A stretch of 64,000 bases of DNA from Fischerella sp. CENA71 (GTDB lineage Bacteria > Cyanobacteriota > Cyanobacteriia > Cyanobacteriales > Nostocaceae): contig JANBVI010000088.1 of NCBI GenBank assembly GCA_024239075.1, positions 1-64,000 on the forward strand, given 5' to 3'. The first letter of the stretch is position 1, and every line of letters begins with the position of its first letter. Positions 1 through 64,000 of this stretch are shown here, one piece after another. The position numbers and the translations under genes were made by a program. The notes beneath the pieces were generated by a model. The model did not search any database and was not told the DNA's origin. It saw only the letters and a program-made list of their open reading frames with translations.

Positions 1-536
1 AATCCTGTTTCATCTAAGTAATATAAGTTAATTTTACCTTCGGATTCTAAGCGTTTTAGCTCTGATAGCTGTTCCTTCTTTTCCTTGTATTCTATGGGGT
101 CTGGTTGACCGAATACATCTCTTCTCATGCGATGCCAACTCATAGAGAAAGTTTTAAGTATCCTTTTAATTGTGTCAGTACTAACTACAACATTCCATTC
201 GGATTTTACTTTTTGCAATACTTTTTTTAATTGCCTTGGTTCCTGTCTCGCCCATTCTCTAATTTTGGATTCTTGTTCGCGATCAAATATTTTCTTACTA
301 CCTCTGCCGGGTTTGTTATATAGCCCTAACATCCCCTCTGATTCCCAGCGATTTAGCCAGTTATAGATTGTCTTGTAACTCACGTTGAAAATAGTCATGA
401 GTTCCTCGACTTTGATTTTTTGTGAGGCTAATATTAAAAAATGCGCTCTTTGCCGTACCTGATGATGTCGGCTCTGGCGATATATACGTTCTAGTAGTTT
501 CAAAGAAAGAGGGTTTATTTCTCTGATGAAGAACAT
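1..536 (-). CDS. IS630-family transposase, N-terminal part (runs off the left edge)
   Basis: Reading leftward from an ATG at 534-536 the frame is open to the window edge, giving about 178 residues. The first 60 or so hold a helix-turn-helix (VSYKTIYNWLNRWESEG), followed by a second winged-helix-like stretch, and the last visible residues (YYLDETG) match the start of the DDE catalytic domain of IS630/Tc1-mariner transposases, where this Asp is the first catalytic acid. Such enzymes cut and paste their element into TA dinucleotides. The family is recognised from the HTH order and the LDETG motif. The catalytic C-terminus lies outside the window, so activity cannot be judged. The gene points away from the broken kinase that follows it, as expected of an element inserted in that kinase. 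Confidence 0.8.
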   Translation of the reverse strand, partial: MFFIREINPLSLKLLERIYRQSRHHQVRQRAHFLILASQKIKVEELMTIFNVSYKTIYNWLNRWESEGMLGLYNKPGRGSKKIFDREQESKIREWARQEPRQLKKVLQKVKSEWNVVVSTDTIKRILKTFSMSWHRMRRDVFGQPDPIEYKEKKEQLSELKRLESEGKINLYYLDETG

Positions 537-611
537 CTAAAACCTTAATTTTTATGCAAATTTAACTTTGATTATATTCTATCAGTTGTTTGTGTAATTA
601 ATTCTGCTTAG
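1..611 (-). mobile_element. IS630-type insertion sequence, transposase-start end only
   Basis: The element is inferred from the transposase gene and from the abrupt start of kinase homology at about 612. Its exact end between 537 and 611 cannot be fixed because the other terminus is outside the window. A stop codon (TAG, 609-611) lies in the kinase frame immediately before the homology begins. Confidence 0.6.
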
Positions 612-1349
612 TTACTTAATGAACCCGAAAAAGCTAGAGAAATGTTGCAAATAGCTTTTAATAATAGCGTTCGCCTTGTGCGTTTTGTTGAGGAAATTCT
701 TGATCTCGAACGACTAGAGTCTGGCAGAATTCAACTTGAAATGAAAACATGCGAGATCACTAATTTAGTACATCAAGCAATTGAGACTGTGCAAGCGATC
801 GCTAACGAAGCCGGGATTAAAATTTCCGTCATGGTTCCAAATATGCAAATTTCGGCAGCAGCAGACTCAATTATTCAAACATTAATCAATTTGTTAAGTA
901 ATGCTATTAAATTCTCACCTACGGGTGGTACTGTTTGGTTGAGTGCAGAGTTGCTGAGTCCAAAAGAGGAAGCGGAGATGGGAGGACACGGAGACACGGA
1001 GACACGGAGACACGAAGACACAGGAAATTTCGATCAATTACTCGCCGCGTCCCTACGTTTGCCACTCCCCCACTCTCCCTTGTCCCCTGTGTCTTCCCAA
1101 TCTCCCAAAATTCTATTTAAAGTCCGCGATCAGGGACGTGGTATTCCTCCAGAAAAGCTACAAAGCATTTTTGAACGCTTTCAGCAAGTTGATGTCTCTG
1201 ATCGTCGTCAAAAAAGAGGAAGTGGTCTAGGATTGGCCATTTGTAAGAATATTGTTCAGCAACACGGTGGACACATTTGGGTAGAGAGTCTGCTGGGAGA
1301 AGGAAGTACATTTTATTTCACATTGCCAATCACTAGGGAGGAGGCATGA
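612..1349 (+). pseudogene. Sensor histidine kinase, 5'-truncated next to the IS630 element
   Basis: Kinase homology begins in mid-domain at 612 (LLNEPEKAREML) in the second helix of the HisKA dimerisation domain, so the phospho-accepting His and all sensor domains are missing. A stop at 609 closes the frame upstream. An internal ATG at 642 could start a 235-residue product. The ATPase domain is present: N-box (NLLSNAIKFS), G1 box (VRDQGRGIP), F-box region and G2 box (GSGLGLAI), ending in GEGSTFYFTLP. Between N-box and G1 box sits a low-complexity insert of about 48 residues encoded by a dispersed repeat. The stop overlaps the start of the next response regulator (ATGA), the arrangement of a kinase-regulator operon. 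Without the His box the product cannot autophosphorylate, so it is probably a pseudogene. The missing front half should lie left of the IS element. Confidence 0.8.
965..1108 (+). repeat. Purine-arm/pyrimidine-arm dispersed element inside a kinase ATPase domain
   Basis: The left arm is purine-rich (repeats of GGAGACAC), then a short AT-rich centre (GGAAATTTCGATCAATTACTC), then a pyrimidine-rich arm (CCACTCCCCCACTCTCCCTTG). The frame stays open across it. The same architecture recurs at 13471-13592, 14313-14470, 23851-24032 and 49953-50145. Confidence 0.75.
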
Positions 1350-1720
1350 GCAAACGTATCCTAGTTGTAGACGACGAAAGAGACATCCGTAGAGTGGTTC
1401 AAATCTCCCTGGAAAATTTTGCAGGCTGGAAAGCAATCCTAGCTGAGTCAGGAGAGGAAGGATTACTCAAAGTCAGGACTAGTAAACCTATAGACGCTAT
1501 TCTCTTAGATGTATCTATGCCAGATATGGATGGATTTCAGGTTATTGATCGTCTTCGCTCGAATATAGCAACACAATTCATTCCAGTGATACTACTTACA
1601 GCTAAAGTGTTACCGAGCGATCGCCAACGCTTTTCTAAGATGGGAGTTGCTGGTGTCATCACCAAACCGTTTGATCCCATGACTATTTGGAAACAAGTAA
1701 CTGAAATTTTGGGCTGGTAG
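1346..1720 (+). CDS. Single-domain response regulator (CheY-like receiver)
   Basis: This 124-residue protein is one receiver domain with all conserved residues: acidic pair D9-D10, phospho-acceptor D55 in LLDVSMPDMDG, T85 and K106 in TKPFD. With no output domain it would relay phosphate or act by protein-protein contact in the cytoplasm. Its ATG overlaps the stop of the preceding truncated kinase by four bases, so the two were one operon. Translation of the regulator was probably coupled to that kinase, and the IS insertion may have cut it off from its original promoter. Cyanobacterial genomes carry many such stand-alone receivers, and no specific pathway can be named. Confidence 0.9.
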   Translation: MSKRILVVDDERDIRRVVQISLENFAGWKAILAESGEEGLLKVRTSKPIDAILLDVSMPDMDGFQVIDRLRSNIATQFIPVILLTAKVLPSDRQRFSKMGVAGVITKPFDPMTIWKQVTEILGW

Positions 1721-1732
1721 AAGAAGTATGAG

Positions 1733-1775
1733 ACAGGAGGAGGGAAACAAGGAGGACAAGGGAAGGGGGAGGATG
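1733..1775 (+). repeat. Purine-rich repeat half-arm
   Basis: A run of GGAGGACAAGGGAAGGGGGA-type sequence resembles the left arm of the dispersed hairpin elements, but no pyrimidine arm follows. It may be a decayed or single-arm copy. Confidence 0.5.
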
Positions 1776-1933
1776 TCAAGTACTCTTATACGGTGCTTAT
1801 AAGTATCTTACTTTTCAGTTTTATGCTCTGTCTTGAGTGAGTTAAATCTTGGAAAAACCCAGTGTCAGAGTGTAATCTATATTCCCAATCTGCTTTTAGG
1901 TGCGCTCTTGAACGCCCCAAAATTAATTTAATC

Positions 1934-2335
1934 ATGCCCCGCAAGCTGATTTTGCTTATCGATCACGAAGTTTCTATTCGAGCGATTTTACAAGTTTGCT
2001 TAAATCGTCTTGGTGGCTGGGATGTGCTGTCAGTTTCTTCTCTTCATCAAGGGCTTGAAGTTTTAACGATTAAAGAAGCATTATTGCTCAGAAAACCTGA
2101 TGCGATTGTTTTGGATGTACCAATGTTGGAAACAGATAGTCTTGGGATTATTCAAGAATTTATCACACATCCACAAATTAATGATATTCCAATTATTTTG
2201 ATTACCGCAAAAGCAAGTTGGTTTTCGCGTCAACAGCTGCAAGAGATGAATATTGCAGGAGCGATCGCCAAGCCTTTTAATCCAACTAAACTACCAAAAC
2301 AAATAGCTGAACTACTTAAATGGAAATTTGAGTAA
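1934..2335 (+). CDS. Response regulator receiver domain, slightly degenerate
   Basis: The best start is the ATG at 1934 (MPRKLILLIDHE); an open frame continues upstream to 1862 but that part has no receiver homology. From 1934 the product has 133 residues. The acidic pair is reduced: ID-H-E replaces the usual DD-E at the end of beta-1. The acceptor Asp is kept in AIVLDVPM, as are the Thr in ILITAK and the Lys in AKPFNP. It resembles the regulator at 1346 in length, in the unusual GGWD/AGWK segment and in the C-terminal KPF(N/D)P ending, which suggests a local duplication followed by drift. Phosphorylation may be weakened by loss of one Mg-binding acid. Confidence 0.75.
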   Translation: MPRKLILLIDHEVSIRAILQVCLNRLGGWDVLSVSSLHQGLEVLTIKEALLLRKPDAIVLDVPMLETDSLGIIQEFITHPQINDIPIILITAKASWFSRQQLQEMNIAGAIAKPFNPTKLPKQIAELLKWKFE

Positions 2336-2582
2336 AATTAAAATTTTTGATTATTTTAGAATAACACTATTTTTGACTATTTTTTTATTAATTACTTATT
2401 TACTGCTTATTTTTGGCTGATAAATTGATCATGGATTTGGGGTGATCATCTTTTTAATCTGTCTTTTGGTTAATTGGTTTGCTAGGTGTAATTAACCTGA
2501 TTTATGACAGTTTAGAGATGACTTTTTTCATGCAAAATCAGACATACATTTAATACATTACTTTTCATTAGGGGTATCTGCA

Positions 2583-2840
2583 ATGGACAAGCTAATTTCA
2601 TCTTTTAAGAAACTAACTGGAAAATTGCTTTGTAACAATGACGAAACGCAAATACAATTTATCCATGATTCCCTAAATAAAGAGAATATTAATGACTGTG
2701 ATTACTATGCTCAACAGGTAACGGTTGATCTTATTCAAGAATATAAGGATGATGCTGAGTTATTAAATATTTTTCAGCAGGCGGTGCTTACGCGAATACG
2801 CAACACAAACAAGATTGTTGATAAAAGCAACATTCACTAG
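2583..2840 (+). CDS. Small hypothetical protein, 85 residues
   Basis: An ATG at 2583 is preceded by AGGGG at a reasonable ribosome-binding distance. The product is hydrophilic, rich in Asp, Asn and Lys, and predicted helical, with a motif-free middle (DLIQEYKDDAELLNIFQQAV). There is no signal peptide or membrane segment, and I do not recognise a family. It stands alone between AT-rich spacers, downstream of the two receivers and in the same direction. Codon use is ordinary and it has a plausible ribosome site, so it is probably real, but the evidence is limited to the open frame and that site. Confidence 0.5.
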   Translation: MDKLISSFKKLTGKLLCNNDETQIQFIHDSLNKENINDCDYYAQQVTVDLIQEYKDDAELLNIFQQAVLTRIRNTNKIVDKSNIH

Positions 2841-2993
2841 TTCAAGCAATAAAAAGACTGAGAGTTGGGTGAGTGATGGGGATATTGGGAGATTTCTGAG
2901 AGATCGCCCCCGTCACTAGGTCTTTGATGTTTTCCTAGTCTTCTCCCGAATGCGAATGCATCTCTTTGAGGAAAATTGCTGTTAGCTATTTTC

Positions 2994-3055
2994 AAACTAG
3001 GGATTTTTTATCATGTTATTAAACTGTTAATTATTTTGTGATTAATCCCTAGTTT
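2994..3055. repeat. 12-bp inverted repeat with AT-rich loop
   Basis: AAACTAGGGATT (2994-3005) is matched perfectly by AATCCCTAGTTT (3044-3055), enclosing 38 AT-rich bases. It could be a small palindromic element or an RNA stem. Nothing else identifies it. Confidence 0.55.
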
Positions 3056-3334
3056 AGTTTAACATTATCTCAACATTAAGTATCATAATATTTGCTGTAT
3101 TAAATTGCAAACTTGATTGAAATTAATACCTTGATAATTAAAAATTTAAGTTGAATATTAAAATGGTGATCTTCACTAGTAAAATTTTTTCTTATAAGAG
3201 ATACTTTGCTGATAAGTAACTTGAAAGTGTTTAGCAAACTCCCGAACCAAAATCAGTTTGAAGTAAAACCTAACAAACAAGCTAACAGATTGACGATATT
3301 ACAGATTAGCGCTACTATTAATGCTTTCATAAGA

Positions 3335-3470
3335 AAAACCCCAGTTACACTGGGGCTGGGTTGAACGTTTCCTATGTCACTATAATCACGTAGTGATTAT
3401 TCCGAAACAGTGAATTTCACCCATGAAGATGGGTAAAAATTAACCCCGGTCATACCGGGGTTAATTGTGA
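3335..3470 (-). ncRNA. Candidate structured RNA or tandem terminators (four hairpins)
   Basis: Four stems lie within 130 bases: CCCCAGT/ACTGGGG (3339-3355), ATAATCAC/GTGATTAT (3382-3400), ACCCAT/ATGGGT (3419-3434) and a perfect 12-bp stem ATTAACCCCGGT/ACCGGGGTTAAT (3439-3465). Read on the minus strand, both GC-rich stems are followed by five T residues, the form of intrinsic terminators. No minus-strand gene lies to the right to be terminated, which leaves either a small RNA transcribed leftward or remains of a lost gene. The stretch includes AGGAAAC on the minus strand, a motif I associate with Yfr2-type cyanobacterial RNAs, but the fit is too weak to assign it. Confidence 0.4.
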
Positions 3471-3740
3471 GACTAGTTTCAAAAAGAGTTACTAGCAGAG
3501 GATAGAACAGCATTTTGAAGCACAGATTTGAGGTGTATCACATATTTTTTTGTCATTTTTCAATAAAATCTCAACACGAAAAAATGACAAAGTATAGGAT
3601 ATGATTATCGTACACAACCGAGACAACAGCGAAATCAACAAAGGTAGACAAATCAATGTTTGGAGGTTGTAGGAGAGATGTAAGGGTGTGAAGGGGTGGG
3701 AATGGAAAAGGAAAGATGGGTATAAAGATGTGAGGGTGTA

Positions 3741-3825
3741 ATACCAATTTTCCAAAAGAGTACTACAGATGATGACGCCAAGATGCCAAGATTGATTCTG
3801 TTGCGAGATTATAGAGAATTGGTAT
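3741..3825. repeat. Short element bounded by ATACCAATT inverted ends
   Basis: ATACCAATT (3741-3749) and AATTGGTAT (3817-3825) form exact inverted ends of an 85-bp segment. Inside is a piece of a GACGCCAAGATGCCAAG-type repeat, similar to a segment inserted in the helicase gene near 59.97 kb. Its right end touches the next element. Confidence 0.45.
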
Positions 3826-3827
3826 AA

Positions 3828-4043
3828 GAGGATGTTTGAAAAGTCATGCTGTAGCTTGCTTCCCTGAAAGGGTACGTAGCGCAGCGTAGTGAAGCATCTC
3901 CGAGTAATCGCTCCAACCCTAGATTCTACTCTGCGAGAAGCCGCTACGCATCTACGTTCCACTTTGTTCCACACCCTGCGGGAAGCCGCAGAAGCGTCTA
4001 CAGAATGACAAATTATACCTTTTCCAACTTTTCAAACAGCCTC
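3828..4043. mobile_element. MITE-like element, 216 bp
   Basis: GAGGATGTTTGAAAAGT (3828-3844) is mirrored by ACTTTTCAAACAGCCTC (4027-4043), 16 of 17 bases pairing. A direct repeat TAA (possibly TAAGAGG) flanks both ends, as after target-site duplication. No transposase frame fits inside, so it would be non-autonomous. It contains several CTGCGGGAAGCCGC-type palindromic repeats, a sequence also seen near 30.08 kb and in variant form near 50.96 kb. Confidence 0.5.
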
Positions 4044-4774
4044 TAAGAGGGAAGAAGAATTTTTATAAATTTTATATCTTTAAAAATTAAAGTACTCCTA
4101 ATTTTTATCTACACCCAGCAACTCCTCCTACCTATTAATCTGTCAATTTAGTTGTGAGTGATTATTTTTCTCCGTGTCATCACTTCACCACCAACATCTA
4201 TTATTCATTTAAATCTTGACTGAAGATTGTATCTCTATACCGTTTTTGATAAAAGCGAAAATTTTTAAATGAAGCGTATTGAGATTTAACGCAGAAGATT
4301 GTTAATTTTTAATACTAAAGTGATGAGCATGAGGATCTCTTTCTGACTTGTAGGGTGATACCCCTCATCAATTTGAAAATCTTCTCAGAATATTAACCAA
4401 ATACTTATCAGTCAGATTTTTCTATTTTTTAACAAAAATCTCATGTTATTTTGCTCTTATAGATTTATTATTTTGCTCTTATTTTTGTAAGTTAAAATTA
4501 AATAGAAAATCAATCATCAATGTAGTTTAATCTACATTTTATTTAGAAACAAAGAGCCTGATCAATGATAAGCATTAAAAAAAATTATGACTATAATTTG
4601 ATTGGTTATTATCCAGCTATACAACTAATGTAATATCAGCAAATAATATTTCAGCTTCATTGTCTTATTTGGCATGAATTTGAGTCAATGAGCCATAGGT
4701 TTTGATGTCTGGAGTGAGCCGTGAGGAGCAATTAAACCTCTCAATCAACACCCTTAGTATGGTTGTCATACGTT

Positions 4775-5308
4775 ATGAAAAATTCTGCTGAAAATCCTAT
4801 TGACCTAATTGTTGCTAGATTTGGAAATCAAGAACGGGCTGTTGAAGTGCTTGAGGAACTAAAGTATCTTAAGCAGGAAAGAATGATCGGGCTTTGGAAT
4901 GCAGCAGTTATAACTAAGGATGAAAACGGTAAGCTGTTCTTCAAACAAACGGTTCAGACAGTAGGAATCAAACGGAGTGTAGGTATTTGTGGGGTATTAG
5001 GGGCTATTATTGGTATCTTGGCTGGTGGACCGATTACAGGTATTGTGTTGGGTAACGCATCTAGCACTCTCAGTGGAAAATTCATCGATTTGGGTTTTGA
5101 CGAACAAGAACTTAGGGAAATCGGTCACTCTCTGGGTACTAGTAGTTCTGCCATCATTGCTATTGTTGAACACAAGTGGGTCAGAGAACTGGTTGATACC
5201 CTTACCAAATTAGGAGCTAAAATTACTTGCCAGCGTCTAAGGGATGAAGTTGCTGTGGCGATCGCTATAGATGCTGATTTTGAGAACCTGACAGTAGTAA
5301 ATAGATGA
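4775..5308 (+). CDS. DUF1269-family membrane protein
   Basis: The ATG at 4775 is preferred; a TTG four codons upstream has no added support. The 177-residue protein has an N-terminal alpha/beta part with the family's IDLIVARFGNQERAVEVLEEL-like opening and a central GIWNAAVI-type strand, then a glycine-rich hydrophobic segment (residues 75-95, GVLGAIIGILAGGPITG), then a C-terminal alpha/beta part. DUF1269 proteins are small membrane-associated proteins of unknown role, often found with stress genes. The stop overlaps the start of the DUF202 gene that follows, so the two are co-translated and probably act together in the membrane. Confidence 0.75.
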   Translation: MKNSAENPIDLIVARFGNQERAVEVLEELKYLKQERMIGLWNAAVITKDENGKLFFKQTVQTVGIKRSVGICGVLGAIIGILAGGPITGIVLGNASSTLSGKFIDLGFDEQELREIGHSLGTSSSAIIAIVEHKWVRELVDTLTKLGAKITCQRLRDEVAVAIAIDADFENLTVVNR

Positions 5309-5733
5309 AGGATGATATTCCTGCTCCCAAAACACCTAATATCCAAATCGAACTTGCCAAAGAGCGTAACCGAGCTGCCGCTGAACGCACACTCATGGCG
5401 TGGATTCGCACTAGCCTTACCCTGATCAGCTTTGGTTTTGGGATTGATGTCATCGTCAGCGCTATCCGTAGCTTTCAAGTTGTTCGAGACATTAATCCTG
5501 TACGTCTTTCTCGCATTCTAGGTCTTGCTTTCATTGCCTTGGGTATTTATGCAATGATTATGGCAATGATCCAACACCAGCGAGAATTGTATCATATCCG
5601 ACGCGACGAGGAATATCTCTACACTCCCCGTCATTCTCTAGCATTGACAGTTGCGATCGCTCTAGTTTGCATTGCTGTCTTTGCATTTATTGGCATTTTG
5701 GTAAGTGCATTCACTCACAAAAATAGCATGTAG
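5305..5733 (+). CDS. DUF202 (YidH-type) membrane protein
   Basis: The 142-residue product has the family hallmark ELAKERNRAAAERTLMAWI at residues 13-31, followed directly by three hydrophobic segments (about 32-50, 65-88 and 108-130). YidH/DUF202 proteins are small inner-membrane proteins of unproven function. Its ATG overlaps the preceding gene's stop (ATGA). The next DUF202 gene repeats the N-terminal motif nearly word for word, so the pair is a local duplication. Confidence 0.85.
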   Translation: MKDDIPAPKTPNIQIELAKERNRAAAERTLMAWIRTSLTLISFGFGIDVIVSAIRSFQVVRDINPVRLSRILGLAFIALGIYAMIMAMIQHQRELYHIRRDEEYLYTPRHSLALTVAIALVCIAVFAFIGILVSAFTHKNSM

Positions 5734-5866
5734 GTTGTTTCAGGTGTAATTAATTGTGTCCGAGTAGAAACGCAAAATTACCCTGGAGAATGTTGCTAGG
5801 CATTTGGTACAAATTTATATTTATGATGATTAACGTAATATGTTACTCATCAATATGTGAATTTGC

Positions 5867-6283
5867 GTGAGTTTGAGTCCCTTTAAAAAACCGACTATTA
5901 CCACTAACGAATTAGCAAAAGAGCGTAATCGCGCTGCTGCTGAACGCACATTGACAAGTTGGATTCAAAATTGCTTATCATTGATTGGTTTTGGTATCGC
6001 CTTTGATCGCATTTTTAATGCGCTGAATGAGTTGATTCCCAAACATAATCCACACATTGCTATGCAACTGGCTCACATTATTGGTTTGAGCGCGATCGCT
6101 TTAGGCATTTTTCTGTTAGTTTTAGCAACAATTGGATACTTAATCAAAGTCAAATCATTAGAGCAAGAGGAATACTCATATAAATCAACTTATATTGTCA
6201 ATCTATCTGTCTTTGTCGTTTCTGTGATTTTATTTGGTTTGGTGACACTAGTTGCTGTTTTTACTGTAATTTCCTCACCATAG
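5867..6283 (+). CDS. Second DUF202 (YidH-type) membrane protein
   Basis: A GTG at 5867 is the most upstream start after an in-frame stop at 5858, giving 138 residues. The NELAKERNRAAAERTLTSWI motif (residues 14-33) and three hydrophobic segments match the gene just upstream, but the rest has diverged strongly: the Arg after the first segment is replaced by Asn-Cys in WIQNC, and the loops differ. A 133-bp gap separates it from its paralogue, so it may have its own promoter. A heteromeric complex of the two DUF202 proteins with the DUF1269 protein is an inference from their neighbourhood. Confidence 0.8.
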   Translation: MSLSPFKKPTITTNELAKERNRAAAERTLTSWIQNCLSLIGFGIAFDRIFNALNELIPKHNPHIAMQLAHIIGLSAIALGIFLLVLATIGYLIKVKSLEQEEYSYKSTYIVNLSVFVVSVILFGLVTLVAVFTVISSP

Positions 6284-6301
6284 TACTTATCTTTAAGATG
6301 A

Positions 6302-6385
6302 TTTTTTGATTTTGATTTAGTCGCCTTTAGTCCTAATGGTAAATTATTAGCCACTAATGATATACCTATACATCCTGAAATATGA
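6302..6385 (+). pseudogene. WD40-repeat remnant
   Basis: After a stop at 6299 the frame reads FFDFDLVAFSPNGKLLATND and then ends at 6383-6385. VAFSPNGKLLATND is the signature strand of cyanobacterial WD40 propeller repeats. Only one partial blade is left, with no start codon, so this is the tail or a fragment of a lost WD40 protein. Its stop codon overlaps the glpK start. Confidence 0.6.
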
Positions 6386-7869
6386 GTTACATTTTGGCAT
6401 TAGATTTAGGGACAACAGGCAACCGTGCTTTTGTGTTTGATGCTCTTGGCAAAATTGTTGGGCAAGCATACAAAGAACTCACACAGTATTATCCCCAACC
6501 CGGATGGTTAGAACATGACGCCGAGGAGATTTGGCAAGATACTTGTTGGGTGATACAAACTGCGATCGCCAATGCCAAAATTATCCCTAGTGAAATTGTG
6601 GCGATGGGAGTAACCGTTCAGCGCGAAACCTGTTTAATTTGGGACAAAACCACTGGCAAACCTCTACATCAAGCGATTGTTTGGCAAGATCGCCGCACTG
6701 CTCCTTTGTGTAATCAATTACAAACCCAAGGTTATGGTGATGAGATTTACGATCGCACTGGTTTAGTTATCGATGCTTATTTTTCCGCTACAAAGCTCAG
6801 ATGGCTGCTCGATCATGTCACAGGTATTGAGCTCAAAAATGTTTTAGCTGGGACAATTGATACCTGGGTATTGTGGAAACTCACAGGTGGAAAAGTTCAC
6901 GCTACGGATCACAGCAACGCCAGTCGGACAATGCTGATGAATCTGACAAGCTGTACATGGGATGACACCTTACTAGAATTATTGCAAATACCCGCTCATA
7001 TCTTGCCCCAGATCCAACCCAGTTTAGGAAAATTTGGTGTGACTGATAGCACTTTACTCGGTGCGGAAATTCCGATCACTGCTATTTTGGGAGATCAACA
7101 AGCAGCTTTATTTGGTCATGGATGCGATCGCCCTGGTTTAATGAAATGTACTTACGGCACTGGTAGTTTTTTAGTTGCTCACACTGGCTCAGAAATTGTC
7201 CGTTCTCAAAATCGGCTTATTTCTACTGTGGCATGGACGCAAATTCGTAATGGTAGTTTAGATGTGGGCTATGCCTTGGAAGGTAGCATGTTTACCAGTG
7301 GGGCCTGTATCCAATGGTTGCGGGATAGCATGAAGCTGATTCAAACGGCTGCCGAGACAGAAGCGATCGCTAATCAAGTTACAGATAACGGTGGTGTATA
7401 TTTTGTTCCAGCATTTAGCGGATTGGGCGCACCTCACTGGGATATGAGCGCCAGGGGAGCCTTTTTTGGCATTACCGCCGCCGTCCAGCCACAGCATTTA
7501 GTTAGGGCTGTCTTAGAAGCGATCGCCTACCAAGTCAAAGAAGTTGTGCTAGCCATCAGCGGGACTTGCAGCACGACGGTAAATAAATTAACAGTAGATG
7601 GTGGAGCCTGTGAAAATAACTTCCTCATGCAGTTCCAAGCAGATGTGTTAAATATATCAGTTGAACGTCCAGTGATGCGTGATACTACTGTGCAGGGTAT
7701 CGCCATGGCCGCTGGTTTGGCGGCGGGATTTTGGGATAGTTATGAAACGCTGGTGCAACAACGACACATTGATCGTTACTTTTCGCCTGGGATAGGAAGT
7801 GAATATGCAACAGCTAATTTCATCATTTGGCAAAAGGCGGTAGAACGGGCTAAATATTGGGTAAATTGA
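6382..7869 (+). CDS. glpK: Glycerol kinase
   Basis: GlpK phosphorylates glycerol to sn-glycerol-3-phosphate with ATP in the cytoplasm, feeding lipid synthesis or glycolysis. The 495-residue length matches the family. Both FGGY domains are intact: N-terminal phosphate loop DLGTTGNRAFVF (residues 8-19), the glycerol-binding WLEHDAEEIW and VTVQRETCLIWD stretches, HSNASRTMLMNL, the ATP-site GDQQAALFGHG and YGTGSF, and the C-terminal GLGAPHWD and VDGGACENNFLMQFQAD. The TTG-N-R tip differs from the TTSSR of the E. coli enzyme. It stands alone, with its ATG overlapping the stop of a WD40 remnant. The only glycerol-lipid link in the window is the PlsY-like fusion at 24.1 kb. Confidence 0.92.
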   Translation: MSYILALDLGTTGNRAFVFDALGKIVGQAYKELTQYYPQPGWLEHDAEEIWQDTCWVIQTAIANAKIIPSEIVAMGVTVQRETCLIWDKTTGKPLHQAIVWQDRRTAPLCNQLQTQGYGDEIYDRTGLVIDAYFSATKLRWLLDHVTGIELKNVLAGTIDTWVLWKLTGGKVHATDHSNASRTMLMNLTSCTWDDTLLELLQIPAHILPQIQPSLGKFGVTDSTLLGAEIPITAILGDQQAALFGHGCDRPGLMKCTYGTGSFLVAHTGSEIVRSQNRLISTVAWTQIRNGSLDVGYALEGSMFTSGACIQWLRDSMKLIQTAAETEAIANQVTDNGGVYFVPAFSGLGAPHWDMSARGAFFGITAAVQPQHLVRAVLEAIAYQVKEVVLAISGTCSTTVNKLTVDGGACENNFLMQFQADVLNISVERPVMRDTTVQGIAMAAGLAAGFWDSYETLVQQRHIDRYFSPGIGSEYATANFIIWQKAVERAKYWVN

Positions 7870-8121
7870 CCAATCATTCCTTAATGCTACAGAGCAATCA
7901 GTCATAAGTCAAAAATACAAACGCAATTCCATTCCCAAAGAAATTGTATCTTTCTATGATGTTAAAAAGGTACTGTAATTTAAATAACATTTTTTGGGAA
8001 CTAAGAGCAGACAAATTATTTTGCGATCGCACAATGTTTGGATAAACCTAAAAAGTCATAACAAAATCAGCGAAAAAATCACAAAGCTGACTAAAATCAA
8101 TCTAGCTAGCTGGGATTGAAT

Positions 8122-10158
8122 ATGGTATCAACTTCTACTCGCTTTTCGGATATTCAAAATCATTGGGCCCGTGCTTTTATTGAAGCTTTAGCCCAGCGTA
8201 AAATTTTAAATGGGTATCCCAATGGCACGTTTCGTCCCGATAACTCAGTCACTCGTGCAGAGTTTGCTGCCATCATTACCACAGTTTTTAACCTACCTGG
8301 GAAGCGGGAGTATGTGCCGTTTACTGATGTTCCTGCTAACCACTGGGCAGTAAATGCCATTCAAAAAGCTTACGAAATCGGATTTTTGTCTGGCTATCCT
8401 GATCGCAGTTTCCGTCCCAATAATAGAATTGCTAAAGGTGATGTTTTGGTCTCTTTAGTCGGTGGCTTAGGTCTAGGTGCTGATGTGAAGGCTGATGTAT
8501 TACCAAAACTTCCCCTCATCTATAACGATGCAAGTAGTATTCCTGAATATGCCAAGAATGCAGTGGCGATCGCCACTCGTGCTGGTATAGTGGCTAATTT
8601 TCCTAACGTGAAAATACTGAATCCCACTGGAGCAGCAACCCGTGCTGACGTCGCAGCAATAGTTTATCAAGCATTGGTATATGAGGGTAAGGCCGAGAAA
8701 ATTCTCTCTAACTATATAGTGGTTGCTCCGGAACCAGGAAATGAATCGGGAAATCTACCGTCACCGTCAACACCTCCTGCAATTGTCAGTCATAGCCGGG
8801 AGTTTCGTGGGGCTTGGGTTGCTTGTGTGTGGAATAGTGATTGGCCTTCTAAAACAGGACTTTCTGTTGCACAGCAAAAAGCCGAGTTAATCAAAATAAT
8901 TGAAAAATTAGATGCTCTCAATTTTAATGCCTTGATATTTCAGGTACGACCAGAGGGCGATGCTATGTATGCTTCCCAACTGGAACCGTGGAGTGCTTGG
9001 TTAACAGGAACTCAGGGCAAAGCACCAGATCCATTTTATGACCCTTTGGAGTTTGCGATCGCTGAATGTCACAAGCGCAATATTGAACTTCATGCTTGGT
9101 TTAATCCTTACCGGGCTAGTACTTCCACAAATCCAGCGAAAACTGTTCGCCCCCACATCGCAGCTACTAATCCAGAATGCGTCTATGTTTGGAAGACTCA
9201 ACGCTGGATGGACCCAGGACTGAAAATCGTTCAGGATCGAGCTTACAATGTGATCTTAGACGTGGTGAAGCGCTACGATGTTGACGGCATTCACTTAGAT
9301 GATTATTTTTATCCCTATCCCATAGAGGGTCAGTCTTTCCCCGATGATAAAACTTACGCTGCCTACAAAGCTGCTGGTGGTACTCTCGGCGTTAGTGATT
9401 GGCGTCGCGACAATGTGAACAAAATGGTACAGCGTCTATGGCAAGGAATTAAAGCAACCAAACCCTACGTTAAATTTGGCATTAGTCCCTTTGGTATCTA
9501 TCGCCCCGGACAACCCCCTGGAATTACCGGGTTAGACGCTTATAATGTGCTGTATGCCGACTCGAAGAAATGGCTAGAACAAGGTTGGATTGATTATATT
9601 GCTCCCCAGCTTTACTGGCGCACCGACCAAACACAACAAAGTTATTCTGCCCTATTGAAGTGGTGGACAGAGGTTAACACCAAACAAAGACACGTATATG
9701 CAGGTAACAATCTTACAGAACCAAGCAACAAGAGTCGGGAGAGTGGCGAAATTGAAAAGCAGGTGAAAATTAGTCGTAGCCAAGCTGGACAGTTTTCACT
9801 AGGAAATATTTTCTTTAATGTCGGTGTTTTAATTGACAATAGTCAGGGCATTGCCGATAAATTACAGTTGCTTTACAACAAACCTGCCTTACCTCCGACT
9901 TTGTCTTGGCAGAACACCACACAACCAGCACCACCCACAGCCCTACAAGTGAGTAACCGTAAACTGACTTGGAAGCCAGGTGATAACAGCCAGATTCGTT
10001 CTTGGACGGTTTATAGACAAAGCGGCGATACTTGGACTCTCCAGCGAGTTTTGCCTGCCAATACTACCTTTGCAACCGTTGAACCGGGAACTTATGCCAT
10101 ATGTGCAGTAGATAGACTAGCGAATGAAAGTGTAGGAGTGGCGATCGCAGTTAGTTAA
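8122..10158 (+). CDS. SLH-domain protein with GHL10 (DUF187) glycoside-hydrolase-like domain
   Basis: The ATG at 8122 is chosen over a TTG two codons before it. The 678-residue protein starts with three S-layer-homology repeats (about residues 8-55, 70-118 and 130-185), each with the ITRAEFAA/GYPDRSFRP-type core, which bind cell-wall polymers. A Pro/Ser linker (about 205-222) leads into a GHL10 catalytic-like domain (about 224-560) starting EFRGAWVACVWNSDWPS, with FQVRPEGDAMY, HAWFNPYRA and DGIHLDDYFYPYP, typical of (beta/alpha)8 enzymes such as B. subtilis YngK. A fibronectin-like C-terminal module (about 595-678) ends it. The layout implies an envelope-bound glycosidase, although no signal peptide precedes the first SLH repeat. 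Confidence 0.8.
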   Translation: MVSTSTRFSDIQNHWARAFIEALAQRKILNGYPNGTFRPDNSVTRAEFAAIITTVFNLPGKREYVPFTDVPANHWAVNAIQKAYEIGFLSGYPDRSFRPNNRIAKGDVLVSLVGGLGLGADVKADVLPKLPLIYNDASSIPEYAKNAVAIATRAGIVANFPNVKILNPTGAATRADVAAIVYQALVYEGKAEKILSNYIVVAPEPGNESGNLPSPSTPPAIVSHSREFRGAWVACVWNSDWPSKTGLSVAQQKAELIKIIEKLDALNFNALIFQVRPEGDAMYASQLEPWSAWLTGTQGKAPDPFYDPLEFAIAECHKRNIELHAWFNPYRASTSTNPAKTVRPHIAATNPECVYVWKTQRWMDPGLKIVQDRAYNVILDVVKRYDVDGIHLDDYFYPYPIEGQSFPDDKTYAAYKAAGGTLGVSDWRRDNVNKMVQRLWQGIKATKPYVKFGISPFGIYRPGQPPGITGLDAYNVLYADSKKWLEQGWIDYIAPQLYWRTDQTQQSYSALLKWWTEVNTKQRHVYAGNNLTEPSNKSRESGEIEKQVKISRSQAGQFSLGNIFFNVGVLIDNSQGIADKLQLLYNKPALPPTLSWQNTTQPAPPTALQVSNRKLTWKPGDNSQIRSWTVYRQSGDTWTLQRVLPANTTFATVEPGTYAICAVDRLANESVGVAIAVS

Positions 10159-10290
10159 AACCTAGAAGGGGGACAAGGAGGCAATTTTTCTCTGAGTTTC
10201 CCCAGTCATAGCTAGATGCCACATTATATCAAGCTTGATACGTCGCGATCGCCTCTTTAAGACTTGGGATGATTGCAAAAATTTAGAATA

Positions 10291-11046
10291 CTACCGTTGT
10301 AGTTCAGCATCATCAATGATTCTCCGTTTTGGTTGCATTGCTGCTTTTTGGATACAAAACTGAACTTCTGTTAAATGTAAATTCATGTATGAGAGCAAGG
10401 CATATATGAAGATGACGATACCAAACATCTCGCAGAACTCTTCAAACGCTGTAATCATTGCATAGGTCATATTCTCATAACTGTAGAGATCGTCATAGCG
10501 TCCAGCAAACATTTCCGCACCGATTGCACCGCTAACGAAGATAGTACCAGCAACAAAAAATAAAAGTCTTATCTTTCTTGGAAGATGAGCCAAAAATTTG
10601 AGATACGACAGCACAAAGATCAGTGTCAGGGGAATGCCAATAGCAACCCAACCGTAGTGAAAAAAACCCGTTCTGTTGATGCTTGAGCCTAATATTGCGT
10701 CTGCATTCTCATGAATCATCGCTACTTCGTCTATAGATAGATACAAAAAAATACCTGATAAAACTTTCCAATGGAGAATGTAGCGAGCGCGAGCGATCTT
10801 TTGAGATGTGGCAATAAATGCCAACAGGAGCGAACAAAATAATAGTGTAATGGATGAGTACCATGTAGGAATGTTAGAATCATCACCCACGTTGAACAAC
10901 CTTACTAATCCAAAAAGACTACCATGACCGAGAATATACTTAGAAAACTGTCCAGCAATACTGACAAAACTTAAACATATAATTACGATACTTAAGACGA
11001 AAGCAACCTTTTTAGGGGAAATATGTAATGTCAATTTTACTACCAT
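10291..11046 (-). CDS. Multi-pass membrane protein of unknown function
   Basis: The 251-residue protein has six or seven hydrophobic segments (about 13-33, 62-80, 95-110, 130-150, 158-178, 196-220). Two polar motifs stand out: LSIDEVAMIHENAD near residues 103-116 inside or next to a membrane helix, and FEEFCEMFGIVIF near 200. Acidic residues and His within helices suggest a metal or proton site, but I cannot name the family. It is convergent with the SLH-GHL10 gene and stands alone. The ATG at 11046 follows an AT-rich leader with no clear ribosome site. Confidence 0.65.
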   Translation of the reverse strand: MVVKLTLHISPKKVAFVLSIVIICLSFVSIAGQFSKYILGHGSLFGLVRLFNVGDDSNIPTWYSSITLLFCSLLLAFIATSQKIARARYILHWKVLSGIFLYLSIDEVAMIHENADAILGSSINRTGFFHYGWVAIGIPLTLIFVLSYLKFLAHLPRKIRLLFFVAGTIFVSGAIGAEMFAGRYDDLYSYENMTYAMITAFEEFCEMFGIVIFIYALLSYMNLHLTEVQFCIQKAAMQPKRRIIDDAELQR

Positions 11047-11503
11047 TTTATTTTTTTGAGAAATAAAATTTTTAAGGTAAATTTATTTACCTATGTGTTT
11101 ATTGTAACCCTTAATTAATATTTTTTAATCTTAATTTAAACTTTTTAAGTAAGAAAATACTAGTAATAGGCTATACAAAGATGCAAATAAAAAAGCAGTA
11201 AAAATGCGGTGTTGCTGAATCAGGGTATGAATTTTCACTATAATACGTTCCAATACCGCTTCGATGCGTTGCTCTTTCTCAAGGGTTTTCAGCCTGCTTT
11301 CCTTATAAATTCAGGGCTGAAGCGCTTACTAAGAGCCTTAAATTATTTATATCAAGCTAATTTATCTGTTCTATTTAGATTGCTATCTATCCAAAATCTT
11401 TAAAAAATATTAAAATAAAAAACAATAACCATATTTTGGGGTAATCAAAAACACTAGCCCCAATCATGCAGTTTAACTAGCACCTTTTTGAAAATCTCAT
11501 TGT
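11047..11503. other. Intergenic spacer without supported gene
   Basis: AT-rich upstream regions of two divergent genes. A segment at about 11200-11330 (GCGGTGTTGCTGAATCAGGG and onward) is less AT-rich and has a 64-codon open frame with no homology I recognise. It may be a worn repeat or insertion-sequence scar. Confidence 0.4.
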
Positions 11504-13810
11504 TTGGAGTTGTTATTAACTAGTCACGACGATCTCAGTTTTAACCCTGGCTCGATTCAGCCTCATGGTGTACTTTTAGCACTAAGTACACAATTGGTGA
11601 TATTACAAGTTAGCAGCAATACCCAAGACTATTTGGGTAAACGACCACAAGAGTTGCTTGGTCAACCTCTGAGTTCTTTGCTCGATGCTTTGTGTTTAGA
11701 AGCGATCGCTCAACTTCCAATAAACGAAATTGACACTATTAATTACCTGAAGCTATCAGTCCGTACAAATGAAGGTAAGCGAGACTTTGATGGTTTTGTG
11801 CATCGAGTAGAAAACACGATCATTTTAGAGCTAGAACCAACACAATCGCCAGTTCCAGTCAATTTCTTGAACATTCACACCTTAATCAAAGGAGCGATCG
11901 CCAAACTTAAACGCACAAATAACCTAATAGATTTCTTACAACTTACAGCCCAGCAAGTACGCAATATTACAGGATTTGATCGGGTGATGGTTTACCAATT
12001 TGACCATCAAGGCGCGGGGGTAGTGATTGCTGAAGTCAAAACAGAAGAGTTATCACCCTATTTGGGACTACACTATCCAGCTACAGATATACCACGAGGA
12101 GCTAAGGATTTATACAAACGAAATCCGTTGCGGATTATACCATGTATTCATGCCCAACCTGTAGAATTAATTCCTACAGCAGATGATACTACCCTTGATT
12201 TAAGTCTGTCTGTGCTGCGGAGTGTTGATCCTTGTTGTGTGGAATATCATCAAAATATGGGTGTGGCTGCTTTGATGGTCATTCCCCTAATTAAAGATGA
12301 AAAGCTGTGGGGATTAATTTCCTGTCATCATCAAACTCCTAGATATGTCCCCTATGAAATCCGGGCTGGTTGCGAATTTTTGGGACAAATTGTGTCATCG
12401 GAGTTGGCAAATAAAGTCATTCAAGAGGAAGTAGATTATAAAATTAGATTGGAATCTCTGCGGTCTAGTGTTGTCGAATCTATTTCTCAAGCAGATAACT
12501 TCAGAGATGCACTAATCCAGCCAGAACCCCGCTTACTAGGTATTGTAGGTGCGACAGGGGCAGCAGTTTGTTTGGATAGTGAAATTTCTCTGCTGGGAGC
12601 AACACCAGATATTGAAAATGTGCGATCGCTAATTACTTGGGCAGATGCTCAGGAGAAAGACAATATATTTTATACTGATTCTCTGCCCAAGCTTTACCCA
12701 GAGGCTGAGACATTTAAAGATACCGCTAGTGGTTTATTGCTATTGCGGATTTCTAAATTGCGACATTATTATATACTCTGGTTTCGCCCCGAAGTCATCC
12801 GCACGGTAAACTGGGCAGGTAATCCCAACGAATCGATTCAAGTTAACTCAGATGGTACTATTACCCTTTGTCCCAGAAAGTCCTTTGAAAAATGGCAAGA
12901 ACTTGTGAGATTAACATCTGTACCTTGGCAAAAATGCGAACTTGATAGTGCTTTGAGTTTGCGAAATGCGATCGTGGGAATTGTTCTTAAAAAAGCAGAA
13001 GAATTAGCCAAAATCAATCAAGAGTTAGAAACCATTAACCGCGAATTAGCTTCTTTTGCTTATGCAGCTTCTCATGATCTCAAGGAACCCTTACGAGGTA
13101 TATATAATTACTCAATAATTTTACTAGAAGACTATGCATCCGTCCTAGATGAAGATGCTACAGATTACTTACAGACAGTTATTTCCTTGTCGGTACGCAT
13201 GGAAACCCTAATTAATGGTTTACTACGACTATCGCAATTAGGGCAAGCAGCACTACATTTACAAGCAGTAAATTTAAACGAATTGCTTGAGCAAGTGATC
13301 AATGTCTTTGATGCTAGCCATCAACAACATAATCTCGAAATTCGTATACCCAAAGCTTTACCAACAATTCAGTGTGACCCAGTTCTTGTTAACGAGGTCT
13401 TTAGTAACTTGATTACTAATGCTTTTAAATATAATGATAAAGCAGAAAAATGGGTAGAAATTGGTTATTTGGACAGGGAGGACGCGGGGAATCAGGAGAC
13501 ACAAAGACAAGGGGAGACCGAGAATTTAAATGAAAGACTCTCCGCATCACCGCATCCCTCCCTCTCCACGTCTTTTCTCGATTCCCAGCCCGCAATCACT
13601 TTTTACGTACGGGATAACGGTATTGGAATTCCAGTCCATCACCACCAAACCATTTTCAAACTGTTCAAACGGCTGCATACTCAAGAAAAATATGGTGGTG
13701 GAACAGGTGCTGGACTGGCGATCGCCAAGAAAATAATTGAACGTCACGGTGGTCAAATTTGGGTTGAATCTACCGCAGGCGAAGGATCAACATTTTATTT
13801 GACACTATGA
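11504..13810 (+). CDS. Phytochrome-type photoreceptor histidine kinase
   Basis: Domain order is PAS (about 15-110), GAF (125-305), PHY (315-500), HisKA and HATPase (510-768). The PAS carries NPGSIQPHG. The GAF carries PATDIP with D195 and the SVDPCCVEYHQNMGV helix. The PHY tongue has NWAGNP and CPRKSFEKW. The Cys at about 244 aligns with the bilin-attaching Cys259 of Cph1, while the next residue, normally the conserved His260, is Cys here. No N-terminal BphP-type Cys is seen, so a phycocyanobilin-type chromophore on the GAF Cys is inferred. The phospho-acceptor is H524 (AASHDLKEPLRG). A repeat-derived insert (about 657-696) splits the ATPase domain. The TTG start is uncertain; no better start was found. 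An Rcp1-type regulator follows 60 bp on. Confidence 0.88.
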   Translation: MELLLTSHDDLSFNPGSIQPHGVLLALSTQLVILQVSSNTQDYLGKRPQELLGQPLSSLLDALCLEAIAQLPINEIDTINYLKLSVRTNEGKRDFDGFVHRVENTIILELEPTQSPVPVNFLNIHTLIKGAIAKLKRTNNLIDFLQLTAQQVRNITGFDRVMVYQFDHQGAGVVIAEVKTEELSPYLGLHYPATDIPRGAKDLYKRNPLRIIPCIHAQPVELIPTADDTTLDLSLSVLRSVDPCCVEYHQNMGVAALMVIPLIKDEKLWGLISCHHQTPRYVPYEIRAGCEFLGQIVSSELANKVIQEEVDYKIRLESLRSSVVESISQADNFRDALIQPEPRLLGIVGATGAAVCLDSEISLLGATPDIENVRSLITWADAQEKDNIFYTDSLPKLYPEAETFKDTASGLLLLRISKLRHYYILWFRPEVIRTVNWAGNPNESIQVNSDGTITLCPRKSFEKWQELVRLTSVPWQKCELDSALSLRNAIVGIVLKKAEELAKINQELETINRELASFAYAASHDLKEPLRGIYNYSIILLEDYASVLDEDATDYLQTVISLSVRMETLINGLLRLSQLGQAALHLQAVNLNELLEQVINVFDASHQQHNLEIRIPKALPTIQCDPVLVNEVFSNLITNAFKYNDKAEKWVEIGYLDREDAGNQETQRQGETENLNERLSASPHPSLSTSFLDSQPAITFYVRDNGIGIPVHHHQTIFKLFKRLHTQEKYGGGTGAGLAIAKKIIERHGGQIWVESTAGEGSTFYLTL
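13471..13592 (+). repeat. Dispersed hairpin-type element inside the phytochrome kinase domain
   Basis: A purine-rich arm (ACAGGGAGGACGCGGGG), an AT-rich centre (GAGAATTTAAATGAAAGACT) and a pyrimidine arm (CCGCATCCCTCCCTCTCC) follow the plan of the intergenic copies at 23.9 and 50.0 kb, whose centre is AATTATTTAACAAGTCTC. The reading frame passes through without a stop. Confidence 0.75.
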
Positions 13811-13870
13811 TAAGTTAAGATATATTACAAAACTTTTTAATAAACATAATTTGCTCACATAGATGAACTA

Positions 13871-14314
13871 ATGGCAACAAAACTTAATGAACCACTATTG
13901 GTTGTTGAGGACAGCAACGAGGATTTTCGGATTCTCCAACGTCTGATGCGCCGGATGGCTGTCCAAAACCCCATCCATCGTTGTACTAGTGGGGATGAAG
14001 TTTTAAACTATCTTTACCAAGAAGGGAAAAACATCGATGGATTATCGCGACCTTCGGTGATTCTGCTAGACCTAAATCTACCAGGAATTGATGGTCGTGA
14101 CATCCTAGAGCAACTTAAGCAAGATAAAACTTTTAAAGAAATTCCCATAGTTATCTTCACAACTTCATCCAACCCCAAGGATATTGAATTTTGTTATCAA
14201 AAGGGTGCAAATGGCTATCTTGTGAAGCCAATGGATGTCCAAGAACTGCAAAAGACGATTCAAGCCTTTGTCGATTATTGGTTACAAGTTAATATTTCAC
14301 CAATTTCTGGGTGA
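13871..14314 (+). CDS. Rcp1-type response regulator, phytochrome partner
   Basis: The 147-residue single receiver has the acidic pair E13-D14, acceptor D67 (VILLDLNLPGIDG), T97 and K119 (GYLVKPMD). The long loop between helix 2 and beta 3 (YLYQEGKNIDGLSRP) is typical of the Rcp1 group that takes phosphate from cyanobacterial phytochromes. It lies 60 bp downstream of the phytochrome on the same strand, so phosphotransfer from H524 to D67 is the natural reading. Rcp1 proteins have no DNA-binding domain, so output is by protein contact or relay. The stop codon falls inside the start of a dispersed repeat element, so the last residues (PISG) may be repeat-influenced. Confidence 0.88.
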   Translation: MATKLNEPLLVVEDSNEDFRILQRLMRRMAVQNPIHRCTSGDEVLNYLYQEGKNIDGLSRPSVILLDLNLPGIDGRDILEQLKQDKTFKEIPIVIFTTSSNPKDIEFCYQKGANGYLVKPMDVQELQKTIQAFVDYWLQVNISPISG

Positions 14315-14470
14315 TCGGGGATTGGGGAAGGTGGGGTCCCCTCTGGGGATAAGGGGTAACGGGGATCGGGGACAAGGAAAGAGGGACACGGGAGACAAGA
14401 GAAAGAAAGAGGGACAAGATGGGACACGAGAAGAATAAACACCGATCCCCAATCCCCGATCCCCAATCCC
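14313..14470. repeat. Dispersed purine/pyrimidine hairpin element
   Basis: The left arm is GGGGATCGGGG/GGGACAAG-type, with a short centre (AGAAGAATAAACA) and a right arm of CCGATCCCCAATCCCC units that can pair with the left. It starts at the stop of the Rcp gene and may act as a terminator-like stem. Confidence 0.7.
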
Positions 14471-14571
14471 AAGACTTATATTTTTTTTACATTTTTTTTA
14501 GTTTTTCTTAATGTTTTCGTAATTTATGTCAATGTTAAGGAAGGAGTTTTGCACCCCTGCCCCTTTTTTTT

Positions 14572-16200
14572 ATGCCGAATGCCTGGAAGCTGCTCATCAT
14601 TGATGATTGTGCAACGGATCGGAAAATCTATCGCCGCTTTCTTTTGAAAGATCCTCATAATTATTACCAAATTCTGGAAGCCGATTCAGCAGAAGTTGCA
14701 CTTGGCTTATGCCAAAATATGCCTTGTGATTTGATTCTGCTGGATTTTTGTTTGCCAGATATGAGCGGAATCGAATTTCTAGATAAGCTTAGACAGAAAA
14801 CCTTTGGTTCTTCCGTACCTGTGATTATGCTAACTGGACGGGGTGACGAAGAAATTGCTGTGGAAGCGATGAAAAAGGGTGTTCAAGATTATCTAGTTAA
14901 GCAACACCTGAAGCCGGATGTTTTGCAATTAGCAGTTCGTAATGTGATCAAGCAATTATATCTGCAAACTCAGTTACAAAAGACTCAGGAACGACAGCGG
15001 TTGATTGCTACGATGTTGCTACGAATTCGCCAGTCTCTTGATTTAGAAGAAATTTTATACACGGCTGTCAGAGAAGTGCAACAAATGCTCAAGTGCGATC
15101 GCGTCATAGTATGTCAGTCTTCTCCAGAAACAGATTCGGAACAAACTGCTCAAGACAATACTACAGATCAAAATAATTCTTTATTATGTTATTGGGCAGG
15201 CTCGGATGATTGCAACCTCAACCCGCTAGAGCTATTAGATAATAAGGCAAATCTAATGGTTCCCATTACTTTGAGGGATCAACAACCAGTATCAAAACCT
15301 TGGGGTTTTTTGATTGCTCATCAGTGTACAGAAAAACGAGAATGGCAATCTGACGAACTAGAGATACTTTGTGAAGTGTCTGTACAATTAGCGATCGCAA
15401 TTCAACAATCAGAATTACTCACAAAAACTCAAGCTGCTCTAGAAAAAGAAAAACAACTAAATGCCTTTAAATCTCAAATTATCACGACTATTTCCCACGA
15501 GTATCGCACACCACTGGCTTCAATTTTAGCTGCTGCATCTACACTCAAGCAATATGGCGAACATCTTGAGGAATTAAAAAAACAAAAGTTTTTGCATATC
15601 ATCGAGCAGAAAGCAAGACACATGTCCAAATTGATAGATGACATGCTAGTCATGAATCAATTTGAACTTAACAAGACCAAATTTAAAACAATTCCCCTCG
15701 ATTTAGAACAATTTTTCTCTAACCTCATCAACGAACAACAACAATTAGTTAGCGATCGCCATGAATTCATTTTTCAGAGTACTGGAAATATTAGAGGCTT
15801 CTGGGGCGATCAAGGACTTTTGCGCTTAATATTTAGTAATTTAATATCCAATGCTATTAAATATTCTCCAAAAGGAGGCAATATAGAATTTCATTTAATT
15901 GGCAAAGAATCTGAAATTATATTTTTTATTCAAGACCAAGGTATAGGTATACCAATAACAGACCAAACCCACCTGTTTCAACCCTTCTGTCGTGGAAGTA
16001 ATGTTGACACGCTTCCTGGAATAGGTTTAGGATTAGCGATTACAAAAGCTTGTGTAGAATTACATGGTGGCAGTATTACTTTAGATAGTGAACCTGACCA
16101 AGGTACTAAAGTTACAGTTTGCCTACCAAAACAACATATAGTAGAGACGCAATTAATCGCGTCTCTACACCCGGTTAATCGCGTCTCTACACCCGATTAA
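14572..16200 (+). CDS. Hybrid protein: receiver, GAF, histidine kinase
   Basis: The 542-residue protein has an N-terminal receiver (residues 6-125; D11-D12, acceptor D58, K110), a GAF domain (about 150-285) and a HisKA-HATPase kinase (300-520) with H309 (TTISHEYRTPL), N-box NLISNAIKYS, G1 FIQDQGIGIP and G2 GIGLGLAI. A receiver at the front suggests that it is itself switched by another kinase, making it a middle step of a relay. It follows the phytochrome and Rcp1-type genes in the same direction with a 257-bp gap. Whether the three form one pathway is an inference. The C-terminal 19 residues or so are encoded by a hairpin repeat rather than kinase sequence. The GAF lacks an obvious bilin Cys. 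Confidence 0.87.
   Translation: MPNAWKLLIIDDCATDRKIYRRFLLKDPHNYYQILEADSAEVALGLCQNMPCDLILLDFCLPDMSGIEFLDKLRQKTFGSSVPVIMLTGRGDEEIAVEAMKKGVQDYLVKQHLKPDVLQLAVRNVIKQLYLQTQLQKTQERQRLIATMLLRIRQSLDLEEILYTAVREVQQMLKCDRVIVCQSSPETDSEQTAQDNTTDQNNSLLCYWAGSDDCNLNPLELLDNKANLMVPITLRDQQPVSKPWGFLIAHQCTEKREWQSDELEILCEVSVQLAIAIQQSELLTKTQAALEKEKQLNAFKSQIITTISHEYRTPLASILAAASTLKQYGEHLEELKKQKFLHIIEQKARHMSKLIDDMLVMNQFELNKTKFKTIPLDLEQFFSNLINEQQQLVSDRHEFIFQSTGNIRGFWGDQGLLRLIFSNLISNAIKYSPKGGNIEFHLIGKESEIIFFIQDQGIGIPITDQTHLFQPFCRGSNVDTLPGIGLGLAITKACVELHGGSITLDSEPDQGTKVTVCLPKQHIVETQLIASLHPVNRVSTPD
16141..16199. repeat. GTAGAGACGC-type palindromic repeat, partly tandem
   Basis: GTAGAGACGC (16141-16150) pairs with GCGTCTCTAC (16159-16168), and TTAATCGCGTCTCTACACCC-type units then repeat. 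The kinase stop codon lies inside it. A relative is the perfect palindrome at 34307-34330. Confidence 0.75.
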
Positions 16201-16279
16201 TCGCATCTGTACAATAATCATTTGTCATTGGTTATTCTCCTTTGTCTTTCCGCTCGCTTCCGATTCCCGCTCCCCAATA

Positions 16280-16843
16280 CTACGGTTCATATTTAACTAC
16301 AGCTTGTCGTGCCAAAATTGAGTTCACACAATCTACGCTACCTGTGAATAATTTACAAGGTTCTCTGACTTCAGATAGTCCAACTACAACCCGAACATAT
16401 AATCCATCATCTAAATCAATTTTTGACACTTCATATAGAAATCTCTTGCGAGGATGTATGGCGAGTGCGGCTGATAATGCAGGTGTCGCACAAATAATGG
16501 CTTTTTTCCCAGGAGGTATGTAATGATCGATAAAAAAGTCATGGTCTTTAGGATCATTACTCCAACCGCTATATGACAATTTTGACGGCCAAGTTAGACA
16601 TCTGGGATCTATTCCTTTGTCACTAAATCCTTGAGAAAAAATTACTTTAGTAGTCCCTAAATAATTATTTTCTTTTTGCTTTTTTGCTTCTATAAGTTGA
16701 TTAGCTTTATCGATATCTATAACTCTGGCTCTAAAAATATCAAGTGAAAAGAAACCTGTCAATATAATCGAAACTGCCAATAAGAATATAGTTAGTATCA
16801 GTAAGCTACTTTGAAAATAAATCGGGAAATTTTTGCTTTTCAT
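16280..16843 (-). CDS. Single-span membrane-anchored hypothetical protein
   Basis: The ATG at 16843 (MKSKNFPIYF) is preferred over an upstream one, because the hydrophobic anchor (about residues 10-33, LLILTIFLLAVSIILTGFFS) then sits at the N-terminus. The 187-residue product has a short basic cytoplasmic start and a large outer part with four Cys residues (DPRCLTW, IICATP, EPCKLF, SVDCVN) that could form disulfides in the periplasm. I recognise no family. The gene is convergent with the hybrid kinase. A 93-codon frame on the opposite strand is judged a shadow. Confidence 0.6.
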   Translation of the reverse strand: MKSKNFPIYFQSSLLILTIFLLAVSIILTGFFSLDIFRARVIDIDKANQLIEAKKQKENNYLGTTKVIFSQGFSDKGIDPRCLTWPSKLSYSGWSNDPKDHDFFIDHYIPPGKKAIICATPALSAALAIHPRKRFLYEVSKIDLDDGLYVRVVVGLSEVREPCKLFTGSVDCVNSILARQAVVKYEP

Positions 16844-17100
16844 AGTTAATAATAGCGGTTTGCAATGAGGTTTAGTGTAGAAAAAACCTAGACCTACAGC
16901 AACTTGGTACAAGTAGCTACTACGTGTCTAAGTGCAGGATACACCGATGCACACCGATAAAATTAGTCCTGTATCTAAAAAATACGACGACACATGACTT
17001 AATTCACAAATGATAATGTAGATACCAAGTAAAGTTAGTAATTTTCGTGATATATTTTGATTGATTTGGAAATCTAAATACTTTCCAGATTTTGATATAA

Positions 17101-17583
17101 ATGCTAAATAATCCCAACCTAGAACTCCGTGAGCAAACTATCTATTTTTTAGAGAAAAATCATGATCAACGTTTGCAAATACTCAAAAAATTAGGAATAG
17201 CACGTTATGGTTTTTTAGCGAAAATGCGCTTAAATGAAACAAATATTGTTTGCGTCAGCCGTTTTTTTGCTAATCCTAGTCAGCTAAAATTCCCTAATTT
17301 GATGGGAGCAGATTTATCTAACTTAGAATTAGAAGGAGTAAACTTGATTCGCGGAAATTTATCAGGGGCAAATTTGAAAGGAAGTACTTTAGTTAATGCT
17401 GATCTAATTTTTGCTAATTTTACAGGTGCAGATGTCACAGATGCAGATTTCAGAGGAGCTACTCTCAATGAGACTATATGGTTAAAAGCTTTAGTAAAAA
17501 AATGCAATTTTGGTGAAGGAGTTGGTTTAAGCAATCAACAACGTCAAGATTTACGAATGCTTGGAGCAGTTATTAATTGTTAA
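17101..17583 (+). CDS. Pentapeptide-repeat protein
   Basis: The 160-residue protein has a helical N-terminal part (1-60) and about ten A(D/N)LXX pentapeptides (64-125), as in [19 protein letters not shown], which form a right-handed beta helix. Such proteins are abundant in cyanobacteria and mostly of unknown role. The N-terminal segment ([27 protein letters not shown]) is not pentapeptide-like and may be a targeting or binding part. It lies 18 bp upstream of purT on the same strand, which suggests co-transcription, although a link to purine synthesis is not evident. Confidence 0.75.
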
Positions 17584-17601
17584 AAAGTATATTAAAAATA
17601 A

Positions 17602-18798
17602 ATGCAGAGTGTTATGGATAGTAATATTAAATTGCCACAAAAACTAATGTTACTTGGTTCGGGAGAACTGGGAAAAGAATTTGTGATTGCTGCTCAACGT
17701 CTTGGTAATTTTGTAATTGCTGTTGATCGCTATGAAAATGCTCCAGCAATGCAAGTTGCCGATTGTGCAGAAGTAATTTCAATGTTGAGTGCTGATGATT
17801 TAGAAAGAATAGTTAGTAAGTATCAGCCGGATTTTATCATACCGGAAATTGAAGCAATTAGAACCGAAAAGTTGCTGGAATTTGAAGAAAGGGGAATGAA
17901 AGTTATTCCAACCGCAGCAGCAACTAACTATACAATGAATCGCGATCGCATCCGGGAACTAGCACACCAAAAATTAGGGATTAGAACTGCAAAATATGGC
18001 TATGCTTCTACCCTAGAAGAGTTAATTACAATTTCTGATGAAATTGGTTTTCCGAATGTCGTCAAACCTGTCATGTCTTCTTCTGGTAAAGGCCAGTCAG
18101 TTGTCAAAGATAAAGGAGAAGTTGAGAAAGCATGGAATTATGCGATCGCAGGTTCTAGGGGTGACACTCAAAAAGTCATCGTAGAAGAATTTATTGATTT
18201 TGAAATAGAGATTACTTTACTAACTATTAAACAATGGAATGCACCGACAATTTTCTGTTCTCCAATTGGTCATCGTCAAGAAAGAGGAGATTATCAAGAA
18301 TCTTGGCAACCTGCGGGAATTTCAGAAAGCATGACAGCACAAGCCCAAGAAATCGCCAAAAAAGTTACTGATGCTTTGGGTGGTGCGGGAATTTTTGGTG
18401 TGGAATTTTTTATTACCAAAGACGAGGTAATTTTTTCAGAACTTTCACCCAGACCTCATGATACGGGAATGGTGACTCTGATATCGCAAAATTTGAATGA
18501 ATTTGAACTGCATCTGCGAGCAATTCTAGGCTTACCAATTCCCCACATAGAACAGTTGGGGCCTTCAGCAAGTGCAGTAATCTTGGCTTGCGAAAAATTG
18601 GATGCTCCCGCTTACACAGGTGTAGCTGAGGCGCTGTCACAAAAAGATGTAGATATTAAGTTATTTGGTAAACCTACTGCTCATCCTTATCGCCGGATGG
18701 GAGTTGCTTTAGCAAAAGGTAACAATATTCAACAAGCACGAGAAAAAGCCACAACAGCCGCTAGTAAAGTTAAATTGACACCAATAGTTTTCGGTTAA
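17602..18798 (+). CDS. purT: Formate-dependent phosphoribosylglycinamide formyltransferase
   Basis: PurT makes formyl-GAR from GAR, formate and ATP, the folate-independent route for the third step of purine synthesis. The 398-residue protein is family length. The N-terminal LMLLGSGELGKEFVIAAQRLG nucleotide-binding motif is followed by DRYENAPAMQVA. The ATP-grasp centre has VVKPVMSSSGKGQSVV and VIVEEFIDFEIEIT, and FSELSPRPHDTGMVTLISQ ends the active site; ERGDYQESWQP is also typical. The ATG at 17602 or the one four codons later could be used. It follows a pentapeptide gene by 18 bp. Confidence 0.93.
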   Translation: MQSVMDSNIKLPQKLMLLGSGELGKEFVIAAQRLGNFVIAVDRYENAPAMQVADCAEVISMLSADDLERIVSKYQPDFIIPEIEAIRTEKLLEFEERGMKVIPTAAATNYTMNRDRIRELAHQKLGIRTAKYGYASTLEELITISDEIGFPNVVKPVMSSSGKGQSVVKDKGEVEKAWNYAIAGSRGDTQKVIVEEFIDFEIEITLLTIKQWNAPTIFCSPIGHRQERGDYQESWQPAGISESMTAQAQEIAKKVTDALGGAGIFGVEFFITKDEVIFSELSPRPHDTGMVTLISQNLNEFELHLRAILGLPIPHIEQLGPSASAVILACEKLDAPAYTGVAEALSQKDVDIKLFGKPTAHPYRRMGVALAKGNNIQQAREKATTAASKVKLTPIVFG

Positions 18799-18915
18799 AT
18801 ATGAAAAAGAGAAAGGGAAGGATATTCATCGATATTCATCCCTTTCTGAGTTCTACTCAAGCATCGTGTTTCAAATTTGCAATTACAGTAACTGTAAACC
18901 TAACAATTTATATAC

Positions 18916-19347
18916 TCAAAAATCTTTACCTTTAAGATGTTGTTGGCTACGCCATTTTTGAAAGGCTTTATCATAGACTTTTCCTTCATTTCGATAAACG
19001 CTCAAACCGTGAAAAAACAAACCTAAACCCCATCCCAATAATGGAAATATTGCCCAAAAATAACTAGGTGTAGTGAATAAATTTAACAAAAATAGGAAGG
19101 AATTAACTGCTAAAAAAGAAATCAGATGTGCGGAGAAACCTTTGCGGCGAAAATTATTAAATGTTCGTCGTTGGTGTTGTTCTGATCGCTGAGTCAGCCA
19201 TTGTTGTTCAGCTTTTTCCAGCATATTCGGAGAAATATTTAATTCGGATGCCATTTCTACAAGTTGTTCTCGTGAAAATTCACCCTCCTGTTTTTGAGCA
19301 AGTGCCATTTGGAGAATTTGTTGTACGTCTTCCGAATCATAAGTCAT
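18916..19347 (-). CDS. 2TM-domain protein
   Basis: The ATG at 19347 has a good ribosome site (AGAGGAGAG) seven bases before it, so it is preferred over an upstream ATG. The 143-residue product has a helical N-terminal part (residues 3-60) with VQQILQMALAQKQEGEFSREQL, similar to SHOCT-like or regulatory helices, and then the 2TM fold: an amphipathic FRRKGFSAHLISFLAVNSFLFLLNLF segment followed by WAIFPLLGWGLGLFFHGL. The 2TM family is widespread and its function is unproven. It is sometimes fused to or neighbours two-component proteins. Here it stands alone, convergent with purT. Confidence 0.75.
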   Translation of the reverse strand: MTYDSEDVQQILQMALAQKQEGEFSREQLVEMASELNISPNMLEKAEQQWLTQRSEQHQRRTFNNFRRKGFSAHLISFLAVNSFLFLLNLFTTPSYFWAIFPLLGWGLGLFFHGLSVYRNEGKVYDKAFQKWRSQQHLKGKDF

Positions 19348-19458
19348 AAAAATCTCTCCTCTGGGAATCTTGTTCATTTAGCCTTAGACAAGCTTTTCGA
19401 TAGAAAAATCGTAACTTGAGGTAATAATAGTGATGAAATTGATCTTAGTTTAACGAAG

Positions 19459-19500
19459 TGGAGGAGTTATATTGTGTCTGCTCAAATACTTATGCTATAA
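19459..19500 (+). other. Orphan strong ribosome site with an 8-codon frame
   Basis: TGGAGGAG (19459-19466) precedes GTG at 19474, which opens MSAQILML and then a stop. It could be a leader peptide or the stump of a lost gene. No gene follows on this strand until 20973. Confidence 0.3.
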
Positions 19501-19519
19501 ATTGGCGTTGTTAATGAGT

Positions 19520-19551
19520 TTAGGGGCGTAAGACTAGCTCTACGCCCCTAA
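19520..19551. terminator. Stable hairpin near the 3' end of cysA
   Basis: TTAGGGGCGTA (19520-19530) pairs perfectly with TACGCCCCTAA (19541-19551). It lies 56 bases beyond the cysA stop. There is no T-run on the minus strand, so it may be a repeat with terminator function. Confidence 0.5.
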
Positions 19552-19606
19552 TCATGTATTTGTATGATCAAAAAAGTTCAAAAAGTGAAACGATTATAAG
19601 CGTTTC

Positions 19607-20623
19607 TCAAATCGAATAATAAAGCGGAAAAGACTTAGCATCCTTCGGCTTGACATACACCTTTTGTTGTGGTTCTAAATTCAATTCATCAAAGCGATCG
19701 CGTGTCAAATGTGCTGTCACCACTTGTCCATCATCTAAAGTCAATTCTGCTTGAATTTCCCAACCCAAATGTATCAATCGGCTCACCCTTGCAGGTACGG
19801 TAGTACCGTTAGCAGATGTTTCGATAATCACGTCTTGAGGACGCAGGAACATTTCTGGATTTGCCGAATCGAACCCATTATTTTGGAAAATATTTGAAGT
19901 ACTCGGTAATACGTTTACAGGCCCGATAAAACTCATCACAAATGCTGTCGCGGGATGATCGTAAATATCTGCTGGTGTTCCGACTTGTTCGACACGTCCT
20001 TTATTCATCACCACGATTTCATCAGAAACTTCCATCGCTTCTTCTTGATCATGGGTAACAAAAACAGTCGTCACATGTACCTCATCATGCAAACGTCGCA
20101 ACCAAGCACGTAGGTCTTTACGGACTTTTGCATCCAGCGCTCCAAAAGGTTCATCTAGTAACAAAACATTTGGTTCTGCTGCTAAAGCTCTTGCTAAGGC
20201 GACTCTCTGGCGTTGACCACCTGATAATTGTGATGGATAGCGATCGCCTAATCCACTCAGTTGTACTAATTCTAATAATTGTTCTACTCGCGCTTTCACT
20301 TTTGCTTTTGGTAACTTACGAATCTCCATACCAAAAGCAACGTTTTGGCGCACTGTCATGTGCTTAAATAAAGCATAGTGCTGAAATACAAACCCAATAT
20401 TGCGTTCTTGCACACTTTGATTAGTAGCATCCTTGCCAGTCAAAATGATTTTGCCACTATCTGGCATTTCCAAACCAGCAATGAGCCGTAGCAAAGTTGA
20501 CTTTCCTGATCCTGACGGCCCCAATAAAGCAACCAAAGAGCCACTTTTAATTTCCAGACTCACCTGATCAACCGCTTGGAAACTGCCAAACTGTTTGGAT
20601 ACGTTTTCAACTACTATGCCCAC
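19607..20623 (-). CDS. cysA: Sulfate/thiosulfate ABC transporter ATP-binding protein
   Basis: The 338-residue protein is the cytoplasmic ATPase that powers sulfate uptake with membrane partners CysT and CysW. Walker A is GPSGSGKST (35-43), signature LSGGQRQR (133-140) and Walker B VLLLDEP (153-159) with the switch His in [11 protein letters not shown]. The C-terminal part (about 240-338) is the TOBE-like regulatory domain with MFLRPQDV, characteristic of CysA. No permease or sulfate-binding gene lies in the window, so it must pair with subunits encoded elsewhere. Start [12 protein letters not shown] at 20623 is the family start. Confidence 0.88.
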
Positions 20624-20972
20624 TGCTAGGAACCTCTACAACTAATCTACGGTTGTTTGATGGGGTTTGTGTATTTCAATATATATCATAAAAACGCAGC
20701 ACTTTAAAAATTTTGATTAGCTAAGTGGCTTGAAAAAAGGGTATAGGGGTGTAAGAAGAGTCAATATATTTAAAAAACTATTTCACAACAATGAAATAAC
20801 TTAGACATAACTTATTCACAAGTTTTGATTATAGTTTGATCACCAAAAGAAAGGAATCAATGTATTCACTCAGTTTCAGACATCTTAAAAGAGCTAATTA
20901 AAGATTAGTTCATATTTTTGATGAGTGCGTCATTGTTTGTGTCATGAATAAATATTGCAGGAAGTTAATTTT
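20624..20972. other. Divergent upstream region between cysA and the peptidoglycan-binding gene
   Basis: AT-rich sequence holding the promoters of two divergent genes. No repeats or operators were recognised. Confidence 0.5.
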
Positions 20973-21383
20973 ATGATGAATAAGCTTTTTTTCAGCACTA
21001 TAACTTTGATAGGAATCACACCATTACTGTTGTCTGGGATTCCCGCTAATGCTAAGACTGCTATGACTGCTGCTAATCACAAAAATCAGCAATCTATGCA
21101 TACAACTGCTCAACATGCTTCATCGAAAACAACTTCGCATCTGAATCAAGCGAAGAACACTTCTTCAGCAAAAATTGCAAGTCTTCATGTCGGTAGTCGA
21201 GGACAGAATGTTAAAAATCTGCAAGCTTTTTTGAAAAATCAAGGATACTTTAAAGGTAATGTTGATGGTGTTTTCGGTAAGCAAACACGTTCAGCAGTAA
21301 TAGCTTTTCAACGTTCACAAAAGTTACCTGCTAATGGAGTCGTTGATTCTAAAACCGAACTTGCAATGAAAAAGATCCAGTAG
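20973..21383 (+). CDS. Secreted peptidoglycan-binding protein
   Basis: The ATG at 20973, preceded by AGGAAG, starts a 136-residue protein with a clear signal peptide (hydrophobic core FFSTITLIGITPLLLSG, cleavage likely after ANA near residue 28). A low-complexity His/Ser/Thr/Gln-rich stretch (28-70) leads to one PG_binding_1 domain (about 72-135; LHVGSRGQNVKNLQAFL, DGVFGKQTRSAVIAFQ), which binds the cell-wall peptide or glycan. There is no catalytic domain, so it is an envelope binder or a remnant of a larger hydrolase. It is followed by a strong bidirectional terminator shared with the convergent pentapeptide gene. Confidence 0.85.
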   Translation: MMNKLFFSTITLIGITPLLLSGIPANAKTAMTAANHKNQQSMHTTAQHASSKTTSHLNQAKNTSSAKIASLHVGSRGQNVKNLQAFLKNQGYFKGNVDGVFGKQTRSAVIAFQRSQKLPANGVVDSKTELAMKKIQ

Positions 21384-21398
21384 TGTTAACTAATTGAA

Positions 21399-21426
21399 AA
21401 AGCAGGGGAAAAATTTCCCCTGCTTT
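21399..21426. terminator. Bidirectional intrinsic terminator
   Basis: AAAGCAGGGGAAA (21399-21411) pairs with TTTCCCCTGCTTT (21414-21426). It sits between two convergent genes, 16 bases from each stop, with A/T tracts on both sides. Confidence 0.85.
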
Positions 21427-21441
21427 AGCTTCTGAAAGTTA

Positions 21442-21990
21442 TCAACAACCACCAGCCCAAGTTACCCATTTATGTGATAAACCAGTGTGCATAACTATCC
21501 CACTCATTTCTCTTTCAGTGACGGTTGCTCCAGTTATATTTACACCATTGAGTTCAGCTTCATTTAGATTTGTATCAGTCAGATTAGCTTGATTGAGATT
21601 AGCACCACTTAAATCTGCTCCACTCAATTCTGCTTCACTTAAATTTGATTTTGTCAAGTTAGCTCTGATTAAATTTGCACTTCGCAAATCTGCACGACTT
21701 AAATTAGTTTGCTTGAGGTTAACATTAATTAAGTCTGCTCCAATCAAGTTAATCTCACTCATGTTTGAACCGCTCAAATCTGCTCCAGTTAGATCAGCAT
21801 CAGTCAGATTTGCTCTGGTAAAATTACATCCGCTTAAGTTAGCTTGGCTGAGGTCTGCTCCACTTAAATCTGCTCCACAAAAATTTGCTCCACTCAAATC
21901 TGTTTCATGAAGGTTGGCTTTATGGAGATTTACACCAACGAAATCCCGTTCTCCTGTTTTATAGCGACTCAGGAGGATATTAATATCCAT
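21442..21990 (-). CDS. Pentapeptide-repeat protein
   Basis: The ATG at 21990 (MDINILLSRYKTGERDF) has GAGG at a suitable distance and is preferred over an ATG 11 codons upstream. The 182-residue product has a short N-terminal helix and then about 25 uninterrupted A(D/N)LXX repeats (residues 20-155; for example GADLSGADLSQANLSGCNF), forming a long right-handed beta helix. It ends in a non-repeat tail, GLSHKWVTWAGGC. No signal peptide is seen, so it is cytoplasmic. Function is unknown, as for most of this large cyanobacterial group. Confidence 0.8.
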   Translation of the reverse strand: MDINILLSRYKTGERDFVGVNLHKANLHETDLSGANFCGADLSGADLSQANLSGCNFTRANLTDADLTGADLSGSNMSEINLIGADLINVNLKQTNLSRADLRSANLIRANLTKSNLSEAELSGADLSGANLNQANLTDTNLNEAELNGVNITGATVTEREMSGIVMHTGLSHKWVTWAGGC

Positions 21991-22405
21991 ATTTTTTGCC
22001 TCGCAATGTTTACTAGTGAGCAAGTTTAGTTACGAGTTGCACTCCATCCAAACCACGCAAGTATTGAGTTGCTAGCAACTGAAATTGTTTTAGCTATATC
22101 TTGTTCTATTATTTTGCTAGAATTTTTCGGAAATGACACACTTGCTTAATGGAAATATGCATATAGAAATACTTCCACTAATCAGTTAACAGTTGACAGT
22201 GAACAGTTAACACTAAGCAATTATCTATGAATAAATGATAACGATTATTTAATTCTCGTCGTCTAGTCCACCAATAATTTTAATTCTTGGCTTAATACCT
22301 TAAGTCGTTTTTAGACGACTCCAAAGTCTTTTAGTCTACTTTAAGTGAAGTTTTGCTGTTAGCCCGGAAATTTATTTCTGGATGGGTTATACTAGGCATA
22401 GAGTT
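21991..22405. other. Intergenic region with short repeats
   Basis: It contains an AGTTAACAGTTGACAGT-type repeat near 22185-22215 and a small palindromic stretch (TTAAGTCG/AGACGACT) near 22300. No gene is supported. Confidence 0.5.
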
Positions 22406-23377
22406 CTAATTCATAATTCTTAAAATCTCAACTAGCTTTTGTTTAATTACCTCACTCACCAATTGGTTTCCTTGTAAGTTGAGGTGAATGTGGTCGTGAT
22501 ATAGAGCTTTTGGATTTTTAATAGTATTAAATTCCGGTAAAAAATCTATATAAGCTATTTTCTGGGTTTTAGTAAATTCACTCAGGCGTTGACGTGCTTG
22601 AAGTTCATAATCGCGGGAACCTGGCGAACCAATTTCGCGGAGTAAGGGAGTCATAACGAGTAGAAATTGACTATTATTTTGACGTGTCAGTGCTTGAATT
22701 TTACCAATAGCTTCCAGATTTCTCGCGACGCGATCGCCATCTTCTTTATATATGGTTTTTAGTTCTGCTATCGACTTCGGCTTCAAAATATAATTGCGAA
22801 ATACTTCCACCAGTGCGAAAGGTGGTTTGCGATCTGGATAGTTGCGATCGCGTCCCACTGGTAAAGATGTCGGAGCAGTAGCAAATAAGTCATCAGTATT
22901 AATTAATAACACTACTACTTGAGCCTGAAAACCACCAAACTTCTCCAAATACGCTAGTTCATTTCTCGGCCCCCAAGAATTAGCAGAAGCATTTAATACT
23001 TGAACTTGTGGGTATTTACTAATATTTTTTGATATCAAAGAGCGTTGAATTAGGCTGGAAATAGTATTATCCTGATCTGTCCACCAACCACCATTGGTAA
23101 TTGAATCTCCTAACAGCAACACGCGCAGTGTAGAAAACGAAGGTGTTGGTTCTATATCTTCACTTCGCATAGAGTATTGATTAATTTCAATCCGATTACC
23201 GTAACGACGGGTACGCTGATTGGGAGCCAGTAAATAGCCAATTTTCTCGTCCGCAATGTAAATCAAAGGATTGCCAAAACCAAAAAGCGATCGCATTCCT
23301 ATTTCTATTACCAAAATTAGACAAAATATAAGTGTAAAAATTAAAACTATTGTTTCTTTCACCGACAAATACCTCAC
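22406..23377 (-). CDS. Membrane-anchored SGNH/GDSL hydrolase
   Basis: The frame opens with a GTG at 23377; a later GTG is possible. The 323-residue protein has an N-terminal membrane anchor (about 8-29) and an extracytoplasmic SGNH esterase fold. The nucleophile block is LLLGDSIT with S92, the Gly and Asn blocks are represented by NASANSWGPRNEL (about 125-137), and the Asp-His pair by DHIHLN near 294-299. Such enzymes cleave ester groups on lipids or polysaccharides, or deacetylate glycans. The phrase YLLAPNQRTRRYGNRIEINQYSM upstream of the catalytic core resembles anchored SGNH proteins of polysaccharide loci. No polysaccharide genes lie nearby, so the substrate is unknown. Confidence 0.75.
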   Translation of the reverse strand: MRYLSVKETIVLIFTLIFCLILVIEIGMRSLFGFGNPLIYIADEKIGYLLAPNQRTRRYGNRIEINQYSMRSEDIEPTPSFSTLRVLLLGDSITNGGWWTDQDNTISSLIQRSLISKNISKYPQVQVLNASANSWGPRNELAYLEKFGGFQAQVVVLLINTDDLFATAPTSLPVGRDRNYPDRKPPFALVEVFRNYILKPKSIAELKTIYKEDGDRVARNLEAIGKIQALTRQNNSQFLLVMTPLLREIGSPGSRDYELQARQRLSEFTKTQKIAYIDFLPEFNTIKNPKALYHDHIHLNLQGNQLVSEVIKQKLVEILRIMN

Positions 23378-23655
23378 ACATCATCCATACTTGGTTTTTG
23401 CCACTAGTATCTATCAATTACCAACTGATAATATTGGTTAATATTGTTATAGGTTATACATGCTTATAAAAAATGATAAGTAAATTTTTGTATAAAATTT
23501 AGATAGTATATATTTTGGTATAAGTAAGATTGAGGATGCTTCATTAACAAAGCTTAAACAAAATATTAGTTAAAAATCGCGTACCAGTTGCGAACCGAAG
23601 ATTACAATCGAGACGGGTCAAACAGTCAACTCTAACAAAGGAAGATTACAAAGCT

Positions 23656-23796
23656 ATGTCTGACTTAAATCGAGGAATCATGAAATTTGAGGGAGCAGAC
23701 TCTCCTAAAATAGTTACTATTTCCACCGTGGTAATTTTAGGAGCGATCGCAGCCCTCATCATTTGGTCACTGCAAGCAGCCTATGCAGTAAATTAA
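23656..23796 (+). CDS. 46-residue single-span membrane peptide
   Basis: A short frame starts MSDLNRGIMKFEGADSPKIV and ends 46 codons later. A polar N-terminus (1-18) precedes one clear transmembrane helix (about 19-42; VTISTVVILGAIAALIIWSL) ending AAYAVN. AGGAAG lies 13 bases upstream. A HIP1 site sits in the helix codons, typical of genuine cyanobacterial genes. The size, charge pattern and single helix recall small photosystem or thylakoid subunits. I cannot place it in a named family; Psb35/Ssl2148 and HliP-associated peptides would be the first comparison. It stands alone, followed by a repeat. Confidence 0.6.
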   Translation: MSDLNRGIMKFEGADSPKIVTISTVVILGAIAALIIWSLQAAYAVN

Positions 23797-23850
23797 TTTC
23801 CATAGCAGCAACAAAGAATATCTAAGGTAAATCAACTTATTTTTAATTAA

Positions 23851-24032
23851 GGATCAAGGAGCCGGAATCGGGAACAAAGGGGGACAAGGGGGACAAGGGA
23901 GACAAAGGGGACAAGGCAGAATTATTTAACAAGTCTCTTTCCCGAACTTCGATCCCCAATCCCCGATACCCGATCCCCGATCTCCAACCCCCGATACCCG
24001 ATCCCCAGTCCCCAATCCCCGATCCCCGATCT
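23851..24032. repeat. Dispersed purine/pyrimidine hairpin element
   Basis: The purine-rich arm (GGGACAAGGGGGACAAGGGA) is joined by the centre AATTATTTAACAAGTCTC (23920-23937) to a pyrimidine arm of CCGATCCCCAATCCCC units. The same centre occurs at 50074-50091, showing that the copies are one family. Confidence 0.85.
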
Positions 24033-24129
24033 GCATTCATGAAGTATTAAGAAAAAGTCCCAGCATATACTAACAATTAAGTATTTGAGATTTTAGATTT
24101 AAATAGGAATCTAAAATCCAATATCCAAC

Positions 24130-27009
24130 ATGCTTGAACTCTGGGGTGTCTTAATTATTGTAATTATCTGCCCATTATTAGGGGCATTACCGTTAATTGC
24201 TTGGATCACGCAAGCTTTGACGGGACGGCAGTTATCGGAAGTCGGTACTGGTAATGTAGGAGTATCGGCGGCTTTTTATCACGGTGGTACATTGGTGGGA
24301 ATTTTGGCAGTCTTATCAGAAGCAGCCAAAGGAATAGTCGCCGTTTTGATTGCTCGTGCTTACTTCCCCGATGGTTCGGCTTGGGAATTGGTAGCTTTAA
24401 TTGCTCTAGTCATGGGCAGATATTCGATGGGAAGAGGTGCTGGGACTACAAACGTAGTTTGGGGATTTATAGTACATGACCCATTGGCAGCAGGATTTAT
24501 ATTATTAGTGACAGGTGTCAGCTTTACGATTTTGCGCGATCGCCAGTCAGCAAAATATGTGGTTTTGGTGACAGTTCCGATCATTGTGGCAATATTGCAT
24601 ATGGAAGATCCATTTATGATCTTCACTGCGATTGCGCTTGCTGCTTTACTAAGCTGGATTTACAAACAAATACCTGATGACTTGGATCTGCCAGTGCAGA
24701 ATGCAAAACCCAATTCCCAAGCAGTATTGCAATTTTTGCGCGGAGATCAAGGGATTCTTTCCCTAGATGACGAATTAGATCCTGCGATTGTAGGAAATAA
24801 AGCCGCAAAATTATCTCAGATGAAACGCTGGGGTTATCCTGTGCCTAAAGGATGGGTACTGATGCCCTATGAAGATCCGCAACAATTGATTGACTTTTTA
24901 CAACCATCAGAATTGTCTCCCTTGGTGGTGCGTTCTTCGGCGATTGGTGAAGACTCAGAACAAGCCTCTGGTGCAGGACAGTACGAAACTGTTTTAAATG
25001 TTACTACTAGAGAAGGCTTAGAAAATGCGATCGCTAAAGTCCAAGCATCCTACAACGAACCTCTAGCAGTCCAATATCGACGCGATCGCAACGTCACAGA
25101 TACAGCGATCGCAGTCTTGGTACAGCTACAAGTGCAATCAGTGTTTTCCGGTGTAGCCTTTAGCCGTGATCCGATGACGCAAGAACAAGATGCAGTCGTG
25201 ATTGAAGCTTTACCAGGAAGTGCAGTTCAAGTCGTATCCGGACGAGTGACACCAGAACAATATCGAGCTTTTGTTGTGGATACAGACAATTTAGCGCTGA
25301 TTCAATTAGAAGGACAAGGACAAGTACCAGCAGCATTAATTAAACAAGTCGCATACTTAGCCCGACGCCTCGAAGATCGTTATCACGGTGTTCCCCAAGA
25401 TATTGAATGGAGTTACGACGGCCAAACTCTTTGGGTACTGCAAAGCCGCCCAATTAGTACTTTATTGCCAATCTGGACACGCAAAATCGCTGCGGAGGTG
25501 ATTCCTGGGTTAATTCGCCCTTTAACTTGGTCAATTAATCGTCCTTTAACCTGTGGTGTGTGGGGAGCAATTTTTGCTCTTGTCTTAGGCGAAAAAGCCG
25601 TGGGATTGAATTTCAATGAAACAGCAACACTGCACTATTCTCATGCTTATTTTAATGCTACTCTCTTAGGGCAAATATTCCGGCGCATGGGATTACCCCC
25701 GGAAAGTCTGGAGTTTTTAACGAGGGGAGAAAAGTTAAGCAAACCGCCGTTAAATTCTACCTTAGAAAATTTGCCTGGACTGCTGCGGCTGTTAATGCGG
25801 GAGTTATGGTTAGGGAGGGAATTTCGGCGGGATTATCGCAAGCAGTTTGCTCCTGGTTTATCGCGGTTGGCTTCAGAACCACTTGAGCAACTGGACTCGT
25901 CGGAGTTATTAGCCAGAATTAACTATATTTTAGATTTGCTGCACCGTGCCACTTTTTACAGTATTATGGCTCCCTTGAGTGCAGCCATACGTCAAGCCAT
26001 ATTTAAAGTTAAAGACAGCAAACTTGATAATAGTCTCACACCAGAAGTTGCAGCATTGCGATCGCTCCAAACTTTAGCCGCCAAAGCCAAGCAGCAATTT
26101 CCACATTTCAAACCCGATACTGTGTTTGCGAACATGGCCGAGTCTGAGTCAGGACAAGAGATCCTAGCTGAATTTGACCAATTGCTGCAACGCTATGGTT
26201 ATTTAAGCGAGGTAGGGACTGATATTGCGGTTCCTACTTGGAAGGAAGAACCCCAAGCGGTAAAACAGTTATTTGTGCAATTCATGCAGGGAAATGAAGC
26301 ACCAAAAGGAGAAGAACGCCAAGGGAAAAGAAATAACGGTGTTGTCCAACGACGTTTAGATTTGAAAGGGCGAGTCACAGACATATATTCTCAATTATTA
26401 GCCCATTTGCGTTGGTCTTTTGTTGCACTTGAACAAATTTGGTTAAATTCAAGTTTGTTGAATGAACCTGGAGATATCTTTTTTCTGGAATTTGCAGAAA
26501 TCAAGCGTTTGATTGAGGGAATTGACACAGATTTAGTTGAGCAGTTATCTGACATTGTGAAATTGAGGCGATCGCAACTTGCAGAACACGGTCAAATCAA
26601 TCCAGTCCCTTTGTTAGTTTACGGCAATACTCCCCCGGCTCTACCTTTGCGAATTGCACCTCTGTCTCCTGATCAGGTATTACAAGGTATCCCCGCTAGT
26701 CCTGGACAAGCAGTAGGACGTGTGAGGGTGTTGCGAAATTTACAATCAATGACAGAAGTTGATAAAGACATAATATTAGTAGTTCCTTATACAGACTCTG
26801 GTTGGGCGCCCTTACTAGTCAGAGCCGGAGGATTAATTTCCGAAGCTGGTGGTAGGCTCTCTCACGGAGCAATCCTGGCTCGCGAGTATGGCATCCCGGC
26901 AATTATGGATGTGCGAAACGCTACCTGGATTTTCCAGGATGGTCAGAAAGTACGGATTGATGGTACTAGGGGTATTGTGGAAATATCCAACGATTTAAGA
27001 CCAGAATGA
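24130..27009 (+). CDS. Fusion: PlsY-like acyltransferase domain plus PEP-synthase/rifampin-phosphotransferase-like domains
   Basis: The 959-residue protein starts with a PlsY-like membrane domain (about 1-195, five or six helices; GTGNVG at 39-44 and the LSEAAKG and GRGAGTTN loops match the glycerol-3-phosphate and acyl-phosphate sites of PlsY). After a linker come an ATP-grasp PPDK-N domain (about 215-445; GNKAAKL, VVRSSAIGEDS, QSRPIS), a middle domain (445-860) opening WTRKIAAEVIPGLIRPLTWS as in rifampin phosphotransferases, and a phosphohistidine swivel domain with H912 in GGRLSHGAILAREYGIPA. The natural reading is a membrane lipid enzyme joined to an ATP-driven phosphotransferase that moves phosphate through H912 to an unknown acceptor. 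The cupin gene overlaps its stop, so the two are translationally coupled. Confidence 0.8.
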   Translation: MLELWGVLIIVIICPLLGALPLIAWITQALTGRQLSEVGTGNVGVSAAFYHGGTLVGILAVLSEAAKGIVAVLIARAYFPDGSAWELVALIALVMGRYSMGRGAGTTNVVWGFIVHDPLAAGFILLVTGVSFTILRDRQSAKYVVLVTVPIIVAILHMEDPFMIFTAIALAALLSWIYKQIPDDLDLPVQNAKPNSQAVLQFLRGDQGILSLDDELDPAIVGNKAAKLSQMKRWGYPVPKGWVLMPYEDPQQLIDFLQPSELSPLVVRSSAIGEDSEQASGAGQYETVLNVTTREGLENAIAKVQASYNEPLAVQYRRDRNVTDTAIAVLVQLQVQSVFSGVAFSRDPMTQEQDAVVIEALPGSAVQVVSGRVTPEQYRAFVVDTDNLALIQLEGQGQVPAALIKQVAYLARRLEDRYHGVPQDIEWSYDGQTLWVLQSRPISTLLPIWTRKIAAEVIPGLIRPLTWSINRPLTCGVWGAIFALVLGEKAVGLNFNETATLHYSHAYFNATLLGQIFRRMGLPPESLEFLTRGEKLSKPPLNSTLENLPGLLRLLMRELWLGREFRRDYRKQFAPGLSRLASEPLEQLDSSELLARINYILDLLHRATFYSIMAPLSAAIRQAIFKVKDSKLDNSLTPEVAALRSLQTLAAKAKQQFPHFKPDTVFANMAESESGQEILAEFDQLLQRYGYLSEVGTDIAVPTWKEEPQAVKQLFVQFMQGNEAPKGEERQGKRNNGVVQRRLDLKGRVTDIYSQLLAHLRWSFVALEQIWLNSSLLNEPGDIFFLEFAEIKRLIEGIDTDLVEQLSDIVKLRRSQLAEHGQINPVPLLVYGNTPPALPLRIAPLSPDQVLQGIPASPGQAVGRVRVLRNLQSMTEVDKDIILVVPYTDSGWAPLLVRAGGLISEAGGRLSHGAILAREYGIPAIMDVRNATWIFQDGQKVRIDGTRGIVEISNDLRPE

Positions 27010-27341
27010 AACTGACATCCCTAAGCGAAATACCACAAGAGCCTGTTTCTCATAATCCTGAAATTAAGAAACAAGTAATGTTGCGGCTCGGTGAATTACC
27101 CGGTTTAACCAACTTTTCCCAAGCACGTTTTACTCCCGGACAAATAGCTTCAGCACACGCACATCATGATATGTGTGAAGTGTTTTTTGTCGAAGCTGGT
27201 TCCGGGATTATTCGTATTAATAATCAGGAATATCCTTTATTGCCAGGGACTTGTGTAGCTGTGGAAAAATCAGAAACACACGAAATTGTCAACAATGGCA
27301 CAACCGAATTAGTTATCACCTACTTTGGTTTGCGAGCCTAG
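27006..27341 (+). CDS. Cupin-domain protein
   Basis: The 111-residue protein is a single conserved cupin barrel: first motif GQIASAHAHHDMCEVFFVEAG (residues 45-65) with three candidate metal-binding His and Glu58, second motif LPGTCVAVEKSETHEIVN (81-98) with His94. The metal set suggests a functional sugar-, small-molecule- or metal-binding domain. Its ATG overlaps the stop of the acyltransferase/phosphotransferase fusion (ATGA), which implies equal and coupled expression. It may sense or process the fusion's substrate. That link is an inference from the overlap. Confidence 0.85.
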   Translation: MKLTSLSEIPQEPVSHNPEIKKQVMLRLGELPGLTNFSQARFTPGQIASAHAHHDMCEVFFVEAGSGIIRINNQEYPLLPGTCVAVEKSETHEIVNNGTTELVITYFGLRA

Positions 27342-27407
27342 AGGGAGGTGGGGAGACACGAAGACGCGGTGATGGGGAGAAGGAGGTGGGGGGACAAGAG
27401 AGAAAAA
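27342..27407. repeat. Purine-rich repeat half-arm
   Basis: GGGAGGTGGGGAGACACGAA-type sequence follows the cupin stop directly. No pyrimidine arm follows, so it is a single arm of the dispersed element. Confidence 0.5.
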
Positions 27408-27432
27408 AGCCCATATACTGTTGGGTAAGTAT

Positions 27433-28608
27433 TTATGGGTCAGTGCTTACGACAACTTTAATTGCTTTTTCAAGACACTGAGTACTACTGTTTGCACATT
27501 CGGGAATTTCAATATCTGGTTGGACTCCTACACCTTCAATGGTATGACCTTTGGGTGAAACTACTTGAAGGGTCGGGACAATGAGAGCAAAGCCTTGCCA
27601 TCTCAGTCTAAAAGCATCGCCCCCAAACAGTGCGCCCATCGTGCGGGTTCCCAGTATTTTGGCAGCACGGTAGTCTTTGATGATTCCTGTGAATAGGTCA
27701 CACGATGAGCCGCACTGACTATCAACTAAAATAAAATGCGGTCTTGGATCTTTTTGGGCTTCCAAGCGAGTGCGCCACTCTACATACGGCTGTTTATTCG
27801 ACAGTTTGATTTCAGCTTCGGCTTGAGCATTAATTGCATCATCAAAATACCCTCGAAAGATATATGGTTGTTTTATTTGCAAGCCTTCACGACTTCTATC
27901 TCTCCAAAGGACTTTGTCAGAACCAACGATGTCTTCGATAAGATAGCTAATGCTCGATCCAGCACCGCCTCCATTTCCACGCAGATCAATGAGAATTACT
28001 TTGGCTTGAGATAGTTGAGCTTTTGCCCGATCAAGTTCAGCTTTGGTAATTTGGGGAATAAGAAAGCTATTGACTCGGAGAATCCCAATTTCGCCTCTAA
28101 TTTCACCTGAAACGGCTGGAGCAGGGGTAGTATTTGGTAAAGGTTTCTGTTCGAGAATGCGAAATAATTTTTGACCCTCAACAGGATCTAACAGTCGCAA
28201 GTGAGAAACTGAGAGTTTCTTCAATTGATTGCTGATATGTGCTGTTAATTCTGATCTTGACCAATTAGGTTTTGTCTCAACTTTGGCTAAAATTTCTCTT
28301 AAATGCTGTTCTCGTTCATCTTTTTTGAATTTTGGGTCAAAAATGTTACTCTCAAGGTTTTGATAAACGTCACGGATAAATAACTTTGCTTCTGAAGAAG
28401 AGATAGTATCTGTACCTTTCAACCTGGAGGATGTGAACCAATCTAGTGAAACATCTTGTTTCTGAGCTTGAGTAACCTTGCTGATACTTCCTTGACTCGA
28501 TTGATGATCAAGTTGGGATTTATTGAACAATTGGCAGCTTGTCACGCTTACAAGTGTAATGATCAACAAGAACTTTGTTAAGTGTTTAGTCTTTGACATA
28601 AACTCCAT
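27433..28608 (-). CDS. S41-family peptidase-like lipoprotein
   Basis: The 391-residue protein has a lipoprotein signal (lipobox VTSC, C25), so it is anchored in an envelope membrane. Residues about 60-170 are a helical cap. The S41 core (about 190-375) shows IGILRVNSFLIP, ILIDLRGNGGGAGSSISYL, the nucleophile region VDSQCGSSCDLFTG, and GTRTMGALFGGD followed by TIEGVGVQPDIEIP. No PDZ domain is evident, unlike CtpA, so it resembles the shorter interphotoreceptor-retinoid-binding-type S41 group. Either of two ATGs (28608 or 28599) may start it. It is convergent with the cupin gene. Confidence 0.78.
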   Translation of the reverse strand: MEFMSKTKHLTKFLLIITLVSVTSCQLFNKSQLDHQSSQGSISKVTQAQKQDVSLDWFTSSRLKGTDTISSSEAKLFIRDVYQNLESNIFDPKFKKDEREQHLREILAKVETKPNWSRSELTAHISNQLKKLSVSHLRLLDPVEGQKLFRILEQKPLPNTTPAPAVSGEIRGEIGILRVNSFLIPQITKAELDRAKAQLSQAKVILIDLRGNGGGAGSSISYLIEDIVGSDKVLWRDRSREGLQIKQPYIFRGYFDDAINAQAEAEIKLSNKQPYVEWRTRLEAQKDPRPHFILVDSQCGSSCDLFTGIIKDYRAAKILGTRTMGALFGGDAFRLRWQGFALIVPTLQVVSPKGHTIEGVGVQPDIEIPECANSSTQCLEKAIKVVVSTDP

Positions 28609-28756
28609 GCTGAAGCTTTGATCGCTTTTGAGAACTAGTTCAACCAGAGAAATCTATTATTAATAAGTTGTCTGGGGCTTGTCTTTCAAATTCCTATGCA
28701 ATTTATAAAAATCTTTTGATTTTACGCTTTGTTATTTCGCCAGTGAGGTCAAATTG

Positions 28757-29638
28757 ATGTCTTCCCAAGCAACCGCTATGTGTCCAGCAGACGTAATCAA
28801 AGAAGAGTGGGTGCTGTCCAGACACATCCTTCAGGCGGGTGGGCTAATTGTGGAACACCAACTTCAGCCGTCCGGGGAGTGTGAAGTATTGTCCGGGCTA
28901 ACTCATAATTTTTTGGTTGTTGAACTAGGGAATGTGAGACGCCAAGTTTTCCGCATCGAGAAGCAAGAGTATGACGGATCTCTACTGCAAGGCGAACTAC
29001 TTCTGATTCCAGCTAAAGCTCCTTTTTTTGGTGCTTGTGAAACTACTGATGAAATTTTGGCATTCTTCATCGATCCAACTTTTCTACATCGAATATCGTT
29101 GGAAGCAAATTGTCCTCACTCTGAGCAAGTTGAACTTCTCAGTGTTATATGCACACGTGATCTGCAAATTGAATCTATTGTGCAGTCTATTCATAATGAA
29201 ATCCAGCAAAACAGATGGGGAAGCAGATTGTATTTAGATTCTTTAGCAAACTTGTTAGTAATTCATCTACTGAGAAACTACACTTCCAGTCCTCTTAAAC
29301 TGCGAGAATACCAAGTAGGGTTAGGTGAATTCAGACTAAAACGCGTACTAGAATATATTAATGCCCATCTTGAACAAGATATTGAGTTAGCTGATCTCGC
29401 TGAAGTCGCAGACTTTAGCCAATGCTACTTTGCTAGTCTTTTTAAGCAATCGATGGGGATAGCTCCTTGGCAGTATGTAGTGCAGCAGCGAGTTGAACTG
29501 GCAAAGAAGTTGTTAAAACAGCGTAATAAATCAATTTCAGAGATAGCATTACAGTGCGGCTTCAACAGTCAGAGTCACTTTACACAGCAATTTCGTAAAA
29601 TGACAGGAGTCACACCTAAGACATATCGAGAATGTTGA
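28757..29638 (+). CDS. AraC-family transcriptional regulator
   Basis: The ATG at 28757 follows GAGG at a good distance; a TTG just before it is less likely. Of 293 residues, the first 170 are a sensor-like cupin-type domain and the last hundred (about 190-292) are the double helix-turn-helix: LADLAEVADFSQCYFASLFKQ with GIAPWQYVVQQRVELAKKLL, then ISEIALQCGFNSQSHFTQQFRKMTGVTPKTYR, the standard AraC ending. It should bind DNA as a ligand-responsive activator. The S41 lipoprotein gene is divergent and shares its promoter region, so it is a possible target. The stop codon lies at the edge of a 21-bp tandem repeat. Confidence 0.9.
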   Translation: MSSQATAMCPADVIKEEWVLSRHILQAGGLIVEHQLQPSGECEVLSGLTHNFLVVELGNVRRQVFRIEKQEYDGSLLQGELLLIPAKAPFFGACETTDEILAFFIDPTFLHRISLEANCPHSEQVELLSVICTRDLQIESIVQSIHNEIQQNRWGSRLYLDSLANLLVIHLLRNYTSSPLKLREYQVGLGEFRLKRVLEYINAHLEQDIELADLAEVADFSQCYFASLFKQSMGIAPWQYVVQQRVELAKKLLKQRNKSISEIALQCGFNSQSHFTQQFRKMTGVTPKTYREC

Positions 29639-29762
29639 GGTTTGAAGTTTGAAGGTTGAGGTTTGAAACTAGAATCTTGAGGTTTGAAACTAGAATTTTG
29701 AGGTTTGAAACTAGAATTTTGAGGTTTGAAACTAGAATTTTGAGGTTTGAAGCTTGACCAAT
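29637..29762. repeat. 21-bp tandem repeat array, about six units
   Basis: The units GAGGTTTGAAACTAGAATTT (plus T) repeat perfectly three times and imperfectly at both ends. The reverse complement matches the units of the array at 38080-38226 at 18 of 20 bases, so one repeat family occurs in two orientations. Confidence 0.9.
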
Positions 29763-29836
29763 AACTAACTGATTTGTTGTTAGTCTAGAAAAACCTGTAT
29801 TAAATTACAGTAATTTTGATCCGAAAGAGGGGAATT

Positions 29837-30064
29837 ATGCCACATACAATTGTTACAGATGTCTGTGAAGGCGTCGCCGATTGCGTAGATGCTTGTCCAG
29901 TTGCTTGCATTCATGATGGCCCAGGCAAAAATGTCAAAGGTACTGATTGGTATTGGATTGACTTCGCTACCTGTATTGACTGCGGTATATGTCTCCAAGT
30001 TTGCCCAGTAGAAGGTGCGATCGTCCCAGAAGAAAGACCCGAATTGCAAAAAACGCCATTATAG
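29837..30064 (+). CDS. Bacterial-type dicluster ferredoxin
   Basis: The ATG at 29837 is preceded by GAGGGG and gives 75 residues. The second motif CIDCGICLQVCP (C46, C49, C52, C56-P) is a canonical 4Fe-4S site. The first (C10, C16, C20-P, C24) has the wider spacing of seven- or eight-iron ferredoxins. The protein is a soluble one-electron carrier. The DWYWIDFATC segment between the clusters is characteristic of the cyanobacterial FdxB-like group. It is alone, between two repeat arrays. A 90-codon frame on the other strand is a shadow. Confidence 0.85.
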   Translation: MPHTIVTDVCEGVADCVDACPVACIHDGPGKNVKGTDWYWIDFATCIDCGICLQVCPVEGAIVPEERPELQKTPL

Positions 30065-30106
30065 TTATTTGTCCTACCCTGCGGGAAGCCGCTTGCGCGT
30101 CTATGT

Positions 30107-30152
30107 CATTCGTCAAGAGTCATTTGTAAATCACAATGACTCTTGACGAATG
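30107..30152. repeat. Long perfect hairpin, 18-bp stem
   Basis: CATTCGTCAAGAGTCATT (30107-30124) pairs perfectly with AATGACTCTTGACGAATG (30135-30152) around a 10-base loop. A CTGCGGGAAGCCGC-type repeat lies directly before it. It could terminate ferredoxin transcription, though no T-run follows. Confidence 0.8.
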
Positions 30153-30176
30153 AACAATAATTCATGACTATTAACC

Positions 30177-30260
30177 AATGACTAATGACTAATGACCAAT
30201 GACCAATGACCAATGACCAATGACTAATGACCAATGACCAATGACTAATGACCAATGACC
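30177..30260. repeat. Heptanucleotide tandem array (AATGACC/AATGACT), 12 units
   Basis: Twelve consecutive 7-base units of the STRR type found in heterocystous cyanobacteria. The last unit contains the ATG used by the following ABC-transporter gene. Confidence 0.92.
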
Positions 30261-30983
30261 ATTGACTACTTACTAGAAGTTGATAATGTCCACGCTGGAT
30301 ATATTAAAGATGTTGATATTCTGCAAGGTGTAAATTTCCGTGTTTCTCCTGGGGAATTAGTTACGGTGATTGGCCCTAATGGTGCAGGAAAATCTACTTT
30401 GGCAAAAACCATTTTTGGGTTGTTGACACCTCATACAGGGACAATCAGTTTTAAAGGAGAAAATATCACTGGCTTAAAATCAAACCAAATTGTGCAGCGA
30501 GGGATGTGTTATGTACCGCAAATCGCCAATGTTTTTCCCTCTTTATCTGTAGAAGAAAATCTAGAAATGGGTGCTTTTGTCCGCGATGTTCATCTTCAAC
30601 CACTCAAAGACAAAATATTTACCATGTTTCCTCGACTGCGCGATCGCCGTCGTCAACGTGCTGGTACACTCTCTGGTGGCGAACGTCAGATGTTAGCAAT
30701 GGGTAAAGCATTAATGTTAGAACCCAGTCTATTACTTTTAGATGAACCTTCTGCCGCCTTATCTCCGATTTTGGTTACTCAAGTATTTGAACAAATTCAA
30801 GAAATTAACCGGGGAGGTACAGCTATTGTCCTAGTCGAACAAAACGCTCGTAAAGCTTTAGAAATGGCTCATCGCGGTTGCGTACTCGAATCTGGACGGG
30901 ATGCAATCACAGGCCCCGGTCAAGAATTATTAAATGACCCTAAAGTCGGAGAATTATATTTAGGAGCAGGAAAAGGACATTGA
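30255..30983 (+). CDS. Branched-chain/neutral amino-acid ABC transporter ATPase (LivF/NatE type)
   Basis: The 242-residue protein is one ABC ATPase: Walker A GPNGAGKST (40-48), Q-loop YVPQIANVFPSLSV, signature LSGGERQ (139-145), Walker B LLLLDEPSAALSP (160-172), H-loop region VLVEQN. The VEQNARKALEMAHRG phrase is typical of LivF-type subunits; in Nostoc such ATPases (NatE) serve neutral amino-acid uptake. Its permease and binding-protein genes are not here. The start codon is inside a heptamer repeat with no ribosome-binding sequence, yet the N-terminus (LLEVDNVHAGYIKDVDILQG) fits the family, so that start is probably right. Confidence 0.88.
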   Translation: MTIDYLLEVDNVHAGYIKDVDILQGVNFRVSPGELVTVIGPNGAGKSTLAKTIFGLLTPHTGTISFKGENITGLKSNQIVQRGMCYVPQIANVFPSLSVEENLEMGAFVRDVHLQPLKDKIFTMFPRLRDRRRQRAGTLSGGERQMLAMGKALMLEPSLLLLDEPSAALSPILVTQVFEQIQEINRGGTAIVLVEQNARKALEMAHRGCVLESGRDAITGPGQELLNDPKVGELYLGAGKGH

Positions 30984-31072
30984 TCTCTTTCGCCAAAATT
31001 CAAAATCGAATGACTTATAACCTACCGCGATCGCATTCTAGGTTGTAAACAATTTGTGAGAATCGCAAAGAT

Positions 31073-31108
31073 AAGATCCCCGACAACTGCGACGAAGTCA
31101 GGGATCTT
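31073..31108. terminator. Hairpin between convergent genes
   Basis: AAGATCCCCGAC (31073-31084) pairs with GTCAGGGATCTT (31097-31108) with one mismatch, between the ABC ATPase and the porin stop. T residues follow on the plus strand only loosely. Confidence 0.65.
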
Positions 31109-31146
31109 GTATCTCACGAATAAATTAGGAAAGCTCTAACAGCTAA

Positions 31147-32775
31147 TTAGAAAGTGAAGGTGGTACGAAGTGTACCGACATAAACTGTCTCGTTGTTGTC
31201 ATTATGCTCAGGATTTAAGATGACCACTAAACCTGGAGTAAAAGCAATATTGTCGTTCAACTGGTAACGATAAAGTGCTTCTATGTGGTAAGAATTGTCA
31301 TCATCTTCACGCGCACTGATGTCATTATCGGTAACTTTAGGTGGTTGACCAAACTGAAAACCAAGTAAGTTACCCTCTTTACCGAAGTCTTTGAAAGCTA
31401 CGTTAGCCATCCAATAGAAAGCATCCGCATTGTCACCTTCATTGGGGCCACTCTTAGCTTCCGCGTTGGTGAAACCAGCCCAACCACCAACAGTCAACTT
31501 AGAACTGGGCTTGAAGTTAACTTCTGCACCATAGTGGTTTGCAGCAGTAGCAACACCGCTACCAAAAGGTTGGTTGGCATTTGCACTACCAGTAGCTCCA
31601 AATAGGCTAACACCGCCAACACTATTTTGATAACTGCGAGCGTAAGTCAGACCAATATTGAATGCTCCATTTGGTTGGTAAGCAAGTTGAGCAAGAGCAG
31701 CATAGTTACCATCAAATAGACCTGCTCCATCAAGAGGGCTACTTGCTACGTTATTATTTCCACCAGCTAGATAACCTACAGATGCGCTGAAAGCAGATCC
31801 TTCAGGCTTGAAATTAACTGTTATACCTGCACCACCGGAACCTTGCCGGTAGATGGGGCTGAAGCGACCATACCGGGAAATCGCACCTTTTCCTGAACTA
31901 GCAAATTCAGAAAAGTTAGGAACGTTTTCGTAGAATTCACCGTTATTGGCGTCTACCTTGATACGAATAGAATCACTGAGGTTAAAAGCGTAGTTGATTT
32001 TATCGATTTGAACGCTGTTGCCAGTATTGTTGTCATAGGCGAGGCGGGCCATGTTAGTACCGGTTGCTGTTCCAAAGTTAGGTACATTGCCAGCTTGTAA
32101 ACGAATTTGCAGTTGGTCTGTACCCACGAAGCTACTGTTCAAACTCAAGCGAACCCGGTCTGAGAAAGTAAAGTTGTCATCTACATCATCGCCAGTACCG
32201 TTAGCTTTCTCGTCTCCAAAAGCTCCACCGAAGTTGAAGATAGCTTCCCCAACTAACTTTGTAGTAGTGGAAAACTGGTTTGCTTCCAACTCAGCAGTGC
32301 GAGCTTCCAAAGCGTCTACACGACCGCGTAAAGTAGCTAGTTCCGCAGAAAACTCTTCTTGCAAACGCTGTAGGGTAGCCAAGTCTTCCTTTGTTACCAA
32401 TTCAGCTGTTGCTGTAGCAATCAGTTCATTAACCCGATCCAAACAAGCATTCAAACCTGCGGCGAATTCATAACGGGTCATGGGACGGTTCCCACGATAA
32501 GTACCGTTGGGATAACCTGCAATACAACCGTAGCGTTCAACTAAAGACTGCAATGCTTGGAATGCCCAGTCTGTAGGCTGTACGTCAGAAAACTGAGAAA
32601 CAGATGTTACTTGGCTCATGCCTTCAGTTGATCCTTGGGATAACTGAGTTACAGAAGTCACATCTTGACTAATTTCTTGGTTTACTTCTGCTGCAAAAGC
32701 ATTATTGGCTGCAAATAATGTAGCAGCAAAAACAAGCGGACTCAGCTTCAGGGCGTTCCAGAATGGTTTTGTCAT
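31147..32775 (-). CDS. SLH-domain outer-membrane porin (OprB/iron-uptake-porin type)
   Basis: The ATG at 32775 gives a protein of about 542 residues with a clean signal peptide (core LSPLVFAATLFAANNAFA, cleavage before AEVNQ). Upstream ATG and TTG codons would only lengthen the signal. The mature N-terminus has one SLH domain (about 60-125; DVQPTDWAFQALQSLVERYG, RPMTRYEFAAGLNACLDRVN) that ties the porin to the cell wall. A coiled coil (about 130-170) follows, then an OprB-type beta barrel to the terminal Phe (TTFTF). These are the major outer-membrane proteins of cyanobacteria, passing small solutes and iron. A Crp-type regulator lies upstream on the same strand. Confidence 0.88.
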   Translation of the reverse strand: MTKPFWNALKLSPLVFAATLFAANNAFAAEVNQEISQDVTSVTQLSQGSTEGMSQVTSVSQFSDVQPTDWAFQALQSLVERYGCIAGYPNGTYRGNRPMTRYEFAAGLNACLDRVNELIATATAELVTKEDLATLQRLQEEFSAELATLRGRVDALEARTAELEANQFSTTTKLVGEAIFNFGGAFGDEKANGTGDDVDDNFTFSDRVRLSLNSSFVGTDQLQIRLQAGNVPNFGTATGTNMARLAYDNNTGNSVQIDKINYAFNLSDSIRIKVDANNGEFYENVPNFSEFASSGKGAISRYGRFSPIYRQGSGGAGITVNFKPEGSAFSASVGYLAGGNNNVASSPLDGAGLFDGNYAALAQLAYQPNGAFNIGLTYARSYQNSVGGVSLFGATGSANANQPFGSGVATAANHYGAEVNFKPSSKLTVGGWAGFTNAEAKSGPNEGDNADAFYWMANVAFKDFGKEGNLLGFQFGQPPKVTDNDISAREDDDNSYHIEALYRYQLNDNIAFTPGLVVILNPEHNDNNETVYVGTLRTTFTF

Positions 32776-32932
32776 TTTGTTTGTCTCACTCACACCTACT
32801 GGCTCAATCATGGTATATTTATTCAAATAAATTTTTAATTAAATTCACTTGAGTTTTGAACCGTGATTTCCAGTAACAATTGTACCAAAAGAGGCGGTGA
32901 TTAACGCAAGTACCCACCGCTATTTTTAATTG

Positions 32933-33538
32933 TTATTTCATTAATGTATTTGGTAAACATAAAATAATTCTGCGTTTGTGACGTAGCAAGCTACCTTCTT
33001 CCTCAAATTGTTGAAGAAGGCGAGTGACTGTCACTCTTGTTGTATTTAACACTTCTGCCATCTCTTGATGAGTAACGTTGAGTTCAATCAGCTTGCCTTG
33101 TTCTACATCCCGGCCAAATTTTTCACTTAGCCAAACTAAAAATTGCCACAAACGTAGAGAAATTGGTTTTCTATGTACAATGCTTAAAAGTTCCTCTGCT
33201 TGTTGAATATGAGTTATCAGAGCATTAACATCTTGATTCCAATGATGTGGGGGTACTACACTCACTTCTACACTGGTTAAACATTCTATTTGATAAGGCT
33301 TGACTTTTGAAAGAGGATGACCAATTAAATCCCCTGGTCCCCAATAGCCCAAAGTAATGAATGTTCCATCTTCGCTCCAAGTCAAGGTACGCACTGCTCC
33401 ACGCTCGATTCGCCACAACACATCATTACGAGCTGGAATCACTTCTTTACGAGTAAAGATTCTTTGGGGTAAATTTGATGATAAGCTAGACTTATATGAT
33501 GTAATTGAATTTTGTGTGCGACTGCTAGAATGAATCAT
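32933..33538 (-). CDS. Crp/Fnr-family transcriptional regulator
   Basis: The ATG at 33538 (MIHSSSRTQN) is preferred; a longer open frame begins at 33616. The 201-residue protein has a cyclic-nucleotide-binding-type barrel (about 25-110; IPARNDVLWRIERGAVRTLT, GYWGPGDLIG) and a C-terminal winged helix (about 150-195) with the recognition helix in THQEMAEVLNTTRVTVTRLLQQFEEEG. The FNR cysteines and the cAMP-binding Arg/Ser set are not obvious, so the ligand is unknown. It precedes the porin gene on the same strand with a 157-bp gap. Control of the porin is possible but not shown. Confidence 0.82.
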   Translation of the reverse strand: MIHSSSRTQNSITSYKSSLSSNLPQRIFTRKEVIPARNDVLWRIERGAVRTLTWSEDGTFITLGYWGPGDLIGHPLSKVKPYQIECLTSVEVSVVPPHHWNQDVNALITHIQQAEELLSIVHRKPISLRLWQFLVWLSEKFGRDVEQGKLIELNVTHQEMAEVLNTTRVTVTRLLQQFEEEGSLLRHKRRIILCLPNTLMK

Positions 33539-34964
33539 TGGTGTTGTTGGGTGTAGGATTATTAGCAACTCGAAGAAATTGGATAGATGACTAAAGCTAG
33601 TCAATTGCTGTGGCATGTTTTATTTGCCACAGGGGTAAATTCGTAGCTAAAGTGATGGAAAGTAAAACTAGTTAGTGTTAAAAAGCATGAATGTAGACCA
33701 AAAGATAGATGTCAGGCGTGGAAAATTTTTGTAAAATCAGAAATACTAGTTGGGCTTGCCAAATAAAATACACATACACTACTCCAGAATTAACTTTTTA
33801 TAATATGGCTTATAACCATGTACTTGGTTCATTAAACATGAATCAGGCATTGTTTTAGGCTGATGTGTCGTATATATTTACAGGCATATATAAAATTTAT
33901 ACAAAGGTTTTTTGGGAAAATTGTACTTTTGTAACTAACCTGTTAGGTTAATTTGATACTTTCAAATTAATGGTTACTACAAAGTTTACTTGTAAAGATG
34001 CAGTCAGATTAATTAAATGTACTGTTAATTGCTTAATTGTTGATTAATTATTATTGCATCTTATATTAACTGAGAATAATTATCAATTAGTTTTGACTAT
34101 AGTAACGATAATAACCACAAATTTGGGAGATACATAACTCATCTTTGTGAACTATTGCGACTAAATGGAAGCTTCACAAGTTTGCAAAGATTCTTCACTT
34201 GTTGTCTTCATTAATAACAAATTAATGACAATTCTCTACTTTCTACAGTTTGTTTGTTAATCAAGATTTCTCGGTTAAGGATTTTTCGTCATAATTTGGG
34301 CCATGTAGAGACGCGCCATGGCGCGTCTCTGGTGGGTTTAAATGTCAATCGATTTGTCTTATCCGAGCAGTATTGGTTTGTTAATAATACTTTTGTACTA
34401 TAGACTTCTCCAAGAGCTTGTATATAAAGAAACATGATTTTTTGGTATTTTGATTTCAAACTAGGAGTTTATAGGCCAATATAGGAGTTTTGTAGGTTGA
34501 AATACAAATTTTTACTTATGTAATGATACGGTAGAATACTCTGCAAAATATGTATTATATTACCTAAATGATTCAGTATTTTTGCATCTTTACTCTCTGC
34601 TATTAACAGCGAAAACTTTTTACGGGTAATAATCATCAGTTTAGTTGATTACACATAAGCCACTGTTTTAGATGGCAAATGTTATTATGTGGTACTTGGT
34701 TAATTTAGTATTCAAAGTTTAAGAACAGGTAAGCTTTACATGAAATGTAAGTTAGATTACAAATCATCTACTGTCTTGGAAGAATTGGTTTAGGCTAAAG
34801 TTATGGTTATTGTTAACTTTGGAAGTATAAGAACTCAAAGTAAGTGTTTGTCATGAATTCTTGATGATTTGGCATTTCCTCAGATAATGAAGCTTTGATT
34901 TGAACATATAAATTAGACAGTCAGGGCCAATATATCAACAAACCGACTGTGTTTATTCCTCTTT
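33539..34964. other. Long AT-rich gene-free region upstream of rsmH
   Basis: About 1.4 kb with no coding frame of note. It holds one perfect palindrome (34307-34330). The sequence GAATAATTATCAATTAG near 34075 loosely resembles a Fur box. The length suggests long leaders or unrecognised small RNAs. Confidence 0.5.
34307..34330. repeat. 24-base perfect palindrome
   Basis: AGAGACGCGCCA is followed immediately by its own reverse complement. This is the GTAGAGACGCG-type cyanobacterial repeat also found at 16141-16168. Confidence 0.85.
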
Positions 34965-35894
34965 ATGCCTATTTCGGCCCCAGTCCATATGAATTCTCCT
35001 TCCACTGAACTGATACATATTGAAGAACCGACTTTTTCTCATATTTCTGTCTTACCTCAAGCAGTGATTGAGGGTTTAGCGGTACGTCCTAGTGGACATT
35101 ATTTAGATGCAACAGTGGGAGGTGGAGGTCACACTCGTTTAATTTTAGAAGCTGCAACCGATGTGCAAGTCACTGCTGTTGACCAAGATGAGGATGCTTT
35201 GACGGCGGCGCAAAAGGAATTAGCTGAGTTTGGAGAACGTGTCACATTCATTCATTGTAATTTTGCTGCTTACGAATTTCCATCTAGTAGTTTCGCTGGT
35301 ATTCTCGCTGATTTGGGAGTGAGTTCTTACCATCTGGACACAGCAAACAGGGGTTTTAGCTTTCGCCATGAAGCTAATTTGGATATGCGAATGAATAAAC
35401 AACAATCTCTAACAGCAGCAGATGTGATTAATGATTGGGATGAAGCTGAATTAGCAGATATTTTTTTTAAATACGGAGAAGAAAGACTCTCACGGCGCAT
35501 TGCTAAACGCATTGTCGAGCAGCGTCCCTTTGAGACGACCACACAGTTAGCAGAGGCGATCGCCTACAGCGTTCCCCCTAAATACCGTTATGGCAGAATT
35601 AACCCTGCAACTCGTGTTTTCCAAGCACTGCGAATTGTGGTCAATGACGAGTTAAAGTCTTTGGAAACTTTGATCGCCAAAGCACCACAGGCGCTTATAC
35701 CTGGTGGCAGAATTGCGATTATCAGTTTTCATAGCTTAGAAGATCGTTTGGTTAAACATGGTCTGAGGAATTCACCCTTGTTAAAAGTTTTGACAAAAAA
35801 ACCAATTACTGCACAAGAAGAAGAAATCATTAATAATCCTCGTTCTCGTTCTGCAAAATTAAGGATTGCTGAGAGGGTGGGGATCGGTGATTAG
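34965..35894 (+). CDS. rsmH: 16S rRNA (cytosine-1402-N4)-methyltransferase
   Basis: RsmH (MraW) methylates the ribosomal P-site base C1402 using S-adenosylmethionine. The 309-residue protein has the family core: [13 protein letters not shown], the SAM-binding [14 protein letters not shown] (residues 48-61), DQDEDAL, the [13 protein letters not shown] motif, [12 protein letters not shown] and [13 protein letters not shown]. It is of normal length. Internal ATG codons make MNSPSTEL (34989) an alternative start. In many bacteria rsmH sits in the dcw cluster next to ftsL; here it is isolated, as is common in cyanobacteria. The stop is followed at once by a purine repeat. Confidence 0.93.
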
Positions 35895-35934
35895 GGATCG
35901 GGGAGCGGGAATCGGGGAGCGGGGAGCGGCTGGG
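35884..35934. repeat. Purine-rich repeat half-arm
   Basis: GGGATCGGGGAGCGGGAATC units follow the rsmH stop. Single-arm copy of the dispersed element. Confidence 0.55.
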
Positions 35935-35965
35935 GTCAATCCAAAATCGATTGACCATTGACCAA

Positions 35966-36430
35966 CTATTCCAAAAATAATCTGCTGAGAACTGTGAGTC
36001 CATCTGCGACGCTGACAAGTTGCTCTTCTGGGAGGGTGGCTAAGAGTTTGGCGACTTTCGCACTGGTCATTGTACGAGCTTGTTGCAGATGATATTTTCC
36101 GACTTCGGTTAATGTCAAAACCACATGACGGCGTTCTTGGGGGTGTTCTGTTCTACTAACTAAATTCTTTTGCACCAAACGATCTGTCAGGTTAGAGGCT
36201 GTAGGGCGACTCACACCTAAGTGTTCTGCCAATGGGGAAACAGAAGCACCAGGATGGCGATCGAGGAATGCTAGTGTCCGAAATTGAGGAATAGATAGCG
36301 ATACTGGAAGAACTGAAGCATTGCGTCGCATTTCTGCTCGAAAAAACTGCATGATTGTTGGAATTGTCTCCATCAATTTCGTAGCACACTGGTCTGAAGT
36401 TATTCCGATTGTGGCTGATTTCGGGTTCAT
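35966..36430 (-). CDS. MarR-family transcriptional regulator
   Basis: The 154-residue protein is a typical MarR: dimerisation helices at both ends and a central winged helix (about 58-100) with VSPLAEHLGVSRPTASNLTDRLVQKNLV and the wing EHPQERRHVVLTLTEVG. It is divergent from the RND efflux genes starting at 36670, the arrangement of local MarR repressors of multidrug pumps. Two copies of a palindromic sequence lie between them (36543-36571) and are its likely operator. A ligand that frees the DNA would switch on the pump. Cys residues that would mark a redox sensor are not seen in the DNA-binding part. Confidence 0.88.
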   Translation of the reverse strand: MNPKSATIGITSDQCATKLMETIPTIMQFFRAEMRRNASVLPVSLSIPQFRTLAFLDRHPGASVSPLAEHLGVSRPTASNLTDRLVQKNLVSRTEHPQERRHVVLTLTEVGKYHLQQARTMTSAKVAKLLATLPEEQLVSVADGLTVLSRLFLE

Positions 36431-36542
36431 ATCGAAAATCCTAACTGTATCGGCTGTTTTTTTTAATGCTCTGTACGAGGCGCGATATATAGGTAGCTTT
36501 AGTCAAAAATAGTGACTTAAGATAGATACAAAAATAATGGTT

Positions 36543-36571
36543 AGTTATGCTAACTAATAGTTATGCTAACT
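36543..36571. promoter_or_regulatory. Twin palindromes, probable MarR operator
   Basis: AGTTATGCTAACT occurs twice (36543-36555 and 36559-36571). Each copy is a 5-bp inverted repeat around TGC, and the two centres are 16 bp apart, on nearly the same DNA face. They lie about 100 bp upstream of the RND adaptor start and 113 bp from the marR start. Confidence 0.65.
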
Positions 36572-36669
36572 TATTTTTTGAGCTTTTTATTTACATCAAA
36601 ACCTGCCAAAAATTTATTTTTTAGCAAAACTATCAAAGTTGAAATCTCATCTATCACCTGGTAGAGAGC

Positions 36670-38031
36670 ATGAAATATTTATTATGTGAGTTCAAATCTG
36701 GTTTTCCAGATAATACTAGGCAATGGTTGACAAACTACCCAAAGCAAGTAGGAGCTTTGGGGTTAATTTTGTTAGGGATGACTAGTTTATGGGGTTGTAC
36801 AGCAGCTTCAGAAGCACAATCTAATAACAAACAAGCAAACAATCAACAGCGACCAGTACCTGTTGTTGTAGCGACAGTGACTCGTAAAACCATACCTATA
36901 GAGATACAACAGACAGGAACAGTAACAGCTTACTCAACTGTAGCGGTCAAGTCGCAAATTGCTGGGCAACTGACGGGAGTTTATTTTCAAGAAGGTCAAG
37001 ATGTCAAAAAAGGTCAACTGTTGTTTAAGGTCGATTCGCGATCGCAACAAGCAGCTTTGATGCAAGCACAAGCAAACCGAGAAAAAGCGATCGCTCAAGT
37101 CAAACAATCAGAGGCTAACTTAGCAAAAGCTATAGCTCAGGTTAATCAAGACAAGGCCAATCTAGTCAAAGACCAAGCACAAACAAAAAACGCTCTCACC
37201 CAAGCTCAACGATATAGCGGTTTGTATACTCAAGGAGCAATTAGCAAAGAGCAAGTTGACCAGTATCAAACCACAGCAGATGCTCAAAAAGCAACAGTGA
37301 TGGCAGATCAACAAGCTATTGCTAACTCAGTTGCAGCCGTAGATGCTGCTAAGGCAGATGTTAATAATACCAAAGCCGCAGTGAGTGCCGCCGAAGCAGA
37401 TGTTGACAACGCCAAAATTCAGCTTTCTTACAGTTCTATTTACTCACCCATTGACGGACGCACGGGTAGTCTCAACGTCAATCAGGGAAATTTGATCAAA
37501 GACAACGACACCAATCCCTTGGTGACAATCAGCCAAATTCGCCCAATTTATGTAACTTTTTCTCTTCCCCAACGCTTATTACCAGAACTTAATAAATATA
37601 GAGCAGAGGGCAAATTACAAGTCAATGCATTGATTCCTAATGATGATCGTCCAGAACAGGGCGAAATTAGTTTTGTCAACAGTGGTGTAGATACATCCAC
37701 TGGCACTATTCAAATCAAGGGTCGCTTTGCTAACACCGATGGTCGCCTATCTCCAGGGCAATTTGTGAATGTGGTTCTAAAGTTGACAGAAACACCAAAT
37801 GCGATCGTTGTACCAACACCAGCAGTGCAAACAGGACAGCAAGGACAGTTTGTCTATGTGTTGAATTCCGACCAAACAGTGGATGTTCGCCCAGTTGTGG
37901 TAGGTAACACAGTAGGCAATGATACCGTGATCAAACAAGGACTCAACCCTGGCGAACAAATTGTCACCGATGGACAGTTCAACCTCAGACCCAAAGCCAA
38001 AGTGCAAATCAAACAGGCTGTTGAGAAGTAG
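36670..38031 (+). CDS. RND efflux periplasmic adaptor lipoprotein
   Basis: The 453-residue protein joins an RND pump to an outer-membrane channel. The ATG is preceded by GTAGAGAG. The N-terminus has a hydrophobic signal ending in LWGC (lipobox, Cys about 43). The lipoyl half (AVKSQIAGQLTGVYFQEGQD and KKGQLLFKVD) is followed by a long alpha-hairpin with Ala/Gln-rich repeats (about 130-250; KADVNNTKAAVSAAEADVDN), the second lipoyl half IYSPIDGRTGSLNVNQGN, then beta-barrel and membrane-proximal domains. It is most like MdtA-type adaptors. The permease gene follows after a repeat block, and expression is probably controlled by the divergent MarR. Confidence 0.9.
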   Translation: MKYLLCEFKSGFPDNTRQWLTNYPKQVGALGLILLGMTSLWGCTAASEAQSNNKQANNQQRPVPVVVATVTRKTIPIEIQQTGTVTAYSTVAVKSQIAGQLTGVYFQEGQDVKKGQLLFKVDSRSQQAALMQAQANREKAIAQVKQSEANLAKAIAQVNQDKANLVKDQAQTKNALTQAQRYSGLYTQGAISKEQVDQYQTTADAQKATVMADQQAIANSVAAVDAAKADVNNTKAAVSAAEADVDNAKIQLSYSSIYSPIDGRTGSLNVNQGNLIKDNDTNPLVTISQIRPIYVTFSLPQRLLPELNKYRAEGKLQVNALIPNDDRPEQGEISFVNSGVDTSTGTIQIKGRFANTDGRLSPGQFVNVVLKLTETPNAIVVPTPAVQTGQQGQFVYVLNSDQTVDVRPVVVGNTVGNDTVIKQGLNPGEQIVTDGQFNLRPKAKVQIKQAVEK

Positions 38032-38079
38032 TTAGTGGTTAACCAATTAACAATCTCGGAAGTTTCAAGTTTGAAACCT

Positions 38080-38226
38080 GAAAGTTCTAGTTTGGAACCC
38101 GAAAGTTCTAGTTTGGAACCCGAAAGTTCTCGTTTGAAACCCGAAAGTTCTAGTTTGGAACCCGAAAGTTCTAGCTTTGAACCTGAAAGTTCTAGTTTAA
38201 AACCCGAAAGTTCTAGTTTGAAACCT
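38080..38226. repeat. 21-bp tandem array, seven units, open in one frame
   Basis: The units GAAAGTTCTAGTTTGGAACC (plus C) repeat seven times. Since 21 is a multiple of three, the stretch stays open (frame 38035-38301), reading as SSLEPES-type heptads. The frame starts with GTG and ends overlapping the permease ATG. It may be only a chance frame, or a coupling peptide for the permease. Confidence 0.85.
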
Positions 38227-38297
38227 GAAATCTCCCCACACTCCTCCCTCTTCCAACACTCCCCACACTCGCTTATTCCTAATCCCCAATCCCCAAT

Positions 38298-41200
38298 ATG
38301 AATATCCCTGAGTTATTCATCCGCCGACCAATCATGACCACACTTGTGATGCTGGGCATCATGGTGTTTGGGTTAATGAGTTACCAAGGGCTACCAGTGA
38401 GCGATTTGCCGAATGTAGATTTCCCTACTATTCAGGTGACGGCTAGTTTACCTGGTGCGAGTCCCGAAACAATGGCAGCCTCGGTAGCAACACCATTAGA
38501 ACAGCAGTTATCTAGTGTTGCGGGACTAGACTCCATGACCTCTACAAGTTCTCTCGGTTCAACACAGATTACCCTGCAATTTAATCTGAGTCGAGAGATT
38601 GATGGGGCTGCCCAAGATGTGCAAGCGGCTATTTCCAAGGCGGCGCGACAGTTGCCAACTAATATGCCCAGTCCTCCATCCTATCGCAAGGTCAACCCAG
38701 CAGATTCACCGATTTTATATGTAGTTTTAAGTTCTGCGGTGCTGCCGTTGCCAGAGGTGGACAAGTATGGCGAAACACTGCTAGCACAACGCCTATCTAT
38801 GGTGGATGGTGTAGCGCAGGTGCAAGTTTATGGTTCTCAAAAGTATGCAGTTCGGATTTACTTAGATCCAGAATCCTTAAGTGCGAAAGGACTGGGGATC
38901 GATGAAGTTGCAGATGCAATTTCTCAGGGAAATTCCAATCAACCGACTGGTACACTTTATGGTCAAAAGCAGAACTACACAATTGAGGCCAATGGGCAAC
39001 TCAATAATGCTGAGGCGTATCGATCGCTAGTAATTGCCAGTCGCAACGGCGCACCCATCCATCTAGGAGAAGTGGGGCGTGTATTTGACAGTGTGGAAAA
39101 TGATAAAGTTGCCAGCTGGTTTAACGGAACACGAGCGATCGTCTTGGCTGTTCAGCGTCAACCGGGAACCAATACTGTAGAAGTTGTAGACGCCATCAAG
39201 AAAATTTTGCCGACCTTTCGGGAACAAATTCCGGCGGCGGTAGACATGACAATTTTGTTTGACCGTTCTCAATCGATCCGCGAGTCGGTAGATGATGTGA
39301 AGTTTACTTTGTTCCTGACGATTTGCCTGGTAGTGTTGGTGATTTTCCTATTTTTGCGGAATATTTCGGCAACTATCATTCCCGGTTTAGCAGTACCGTT
39401 GTCACTGGTAGCAACTTTTGCAGTGATGGCATTACTGGGCTATTCCTTGGATAACCTGTCTTTAATGGCGCTGACTCTTTCCGTTGGTTTCGTGGTAGAT
39501 GATGCTGTTGTCATGTTGGAAAACATCGTTCGCCGCATGGAAATGGGTGAAAGTCGTCTCCAAGCTGCCTTGAACGGTTCCAAAGAAATTGGTTTCACGA
39601 TTTTGTCAATGACGATTTCCTTGGTAGCTGTGTTTATACCGATTATGTTTATGGGAGGAATATTAGGCAGACTATTCAATGAATTTGCTGTCACTATCAG
39701 CGTGGCAATTTTGGTGTCTGGTTTTATCTCCTTGAGCCTCACGCCCATGCTTTGCAGCAGATTTCTGCACCACGAAGGCGAACATCACTCAAACAAACCT
39801 AGAACTGTAATCCAAATTTGGCAACGTCGTCTTTACAATGCTTCAGAATGGGTTTTTGACACCATGCTGCGGGTTTACGATCGCACCCTCAAACTCGCAA
39901 TGAAGTATCATCTGACAACAATGATTTTGTCTGGGATGATTTTGCTAGCAACGGTGTATCTTTTTGTGATTGTTCCCAAGGGATTTATTCCCAATGACGA
40001 CACTGGACAACTTTCTGCGACAACCGAAGCGGCGCAAGATATTTCCTTTGACGAGATGGTGAAGCATCAACAAGTTGTCGCCAACATCATCCGTCGTGAT
40101 CCGAATGTGGAAGCAGTCAACTCCAGTGTAGGTGCAGGTGGCCCGAATGCTACAGCCAACGCCGGGCGAGTGTTTATCAAGCTCAAGCCCCATTCTCAAC
40201 GTCATTTGAGTGCGGATCAAATCGTCAATGAATTACGACCTAAACTAACTGGTATTCCTGGTATCCGGGCATTTATCCAAAACCCACCCTCGATTCGGAT
40301 TGGTGGACAGCAAACGAAAGCTTTATACCAATTTGCACTTTCTAGCCCCAATCTGCAAGATTTGTATCAACACGCCCCAGATTTGGAAGCCAAGCTGCGT
40401 CAGATGCCAGAGTTACAAGATGTTAATAGTGATCTGCAAATTAAAAATCCTGAAATTAATGTACAAGTAAACCGCGAACAAGCTTCAGCCCTGGGTTTGA
40501 CTGCTAATCAAATCGAAAGCGCCCTCAATAATGCCTATGGGACACGGCAGGTTTCGACTATTTATGCATCTGATGGTCAGTATGAAGTGATTATGGGCGT
40601 AGATCCTGAATATCAACTTAATCCCGATGATCTTGGTCTGTTGTCAATTCATTCAGCTAGCGGTCAGTTAGTACCTCTAAATGCTGTAGCAACTATTACT
40701 AAATCAATTGGGCCACTGAGTATCAACCACACCGGACAACTTGCTGCTGTCACCATCTCATTTAACCTCAAACCAGGTGTGTCTTTGGGTAGCGTCACAG
40801 GTAAGATTGAACAAATAGCGCGAGAAACTTTACCTACAAGCATCAGTACTGGTTTCCAAGGAACTGCTCAAGTATTCCAATCTTCGCTTTCTAGTTTAGG
40901 GTTACTGTTGGCGATCGCGATTTTGGTAATCTACATTGTGCTGGGGATTCTCTACGAAGACTTTATTCACCCCCTGACTATTCTCTCTAGCTTGCCATCA
41001 GCCGGATTTGGTGCCTTACTAACTTTGATATTATTTGGTGTTGACCTGAATATTTATGCCTTTGTGGGGATTATTCTGCTGGTAGGGATCGTTAAGAAAA
41101 ACGGCATCATGATGATTGACTTTGCTATGGAAGCCCAACACAAGCGCGACAAAAATCCTTTTGATGCGATCTATGAAGCTTGTTTGGTAAGGTTCCGTCC

Positions 41201-41447
41201 GATTATGATGACAACAATGGCTGCGTTGATGGGTACTTTGCCAATTGCCCTTGGTTTGGGTGCAGGTGCCGAATCCCGTCGTCCTTTGGGTTTAGCCGTT
41301 GTTGGTGGGTTGCTGTTCTCCCAACTTTTGACACTTTACATTACCCCAGTATTTTATACTTACATGGAAGCCTTTCGTGAGAAGATTAGTAAGCATAATA
41401 GGGAATCTTCTTCATCTACTTCCGCACCAACTCGGATTTCTAGTTGA
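38298..41447 (+). CDS. RND multidrug efflux permease
   Basis: The 1049-residue inner-membrane protein has the AcrB/MdtB plan: IRRPIMTTLVMLGIMVFG as first helix, two large periplasmic loops (about 35-330 and 560-870) and twelve helices. The proton-relay pair is in GFVVDDAVVMLEN (about 405-410), and the partner Lys is in VGIVKKNGIMMID (about 930). Length is normal. It should form a trimer and use the proton gradient to expel hydrophobic compounds. The ATG overlaps the end of the heptad-repeat frame, and a pyrimidine-rich CCCCAATCCCCAAT stretch lies just before it. No outer-membrane channel gene follows. Confidence 0.93.
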   Translation: MNIPELFIRRPIMTTLVMLGIMVFGLMSYQGLPVSDLPNVDFPTIQVTASLPGASPETMAASVATPLEQQLSSVAGLDSMTSTSSLGSTQITLQFNLSREIDGAAQDVQAAISKAARQLPTNMPSPPSYRKVNPADSPILYVVLSSAVLPLPEVDKYGETLLAQRLSMVDGVAQVQVYGSQKYAVRIYLDPESLSAKGLGIDEVADAISQGNSNQPTGTLYGQKQNYTIEANGQLNNAEAYRSLVIASRNGAPIHLGEVGRVFDSVENDKVASWFNGTRAIVLAVQRQPGTNTVEVVDAIKKILPTFREQIPAAVDMTILFDRSQSIRESVDDVKFTLFLTICLVVLVIFLFLRNISATIIPGLAVPLSLVATFAVMALLGYSLDNLSLMALTLSVGFVVDDAVVMLENIVRRMEMGESRLQAALNGSKEIGFTILSMTISLVAVFIPIMFMGGILGRLFNEFAVTISVAILVSGFISLSLTPMLCSRFLHHEGEHHSNKPRTVIQIWQRRLYNASEWVFDTMLRVYDRTLKLAMKYHLTTMILSGMILLATVYLFVIVPKGFIPNDDTGQLSATTEAAQDISFDEMVKHQQVVANIIRRDPNVEAVNSSVGAGGPNATANAGRVFIKLKPHSQRHLSADQIVNELRPKLTGIPGIRAFIQNPPSIRIGGQQTKALYQFALSSPNLQDLYQHAPDLEAKLRQMPELQDVNSDLQIKNPEINVQVNREQASALGLTANQIESALNNAYGTRQVSTIYASDGQYEVIMGVDPEYQLNPDDLGLLSIHSASGQLVPLNAVATITKSIGPLSINHTGQLAAVTISFNLKPGVSLGSVTGKIEQIARETLPTSISTGFQGTAQVFQSSLSSLGLLLAIAILVIYIVLGILYEDFIHPLTILSSLPSAGFGALLTLILFGVDLNIYAFVGIILLVGIVKKNGIMMIDFAMEAQHKRDKNPFDAIYEACLVRFRPIMMTTMAALMGTLPIALGLGAGAESRRPLGLAVVGGLLFSQLLTLYITPVFYTYMEAFREKISKHNRESSSSTSAPTRISS

Positions 41448-41934
41448 GTAAGCAAACAAGTCATCAAATGTATTTGATTTTGCTAGCAATTTGATCAAAA
41501 ATGTATCTATTGATAGTGTTTGCTACTTTATAGTTATAAACTTGTAGCGGTAATTACTGAAAAATTTAACATGGGATTTATACCTTAGACATATGGAAAC
41601 CAAGCCTTCAAAACAGTAATTTCTTAAAAAGAACAACATCATAGAAGCCTTTATTGGTTCCGATAAAAACCAGCCTGCTTTTTTGGGGTGCAAATACTGA
41701 ATGAGAAAATTCAATAATTTCTTGTTGGTGTAGCGACGCCTTTACCAGGGTATCCCCTAAAAGAGGCTGGTCTTCCATTGCTTCATGTATTCAGCATATG
41801 AACATGATTAAACATGAAATATATTGCTAGTTTATAGTAAGCCCTACTCTTACTCGTTACTAGAAACTTTTGTTTATTTATGTTCATCTACATATTTCTA
41901 AACCCACCAAAAAAATTTAGGTAAATACTCAGTA
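41448..41934. other. Intergenic region without recognised features
   Basis: AT-rich. A 63-codon minus-strand frame at 41523-41714 is unsupported. No terminator with a clear T-run was found. Confidence 0.5.
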
Positions 41935-42144
41935 ATGATGAACAAAAAATGGGCAACCAAGCGAATCACCCTAAATCTCGCTTCAGGTGAAGCCGAGAAG
42001 CTGGAACGATATTGTCAACAAACTGGAAGACCAGCAACAGATGTGATTAGGGAACTTATTCGAGGATTACCTATACAATTGCAAACTGATTTAAACCCCA
42101 TTGAACAGAATTACTCAACTACAATCGGGCAATTGCGAATATAA
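41935..42144 (+). CDS. Small ribbon-helix-helix (CopG-like) protein
   Basis: The 69-residue product has a short N-terminal beta strand (KRITLNLASGEA, residues 9-20) and two helices (EKLERYCQQTGRPATDVIRELIRGL), the layout of a MetJ/Arc or CopG DNA-binding protein. It could be an autoregulator or an antitoxin, but no toxin gene neighbours it. It is convergent with the histidine kinase at 42210. A second ATG one codon later could also serve. Confidence 0.7.
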   Translation: MMNKKWATKRITLNLASGEAEKLERYCQQTGRPATDVIRELIRGLPIQLQTDLNPIEQNYSTTIGQLRI

Positions 42145-42209
42145 TTTAAAATTCATAATACATACTCATAATTCATGACTTTTGCTTATGAATTATGAGT
42201 TAATTATCT

Positions 42210-43535
42210 TTAATGATTGCTATGAACGACTCTTGGTAACTCAACACGAAAAGTTGAACCTTCACCGAGTTTACTTTCTACAGTCACGCTGCCTTTCATC
42301 AAGCGGACTAATTGGTCTACAATTGCTAGTCCTAAACCAGTACCACCGTGTTTGCGTGTGAGACATTGGTTAACTTGCCGGAATTCTTGGAAAATATTTT
42401 TTAAATCAGCTTCGCTAATGCCTATACCTGTATCTTTTACAATTAACATCACTCTGTCTTGAATTTCTAAGACTTCAACATTTACATTACCTATATCAGT
42501 GAATTTAATCGCATTGGAAAGCAAATTAACTAAAATTTGTCGAACGCGATCGCTATCATTAATAATCTGAGGATCTGAAAGGTTAATATAAACATTAATA
42601 GTTAAATTTTTCTGCTGGGCTAAACAATATAATTCTTGAACACTTGTTGTTACTAATTCAGCCAAATTAAATTCTTCCAGATTCAACTCCAAGCGTCCAG
42701 CTTCCAGTTTGGAGAAATCAAGTATATCCTCAATCAGCATTAGCAGACGTCTCGCGCTGGATAAAATACGTTCTACCATGCTTCTTGCCTGCGGCGGAAA
42801 CTGATCATACGGGTGGCGTAGCAAGAGTTGAGAAAAGCCCAAAATCGCATTCATTGGGGTACGTAGTTCATGAGACATTACCGCCAAAAATTGTGATTTT
42901 AGCCTTGTAGCTTCTTGTAATTGCAAATTTTCATTTCTGATCGCCTGTAACTGTGCTTCTGCTTGCTTGCGCGCAGTAATATCCCTGATCAACCAACACC
43001 AGCCTTTAGAATTACCTTCGCGATCGCACATTGTAGTTACACTGATGGCGGTGTCAAATTTAGTATGTTCCCGCGTTTGCATAGGTATTTCCCAATCTTG
43101 AATTTGTTTGATCTGCTGTAAACGAATTAGCTGGGAACGAAACGCACGACGCTGATTTTCTGGGACAAAATTGATCAGTAATTTGCCTTGAATGTATTTT
43201 TGTGATATTTTAAACAAGTGAGTAGCAGTTCGATTTGCTTCTAATATTTTACCTTCAGTATTAGTTACTAAATAAGCATCTGGAGCGAAATCAAATAGTT
43301 CTTTGTAACGTTGGCGTTCCACATCCAACGCATAGCGAGTATTTCTTAATTCCTCATTTTGTTGGCGTATTTCTTCTTCTGCAACTCTTAATTCTTCTAA
43401 TGCTGTGTTAAGTTCCTCAAGAGAATCATGCAGAATTTCTGCTGGCAGTAATTCTGAAGTTTTGGCATGATTTTCTAGTACATCAGCACGTTGACGCACA
43501 GCCTTTATTTGTTGTATAAATTCGGAGGCGTTCAC
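42210..43535 (-). CDS. PAS-domain sensor histidine kinase
   Basis: A GTG at 43535 with AGGAG upstream starts a 441-residue soluble kinase. A coiled coil (about 36-75; EELNTALEELRVAEEEIRQQNEEL) leads to one PAS domain (75-190; FDFAPDAYLVTNTEGKILEAN, ending WLIRDITARKQAE). HisKA follows with H222 (AVMSHELRTPMNAILG), then HATPase (NLLSNAIKF, VKDTGIGI, GTGLGLAI). The coiled coil and PAS resemble those of CheR/PAS proteins such as the one at 44299, which lies upstream on the same strand 763 bp away, so the kinase probably belongs to that signalling module. No receiver partner is adjacent. Confidence 0.88.
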   Translation of the reverse strand: MNASEFIQQIKAVRQRADVLENHAKTSELLPAEILHDSLEELNTALEELRVAEEEIRQQNEELRNTRYALDVERQRYKELFDFAPDAYLVTNTEGKILEANRTATHLFKISQKYIQGKLLINFVPENQRRAFRSQLIRLQQIKQIQDWEIPMQTREHTKFDTAISVTTMCDREGNSKGWCWLIRDITARKQAEAQLQAIRNENLQLQEATRLKSQFLAVMSHELRTPMNAILGFSQLLLRHPYDQFPPQARSMVERILSSARRLLMLIEDILDFSKLEAGRLELNLEEFNLAELVTTSVQELYCLAQQKNLTINVYINLSDPQIINDSDRVRQILVNLLSNAIKFTDIGNVNVEVLEIQDRVMLIVKDTGIGISEADLKNIFQEFRQVNQCLTRKHGGTGLGLAIVDQLVRLMKGSVTVESKLGEGSTFRVELPRVVHSNH

Positions 43536-44298
43536 ACTGAAACTCCTGGTGCTTCTTGCTGGATTTTTTAATTAAATTATGTAAAATTCTCAGATTAATT
43601 AGCACTATAAAAGCTACTGCAAAAACTCTGAGGTATTAAATTTTTCTGATGAAACTGGTTGATTAATGAAGTCGGGAGAGAAAGAGAGAAATAATGTTGG
43701 CATGTTCTAAAAAATTAAATTTTAAAAAAAGTTTAATTTTGGATGGAATTTTTTGATGGTATGTCTTGCAATAATCAAATCATAGCTTCTTAAACTAATT
43801 ATTTAACAAATTTGTCCCTGAATTGAGTTTTGCTTGACTATGTAAATAAAATTTAAGTATTTTTTAACTCAACTATTCAGATGTTTTAATTAAAAGCCGC
43901 AAGCTCTAATTTTTGTCACTTTATTTAACATATTAATGAGTTTTTGGGAGGCTACCACCCCCCGTCCGTAGTAAATACCACAAAATTTGATCTTCCAAAA
44001 GTTTAAATATGGCTCATAAATTGTGGTTGGGAAATCAATGTCATCCTCATAAGCAAACTCATCTATAAAATAGAATGCACAGCTTTCAATTGATTAAGAT
44101 TGACATATATATAATTGCTTTTATATCTTCTTAGCGAGTGATAAAAAACAGCTTCTAAAGTATGAGATTAAGACTCTACCAATGACCAATGACGACTCGA
44201 ACTCAAAAAATGGTGTAGGTATTTGAGAGGATAAAACTGTAACAATAGTCATATTTCTCCTAGTGTACACAGTTAATGATGACTACTTTTTACCCTAA
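43536..44298. other. AT-rich spacer between kinase and CheR/PAS gene
   Basis: No gene is supported. A short heptamer trace (ACCAATGACCAATGAC) lies near 44179. The rest is AT-rich, with the promoter of the kinase expected near 43.6 kb. Confidence 0.5.
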
Positions 44299-46164
44299 TT
44301 ATTCGTTTCTGTCCATTTCTTCCATTAACAAAATTACCCCTTGAATATCTCGTGTGGTCGAGGCACGTAGAGGTGTACAGGTAACTTTGCAGAAAATTGC
44401 TTTACCACGTCGATTTGTGGCTTCTAGTGTCAGTTCTATCTCAGGCGACTCTCCTAGTAAACAGGCGCGGATGGGCTGACGGAGTTGTTCAACTGGTAAA
44501 CCAATGTCCAGATTCAGAAAGTGTCTATCTTTAACTTCATCAGCACGCACACCCCAGAAGTCTTCGGCGCGATAGTTCCAAATTTGGATGTGTAGGTCTT
44601 GGTTGAGAACAGTTACACCACTGTGCAAACCAGCCAAAATTGATTCTAAAAAGGTGTTGACTTGAACAAGTTCATCACTACGCTGACGCATTTCGTCGTT
44701 GAGGGCGTGGAGTTCTTCGTTGGTAGATTGGAGTTCCTCGTTCATTGTCTCCAATTCTTCGTTGGTAGATTGGAGTTCTTCGTTGGTGGTTTCTAGTTCT
44801 TCGACGGTAGATTGGAGTTCTTCGTTGGTGGTTTCTAGTTCTTCGTTAGTAGATTGAAGTTCTTCGTAAGCTGTTTCTAGTTCTTGGTTGGCGTGAACTA
44901 GGTCGTTTTGTAATTGTTTGAAGCGGCTAACATCGGTAAAGACGATTTTTACACCCAATAATTCATCGCCGTTTTTGTCTAGTAATGGTATGACCTGGAC
45001 ATCGAAATATCTAGTTTCTTGTTCGGTAATTGACCATTCGATATCTTTCAAAACCACAGCACGACGATTGGTACTAACTTGATCAATGCGCGATCGCAAT
45101 TCTACCGGTCGGTAAGAAATTTCTAAATCTTGCAGGGGACGACCGATATCTCTAGGATTGAGATTAAATAAATTACGGGCTTGTTCGTTGGCTAGCACTA
45201 AATGATTGTGAATATCCACTATCACCTGAGCGATCAGATCGATCTCGAAGGCTGCTTGATGAATACGGGTCATCTTGTCAACGTTCTCCGATGTGGATTG
45301 TTGAGTACTCAAATGAGTGATATTCAACAATAGATCGCGACGGTTCCCGTTTGGTACTTTTGTAAATACACGCCGCCGCAAATCCAAGGGTGTAAAGAAG
45401 TGATTACGGGAAAATAGCATTTCTGCTTTACCCAAAAACAGAAAACCGTGATCGTGCAGAGCAAAATGAAAGCGATCCAGAATTTTTGCTTGGGTTTCAG
45501 AATTGAAATACATCAGAGTATTACGACACACTAGCATGTCAATTCTGGAGATTGGTGCATCTTGAACTAAATCATGACGACCAAAAATTACACCGCGACG
45601 CAATTCTTTCTGCACAACGTAGCGACCCCCTACACGCTCAAAATACTTTTCTACTAACTCTGGGGAAATAGGTTGGATTTCCTTGGGGCTATAGTTCGCA
45701 TGACGAGCGTATTCAAGCGCTTCAGCATCCACATCAGTTGCAAAGACTTTCACTCGTGCTGTGTACTGTTCCATACCAACAGCTTCAGCCAGCAACATAG
45801 CTAAGGTGTAAGTTTCCTCGCCAGAAGCACATCCCGCACTCCATACTCGAATGGGTTGACTGAGGTGTTTCTTACTTATAATTTGAGGAATGATTTCACT
45901 TGCTATATATTCCCATGCTTCTGCATCTCGAAAGAAACCTGTGACATTAATTAAGATCGTGTTGAACAACTCAACAAACTCGTCTGGATGTACCTCCAGA
46001 TAGTCAAGATATTCATCGTAACTTTCAACACCAATTGTTTGCATACGTCTTTTTATCCGACGGCTTAAACTGGTACGCTTGTATCCTCTAAAATCAAAAC
46101 CACGGTTGCGTTTGATGTATTCTAAAAGATTTTCTAGTTCTGGGTTAGTATCCGTGGTACTCAT
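44299..46164 (-). CDS. CheR-type methyltransferase fused to PAS, coiled coil and PAS
   Basis: The 621-residue protein has CheR-N (about 8-60) and the SAM-dependent CheR domain (70-275; RVWSAGCASGEETYTLAM, FATDVDAEAL, DMLVCRNTLMYF). A PAS domain (about 300-420) is followed by a striking run of about ten heptads (about 425-495; TNEELQS/TNEELET alternation) forming a long signalling coiled coil, and then a second PAS (500-618). CheR normally methylates chemoreceptor glutamates; here the fused Glu-rich coiled coil could be its own substrate. The two CheB genes lie directly upstream, making a methylation/demethylation pair without any receptor, CheA or CheW in the window. Confidence 0.88.
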   Translation of the reverse strand: MSTTDTNPELENLLEYIKRNRGFDFRGYKRTSLSRRIKRRMQTIGVESYDEYLDYLEVHPDEFVELFNTILINVTGFFRDAEAWEYIASEIIPQIISKKHLSQPIRVWSAGCASGEETYTLAMLLAEAVGMEQYTARVKVFATDVDAEALEYARHANYSPKEIQPISPELVEKYFERVGGRYVVQKELRRGVIFGRHDLVQDAPISRIDMLVCRNTLMYFNSETQAKILDRFHFALHDHGFLFLGKAEMLFSRNHFFTPLDLRRRVFTKVPNGNRRDLLLNITHLSTQQSTSENVDKMTRIHQAAFEIDLIAQVIVDIHNHLVLANEQARNLFNLNPRDIGRPLQDLEISYRPVELRSRIDQVSTNRRAVVLKDIEWSITEQETRYFDVQVIPLLDKNGDELLGVKIVFTDVSRFKQLQNDLVHANQELETAYEELQSTNEELETTNEELQSTVEELETTNEELQSTNEELETMNEELQSTNEELHALNDEMRQRSDELVQVNTFLESILAGLHSGVTVLNQDLHIQIWNYRAEDFWGVRADEVKDRHFLNLDIGLPVEQLRQPIRACLLGESPEIELTLEATNRRGKAIFCKVTCTPLRASTTRDIQGVILLMEEMDRNE

Positions 46165-46283
46165 ATAGTAATGGGCGCGTTAGAGCATCTTGATAAAAAC
46201 AAAATTTTACAAGTTAATTGGTAAAGTAATTTCGACAAAAATAAAAATAAACTATATTTTAAAATTAAAAAATATTTGTAAAG

Positions 46284-46853
46284 TTACTTTTTAATTAGAT
46301 TAACTAAAGTATTAGCGATCGCTTCCAAAGGCAAAATAAAATCAACTACCCCAGTTTTAATCGCAGCTTGAGGCATCGCAAAAAAATCAGAAGTCGCTTC
46401 ATCTTGAGCAATGACTGTACCACCCATCTTTTTGATTGCTTGGATTCCAGCTGCGCCATCGCTATCCATTCCAGTTAAGACAACAGCGATCGCCCATTCT
46501 TGGAAACTAGCTGCTGCTGAATGAAACAGCACATCGCCTGCGGGGCGGACATGACGTACTTTTTCCTCTTGAGAGAGAGACAAAGTTGCATCAGTATTGA
46601 CTAATAGGTGATGGTCGGGCGGGGCAATATACACCATCCCTGGTTGTAATTTATCACCTGCTTCAGCTTCTTTAACTGTTAGAAAACTGTGTCGATTGAG
46701 AATTTGGGCTATTTGGCTGGGATAGTGGGGATCTAAGTGCTGAACAACAGCGATGGGAGCAGGAAAATCTGGAGGTAAGTTGGATAAAATACTCTTTAAA
46801 GCTTTGAGTCCACCAGCTGAAGCTACGATTACCACTATGTAGTTATTCGCCAT
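46284..46853 (-). CDS. CheB methylesterase domain, stand-alone
   Basis: The 189-residue protein is only the catalytic CheB fold: nucleophile S12 in ASAGG, catalytic His in VVQHLDPHYPS and Asp in LTGMDSDGAAG. It lacks the regulatory receiver domain of classical CheB, so it is not switched by CheA phosphorylation in the usual way. It would remove methyl groups from Glu residues, or deamidate Gln, on a partner. Its ATG overlaps the end of the longer CheB gene by 11 bases, so the two are co-translated and may form a heterodimer. The CheR/PAS gene follows 119 bp downstream. Confidence 0.88.
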   Translation of the reverse strand: MANNYIVVIVASAGGLKALKSILSNLPPDFPAPIAVVQHLDPHYPSQIAQILNRHSFLTVKEAEAGDKLQPGMVYIAPPDHHLLVNTDATLSLSQEEKVRHVRPAGDVLFHSAAASFQEWAIAVVLTGMDSDGAAGIQAIKKMGGTVIAQDEATSDFFAMPQAAIKTGVVDFILPLEAIANTLVNLIKK

Positions 46854-47895
46854 TAATCGCTTCTTGCTCCTCTGGGCTTGGAACTTCGTTCAGTTCTGCT
46901 ACTGAGTGACGATTGCTTTTGAGTAGGACTTCTCGAATCACAGCAGCACGCTGATCACAATCTTGAGCCTCTTGTTGCAATCGCTCGGCTGATAAAATGT
47001 GATTGCGATCGCTCAGACGAGCAGCCATACGACGCGCCAGAGAAGATTTTTCCTTCAATGCTCTCATGGCGATCCACAGCGCATCCTCTAAAGCATCAGA
47101 TTGCTCTGCCAACAGAGTTTCCGCCGAGAAAGCATGACCAGTGCGACATCGGAACCGCAATAAATCTCCCTCTTGCAATTCCCACAAACTACCACCACAT
47201 TCTGGACAGACGAAACCTGATGGTTTTCCAGGTCTGCTGTCGTTATTTATTGCTTCCATATCTAGTTCTGCGATTTCCGATTCATATTCCATCTGTTCAG
47301 GAACGAAGTTTTCTTCCTCTTCCACAGGTGTGTTAGCTAGCTCTACCAGTACGCCTGGAATTTCTGCTAATGACAGAACATAGTCAATGTCATATACATT
47401 TTCAATTGCACTACTTGGCATTCCTGGATACATGGCATTATTGGGGTCTTGAACAACCGCTACACCACCTCGCATTTTTACTGCCTTTAATCCCGCAGTG
47501 CCATCATCAAGCACACCTGTTAAGATTACACCAACTACTCGCCTTCCATAAGCCCGCGCTGCGGTACGAAATAGCGGATCGATAGCTGGACGATGGCTAT
47601 TTTCTCTAGCTCCACGAGATAAGTGAACGTGTCCTTTTTTTACGAGTAGGTGGTAATCTGGCGGAGCAACATAGATTTTTCCTACTAAAATTGCTTCGCC
47701 ATCTTTAACATGTGATACTGGTAAACTTCCAGCCCGCTTCAAGATGCGGGGTAATACACTTGTACCGTGAGAGGGAACGTGAAGAACGATGAGAATGGCA
47801 GCTTTGATGTCTGGAGGTAAATTTTTGACCAGATGAGTAAGTGCTTCAACTCCGCCTGCTGATGTCCCGACTACGATTATATCGTGTCCAGGCAT
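46843..47895 (-). CDS. CheB methylesterase with C-terminal zinc-ribbon-like domain
   Basis: The 350-residue protein starts with an ideal ribosome site (AAGGAGG). The CheB catalytic domain (1-190) has S12 in TSAGGVEAL, H39 in VLHVPSHG and the Asp in LTGVLDDGTAG. After an acidic linker (about 190-225) comes a CxxC...CxxxH segment (VCPECGGSL and FRCRTGHAF, about 230-262), followed by a helical tail. As in its shorter neighbour, the receiver domain is missing. Proteins with this CheB plus zinc-ribbon tail are typical of PAS/CheR signalling sets outside flagellar chemotaxis. It is the first gene of the minus-strand CheB-CheB-CheR operon. Confidence 0.87.
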   Translation of the reverse strand: MPGHDIIVVGTSAGGVEALTHLVKNLPPDIKAAILIVLHVPSHGTSVLPRILKRAGSLPVSHVKDGEAILVGKIYVAPPDYHLLVKKGHVHLSRGARENSHRPAIDPLFRTAARAYGRRVVGVILTGVLDDGTAGLKAVKMRGGVAVVQDPNNAMYPGMPSSAIENVYDIDYVLSLAEIPGVLVELANTPVEEEENFVPEQMEYESEIAELDMEAINNDSRPGKPSGFVCPECGGSLWELQEGDLLRFRCRTGHAFSAETLLAEQSDALEDALWIAMRALKEKSSLARRMAARLSDRNHILSAERLQQEAQDCDQRAAVIREVLLKSNRHSVAELNEVPSPEEQEAINGE

Positions 47896-48009
47896 TGATT
47901 CCTCCTTGTAGCAGCGCAGATGAAATTACTTAATGTACACTGCCTGATTTCACCCTAATAGGATGGAAATATTTTCTCACCTAGCTAAGAGTGGATTTAT
48001 TGGTTAGGT

Positions 48010-49893
48010 TCAATGTAATTGACGCTGTTGCACTCGTTCGCGACTACCAGTAGGAATCGAAGCAATTAATTTTTGGGTGTATTCTTGTTGGGGTTCGCGA
48101 TAAATTTTTTCTGCGATACCTTGCTCGACAATTTCACCGTTATTCATGACTAAAATGCGATCGCTCATAAATTTCACCACGCTTAAATCGTGGGAAATAA
48201 AAATGTAAGTTAAACCAAATTCACTTTGCAATTCTTTGAGCAAATTCAGCACCTGCGCCTGTACTGATACATCTAATGCTGAAACCGATTCATCGCAAAT
48301 TATAAACTTAGGATTCAAAGCCAAAGAACGAGCAATACAAATTCTTTGGCGTTGACCACCAGAAAACTGATGAGGATAGCGGTTCATTGCATCTGCACTC
48401 AAACCGACTCGTTCTAATAGATAAGCAGCGCGTTTTTGTCTTTCTTGCTTTTTATTACCAATCGAGTGAATCTGCAATGGTTCCATGATCGCATCCCCGA
48501 TCTTCATCCGGGGATCAAGGGAACTAAACGGGTTTTGAAAAACTATTTGCATTTCTCGCCGCAGTTTTTGCAATGCTTCTCCTTTGAGAGTTGTGATATC
48601 TCGTTCCTCAAAGAGAATTTGACCACTCATCGGTTCGATTAAGCGTAGCAAAGTTCTGCCTAAAGTAGTTTTGCCACAACCAGATTCTCCCACCAATCCT
48701 AGAGTTTCGCCTTTTTTAACATCGAAAGAAACTCCATTGACGGCCATATGGTAACGTTTTGTACCACCAAACATACCTTTGATCGGAAAACCAACCTTGA
48801 GATCCTTGATTTGGAGTAGAGGTTGCTCGTTTTCTAAATCTGCCAATCTCTGCGCTATTTCTTCAGGCGTGATGTCTGGCGGTTCTGTGGGTTCTTTCCC
48901 CTGAATCACTAGCTCTCCCGTCGTTGGTATTTCCTCGACGTTCATGTAGTCGGAAACAGTCAATAGTTTGTGGGGATGGCGGTTCAGTGTCGGGCGACAA
49001 GCTACCAAACCTTTAGTATAGGGATGTTGAGGATTAGCAAAAATTGTGGCGGCGTCATCGAATTCAACTATTTTACCTCTATACATCACCGCAACTGTAT
49101 CAGCAACTTCGGCAATTAAACCTAAATCGTGGCTGATAAAAATCAAGGCCATGTCGCGACTAGCTTGTAATTCTCGCAGCAAATCAATAATAGTTGCTTG
49201 CACTGTCACATCTAAAGCGGTGGTTGGTTCATCAGCAATTAATACCAACGGGTTGCAGGAAATAGCCATTGCAATCATTACCCGTTGCAACTGACCCCCC
49301 GAAAGTTCATGAGGATAACGTTCGAGGATGGCTTCTTTGTGTTGCTGGACTAACTTAAGTAGCTTTTGTTCGTCTAAACTGGATGAACCAAAAGCTGAAT
49401 TTTGCCAAGTGTCAATATACTGCTGTCGGATCTTTTCATCGCTTGGCAGCAATTTTACTTCTTGCAGACCTGCGATCGCTTTTTGTTTTGCTTCTGTTTC
49501 AGAAATATTCTGATGTCGTAAAATTGCTTCTGTCAGTTGAAACCCGATGGTATATACAGGATTAAGCGAACTCATCGGTTCTTGAAAAATCATGGCAATA
49601 TCGCCACCCCGATGTAGTTGTATCTGTTTCGGAGACAAATCTACTAAATTAATGGGCTGACTACTTTCGTTGGCACGAAACCAAATTTCTCCACCTGCTA
49701 TTCTTCCCGGAGACTGCAACAAACCCATCACTGCTAAAGCTGTGACCGATTTTCCACTCCCCGACTCTCCTACTATTCCTAGAGTCTCACCTTGATGCAA
49801 TTGAAAAGAAATTCCATCTACAGCTTTAACGATTTTGCGATCGCCAGCAAATTCAACCTGCAAATTGCGAACATCTAGGACTGTTTCTTTCAT
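48010..49893 (-). CDS. Peptide/nickel-type ABC transporter, two ATPase domains in one chain
   Basis: The 627-residue protein contains two complete ABC ATPases, equal to DppD and DppF or OppD and OppF fused. The first (about 5-330) has [26 protein letters not shown] and [11 protein letters not shown]; the second (about 355-615) has [26 protein letters not shown] and [12 protein letters not shown]. The loop [15 protein letters not shown] after the first domain is the Opp/Dpp signature, without the iron-sulfur cysteine set of some DppD proteins. The first domain carries an insert of about 45 residues between Q-loop and signature. No permeases or binding protein are adjacent. It resembles GsiA/YejF. 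Confidence 0.88.
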
Positions 49894-49952
49894 AGGAAGT
49901 TGGGGCTAACTTGATTGAAAATAAACAGGATTTTAACACTCACTAGGCAAAG

Positions 49953-50145
49953 TCGGGGAAAGGGGATCGGGGATCGGGGAAAGGGATCGGGGGTCGGGGA
50001 AAGGGTAAAGGGAATTGGGGAAAGGGAAACACAAGAGGGGGACAAGGGAAGAGAGACAAGGGAGACAAGGGAGAATTATTTAACAAGTCTCTTCCCAATC
50101 CCCGATCCCCAATCCCCAATTCCCGATCCCCGATCTCCGATCCCC
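49953..50145. repeat. Dispersed purine/pyrimidine hairpin element
   Basis: The left arm has GGGGATCGGGGATCGGGGAA units and GGGAGACAAGGG, the centre is AATTATTTAACAAGTCTC (50074-50091), and the right arm has CCGATCCCCAATCCCC units. It lies against the ssb stop and could terminate both flanking transcripts. Confidence 0.85.
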
Positions 50146-50147
50146 TA

Positions 50148-50693
50148 TTAAAACGGAATGTCGTCAACATCTGGTTCTGGATTTGGGGTTACGGGAGGAT
50201 AGGAAGTACGTTCCGGTTTTGAGGTTTGGGGAGCAGGTTGGGAGTAATTATTTTGGGAAGCGACACCAGCATGACTGGTTGCTGGAGTTGCTGTTGGAAG
50301 TGGTGGTTCGTAACTAGAAACTGATTTTTGGGGAGTCGGAACTGGTACTGAGGATGGTGCTGTGGTTACAGGAGACTCACCTATGTTTAAATTTGCAACT
50401 AAAGGATAAATTTTTTGTACTGTCAATTCAGCACGTTTTTCTTTAAAACCTTCTGGACGATCAATGGTATGCATACCTAAACGTCCTTCTACAAGAATGC
50501 GATCGCCAATATGGTAGTTCTGCTGGATGTCTTTAGCTATATTGCCCCAGCCTACCACTTTTAAATTTGCTGCCGGCTCACCTTCTCGCAATCCAGAAAA
50601 CTGCACCAGCATTTCTGTTATTTCTAATCCATCTGGTGTAAAACGCAGTTCTGGTTCTTTAACAATTTCCACCATTAAAATACAGCTGTTCAT
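50148..50693 (-). CDS. ssb: Single-stranded DNA-binding protein
   Basis: The 181-residue protein starts after AAGGAG. The OB fold (1-105) has the family features: MVEIVKEPELRFTPDGLEITEM, FSGLREGEPAANLKVVGWG, and GDRILVEGRLGMHTIDR. A long Pro/Ser/Thr-rich linker (105-172) ends in the acidic tip DVDDIPF that recruits repair and replication proteins. As a tetramer it coats single-stranded DNA. The N-terminal MNSCILMVEIV is unlike most SSBs and is characteristic of the cyanobacterial form. The gene is isolated from rpsF, and a dispersed repeat abuts its 3' end. Confidence 0.92.
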   Translation of the reverse strand: MNSCILMVEIVKEPELRFTPDGLEITEMLVQFSGLREGEPAANLKVVGWGNIAKDIQQNYHIGDRILVEGRLGMHTIDRPEGFKEKRAELTVQKIYPLVANLNIGESPVTTAPSSVPVPTPQKSVSSYEPPLPTATPATSHAGVASQNNYSQPAPQTSKPERTSYPPVTPNPEPDVDDIPF

Positions 50694-51074
50694 CGTAGTT
50701 CTCCTTGAAAATAGGTCTTGGGAATTGGGGAGTAGGAATTGGGGAAAGGGAAGAAAGAATATTAAATAATATTTGTGTGACTTACATACAAGTGTCTGAA
50801 TTAAAAATATTGTTAATAGTAATTAATTTCTAATAATTAATTACTAATGACTACCCTGACTTAATTTAATTCCATATTCACACTCTTGGCTTAGAGACTG
50901 TTTTAGCATAAAAGCCAAGGAAGTACGGCAAACAGTATTAATTGTCGAACGCGGTAGCCTACGGCAAGCCGCTGTCGTGTCTACATTGCTTTACTCAGCA
51001 TACTTTGTGTGACAAAGTACTAGGGTAAGTAGTTGATTCTACAATATTTTAGTACTAAAGTACTATATATGTCT
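50694..51074. other. Intergenic region with small repeats
   Basis: It includes a purine half-arm (50722-50755), a GGTAGCCTACGGCAAGCCGC repeat near 50952 and a TAGTACTAAAGTACTA palindrome near 51052. No gene is supported. Confidence 0.55.
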
Positions 51075-52331
51075 TTATGTTTTGACATGGGCAGGGAAAA
51101 GACCGTAGGCGACTAACTTGGCTGGTAATTCTCGTAACCAAGGTAAGCGTAACCAAACAGGTAGCTGTAATAACTGATTTGAGTTGAGAACACGGGCAAA
51201 TATGCGCTGTTGGATAAAAGACTGAAATGCTTGGATGACGCGGGTTGGTAATTCTCTTTGGCGTTGTACTTTCGCTAGTTGGTGCAATTCCACATGTCCT
51301 TGCTTTAGTGGTTGACTCAAGACGTTAGCAGTCACAACAGCATCTTGAATTGCATAATTGATACCAACTCCACCAACAGGAGACATAATATGGGCAGCGT
51401 CACCAATCAACAGTAATCCAGGACGATACCAACGGACTAGGCGGCTGGATTCGACTGAAAGGAAAGCAATCTGTGACCAATCTTGGAGATATTGAACGCG
51501 GTCTTGTAATTCCGGTACTATCTCAACAATAGACTTTCTCAAAGCTTCTATTCCAGCCGCACGAATTTCCTGATATTCGCCTTTGGGGATCACATAGGCC
51601 ATTTGCCATTGATCACCGCGATCGAGCATAACAACAATATGACCACGACCGATCCGCCCTATTCCTCCTTCAAAATCTTCTGGTTGCTTGGGTAAACGGA
51701 ACCACAGCACATCCATTGGTGGTGAAGTTTGGATAGATTCAAAACCACCCAACTGACGTAAACGCGAGTGGCGTCCATCTGCACCCACCGTCAAAATCGC
51801 TCGAACTTCATGCCAACCACCATGTCCACGATAGCGCACACCCCGAACTACTCCATCTTCTTCTATCAATTCTTGGACATTTGCACCCATAACTAATTGA
51901 AAATTTGGGTAATTTTGAGCTTCGGCGGTAATAAACTCCAAAAATCTCACTTGCGGAAGCATGGTGATATAGGGATAACGGGTTTTTAGGTGACTAAAAT
52001 CAGCTAAAGTAACACTAGTTTTTGGAGTCCGAATACTAATTTGGCGCATCTTAGCATGAGGAAGTTGTAGCAATCTTTCAGCCAAGCCCAATTCCTCCAT
52101 AATTTCCATCACCGATGGGTGAATGGTGTCTCCCCGAAAGTCGCGATCAAAATCTTTGTGTGCTTCCAATAACATTACGTCAATACCTTGACGCCCTAAC
52201 AGTAAGGCAAGAACAGCACCTGCTGGACCACCACCAACAATGCAACAATTTGTAGTTTGTACGTCTAAAATGTCATGGGTAGGAGTCGGCGTCTCTTGAG
52301 GAGAAGAATTTGAGGTAAGATGAGAAGCCAT
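51075..52331 (-). CDS. FAD-dependent monooxygenase
   Basis: The ATG at 52331 (MASHLTSNSS) is used; a TTG start ten codons upstream is less likely. The 418-residue flavoprotein has the FAD-binding GGGPAGAVLALLLGRQG near the N-terminus, the DG motif VGADGRHSRLRQL and the GD motif LLIGDAAHIMSPVGGVGIN, as in aromatic hydroxylases of the UbiH/PHBH class. It would insert one oxygen using NAD(P)H. The ERxLQ-type phrase and C-terminal RIFARVLNS region are typical of cyanobacterial members of unknown substrate. No pathway partner is adjacent; it is divergent from a UgpC-type ATPase. Confidence 0.82.
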   Translation of the reverse strand: MASHLTSNSSPQETPTPTHDILDVQTTNCCIVGGGPAGAVLALLLGRQGIDVMLLEAHKDFDRDFRGDTIHPSVMEIMEELGLAERLLQLPHAKMRQISIRTPKTSVTLADFSHLKTRYPYITMLPQVRFLEFITAEAQNYPNFQLVMGANVQELIEEDGVVRGVRYRGHGGWHEVRAILTVGADGRHSRLRQLGGFESIQTSPPMDVLWFRLPKQPEDFEGGIGRIGRGHIVVMLDRGDQWQMAYVIPKGEYQEIRAAGIEALRKSIVEIVPELQDRVQYLQDWSQIAFLSVESSRLVRWYRPGLLLIGDAAHIMSPVGGVGINYAIQDAVVTANVLSQPLKQGHVELHQLAKVQRQRELPTRVIQAFQSFIQQRIFARVLNSNQLLQLPVWLRLPWLRELPAKLVAYGLFPAHVKT

Positions 52332-52484
52332 AACAAAATTCCCCAATATGCTTTCTTCCAAGGTAGTGTGGCTGTAATCGTAAAAGCTATTTTTTTAACT
52401 TTTCGTAGTCACTACAAGCGTGTATCATGAGCGCTGATGCCTAAGTGTGCTTTGTCATTTTGTTGAAAGTTATTAACTCTTGAC

Positions 52485-52530
52485 AAATGACAAACGACAA
52501 ATGACAAGTGACCATTGACCATTGCTGAAA
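52485..52530. repeat. Short heptamer array before an ABC gene
   Basis: TGACAAA/TGACAAG/TGACCAT units run up to the GTG of the next gene. AAATGACAAA also pairs with TTTGTCATTT near 52452. Confidence 0.7.
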
Positions 52531-52534
52531 AACT

Positions 52535-53821
52535 GTGGCGCAAGTAAATTTAGAAAACGTCTATAAAAGTTTTCCTCCTCGTCGAGGAGAAAGTGTTACT
52601 TCTCAAACCCAACTGGTATTGAATGGGGAGAAAAAGGAAGCAACTGCCTCGAAAGCCGGAGATAGTGTGAATGTTTTGCGACGAATTAACCTCACTGTGG
52701 CAGATGGCGAATTTATGGTGCTGGTGGGGCCTTCTGGTTGTGGTAAAAGCACCTTGCTGCGGTTAATTGCTGGTTTGGAAGCAATGACTGGAGGCAATAT
52801 TTGGGTAGGCGATCGCTTAGTGAACGATCTTCCCCCCAAAGAACGAGATATTGCCATGGTGTTTCAAAACTACGCCCTCTATCCCCATATGTCGGTGTAT
52901 GACAATATTGCTTTTGGACTAAGACGGCGACAATTGACGAACGGCGACAATTCCAAATTTGGTGAAAATCTCCTTGTAGGTGTGACAAGAAATTTACCCA
53001 AGGGTCTACGTTATATTTCTGAGAAAGAACGGACAGTCAATGAACAAGTAAAATACGTTGCCCAGTTATTACAAATTGAAGGTTTGTTAAATCGTTTACC
53101 CAAACAATTATCTGGGGGACAAAGACAACGGGTAGCTTTAGGAAGGGCGATCGCACGCAATCCCCAAGTTTTTCTCATGGATGAACCCCTTTCTAACTTA
53201 GATGCGAAACTGCGCGCTGAAACCCGCGCCCAAATTGTCAAACTGCAACGCCAGCTAGGGACGACGACAATTTACGTTACCCACGATCAAACAGAAGCGA
53301 TGACAATGGGCGATCGCATTACAATTCTTAATCAAGGTCAAATTCAGCAAGTTGCCCAGCCTTTAGAACTGTACAATCATCCTGCAAATCTGTTTGTCGC
53401 TGAATTCATTGGTTCACCACCAATGAATTTTATTCCAATAAAATTTCATGCGCCTTTATTAATTACTAACGGCGATTTTCGCCTCACTTTACCCGGATTT
53501 TGGGGTAATACCTTACAAAAATACGACGGACGCACTTTGATTTTAGGCATCCGTCCAGAACATTTAATTTTGAGTGTAGCAGCTACCAAAAATCTCCCAG
53601 TACAAGTCGAATTAGTAGAAAATCTTGGTAACGATAGTTATTTATCTACAAAAATTATCGGTTCTAGTTTCCAACAACCTGTGACTTCTTCTGGTAATTC
53701 TTTGCAAGTGCGAGTCCCACCAGAAAGGATAGTAAATATTGGTGAACAACTATGGTTATCCCTAACACCAGAAAAACTCCACTTTTTTGATCCAGAAACA
53801 GAATTGGCGATTTTTCCTTAA
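52535..53821 (+). CDS. Sugar-type ABC transporter ATPase (UgpC/MalK family)
   Basis: A GTG start gives 428 residues, longer than the usual 360-380. Walker A is GPSGCGKST (65-73), with LSGGQRQR and VFLMDEPLSNLDAKLR downstream and the C-terminal TOBE domain (about 310-425) with LGIRPEHL. Extra length comes from two inserts: a non-conserved stretch at about 17-45 (SVTSQTQLVLNGEKKEATAS) inside the first beta sheet, and about 35 residues at 135-170 before the signature. It would energise uptake of sugars or glycerol phosphate with separate permeases. Its stop is only three bases from that of convergent cysS. Confidence 0.85.
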   Translation: MAQVNLENVYKSFPPRRGESVTSQTQLVLNGEKKEATASKAGDSVNVLRRINLTVADGEFMVLVGPSGCGKSTLLRLIAGLEAMTGGNIWVGDRLVNDLPPKERDIAMVFQNYALYPHMSVYDNIAFGLRRRQLTNGDNSKFGENLLVGVTRNLPKGLRYISEKERTVNEQVKYVAQLLQIEGLLNRLPKQLSGGQRQRVALGRAIARNPQVFLMDEPLSNLDAKLRAETRAQIVKLQRQLGTTTIYVTHDQTEAMTMGDRITILNQGQIQQVAQPLELYNHPANLFVAEFIGSPPMNFIPIKFHAPLLITNGDFRLTLPGFWGNTLQKYDGRTLILGIRPEHLILSVAATKNLPVQVELVENLGNDSYLSTKIIGSSFQQPVTSSGNSLQVRVPPERIVNIGEQLWLSLTPEKLHFFDPETELAIFP

Positions 53822-53824
53822 ACT

Positions 53825-55267
53825 TTAACTCCTATGCCAGCGTGTACCTTCACGGCTATCGATTAAAGTAATACCTTGGGCTTGCAATTCATCGCGGATG
53901 CGATCGGCTTCGGCAAAATTCTTTGCTTTTCTAGCTTCTTGCCGTTTTTGAATTAACTCCTCAATTTCTGTCTCGGTTATACCAGCACCTTGGGTTGTTT
54001 CTTCTGTCAGTTTGGTTTCTAAACCCAAAACCCCAGCTAAGGTAACAAGAGTCTGCCATTGTTTCGCTAATTCTTGCGGTGGTATTTCAGTTTTACCTTC
54101 ATGCACCAATAAATTACCTTCCCGCCGTAATTCTTTGGCGAGTTCAAATAATACTGCTAGGCTACCAGAGAAGTTAAAGTCATCATCTCCTGATTCTTCA
54201 AATCGTTTGATGATTTCTTTATCTAAGTGATTTCCGTAATCAGCAAAGCCAACTTTCTTACCATGTTCATAGCCAAAGAGTAAACCTTCTTTGAGGGTTT
54301 TCCAACTACTTTCAGCAGTGGCGATCGCTTCATCGGTAAAATCTAATGGTTTACGATAATGGGCTTGCAAGACAAAGTAGCGCACCGCCATTGGATCAAC
54401 TGGACGATCTAATAATTCTCGAATGGTAGTAAAATTCCCCAGAGACTTGGACATCTTTTTACCATCTACCATCACCATGCCGTTATGCATCCAGTAGTGT
54501 GCTAGTGGTTTATTAGTAGCACCTTCTGATTGCGCTATTTCGTTTTCATGGTGAGGGAAAATTAAATCGCCACCACCGCCATGAATATCGATTGTTTCAC
54601 CCAGTTGCGATCGAATCATTGCTGAACATTCAATATGCCATCCAGGACGACCCTTACCCCAAGGTGAGTCCCAAGCAGGTTCTCCGGGTTTAGCAGATTT
54701 CCATAAAGCAAAATCAAAGGGGTGCTGTTTTTTACTTTCTTGATCTTCGGCATCTACTCTGCCGCTAGCACCAGCTTGCATCTGTTCTAGTTCTCGCCCA
54801 GATAGTTTGCCGTAAGTGGGGAAGCGCTCAACTCTGTAGTACACATCACCACTAGCCGCGTAAGCATAATCTTTTGCTATTAGGGCTTTAATCATTTCAT
54901 GGATTTCTGAAATATGTTCCGTTGCACGGGGGTATTCATCCGCATCCATGACGTTTAAACGGCGGATATCTTCAAAATAAGCATCAATAAAACGATGTGA
55001 CACCGCTTCCATCGTTGTACCTTGTTCTCTAGCACGGTTGAGAATCTTATCGTCAATATCGGTAAAATTCTGAATATAGCGCACTTGATAACCGCGCCAT
55101 TGCAGATAACGACGTATAGTATCCCAAACTATGTAGGAACGAGCATGACCCAAATGGCAATAGTCATACACCGTCACGCCGCAGCAATACATCTTAACTT
55201 TTCCAGGCTCAATTGTTTCCAAAGGTTCTTGGCGACGAGTGAGAGTATTGTAAACAGTTAGGGTCAT
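53825..55267 (-). CDS. cysS: Cysteinyl-tRNA synthetase
   Basis: The ATG at 55267 (MTLTVYNTLT) matches the family start; an open frame upstream adds 22 non-conserved residues. The 480-residue class I synthetase charges tRNA-Cys. HIGH is present as HLGH (38-41), KMSKS in GKKMSKSLGN (about 267). The zinc site uses C29 with the later GWHIECSAM and HHENE region. The C-terminal anticodon-binding domain ends GITLIDSREGTRW. Length and motifs are normal. It is convergent with the UgpC-type ATPase. Confidence 0.95.
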   Translation of the reverse strand: MTLTVYNTLTRRQEPLETIEPGKVKMYCCGVTVYDYCHLGHARSYIVWDTIRRYLQWRGYQVRYIQNFTDIDDKILNRAREQGTTMEAVSHRFIDAYFEDIRRLNVMDADEYPRATEHISEIHEMIKALIAKDYAYAASGDVYYRVERFPTYGKLSGRELEQMQAGASGRVDAEDQESKKQHPFDFALWKSAKPGEPAWDSPWGKGRPGWHIECSAMIRSQLGETIDIHGGGGDLIFPHHENEIAQSEGATNKPLAHYWMHNGMVMVDGKKMSKSLGNFTTIRELLDRPVDPMAVRYFVLQAHYRKPLDFTDEAIATAESSWKTLKEGLLFGYEHGKKVGFADYGNHLDKEIIKRFEESGDDDFNFSGSLAVLFELAKELRREGNLLVHEGKTEIPPQELAKQWQTLVTLAGVLGLETKLTEETTQGAGITETEIEELIQKRQEARKAKNFAEADRIRDELQAQGITLIDSREGTRWHRS

Positions 55268-55401
55268 AACACAGTAATACTGAATTGAGATACGCAATAA
55301 TAGGTTAAAGCAACTGGGACGTTGATCCAGCATCCCTATGCTAGTGTTTTATGGACTCTCTACGCTACATTCTCTAGTTTGACTCATTTAATGGCAGTGT
55401 T

Positions 55402-56547
55402 ATGCAAGCAGCTACTTCTGAATCTCATGCAATGGAAGCCCCAAAACAAGGATTGCCAGTAACAATTATTACTGGTTTTCTTGGCAGTGGCAAAACAACT
55501 TTACTCAATCATATCCTGAGCAATCAGCAGGGTTTAAAAACTGCTGTTTTAGTAAATGAATTTGGCGAAATTGGCATCGACAACGAGTTAATTATCTCTA
55601 CCGACGATGATAATAATATGGTGGAGTTAAGTAACGGTTGTATATGTTGCACCATTAATAATGATTTAGTCGATGCCGTTTACAAAGTTTTAGAACGTCA
55701 AGAAAACATAGATTATCTAGTTGTAGAAACAACTGGACTAGCAGATCCGCTACCAGTTGCTTTGACATTTCTTGGCACAGAATTACGAGATTTAACTCGA
55801 CTTGATTCGATTATCACTGTTGTGGATGCGGCAAATTATAGCCTAGATTTATTTAATTCTCAGGCAGCTTATAGTCAAATTGCTTATGGTGATGTGATTC
55901 TGTTGAATAAGACAGATTTAGTTTCTCAAACAGAATTAGAAACAATAGAAACTAAAATTCGTGAGGTTAAGGAAGGTGCGAGAATTATTCGTACCAACAA
56001 AGCACAAGTACCATTACCTTTAATTCTCAGTGTTGGTCTATTTGAGACAGACAAGTATTTTGACAGCGTCGAAGCACATACTCACGACCATCATCATCAC
56101 GACCATCATCATGATCATTCAGAATGCGGTCATGAGCATCATCACGACCATGACCATGATCATTCAGAAGGCGGTCACGACCACCACGACCATGATCATG
56201 ATCATCACCATCATTCCAATCATTTGGAAAACGATGGCTTCACCTCACTATCTTTTGAGAGTGAAAAACCATTTGCAATCAGGAAATTCCAGTATTTTTT
56301 AGATAACCAACTTCCTGATAATATTTTTCGTGCTAAGGGAATTATGTGGTTTGATGAAAGTCCCAAACGGCATATTTTTCACCTTTGCGGTAAACGCTTT
56401 ACTTTAGATGACGAAGAATGGAAAGGTGAAAAGAAAAATCAGTTGGTACTGATTGGTCAAAATTTAGATCATGAAAAGTTGCGACAACAATTAGAAAACT
56501 GTCTATGTATTCCTTCTACAACTCGTGGTAAAGGATTTGGGAAGTAG
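55402..56547 (+). CDS. CobW/COG0523 GTPase with histidine-rich metal-binding stretch
   Basis: The 381-residue protein is a G3E GTPase: P-loop GFLGSGKTT (25-33), the CxCC metal site GCICC (C80, C82, C83), ETTGLADP and LLNKTDL (about 168). Residues 224-276 hold some thirty His in alternation with Asp, a zinc or nickel buffer. The CobW C-terminal domain (about 285-380) follows. Such proteins hand metals to target enzymes at the cost of GTP, often under zinc shortage. No Zur-type operator was recognised upstream and no zinc genes are adjacent, so the metal is not fixed. The first ATG lacks a clear ribosome site; M11 is an alternative. Confidence 0.9.
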   Translation: MQAATSESHAMEAPKQGLPVTIITGFLGSGKTTLLNHILSNQQGLKTAVLVNEFGEIGIDNELIISTDDDNNMVELSNGCICCTINNDLVDAVYKVLERQENIDYLVVETTGLADPLPVALTFLGTELRDLTRLDSIITVVDAANYSLDLFNSQAAYSQIAYGDVILLNKTDLVSQTELETIETKIREVKEGARIIRTNKAQVPLPLILSVGLFETDKYFDSVEAHTHDHHHHDHHHDHSECGHEHHHDHDHDHSEGGHDHHDHDHDHHHHSNHLENDGFTSLSFESEKPFAIRKFQYFLDNQLPDNIFRAKGIMWFDESPKRHIFHLCGKRFTLDDEEWKGEKKNQLVLIGQNLDHEKLRQQLENCLCIPSTTRGKGFGK

Positions 56548-56778
56548 CTATTTGTCATTGGTCATTGGTCATTAGAATGACTAAGGGCTAATGACCAAGT
56601 CCCTTTGACGCAAGGAAGTCTTAATTAGTTTTTCTTATTCTTGCGATTCTTCAGAATCTGAAATTTCCAACTGTTGTAACTGTTCTAGTAGACAGATTAT
56701 CGAACATGAATAAATCTGGAGTGAAATTAAAAAATAAAGAATACAGTATTAATAACAGTTAAGACTTCATTTTAAGAA

Positions 56779-57231
56779 ATGCGCGTCGTCATCCAACGAG
56801 TTAAATCATCTCAAGTAACAGTTAATGGTGAAATGATCGGCAAAATTGGACGAGGATTAAATTTGCTTGTCGGTATTGCTGAGACTGATACTGATGATCA
56901 AATTGACTGGATGGTACGTAAATGTTTGGAATTACGACTGTTTCCTGACCAAGAAGGCGGTGACAGGTGGCAAAAATCCGTACAAGAGATTGGCGGTGAG
57001 TTGCTGGTAGTCAGTCAGTTCACACTTTATGGGGATTGTCGCAAAGGACGACGACCTTCTTTTGACCGTTCCGCAACTCCTCAAACTGCTGAAAATTTAT
57101 ATAACTGTTTTGTTGCTAAGTTACGCGAGAGTGGTTTAAGGGTAGAAACTGGCAAATTTGGGGCAATGATGCAAGTTGCTATTGAAAATGACGGGCCTGT
57201 AACCTTAATACTAGAGAAAGAAAATACATAA
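56779..57231 (+). CDS. dtd: D-aminoacyl-tRNA deacylase
   Basis: The 150-residue protein removes wrongly attached D-amino acids (and Gly) from tRNA, protecting translation. The invariant motifs are present: [17 protein letters not shown] (about 79-95) and the cross-dimer GPVTLILE (about 138-145) that carries the Gly-cisPro pair excluding L-amino acids. It starts [17 protein letters not shown], as in the family, and has normal length. It lies 105 bp upstream of psb28 on the same strand, an arrangement that may allow co-transcription. Confidence 0.95.
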
Positions 57232-57335
57232 GTATTTACACATAGGTAATCAACATCATTATTATCTAGACTTATTGGTACTAAAAGATGAGAAAATATG
57301 AATTTAAACATCACAAAACTTTAAATTCACTCATC

Positions 57336-57671
57336 ATGGCAAAAATCCAGTTTTCTAAAGGTATTGACGAAGACGTAATTCCAGAAGTGCGTTTGACGCG
57401 ATCGCGCACTGGTGACAGTGGTACTGCAACGTTTATTTTTCAAAATCCCAAAGCGTTAGATAGTGGCAATACCGAAGAGATCACTGGTATGTATATGATT
57501 GACGAAGAAGGAGAAATTGTCACCCGCGAAGTCAAAGGTAAATTTATCAATGGTAAACCAGAAGCTTTAGAAGCTGTTTACGTAATGAAATCTAAAGAAC
57601 AATGGGATCGCTTTATGCGGTTTATGCAAAGATATGCAGAAGAAAATGACTTGGGATTTAATCAATCTTGA
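57336..57671 (+). CDS. psb28: Photosystem II assembly protein Psb28
   Basis: The ATG at 57336 ([20 protein letters not shown]) is the family start; the open frame extends 16 codons upstream without conservation. The 111-residue soluble protein binds the cytoplasmic face of photosystem II assembly intermediates near CP47 and protects them. The conserved core [21 protein letters not shown] and the [20 protein letters not shown] end are present. This gene confirms an oxygenic phototroph. Confidence 0.95.
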
Positions 57672-57672
57672 G

Positions 57673-57712
57673 GAGTCATTGGTCATTAGTCATTAGTTAT
57701 TGGTCATCCGCT
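57673..57712. repeat. Heptamer traces (TCATTGG/TCATTAG)
   Basis: STRR-type units follow the psb28 stop. A second trace (AATGACTAATGACTAAT) at 57865-57881 contains the moaB start. A third lies near 56555-56600. Confidence 0.7.
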
Positions 57713-57872
57713 AACAGGATTTTGGATTTGAGATTGTGGATTGATTACATAGATAAATCTGCTTGCTGTGTAGTATCAAATAAGTATCAATCCCAAAAAA
57801 CAAAAGACTAATGACAACAAACCAATGACATAGACGTGCAAGCGTCTTCTCGCAGAGTAGGACAAATGACTA

Positions 57873-58373
57873 ATGACTAATATTCCTCATTCAGACTCTC
57901 AAGTGTTGACGGTAACTTGTGCTGTAGTTACCGTTAGCGATACTCGTTCCGAATCAACAGATAAAAGTGGTCAGTTAATTCAACAATTGCTCGGCGATGC
58001 TCATCATACAGTCGGAGATTATACGATTATTAAAGATGAACCAGCCCAAATTCAAACAGAGTTGGAACGGCTGGGGAAGAATTCTGATTTAGATGCTGTG
58101 ATTTTTAACGGTGGCACAGGTATTGCACCGAGAGATACTACCTATGATGCTATAGAAAAGTTATTAGAAAAAACTTTGCCTGGATTCGGCGAGTTGTTCC
58201 GCTTTTTAAGTTATCAAGAAATTGGTTCGCGAGCGATCGCATCTCGCGCTGTTGCTGGTGTTTATCAAAGTAAGTTAATCTTTTCTGTTCCTGGTTCTAG
58301 CAATGCAGTAAGACTAGCGATGGAAAAATTGATCTTACCAGAACTTAGCCATTTGGTTAGTTTGTTGCGATGA
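57873..58373 (+). CDS. moaB: Molybdenum cofactor biosynthesis protein MoaB/Mog type
   Basis: The 166-residue protein belongs to the molybdopterin-binding family (MoaB/MogA fold) that adenylylates molybdopterin before molybdenum insertion. Typical blocks are CAVVTVSDTRSESTDKSG (about 16-33), FNGGTGIAPRDTTYDAIEKLL (about 87-107), PGFGELFRFLSYQEIGSRAIASRAVAGV and VPGSSNAVRLAMEKLILPEL. The ATG is inside a heptamer repeat with no ribosome-binding sequence. The next out-of-frame ATG upstream is exactly one unit (7 bp) away. The cofactor would serve nitrate reductase or sulfite oxidase-type enzymes encoded elsewhere. Confidence 0.92.
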   Translation: MTNIPHSDSQVLTVTCAVVTVSDTRSESTDKSGQLIQQLLGDAHHTVGDYTIIKDEPAQIQTELERLGKNSDLDAVIFNGGTGIAPRDTTYDAIEKLLEKTLPGFGELFRFLSYQEIGSRAIASRAVAGVYQSKLIFSVPGSSNAVRLAMEKLILPELSHLVSLLR

Positions 58374-58587
58374 ATGAGAACGGAGAACGGGGATTTTATG
58401 CTTGGTTGTGCAATTTCTCTGTGATTAGCTATGTTTGAAACTTAAGCGATCACACTTGTAGCAAAAGCCATTTCCAATCTCTCAAGCATGATTTTGGAGT
58501 GCAATATCAGTTTCATCACGCACGTTTTTAGTTATTTTTGTTAAGGGAGTAAGTTTAGCAAATTTTGTTAGTAGAACGAATAATTAA

Positions 58588-60126
58588 ATGGCTCGTACCC
58601 CAACATTAACTTTTGATCGTGGCACATTAATTTTACATCCACCACCACGTGGCAAGGCTTGGACTGATTACGCCGTATGGGATGATAGAGTTGAAAAATT
58701 TCGTATTCCAGCAATTAGATATCGTCCTTTAGTGGAAGCACTACAAGCAGAAGATACCTATTTTGTTGACGAAGCCAAGGGTTTTAATTCTCTGGAATTG
58801 CTTTCGAGTTTAGAAATGGAACCCTATCCCCATCAAAGCGAGGCGTTAACGGCTTGGAAATTGGCGGGAAGACAAGGGGTAGTAGTATTACCTACCGCAG
58901 CCGGAAAAACTTATTTAGCGCAAATGGCGATGGAAGCGACGCCGCGTAGCACACTGATTGTAGTGCCAACACTGGATTTAATGCATCAGTGGTATGCACA
59001 TTTGATGTCAGCGTTCCCGGATGCAGAGGTAGGGTTACTGGGGGGTGGCTCGCGCGATAAAACAGCAATACTAGTTGCAACTTACGACAGCGCCGCCATT
59101 CATGCTGAAAGTTTGGGAAATCAGTATGGCTTGTTGATTTTTGATGAATGTCATCATCTACCAACAGATTTTAATCGGGTAATTGCAGAATATGCGATCG
59201 CACCTTATCGTTTAGGACTATCGGCGACACCTGAACGCAGTGATGGTAAACATACCGATTTGAATATGCTAATTGGCCCGGAAGTTTATCGCAAAAGGGC
59301 TGAGGATTTGGCAGGAAAAGCCTTAGCAGAACATGAAATTGTCCAAATTAAAGTCAAGCTATCGCAGCATGAACGCCAAAAGTACAACGAGTTGATTCAA
59401 ACCCGCAATGATTTTTTGCAGCAAGCAAAAATTTCTTTAGGGAGTATTCAGGGTTGGCAAAAATTCGTACAAATGAGTGCGCGATCGCAAGCAGGGCGTA
59501 GGGCGATGTTAGCACATCGGCAAGCCAAAGAGATTGCTGTCGGTACAGATGGCAAGTTAAGAATTTTAGCGAATTTACTAGCCAAGCATTATCCAGAAAG
59601 AACTTTAATTTTTACTGCTGATAATACTACCGTTTATCGAATCTCTCAGGAGTTTTTAATTCCAGCAATTACTCATCAAACGCCTGTCAAAGAACGTCAT
59701 GAGGTTTTAACTAAGTTTCGAGAAGGTGAGTATAAAACTTTGGTGGCTTCCCATGTGTTGAATGAGGGTGTAGATGTGCCGGCAGCAAGTATAGCAATTA
59801 TTTTATCTGGTACAGGTTCGGCGAGGGAATATACCCAGAGATTGGGAAGGGTATTAAGGAAAGGTAAGGACAATAATAAGCAGGCAATATTGTATGAAGT
59901 GGTAGCAGAAGATACTGCTGAGGAGGGAACTTCAGCGAGGAGAAGAGGGGTGAGAAATGAACCGCCACGACGCCAAGATCGCCAAGGAAAGGAGAAGAGA
60001 AAAGGAAATTTACAGGTTGTTTATGGTACTGGTGAGGAAAGAAGTTATCGTGCTGCGGAACAGTTAGAGATCAATTATTCAGTTGATCATAAGCAGTCTA
60101 AAAAAGAAGATCAGTCTGATAATTAA
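58588..60126 (+). CDS. XPB/RAD25-type superfamily 2 DNA helicase
   Basis: The 512-residue protein begins with an N-terminal damage-recognition-like domain (about 1-75). Helicase motifs follow: I PTAAGKT (102-108), II DECHH (186-190), III SATPERSDG, and the C-terminal half with VASHVLNEGVDVPAAS and motif VI YTQRLGRVLRKG. Such helicases resemble archaeal/eukaryotic XPB and open DNA in repair. A basic low-complexity insert at about 451-473 (ARRRGVRNEPPRRQ) is encoded by a dispersed CGACGCCAAGATCGCCAAGG repeat after motif VI. In many genomes an XPB-like helicase neighbours a DUF790/Bax1 nuclease; none is found here, and the following gene is convergent. Confidence 0.85.
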   Translation: MARTPTLTFDRGTLILHPPPRGKAWTDYAVWDDRVEKFRIPAIRYRPLVEALQAEDTYFVDEAKGFNSLELLSSLEMEPYPHQSEALTAWKLAGRQGVVVLPTAAGKTYLAQMAMEATPRSTLIVVPTLDLMHQWYAHLMSAFPDAEVGLLGGGSRDKTAILVATYDSAAIHAESLGNQYGLLIFDECHHLPTDFNRVIAEYAIAPYRLGLSATPERSDGKHTDLNMLIGPEVYRKRAEDLAGKALAEHEIVQIKVKLSQHERQKYNELIQTRNDFLQQAKISLGSIQGWQKFVQMSARSQAGRRAMLAHRQAKEIAVGTDGKLRILANLLAKHYPERTLIFTADNTTVYRISQEFLIPAITHQTPVKERHEVLTKFREGEYKTLVASHVLNEGVDVPAASIAIILSGTGSAREYTQRLGRVLRKGKDNNKQAILYEVVAEDTAEEGTSARRRGVRNEPPRRQDRQGKEKRKGNLQVVYGTGEERSYRAAEQLEINYSVDHKQSKKEDQSDN

Positions 60127-60130
60127 GTAT

Positions 60131-61660
60131 CTATGAAACACTTTTTCTCTTAAAAACTCTTAAGTTGTAAAAATAATTATTTGTATCATCTTGGAATGAA
60201 ATTAGAGATTTTTTAATGAGTGCTTCGCCAGTATCTCTCCAATCACCTCCCAATTTATTGGTAATTTCTTTCAAGTTATTTGGATTTATAATCAGTGTTG
60301 TAATTTTCTGTTTTTCTTCCTTGGAAAGCATTCTTGCATAGCTGGGAAGAAAAACTAATTCAGCACTTTTATAAGCAGCATAATATGCTCCGTAGTCACA
60401 ATAGACCCAATCAGTCTTTTTCACATTTTTTTGAACAAAAGCTTCTACATTTGCATAATCCCTCGTTTCCCATTCATTAATTGCTAGGCTAGCTTTAGCC
60501 GGAAATCCACCTAAAGAAGCAATTAATAAGATTAATACTACTGTTAAATTAATCCATTTTTTGCTACCAGATAAAGAAAAGTTATCTAGCTCTGAGCAAA
60601 TGCAGATGGCCATGGGAATAAATGCCATCCAGGTATAGTAATGAGGATATTTACCAGCAATCACAATTGCTAGAGGAATAAACAAACCCCCTACAAAGCC
60701 AAAGGAAATAAGTGAGTAAAATTTAAATTGCCGCTTCAAGAGTTGATAAATAACCAAAGTTAGTGTCAGCAAATGTAAAAATGCTGTACTAAAATCTATA
60801 ATGAAAACTTTTTGTAGGCTCAAAATTTTGAGTATACCTTTGTCATCACCCTGAACAATTGCCTGAGCAACTTGACCAGTTAATATATGCTGTGAACCAA
60901 AGGTTGATAAAATAAATTTAAACCAAACTCCATTTGTAAAATAGAGAGTATAAAGGAATATGATTCCTAAAACTGCTCCAATTCCCAGGGAGACTAACTC
61001 TTTGATTAATAATTTTCTCAAATAAAATACTAAGACTCCACAAAGGACAATTACATAAGCAAGCAGTTGTAGTCCTGCAATGGGAATAAAAATACCAATA
61101 CATGCCAAAGTAACGCAACGTAACCAAGGAGATGTGATTGTGTATGCAAGTAAGGCTGCTGAAGCAACAGTAATTGCAATAGAGTCTGCACGTCCACTAC
61201 TGTAACTAAAGCTAATACCCGAACTTGAAAGTATCAGACAAATTAAAGCAATTCTGCTCCAAGGTGAATTAATTAATTTGAGTCTAATTACAGATAGCCA
61301 GAGCATTAACACAGAGGCAACTATCAGAAAATAGTTCATCGATCTGACTGCTGTTAGACTAAAGCCAAAAATTTTGAGCCAGTGGTAAAGAATTATTTCA
61401 TGAAGTGGTAGATTACCCGCCCAAAATTCTTCTTTTGTTTGGTAATACCATGCTGTAGATATCCACCCTTTACCAAAGTAAAGATTGTTGGGTGGATCTG
61501 TGAACATAACTTCATCTGTCCATACTGGTTCTATTCTAGATGCAATTACTAAGCCAACCAATAAAAATAAAATGCATAATACAATTATTAAAATAACCTC
61601 AAATTTGCAAGTATTATTTTGCTGTTGCTCTTGACTGGGTATAAAGGATGATTTATCCAT
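60131..61660 (-). CDS. GT-C-like polytopic membrane glycosyltransferase
   Basis: The 509-residue protein has about eleven membrane helices (first at about 22-42) followed by a soluble C-terminal part (about 400-509). Right after the first helix, in the first outer loop, is EPVWTDEVMFTDP (44-56), the acidic DE pair of GT-C enzymes (ArnT, PMT and mycobacterial arabinosyltransferase-like families), which use polyprenyl-phosphate sugars on the outer face. Sequence is otherwise divergent, so donor and acceptor are unknown. It is the last of three minus-strand genes that also include a UbiA-type polyprenyl-phosphate enzyme and a phosphatase, which would be suitable suppliers of such a donor. Confidence 0.65.
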   Translation of the reverse strand: MDKSSFIPSQEQQQNNTCKFEVILIIVLCILFLLVGLVIASRIEPVWTDEVMFTDPPNNLYFGKGWISTAWYYQTKEEFWAGNLPLHEIILYHWLKIFGFSLTAVRSMNYFLIVASVLMLWLSVIRLKLINSPWSRIALICLILSSSGISFSYSSGRADSIAITVASAALLAYTITSPWLRCVTLACIGIFIPIAGLQLLAYVIVLCGVLVFYLRKLLIKELVSLGIGAVLGIIFLYTLYFTNGVWFKFILSTFGSQHILTGQVAQAIVQGDDKGILKILSLQKVFIIDFSTAFLHLLTLTLVIYQLLKRQFKFYSLISFGFVGGLFIPLAIVIAGKYPHYYTWMAFIPMAICICSELDNFSLSGSKKWINLTVVLILLIASLGGFPAKASLAINEWETRDYANVEAFVQKNVKKTDWVYCDYGAYYAAYKSAELVFLPSYARMLSKEEKQKITTLIINPNNLKEITNKLGGDWRDTGEALIKKSLISFQDDTNNYFYNLRVFKRKSVS

Positions 61661-61825
61661 ATCAAATTACAAAAATTAATTACAATTTTGTAAGGACTTT
61701 TAATTTTAAATAAATACTTTTTCATCTGTGTATAATTACAATTCAGCCCAACAACAATTACTAAAAATTAACTGGTTGTTCATGATGAAAATTTACTCAC
61801 TTTAAATTTTGAAGAAAATACAAAT

Positions 61826-62455
61826 TTAGAAAAATTTTTCATAGCCAACAGCAGCATCAAATTCCCAAAGTTCGGCTCCATCTGGATAAGGTGTTTGCAC
61901 CCATTTACCTGCGAGTTTTTCCCACCATCGGGGCGGATGGGGTAAACTAGCAACTTGGATATAGCGACACCCAGACAGCCATGCTCCCACAGCGTCAGTG
62001 TGTAAACTATCGCCAATGACGACAACGTGTTTAGCTGGTAGTCCTATATGACCCATTGCATGACGAAATGCTGATGGAAATGGCTTTTTGGCTGGACTGA
62101 GAGCTGGAATATCAAGACGATGGGACCAAAATTTGACGCGATAGCGACGTTTCCCATTTGAAAGGATAAAAAATAGCAATCCAGCTGACTTTGCTTGGCT
62201 GATCCAATCTTCTGCACCTGGAGATAAATAGCGATCATCTTCAGACACAATAGTGTTGTCTAAATCAAGAATTATTCCTTTAATGCCACAGGTTTGTAGC
62301 CAGATAATGTCAATGTCATTAAGCTTATAAGCTTGTCTTGGTAATCTGTAAGGATTTTCTTTTAAACTTGGTCGGTTAGTTTTCTGAATAAAAAAGTGCA
62401 GACTATCGGCAAAAAGTCTGAGTATTTGCAACAATAAAGCCTTGAATTTAAACAT
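61826..62455 (-). CDS. YqeG-type HAD phosphatase
   Basis: The 209-residue protein has the HAD subclass IIIA plan: nucleophile and acid D64/D66 in GIILDLDNTIV, Ser/Thr motif LFFILSNGKRR (about 94-104), Lys in PAKKPFPSAF, and VVVIGDSLHTDAVGA. It would hydrolyse a phosphomonoester. B. subtilis YqeG is the family namesake and has no firm substrate. It has no membrane span, but its first 25 residues are hydrophobic-basic and could lie on the membrane. It starts 45 bp after the UbiA-type gene on the same strand, so the two are co-transcribed. Confidence 0.82.
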   Translation of the reverse strand: MFKFKALLLQILRLFADSLHFFIQKTNRPSLKENPYRLPRQAYKLNDIDIIWLQTCGIKGIILDLDNTIVSEDDRYLSPGAEDWISQAKSAGLLFFILSNGKRRYRVKFWSHRLDIPALSPAKKPFPSAFRHAMGHIGLPAKHVVVIGDSLHTDAVGAWLSGCRYIQVASLPHPPRWWEKLAGKWVQTPYPDGAELWEFDAAVGYEKFF

Positions 62456-62500
62456 CTATAAATTTCTTTAGACGGACTCTTTGCTGATATTTTTAAACAA

Positions 62501-63487
62501 CTACTGTATCCACCCTTGCTGTTTCAGCCAGAGAATTACAAAACAAGTAATCACCCAACTAACAACGGTTACTAAGAGTGGCATATCCTTTAACAAAACC
62601 TCTTCCGGGCGCTCACTATGTCCCCCTTTTTCAGTGTCCTGATCTACGTAAATAGCAATTTCTTGTGGATCACTGATTAATTGATAGCGAAAAATCCCAT
62701 ACAAGACAAAAGGTAAAGTCATTAACATCCAGGAAGTTGAAGCACCTTGTACTATTGGTCCAGAACTCCAAAGAGCATAGCTGACAAGTGTTCCTGTTGT
62801 TACTACGTTCTCCATGCGGTTGAGTAGTGGTAAGGAATAACGCTTTAGGACAGCACGGGGTTTAGCACCTTTTGTTTGAGCCAACCGCAATTCTGCTTTG
62901 CGTTTTTCAATTGCTAAAAAGAGTGCCAGCATAGCAGTACACAGCACAAACCAAGAAGATAAAATAATATCGGTGGCAGCAGAACCGGCATAAGCTCGCA
63001 GCACAAATCCCATAGCAATAGACCCAATGTCCAAAATCACCATCCGTTTTAGCCGCAGATTATAGGCGATTTGCAATAAGGCGTATGCAGTGATAGCTAC
63101 ACCCAATTGGGGCGATTTCAACCACCCAACAATCAGAGCGATCGCTAGTAACGCCAAGGCCATTCCAATAGCAACGGGGATGGTGACTAATCCAGCAGCA
63201 ATTGGCCGCTTACACTTGACAGGATGCTGACGGTCTGATTTGACATCTGCAATATCATTGATTAAATAAAAACCACTTGATGCACAACAAAATAATACAA
63301 ATGCTAGTAAGCTACCTAGTAAAGATTGCAAATTAATACTAAAAGCAAACAACGGCGCTGCAAACACTACTAAGTTTTTTGTCCATTGTCGCGGTCGTAG
63401 AGCAGCTAAATGATACATCATTCTTTTGGAGTTAGTTGCTATGGCAACTGAAGATTTTCCAATAAGTGAAGTACGTCGAGAGCTCAT
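62501..63487 (-). CDS. UbiA-family prenyltransferase, decaprenyl-phosphate phosphoribosyltransferase-like
   Basis: The 328-residue protein has eight or nine helices and the UbiA motifs: LRPRQWTKNLVVFAAPLF near the start, NDIADVKSDRQHPVKCKRPIAAG (about 77-99; the first Asp-rich site), and a second region YNLRLKRMVILDIGSIAMGFVLRAYAG. The RPRQWTKN opening and the ERPEEVLLKDMPLL segment near the end are typical of DPPR synthases such as M. tuberculosis Rv3806c, which join phosphoribose to polyprenyl phosphate, rather than of quinone-pathway enzymes. The first ATG gives a 20-residue polar leader; starts at M23 or M24 are possible. Confidence 0.82.
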   Translation of the reverse strand: MSSRRTSLIGKSSVAIATNSKRMMYHLAALRPRQWTKNLVVFAAPLFAFSINLQSLLGSLLAFVLFCCASSGFYLINDIADVKSDRQHPVKCKRPIAAGLVTIPVAIGMALALLAIALIVGWLKSPQLGVAITAYALLQIAYNLRLKRMVILDIGSIAMGFVLRAYAGSAATDIILSSWFVLCTAMLALFLAIEKRKAELRLAQTKGAKPRAVLKRYSLPLLNRMENVVTTGTLVSYALWSSGPIVQGASTSWMLMTLPFVLYGIFRYQLISDPQEIAIYVDQDTEKGGHSERPEEVLLKDMPLLVTVVSWVITCFVILWLKQQGWIQ

Positions 63488-64000
63488 AAATATAAAGCCT
63501 CTCTATATTAAGAGAATGAGAGTTAACAACATTTTTAGGTTTATAACTTGCAAAAGTAAAAACCTTTAAAACTTTACTTGCTAGATATTACCTTGACTAA
63601 GTAATGCTTTAAGTATGTGAAGAAACTCTTTATACAATTTTTATTAAAGTTTTATATAATATTTTCCGCTAATCTCAGTAATTTTAAATTTAAGATTTGA
63701 TGAAGAATCAGCAGGCGATCCAATACTGCTGAGGGTTTTGTCCAAAATCTCCCCTAAAATAAATTAGTGACTTATGACTCATTATGAAAAATATATGAAA
63801 TCCATCATTTAGGGGGATATCCAAGAAAAAATGTGTGTAAGATTGCCAAGTTTTCATAACAAGTTTTATGCATTTAAACGACAATAATTTGTGGGAGCGC
63901 ACAACAGTATACTCCCACAGAATAGTTTATTCAAAAAGTTGAGTCATTCATAGTTACTTATAATAAATAATACATATTTATAGATAATCATACTACCTGA
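63488..64000. other. Intergenic end region, no supported gene
   Basis: AT-rich. A 64-codon minus-strand frame (63708-63902) has no recognisable features. The segment 63715-63850 is less AT-rich and could be an old insertion scar, but this is not established. Confidence 0.45.

Follow-up and report, generated by a model that had tools for sequence, protein, structure and literature searches.

A dispersed palindromic element lies in frame at one loop of histidine-kinase ATPase domains in Fischerella sp. CENA71

The window analysed here, a whole stretch of 64,000 nucleotides of Fischerella sp. CENA71 (contig JANBVI010000088.1), contains two histidine kinase genes with similar inserts at the same point of the ATPase domain, which raises the question of how one kind of segment came to be located in both. 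The reading that we favour, with a probability of roughly 70%, is a palindromic, protein-coding element that is dispersed in Nostocaceae, belongs in kind with the Rickettsia RPE, is tolerated at a β-hairpin turn, and undergoes fast turnover of its content. The copies and their host genes are listed in Table 1.

Table 1. Host genes and copies of the element in the window
Feature	Position	Strand	Basis
N-terminally truncated histidine kinase ORF, 235 aa, host of copy 1	642..1349	+	Pfam HATPase_c, 4.8e-29
Copy 1, purine arm, 8-nt unit GGAGACAC	966..1022	+	Sequence
Copy 1, AT-rich centre GGAAATTTCGATCAATTACTC	1023..1043	+	Sequence; profile match 997-1070
Copy 1, pyrimidine arm	1044..1108	+	Sequence
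Phytochrome histidine kinase, PAS_2/GAF/PHY/HisKA/HATPase_c, host of copy 2	11504..13810	+	Pfam
Copy 2, purine arm	13471..13521	+	Sequence
Copy 2, centre GAATTTAAATGAAAGACTC = GAAT-N12-CTC	13522..13540	+	Sequence; profile match 13495-13567
Copy 2, pyrimidine arm	13541..13592	+	Sequence
Intergenic sister-class copy: 9-nt purine arm, AATTATTTAACAAGTCTC centre, heptamer pyrimidine arm	23877..24033	+	Sequence
Second intergenic sister-class copy	49952..50148	+	Sequence

Inspection of the sequence agrees with the preliminary description of this DNA in that both inserts (966-1108 in the truncated kinase and 13471-13592 in the phytochrome) keep the reading frame open and are positioned between the post-N-box strand and the G1 box (VRDQGRGIP and VRDNGIGIP, respectively). 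The truncated kinase has most of its best matches in longer ORFs of relatives. The inserts had also been called hairpins, which suits the family as a whole (mean z of -4.4 against dinucleotide shuffles for 59 of 71 copies, RNA parameters); however, the two window copies fold barely beyond shuffles (z of -1.61 and -0.47, DNA parameters). The phytochrome centre had also been likened to the intergenic AATTATTTAACAAGTCTC; the two share GAAT-N12-CTC, but the likeness is partial, with 11 of 19 bases identical by hand count. Since the arms of the two intergenic copies differ from those of the kinase-type copies and the profile does not reach them at E 1e-3, we assign these copies to a sister class.

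A profile search in 1.65 Mb of kinase-enriched sequence of the host genome identified 75 places, 71 of them distinct, and the same sequence reversed without complementing gave no matches; thus the element is more than chance. As in RPE-type families, the palindromic repeat is dispersed both within and between genes, with 44 of the 71 distinct copies inside long ORFs. The copies span about 75-130 bp, with a left arm rich in purines, a right arm rich in pyrimidines, and between them an AT-rich centre whose consensus is GGAGAATATTTTTGATAAATTCTCC; no matches to a strict DNA pattern of the centre were obtained. The left-arm units are mostly of 8 bp rather than the tandem 7-nt units of heptamer STRRs, and heptamers occur in the sister class. 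The candidate end motifs GAAGA(G/C)GAC and GTCTTCT are present at a minority of copies, and CGTC occurs many times within the arms with no clear unpaired foot. A selected role of the RNA, one of the earlier suggestions, gains no support from the family, in which no consensus base pairs were found and the two arms of one copy bind each other no more strongly than they bind the arms of other copies (duplex values of -23.5 and -24.1, respectively).

The preliminary description spoke of two unrelated kinases. Both indeed carry the insert in the same loop, but the count was too low: a genome search for further HATPase carriers, as had been suggested, found a purine-arm/AT-centre/pyrimidine-arm insert in the N-box-to-G1 loop of 12 of the 113 measured HATPase domains, the carriers being chosen by eye from the printed loops, and 11 of these 12 inserts match a single profile. 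In the HATPase coding DNA, 0.7 copies would be expected and 11 were seen, the expectation being based on a rate of only 6 genic copies per 350 kb in stretches not chosen for kinases. Of the genic sites seen, the N-box-to-G1 β-hairpin turn is the most used. On a tree of 97 domains, of a quick kind and with a long-branch warning, the 12 carriers require 11 changes of state, compared with a mean of 11.5 for shuffled labels (210 of 500 shuffles were as low), and at least eight changes are forced by supported branches. For both window kinases, the closest paralogue is without the insert. Independent filling of an exposed loop, which was among the explanations first proposed, is supported by this scatter. 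Common ancestry of the carrier kinases is disfavoured by the tree, possibly excepting the carriers window 888 and L033, which stand together in one supported set of five and may share one event.

The orthologues of the two window genes were surveyed on both strands for the length and content of the loop. According to the preliminary description, ordinary loop variation would be indicated if orthologues had unrelated loop sequences of equal length. The phytochrome does not present this outcome, since its loops range from 41 to 135 residues, and 20 of the 57 measured have 50 residues or fewer. For the truncated kinase, that outcome is nearly reached: among the 21 relatives measured, a number that counts the kinase itself, 20 have loops 66 to 119 residues long, the content of which varies and is often repeat-like, and the 21st, with 38 residues, looks like a motif slip. 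Because hardly any relative of the truncated kinase has a short loop, the case for insertion in this gene rests on paralogues. In orthologues of both genes the loop is hypervariable, and tandem repeats of other kinds (MSPVSP, PHAPCPM, and GGQGGQ) occupy it in other lineages. In comparison with W. prolifica, the phytochrome flanks are strongly constrained (227 of 232 residues identical, pS 0.113, dN/dS 0.09), whereas the loop has 11 of 31 residues identical, 15 gap columns, and pS and pN values of 0.635 and 0.435 that are rough owing to the gapped alignment; its change is far beyond the silent level of the flanks. An AlphaFold2 model of the phytochrome kinase, of modest confidence (mean pLDDT 73.8, pTM 0.57, with residues 227-242 likewise under 50), places residues 170-200 at pLDDT under 50 between strands 156-163 and 206-211, and the two best solved bacteriophytochrome kinases align to residue 162 and then again from residue 203.

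Outside the kinases, the element resides in a variety of proteins. For 40 of the 43 host stretches run against Pfam, the hosts include kinases as well as MiaA-, TrpD-, RecJ-, PPDK-, YjeF-, GFO/IDH-, ABC-, and PKS-type proteins, and three of the 40 have no Pfam match. As is typical of RPE-type elements, in-frame copies in conserved genes are missing from some relatives: the MiaA and YjeF sites have 38 and 61 aa here and 6 and 7 aa, respectively, in two genomes of other genera. The GFO/IDH site has 71 aa here and 4 aa in one genome of the same genus; the latter may be a deletion, being shorter than the 15 aa of the outgroup. The RecJ, TrpD, and PPDK sites carry the 8-nt class here and 9-nt/heptamer repeats in some genomes of the same genus. 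For five of the six sets of orthologues, the site is filled in each of the four genomes of the same genus, so that one old filling followed by turnover fits these sets as well as repeated arrival does.

The genic copies are strongly biased toward one reading frame, which is shared by 38 of the 42 anchored copies in the host genome (a profile-anchored count that supersedes the regex-anchored 34 of 41) and by 22 of 25 copies in five other genomes. Two candidate causes were rejected from the non-genic copies: stops, given counts of 26, 35, and 24 for phases 0, 1, and 2 among 52 oriented copies, and hydropathy, with respective means of -0.52, -0.55, and -0.71. Open non-genic copies lacking a hydrophobic run of four number 19, 11, and 13 in these phases, and hydrophobic runs account for only part of the bias. 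The bias thus exceeds the prediction from stops and hydrophobic runs, which leaves simple neutral tolerance incomplete and points to some coding-level constraint.

No mobilizing enzyme was identified for the element. Two Y1_Tnp genes are present. A copy lies about 0.8 kb from one of them, which may be chance, and none was found near the other to a distance of about 1.5 kb; no RAYT gene flanked by the element was seen, and the RAYT link is weak. Among 27 non-genic copies, four are entered from one side by an ORF of at least 120 aa. Five of the six listed same-strand flanking pairs were compared and each represents two distinct proteins, with no split gene, and removal of the segment from mRNA was rejected on these pairs.

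Several other histories could be proposed for these inserts. The insert might have a single origin in one kinase, from which duplication or conversion of the ATPase domain carried it to others. In favour of this are the loop and reading frame that 11 kinases share, their similar centres, and the two carriers in one supported set; however, carriers as scattered as shuffled labels, and the presence of the element between genes and in many non-kinase genes, render this origin very improbable. Gene conversion, raised in the preliminary description, is unneeded for the scatter, although the changed content of filled sites does call for some process of replacement. It is also conceivable that a relaxed loop drifts and that its purine/pyrimidine repeats grow by slippage, with no dispersed element involved. 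The hypervariable loops with other repeats in other lineages, the long loops in nearly all relatives of the truncated kinase, and arms made of 8-nt units of changing number agree with such drift, and the long loops lower the weight of the dispersed-element reading slightly in its favour. Slippage is likely as part of arm turnover, but as the whole story it is unlikely: one centre-and-arm profile recurs at unrelated places, including intergenic DNA and enzymes with short sites in other genera, and the phytochrome loop pN exceeds the flank pS.

Selection might also keep the element for a role of the protein or the RNA, such as that of a regulatory, flexible loop in kinases. This would be consistent with the one-frame bias that stops and mean hydropathy leave unexplained, but the hosts are functionally unrelated, the content class differs between close relatives, RNA pairs are not conserved, and 101 of the 113 measured kinase domains are without the insert; we regard such selection as quite improbable, and the insert may have a protein-level effect. 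A more speculative and unlikely proposal is that the element is mobile, coding, and locked in frame: it would spread in a form suited to reading as a single polar peptide, approximately (E)EDTGTRGHGDTGNxxDxxLSASPRLPLSASS, and settle at preferred loops of kinases and enzymes, which would then serve as ports for the exchange of repeat cassettes of different classes. According to the dispersed-element reading, copies would arrive by a mobile or recombination process, and genic ones would persist where the frame stays open within tolerant surface loops or linkers. Reuse of the N-box-to-G1 turn would place the element at one point in unrelated kinases. A filled site would tend to keep a repeat, but its content would turn over quickly as units are gained and lost or a repeat of another class takes its place, with the host remaining subject to purifying selection. 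The segment would presumably be translated into a disordered loop, with a probably near-neutral effect on the kinase.

Coding palindromes of Rickettsia (RPE), Wolbachia, and M. jannaschii are described as dispersed and in frame in assorted housekeeping genes, typically in non-structured segments (PMC2996958, PMC3733652). By description, the present element resembles them in its dispersal, frame, and assorted hosts, and differs in its cyanobacterial lineage, arms of 8-bp units, reuse of the loop of one domain family, and different repeat classes at a fixed site. GTAG/CGTC-tagged REPs are described as small palindromes within ORFs of many functions, possibly at linkers or loops and otherwise mostly downstream of coding regions, with different REPs at about one site of recB in two Xanthomonas species (PMC3733652); REPs are 20-40 bp long with an unpaired tag, the GTAG ones being often RAYT-linked, in contrast to about 75-130 bp, unit arms, and no clear tag here. 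A close analogue of the class change is the P6b stem-loop (Class I/Class II) of the Nostoc trnL intron, where a hairpin site persists although one 7-nt repeat class has repeatedly given way to another in heterocystous cyanobacteria (PMC4476775), but it lies in an untranslated RNA intron and has other units. The dispersed G-rich GGGGA(C/T)T heptamers of Nostoc PCC 7120 (68% intergenic, the rest genic) look similar to the sister-class heptamer arm; they are described as simple repeats, unlike the in-frame coding palindromes in a protein loop found here (PMC4692102). PARCEL, palindromic coding DNA that forms tandem 25-residue amphipathic domains (PMC2996958), is set apart from the single, disordered-looking inserts seen here. 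Among the papers listed in the literature searches, none describes a comparable coding palindrome from cyanobacteria, although an earlier mention, for example in Elhai 2008 or Ogata 2002, is possible. The cyanobacterial STRR/SDR repeats (Elhai 2008) are reportedly short, G-rich, and dispersed.

The best-known coding palindromes are those of Rickettsia, which lives inside host cells, and a comparable family is now seen in a large-genomed filamentous cyanobacterium (Fischerella/Westiellopsis-like). Because close relatives have filled, short, and class-changed orthologous sites, direct tests become possible of how coding inserts arrive, are tolerated, and turn over. Repeats of this kind in proteins of Nostocaceae should not be annotated as conserved domains. 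The loop of the histidine-kinase ATPase domain accepts inserts that reach about 80 residues in length, and if the element were frame-locked and mobile, Nostocaceae would gain a means of fast rewriting of protein surface loops.

The preliminary description had reported a hairpin-type insert, in frame and at the same point of the ATPase domain, in two unrelated kinases of the window; both inserts lie where it had placed them, and both ORFs are open across them. HATPase_c is matched by Pfam in both hosts, of which the second is a full phytochrome (PAS_2, GAF, PHY, HisKA, HATPase_c), while the match in the truncated kinase is restricted to the part downstream of the insert (profile 37-110). A transposase-like HTH ORF adjoins the truncated kinase, whose N-terminal part may have been lost to this neighbor.

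The genome of Fischerella sp. CENA71 (7.47 Mb, 95 contigs) contains 127 HATPase_c matches, several of them representing two halves of one domain. Thirty loci from the HATPase_c search and 80 stretches picked to cover the remaining matches yielded, by regex and HMM-guided surveys of the N-box-to-G1 distance, 113 unique domains (118 clusters, four without the motif pair). The most frequent spacing is 32 residues (30 of 113 domains), and 12 domains, selected by eye from the loop sequences, carry a purine/pyrimidine insert, with spacings of 65 to 115; the remaining long spacings appear to be other variants of the loop or motif slips. The element profile matches 11 of these 12 carriers, and L059 has a GGQGGQ-type repeat in place of the element. 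In a thirteenth kinase (L076) this loop holds another small palindrome, GAGACGCGAT-TC-ATCGCGTCTC, whose 10-bp arms are perfect. On a HATPase tree comprising 97 of these 113 domains, reconstructed with the loop removed by a quick method under a simple model and with a long-branch warning (16 domains whose motifs were weak, spacing short or flanks absent were omitted), the 12 carriers require 11 changes vs. a shuffled-label mean of 11.5 (210 of 500 shuffles were as low), and at least eight changes are forced by supported branches. L048_6722 and L003_1531, the paralogs closest to the two window kinases, are without the insert; the truncated kinase and L033 are two carriers within one supported set of five.

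Coordinates of element copies and associated features
Locus	Coordinates	Feature
Window	3-536	transposase-like HTH ORF (HTH_32, HTH_Tnp_Tc3_2 by Pfam)
Window	966-1108	HATPase loop, truncated kinase (642..1349)
Window	13471-13592	HATPase loop, phytochrome (11504..13810)
L031, L033, L048, L059 (6075), L064, L070, L083, L084, L086, L089		HATPase loop, one domain each
L076	11909-12091	thirteenth kinase, different palindrome
L031	16905-16972	receiver domain, after yEAtrEI..., before IIALTA.AFEE
L077	18526-18599	receiver domain, same loop
L086	9669-9732	receiver domain, same loop
L071	1104-1168	HisKA hairpin region
L071	3500-3559	HisKA hairpin region
L033	12141-12207	after OmpR-type domain
L052	9201-9275	element copy and other small repeat
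L084	9430-9487	element copy and other small repeat
L015	555-629	element copy and other small repeat
L326	contig C27, about 428307-429502	element copy near Y1_Tnp gene

The element profile, built from aligned seeds and then iterated (consensus GGGGACACGGGGACGCGGGGACACGGAGAATATTTTTGATAAATTCTCCGCGTCACCGCGTCTCCGTGTCTCCGC), matches 75 places, 71 of them distinct, in 1.65 Mb at E 1e-3, and reversed sequence searched as a control at the same threshold gave no matches. A whole-genome sequence-model search found 151 matches (150 of 4,261 first-look candidates were scored), about 20 of them second-strand duplicates by our own count, which makes the total an approximate lower bound. With stricter filters and few candidates scored per genome, the element was found in 43 of 119 genomes and 22 of 56 genera sampled from the family, and in 7 of 194 genomes sampled from the phylum, six from the same family (Fischerella sp. 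CENA71 counted in both samples) and one from a different family within the order. Three copies have a further small repeat (TPGATTGG-like peptide or AACGGAGGGAACCTCCGCAACGC-like DNA) nested within or adjacent to them, and about 0.8 kb separates the L326 copy from one of two Y1_Tnp genes.

Within the 1.65-Mb sample, which is kinase-enriched, 44 of the 71 copies lie in ORFs of at least 240 aa (43 at a 250-aa threshold); 350 kb not selected for kinases holds six genic and seven non-genic copies. At the latter rate, HATPase coding DNA should hold 0.7 copies; 11 are observed, all in one loop. Pfam searches of 40 of 43 host stretches (three without match; short family names are our own reading) identified histidine kinases, MiaA-, TrpD-, RecJ-, PPDK-, YjeF- and GFO/IDH-type proteins, as well as AMP-binding-, ABC-, GH38-, PBP- and PKS-type proteins. 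In three receiver domains the element occupies one loop, at which the Pfam match is interrupted (profile position 68), and this loop is a second recurrent site; two kinases share a point in the HisKA hairpin region. Copies in L033 and in L302 (genome G094), from two genera, directly follow the GYRLK end of an OmpR-type DNA-binding domain (Pfam for L033 only). Among the 27 non-genic copies, four have an ORF of at least 120 aa running into the element from one side, and the five same-strand flanking pairs tested for a split gene each encode distinct proteins. Seven of the 27 copies are flanked by convergent ORFs, a location also described for REPs.

The AT-rich center is read in one frame in 38 of 42 genic copies (two of the 44 could not be anchored), P about 7e-13 against a baseline of 0.37 from open frames of non-genic copies, which is rough and itself decayed. 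The same frame is used in 22 of 25 genic copies from five other genomes of four genera (40 loci chosen among the listed matches of six genomes, giving 43 places of which 18 are non-genic; minimum ORF 200 aa). Neither stops nor mean hydropathy account for this bias, and hydrophobic runs do so weakly. Under RNA parameters, 59 copies fold better than dinucleotide shuffles on both strands (mean z -4.36 and -4.81; below -2 in 52 and 51 copies), whereas single-stranded DNA folding of the window copies barely exceeds shuffles (z -1.61 and -0.47). The absence of consensus base pairs in the 30-sequence element alignment, and left/right arm pairing that is no better within one copy than between different copies, speak against a conserved structure; hairpin formation reflects how the repeat is composed.

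Six housekeeping hosts were compared with their orthologs. The MiaA and YjeF sites measure 38 and 61 aa in Fischerella sp. CENA71 vs. 6 and 7 aa, respectively, in both G001 and G002, genomes of other genera. The GFO/IDH site spans 71 aa, with 4 aa in G110 and 15 in G002, so the 4-aa site may be a deletion. The RecJ, TrpD and PPDK sites are occupied in each of the four same-genus genomes, frequently by the 9-nt/heptamer class, and a TrpD paralog in Fischerella sp. CENA71 (L228) has 14 at the site. Phytochrome loops, measurable in 35 of 39 named loci (not all orthologs) and 22 of 30 unnamed ones, are 41-135 residues long between the motifs, with 18 and 2, respectively, of at most 50 residues; all same-genus loops are filled, with differing content. 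Truncated-kinase loops (measurable in 21 of 24 loci) span 66 to 119 residues, save one of 38 that is likely a motif slip; a few (L213, L214, L217) hold the same class, and others hold unrelated sequence or other repeats.

Between the window phytochrome and that of W. prolifica (L111), the kinase flanks are identical at 227 of 232 residues without a gap (pS 0.113, pN 0.011), whereas the loop, poorly aligned, is identical at 11 of 31 with 15 gap columns (pS 0.635, pN 0.435); flank dN/dS is 0.07-0.15 in five further same-genus or near orthologs. Even with the loop so poorly aligned, the contrast goes far beyond what neutral drift of the flanks would give. Two bacteriophytochromes are the best PDB matches, with the alignment stopping at residue 162 and restarting at 203. 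In an AlphaFold2 model (27 sequences, mean pLDDT 73.8, pTM 0.57), most of the insert (residues 170-200) falls below pLDDT 50, flanked by strands 156-163 and 206-211; that is, the insert is predicted to leave a beta-hairpin turn as a disordered loop. In its behavior, the element resembles the coding palindromes that occur in frame in Rickettsia, and also intragenic REPs (PMC2996958, PMC3733652).
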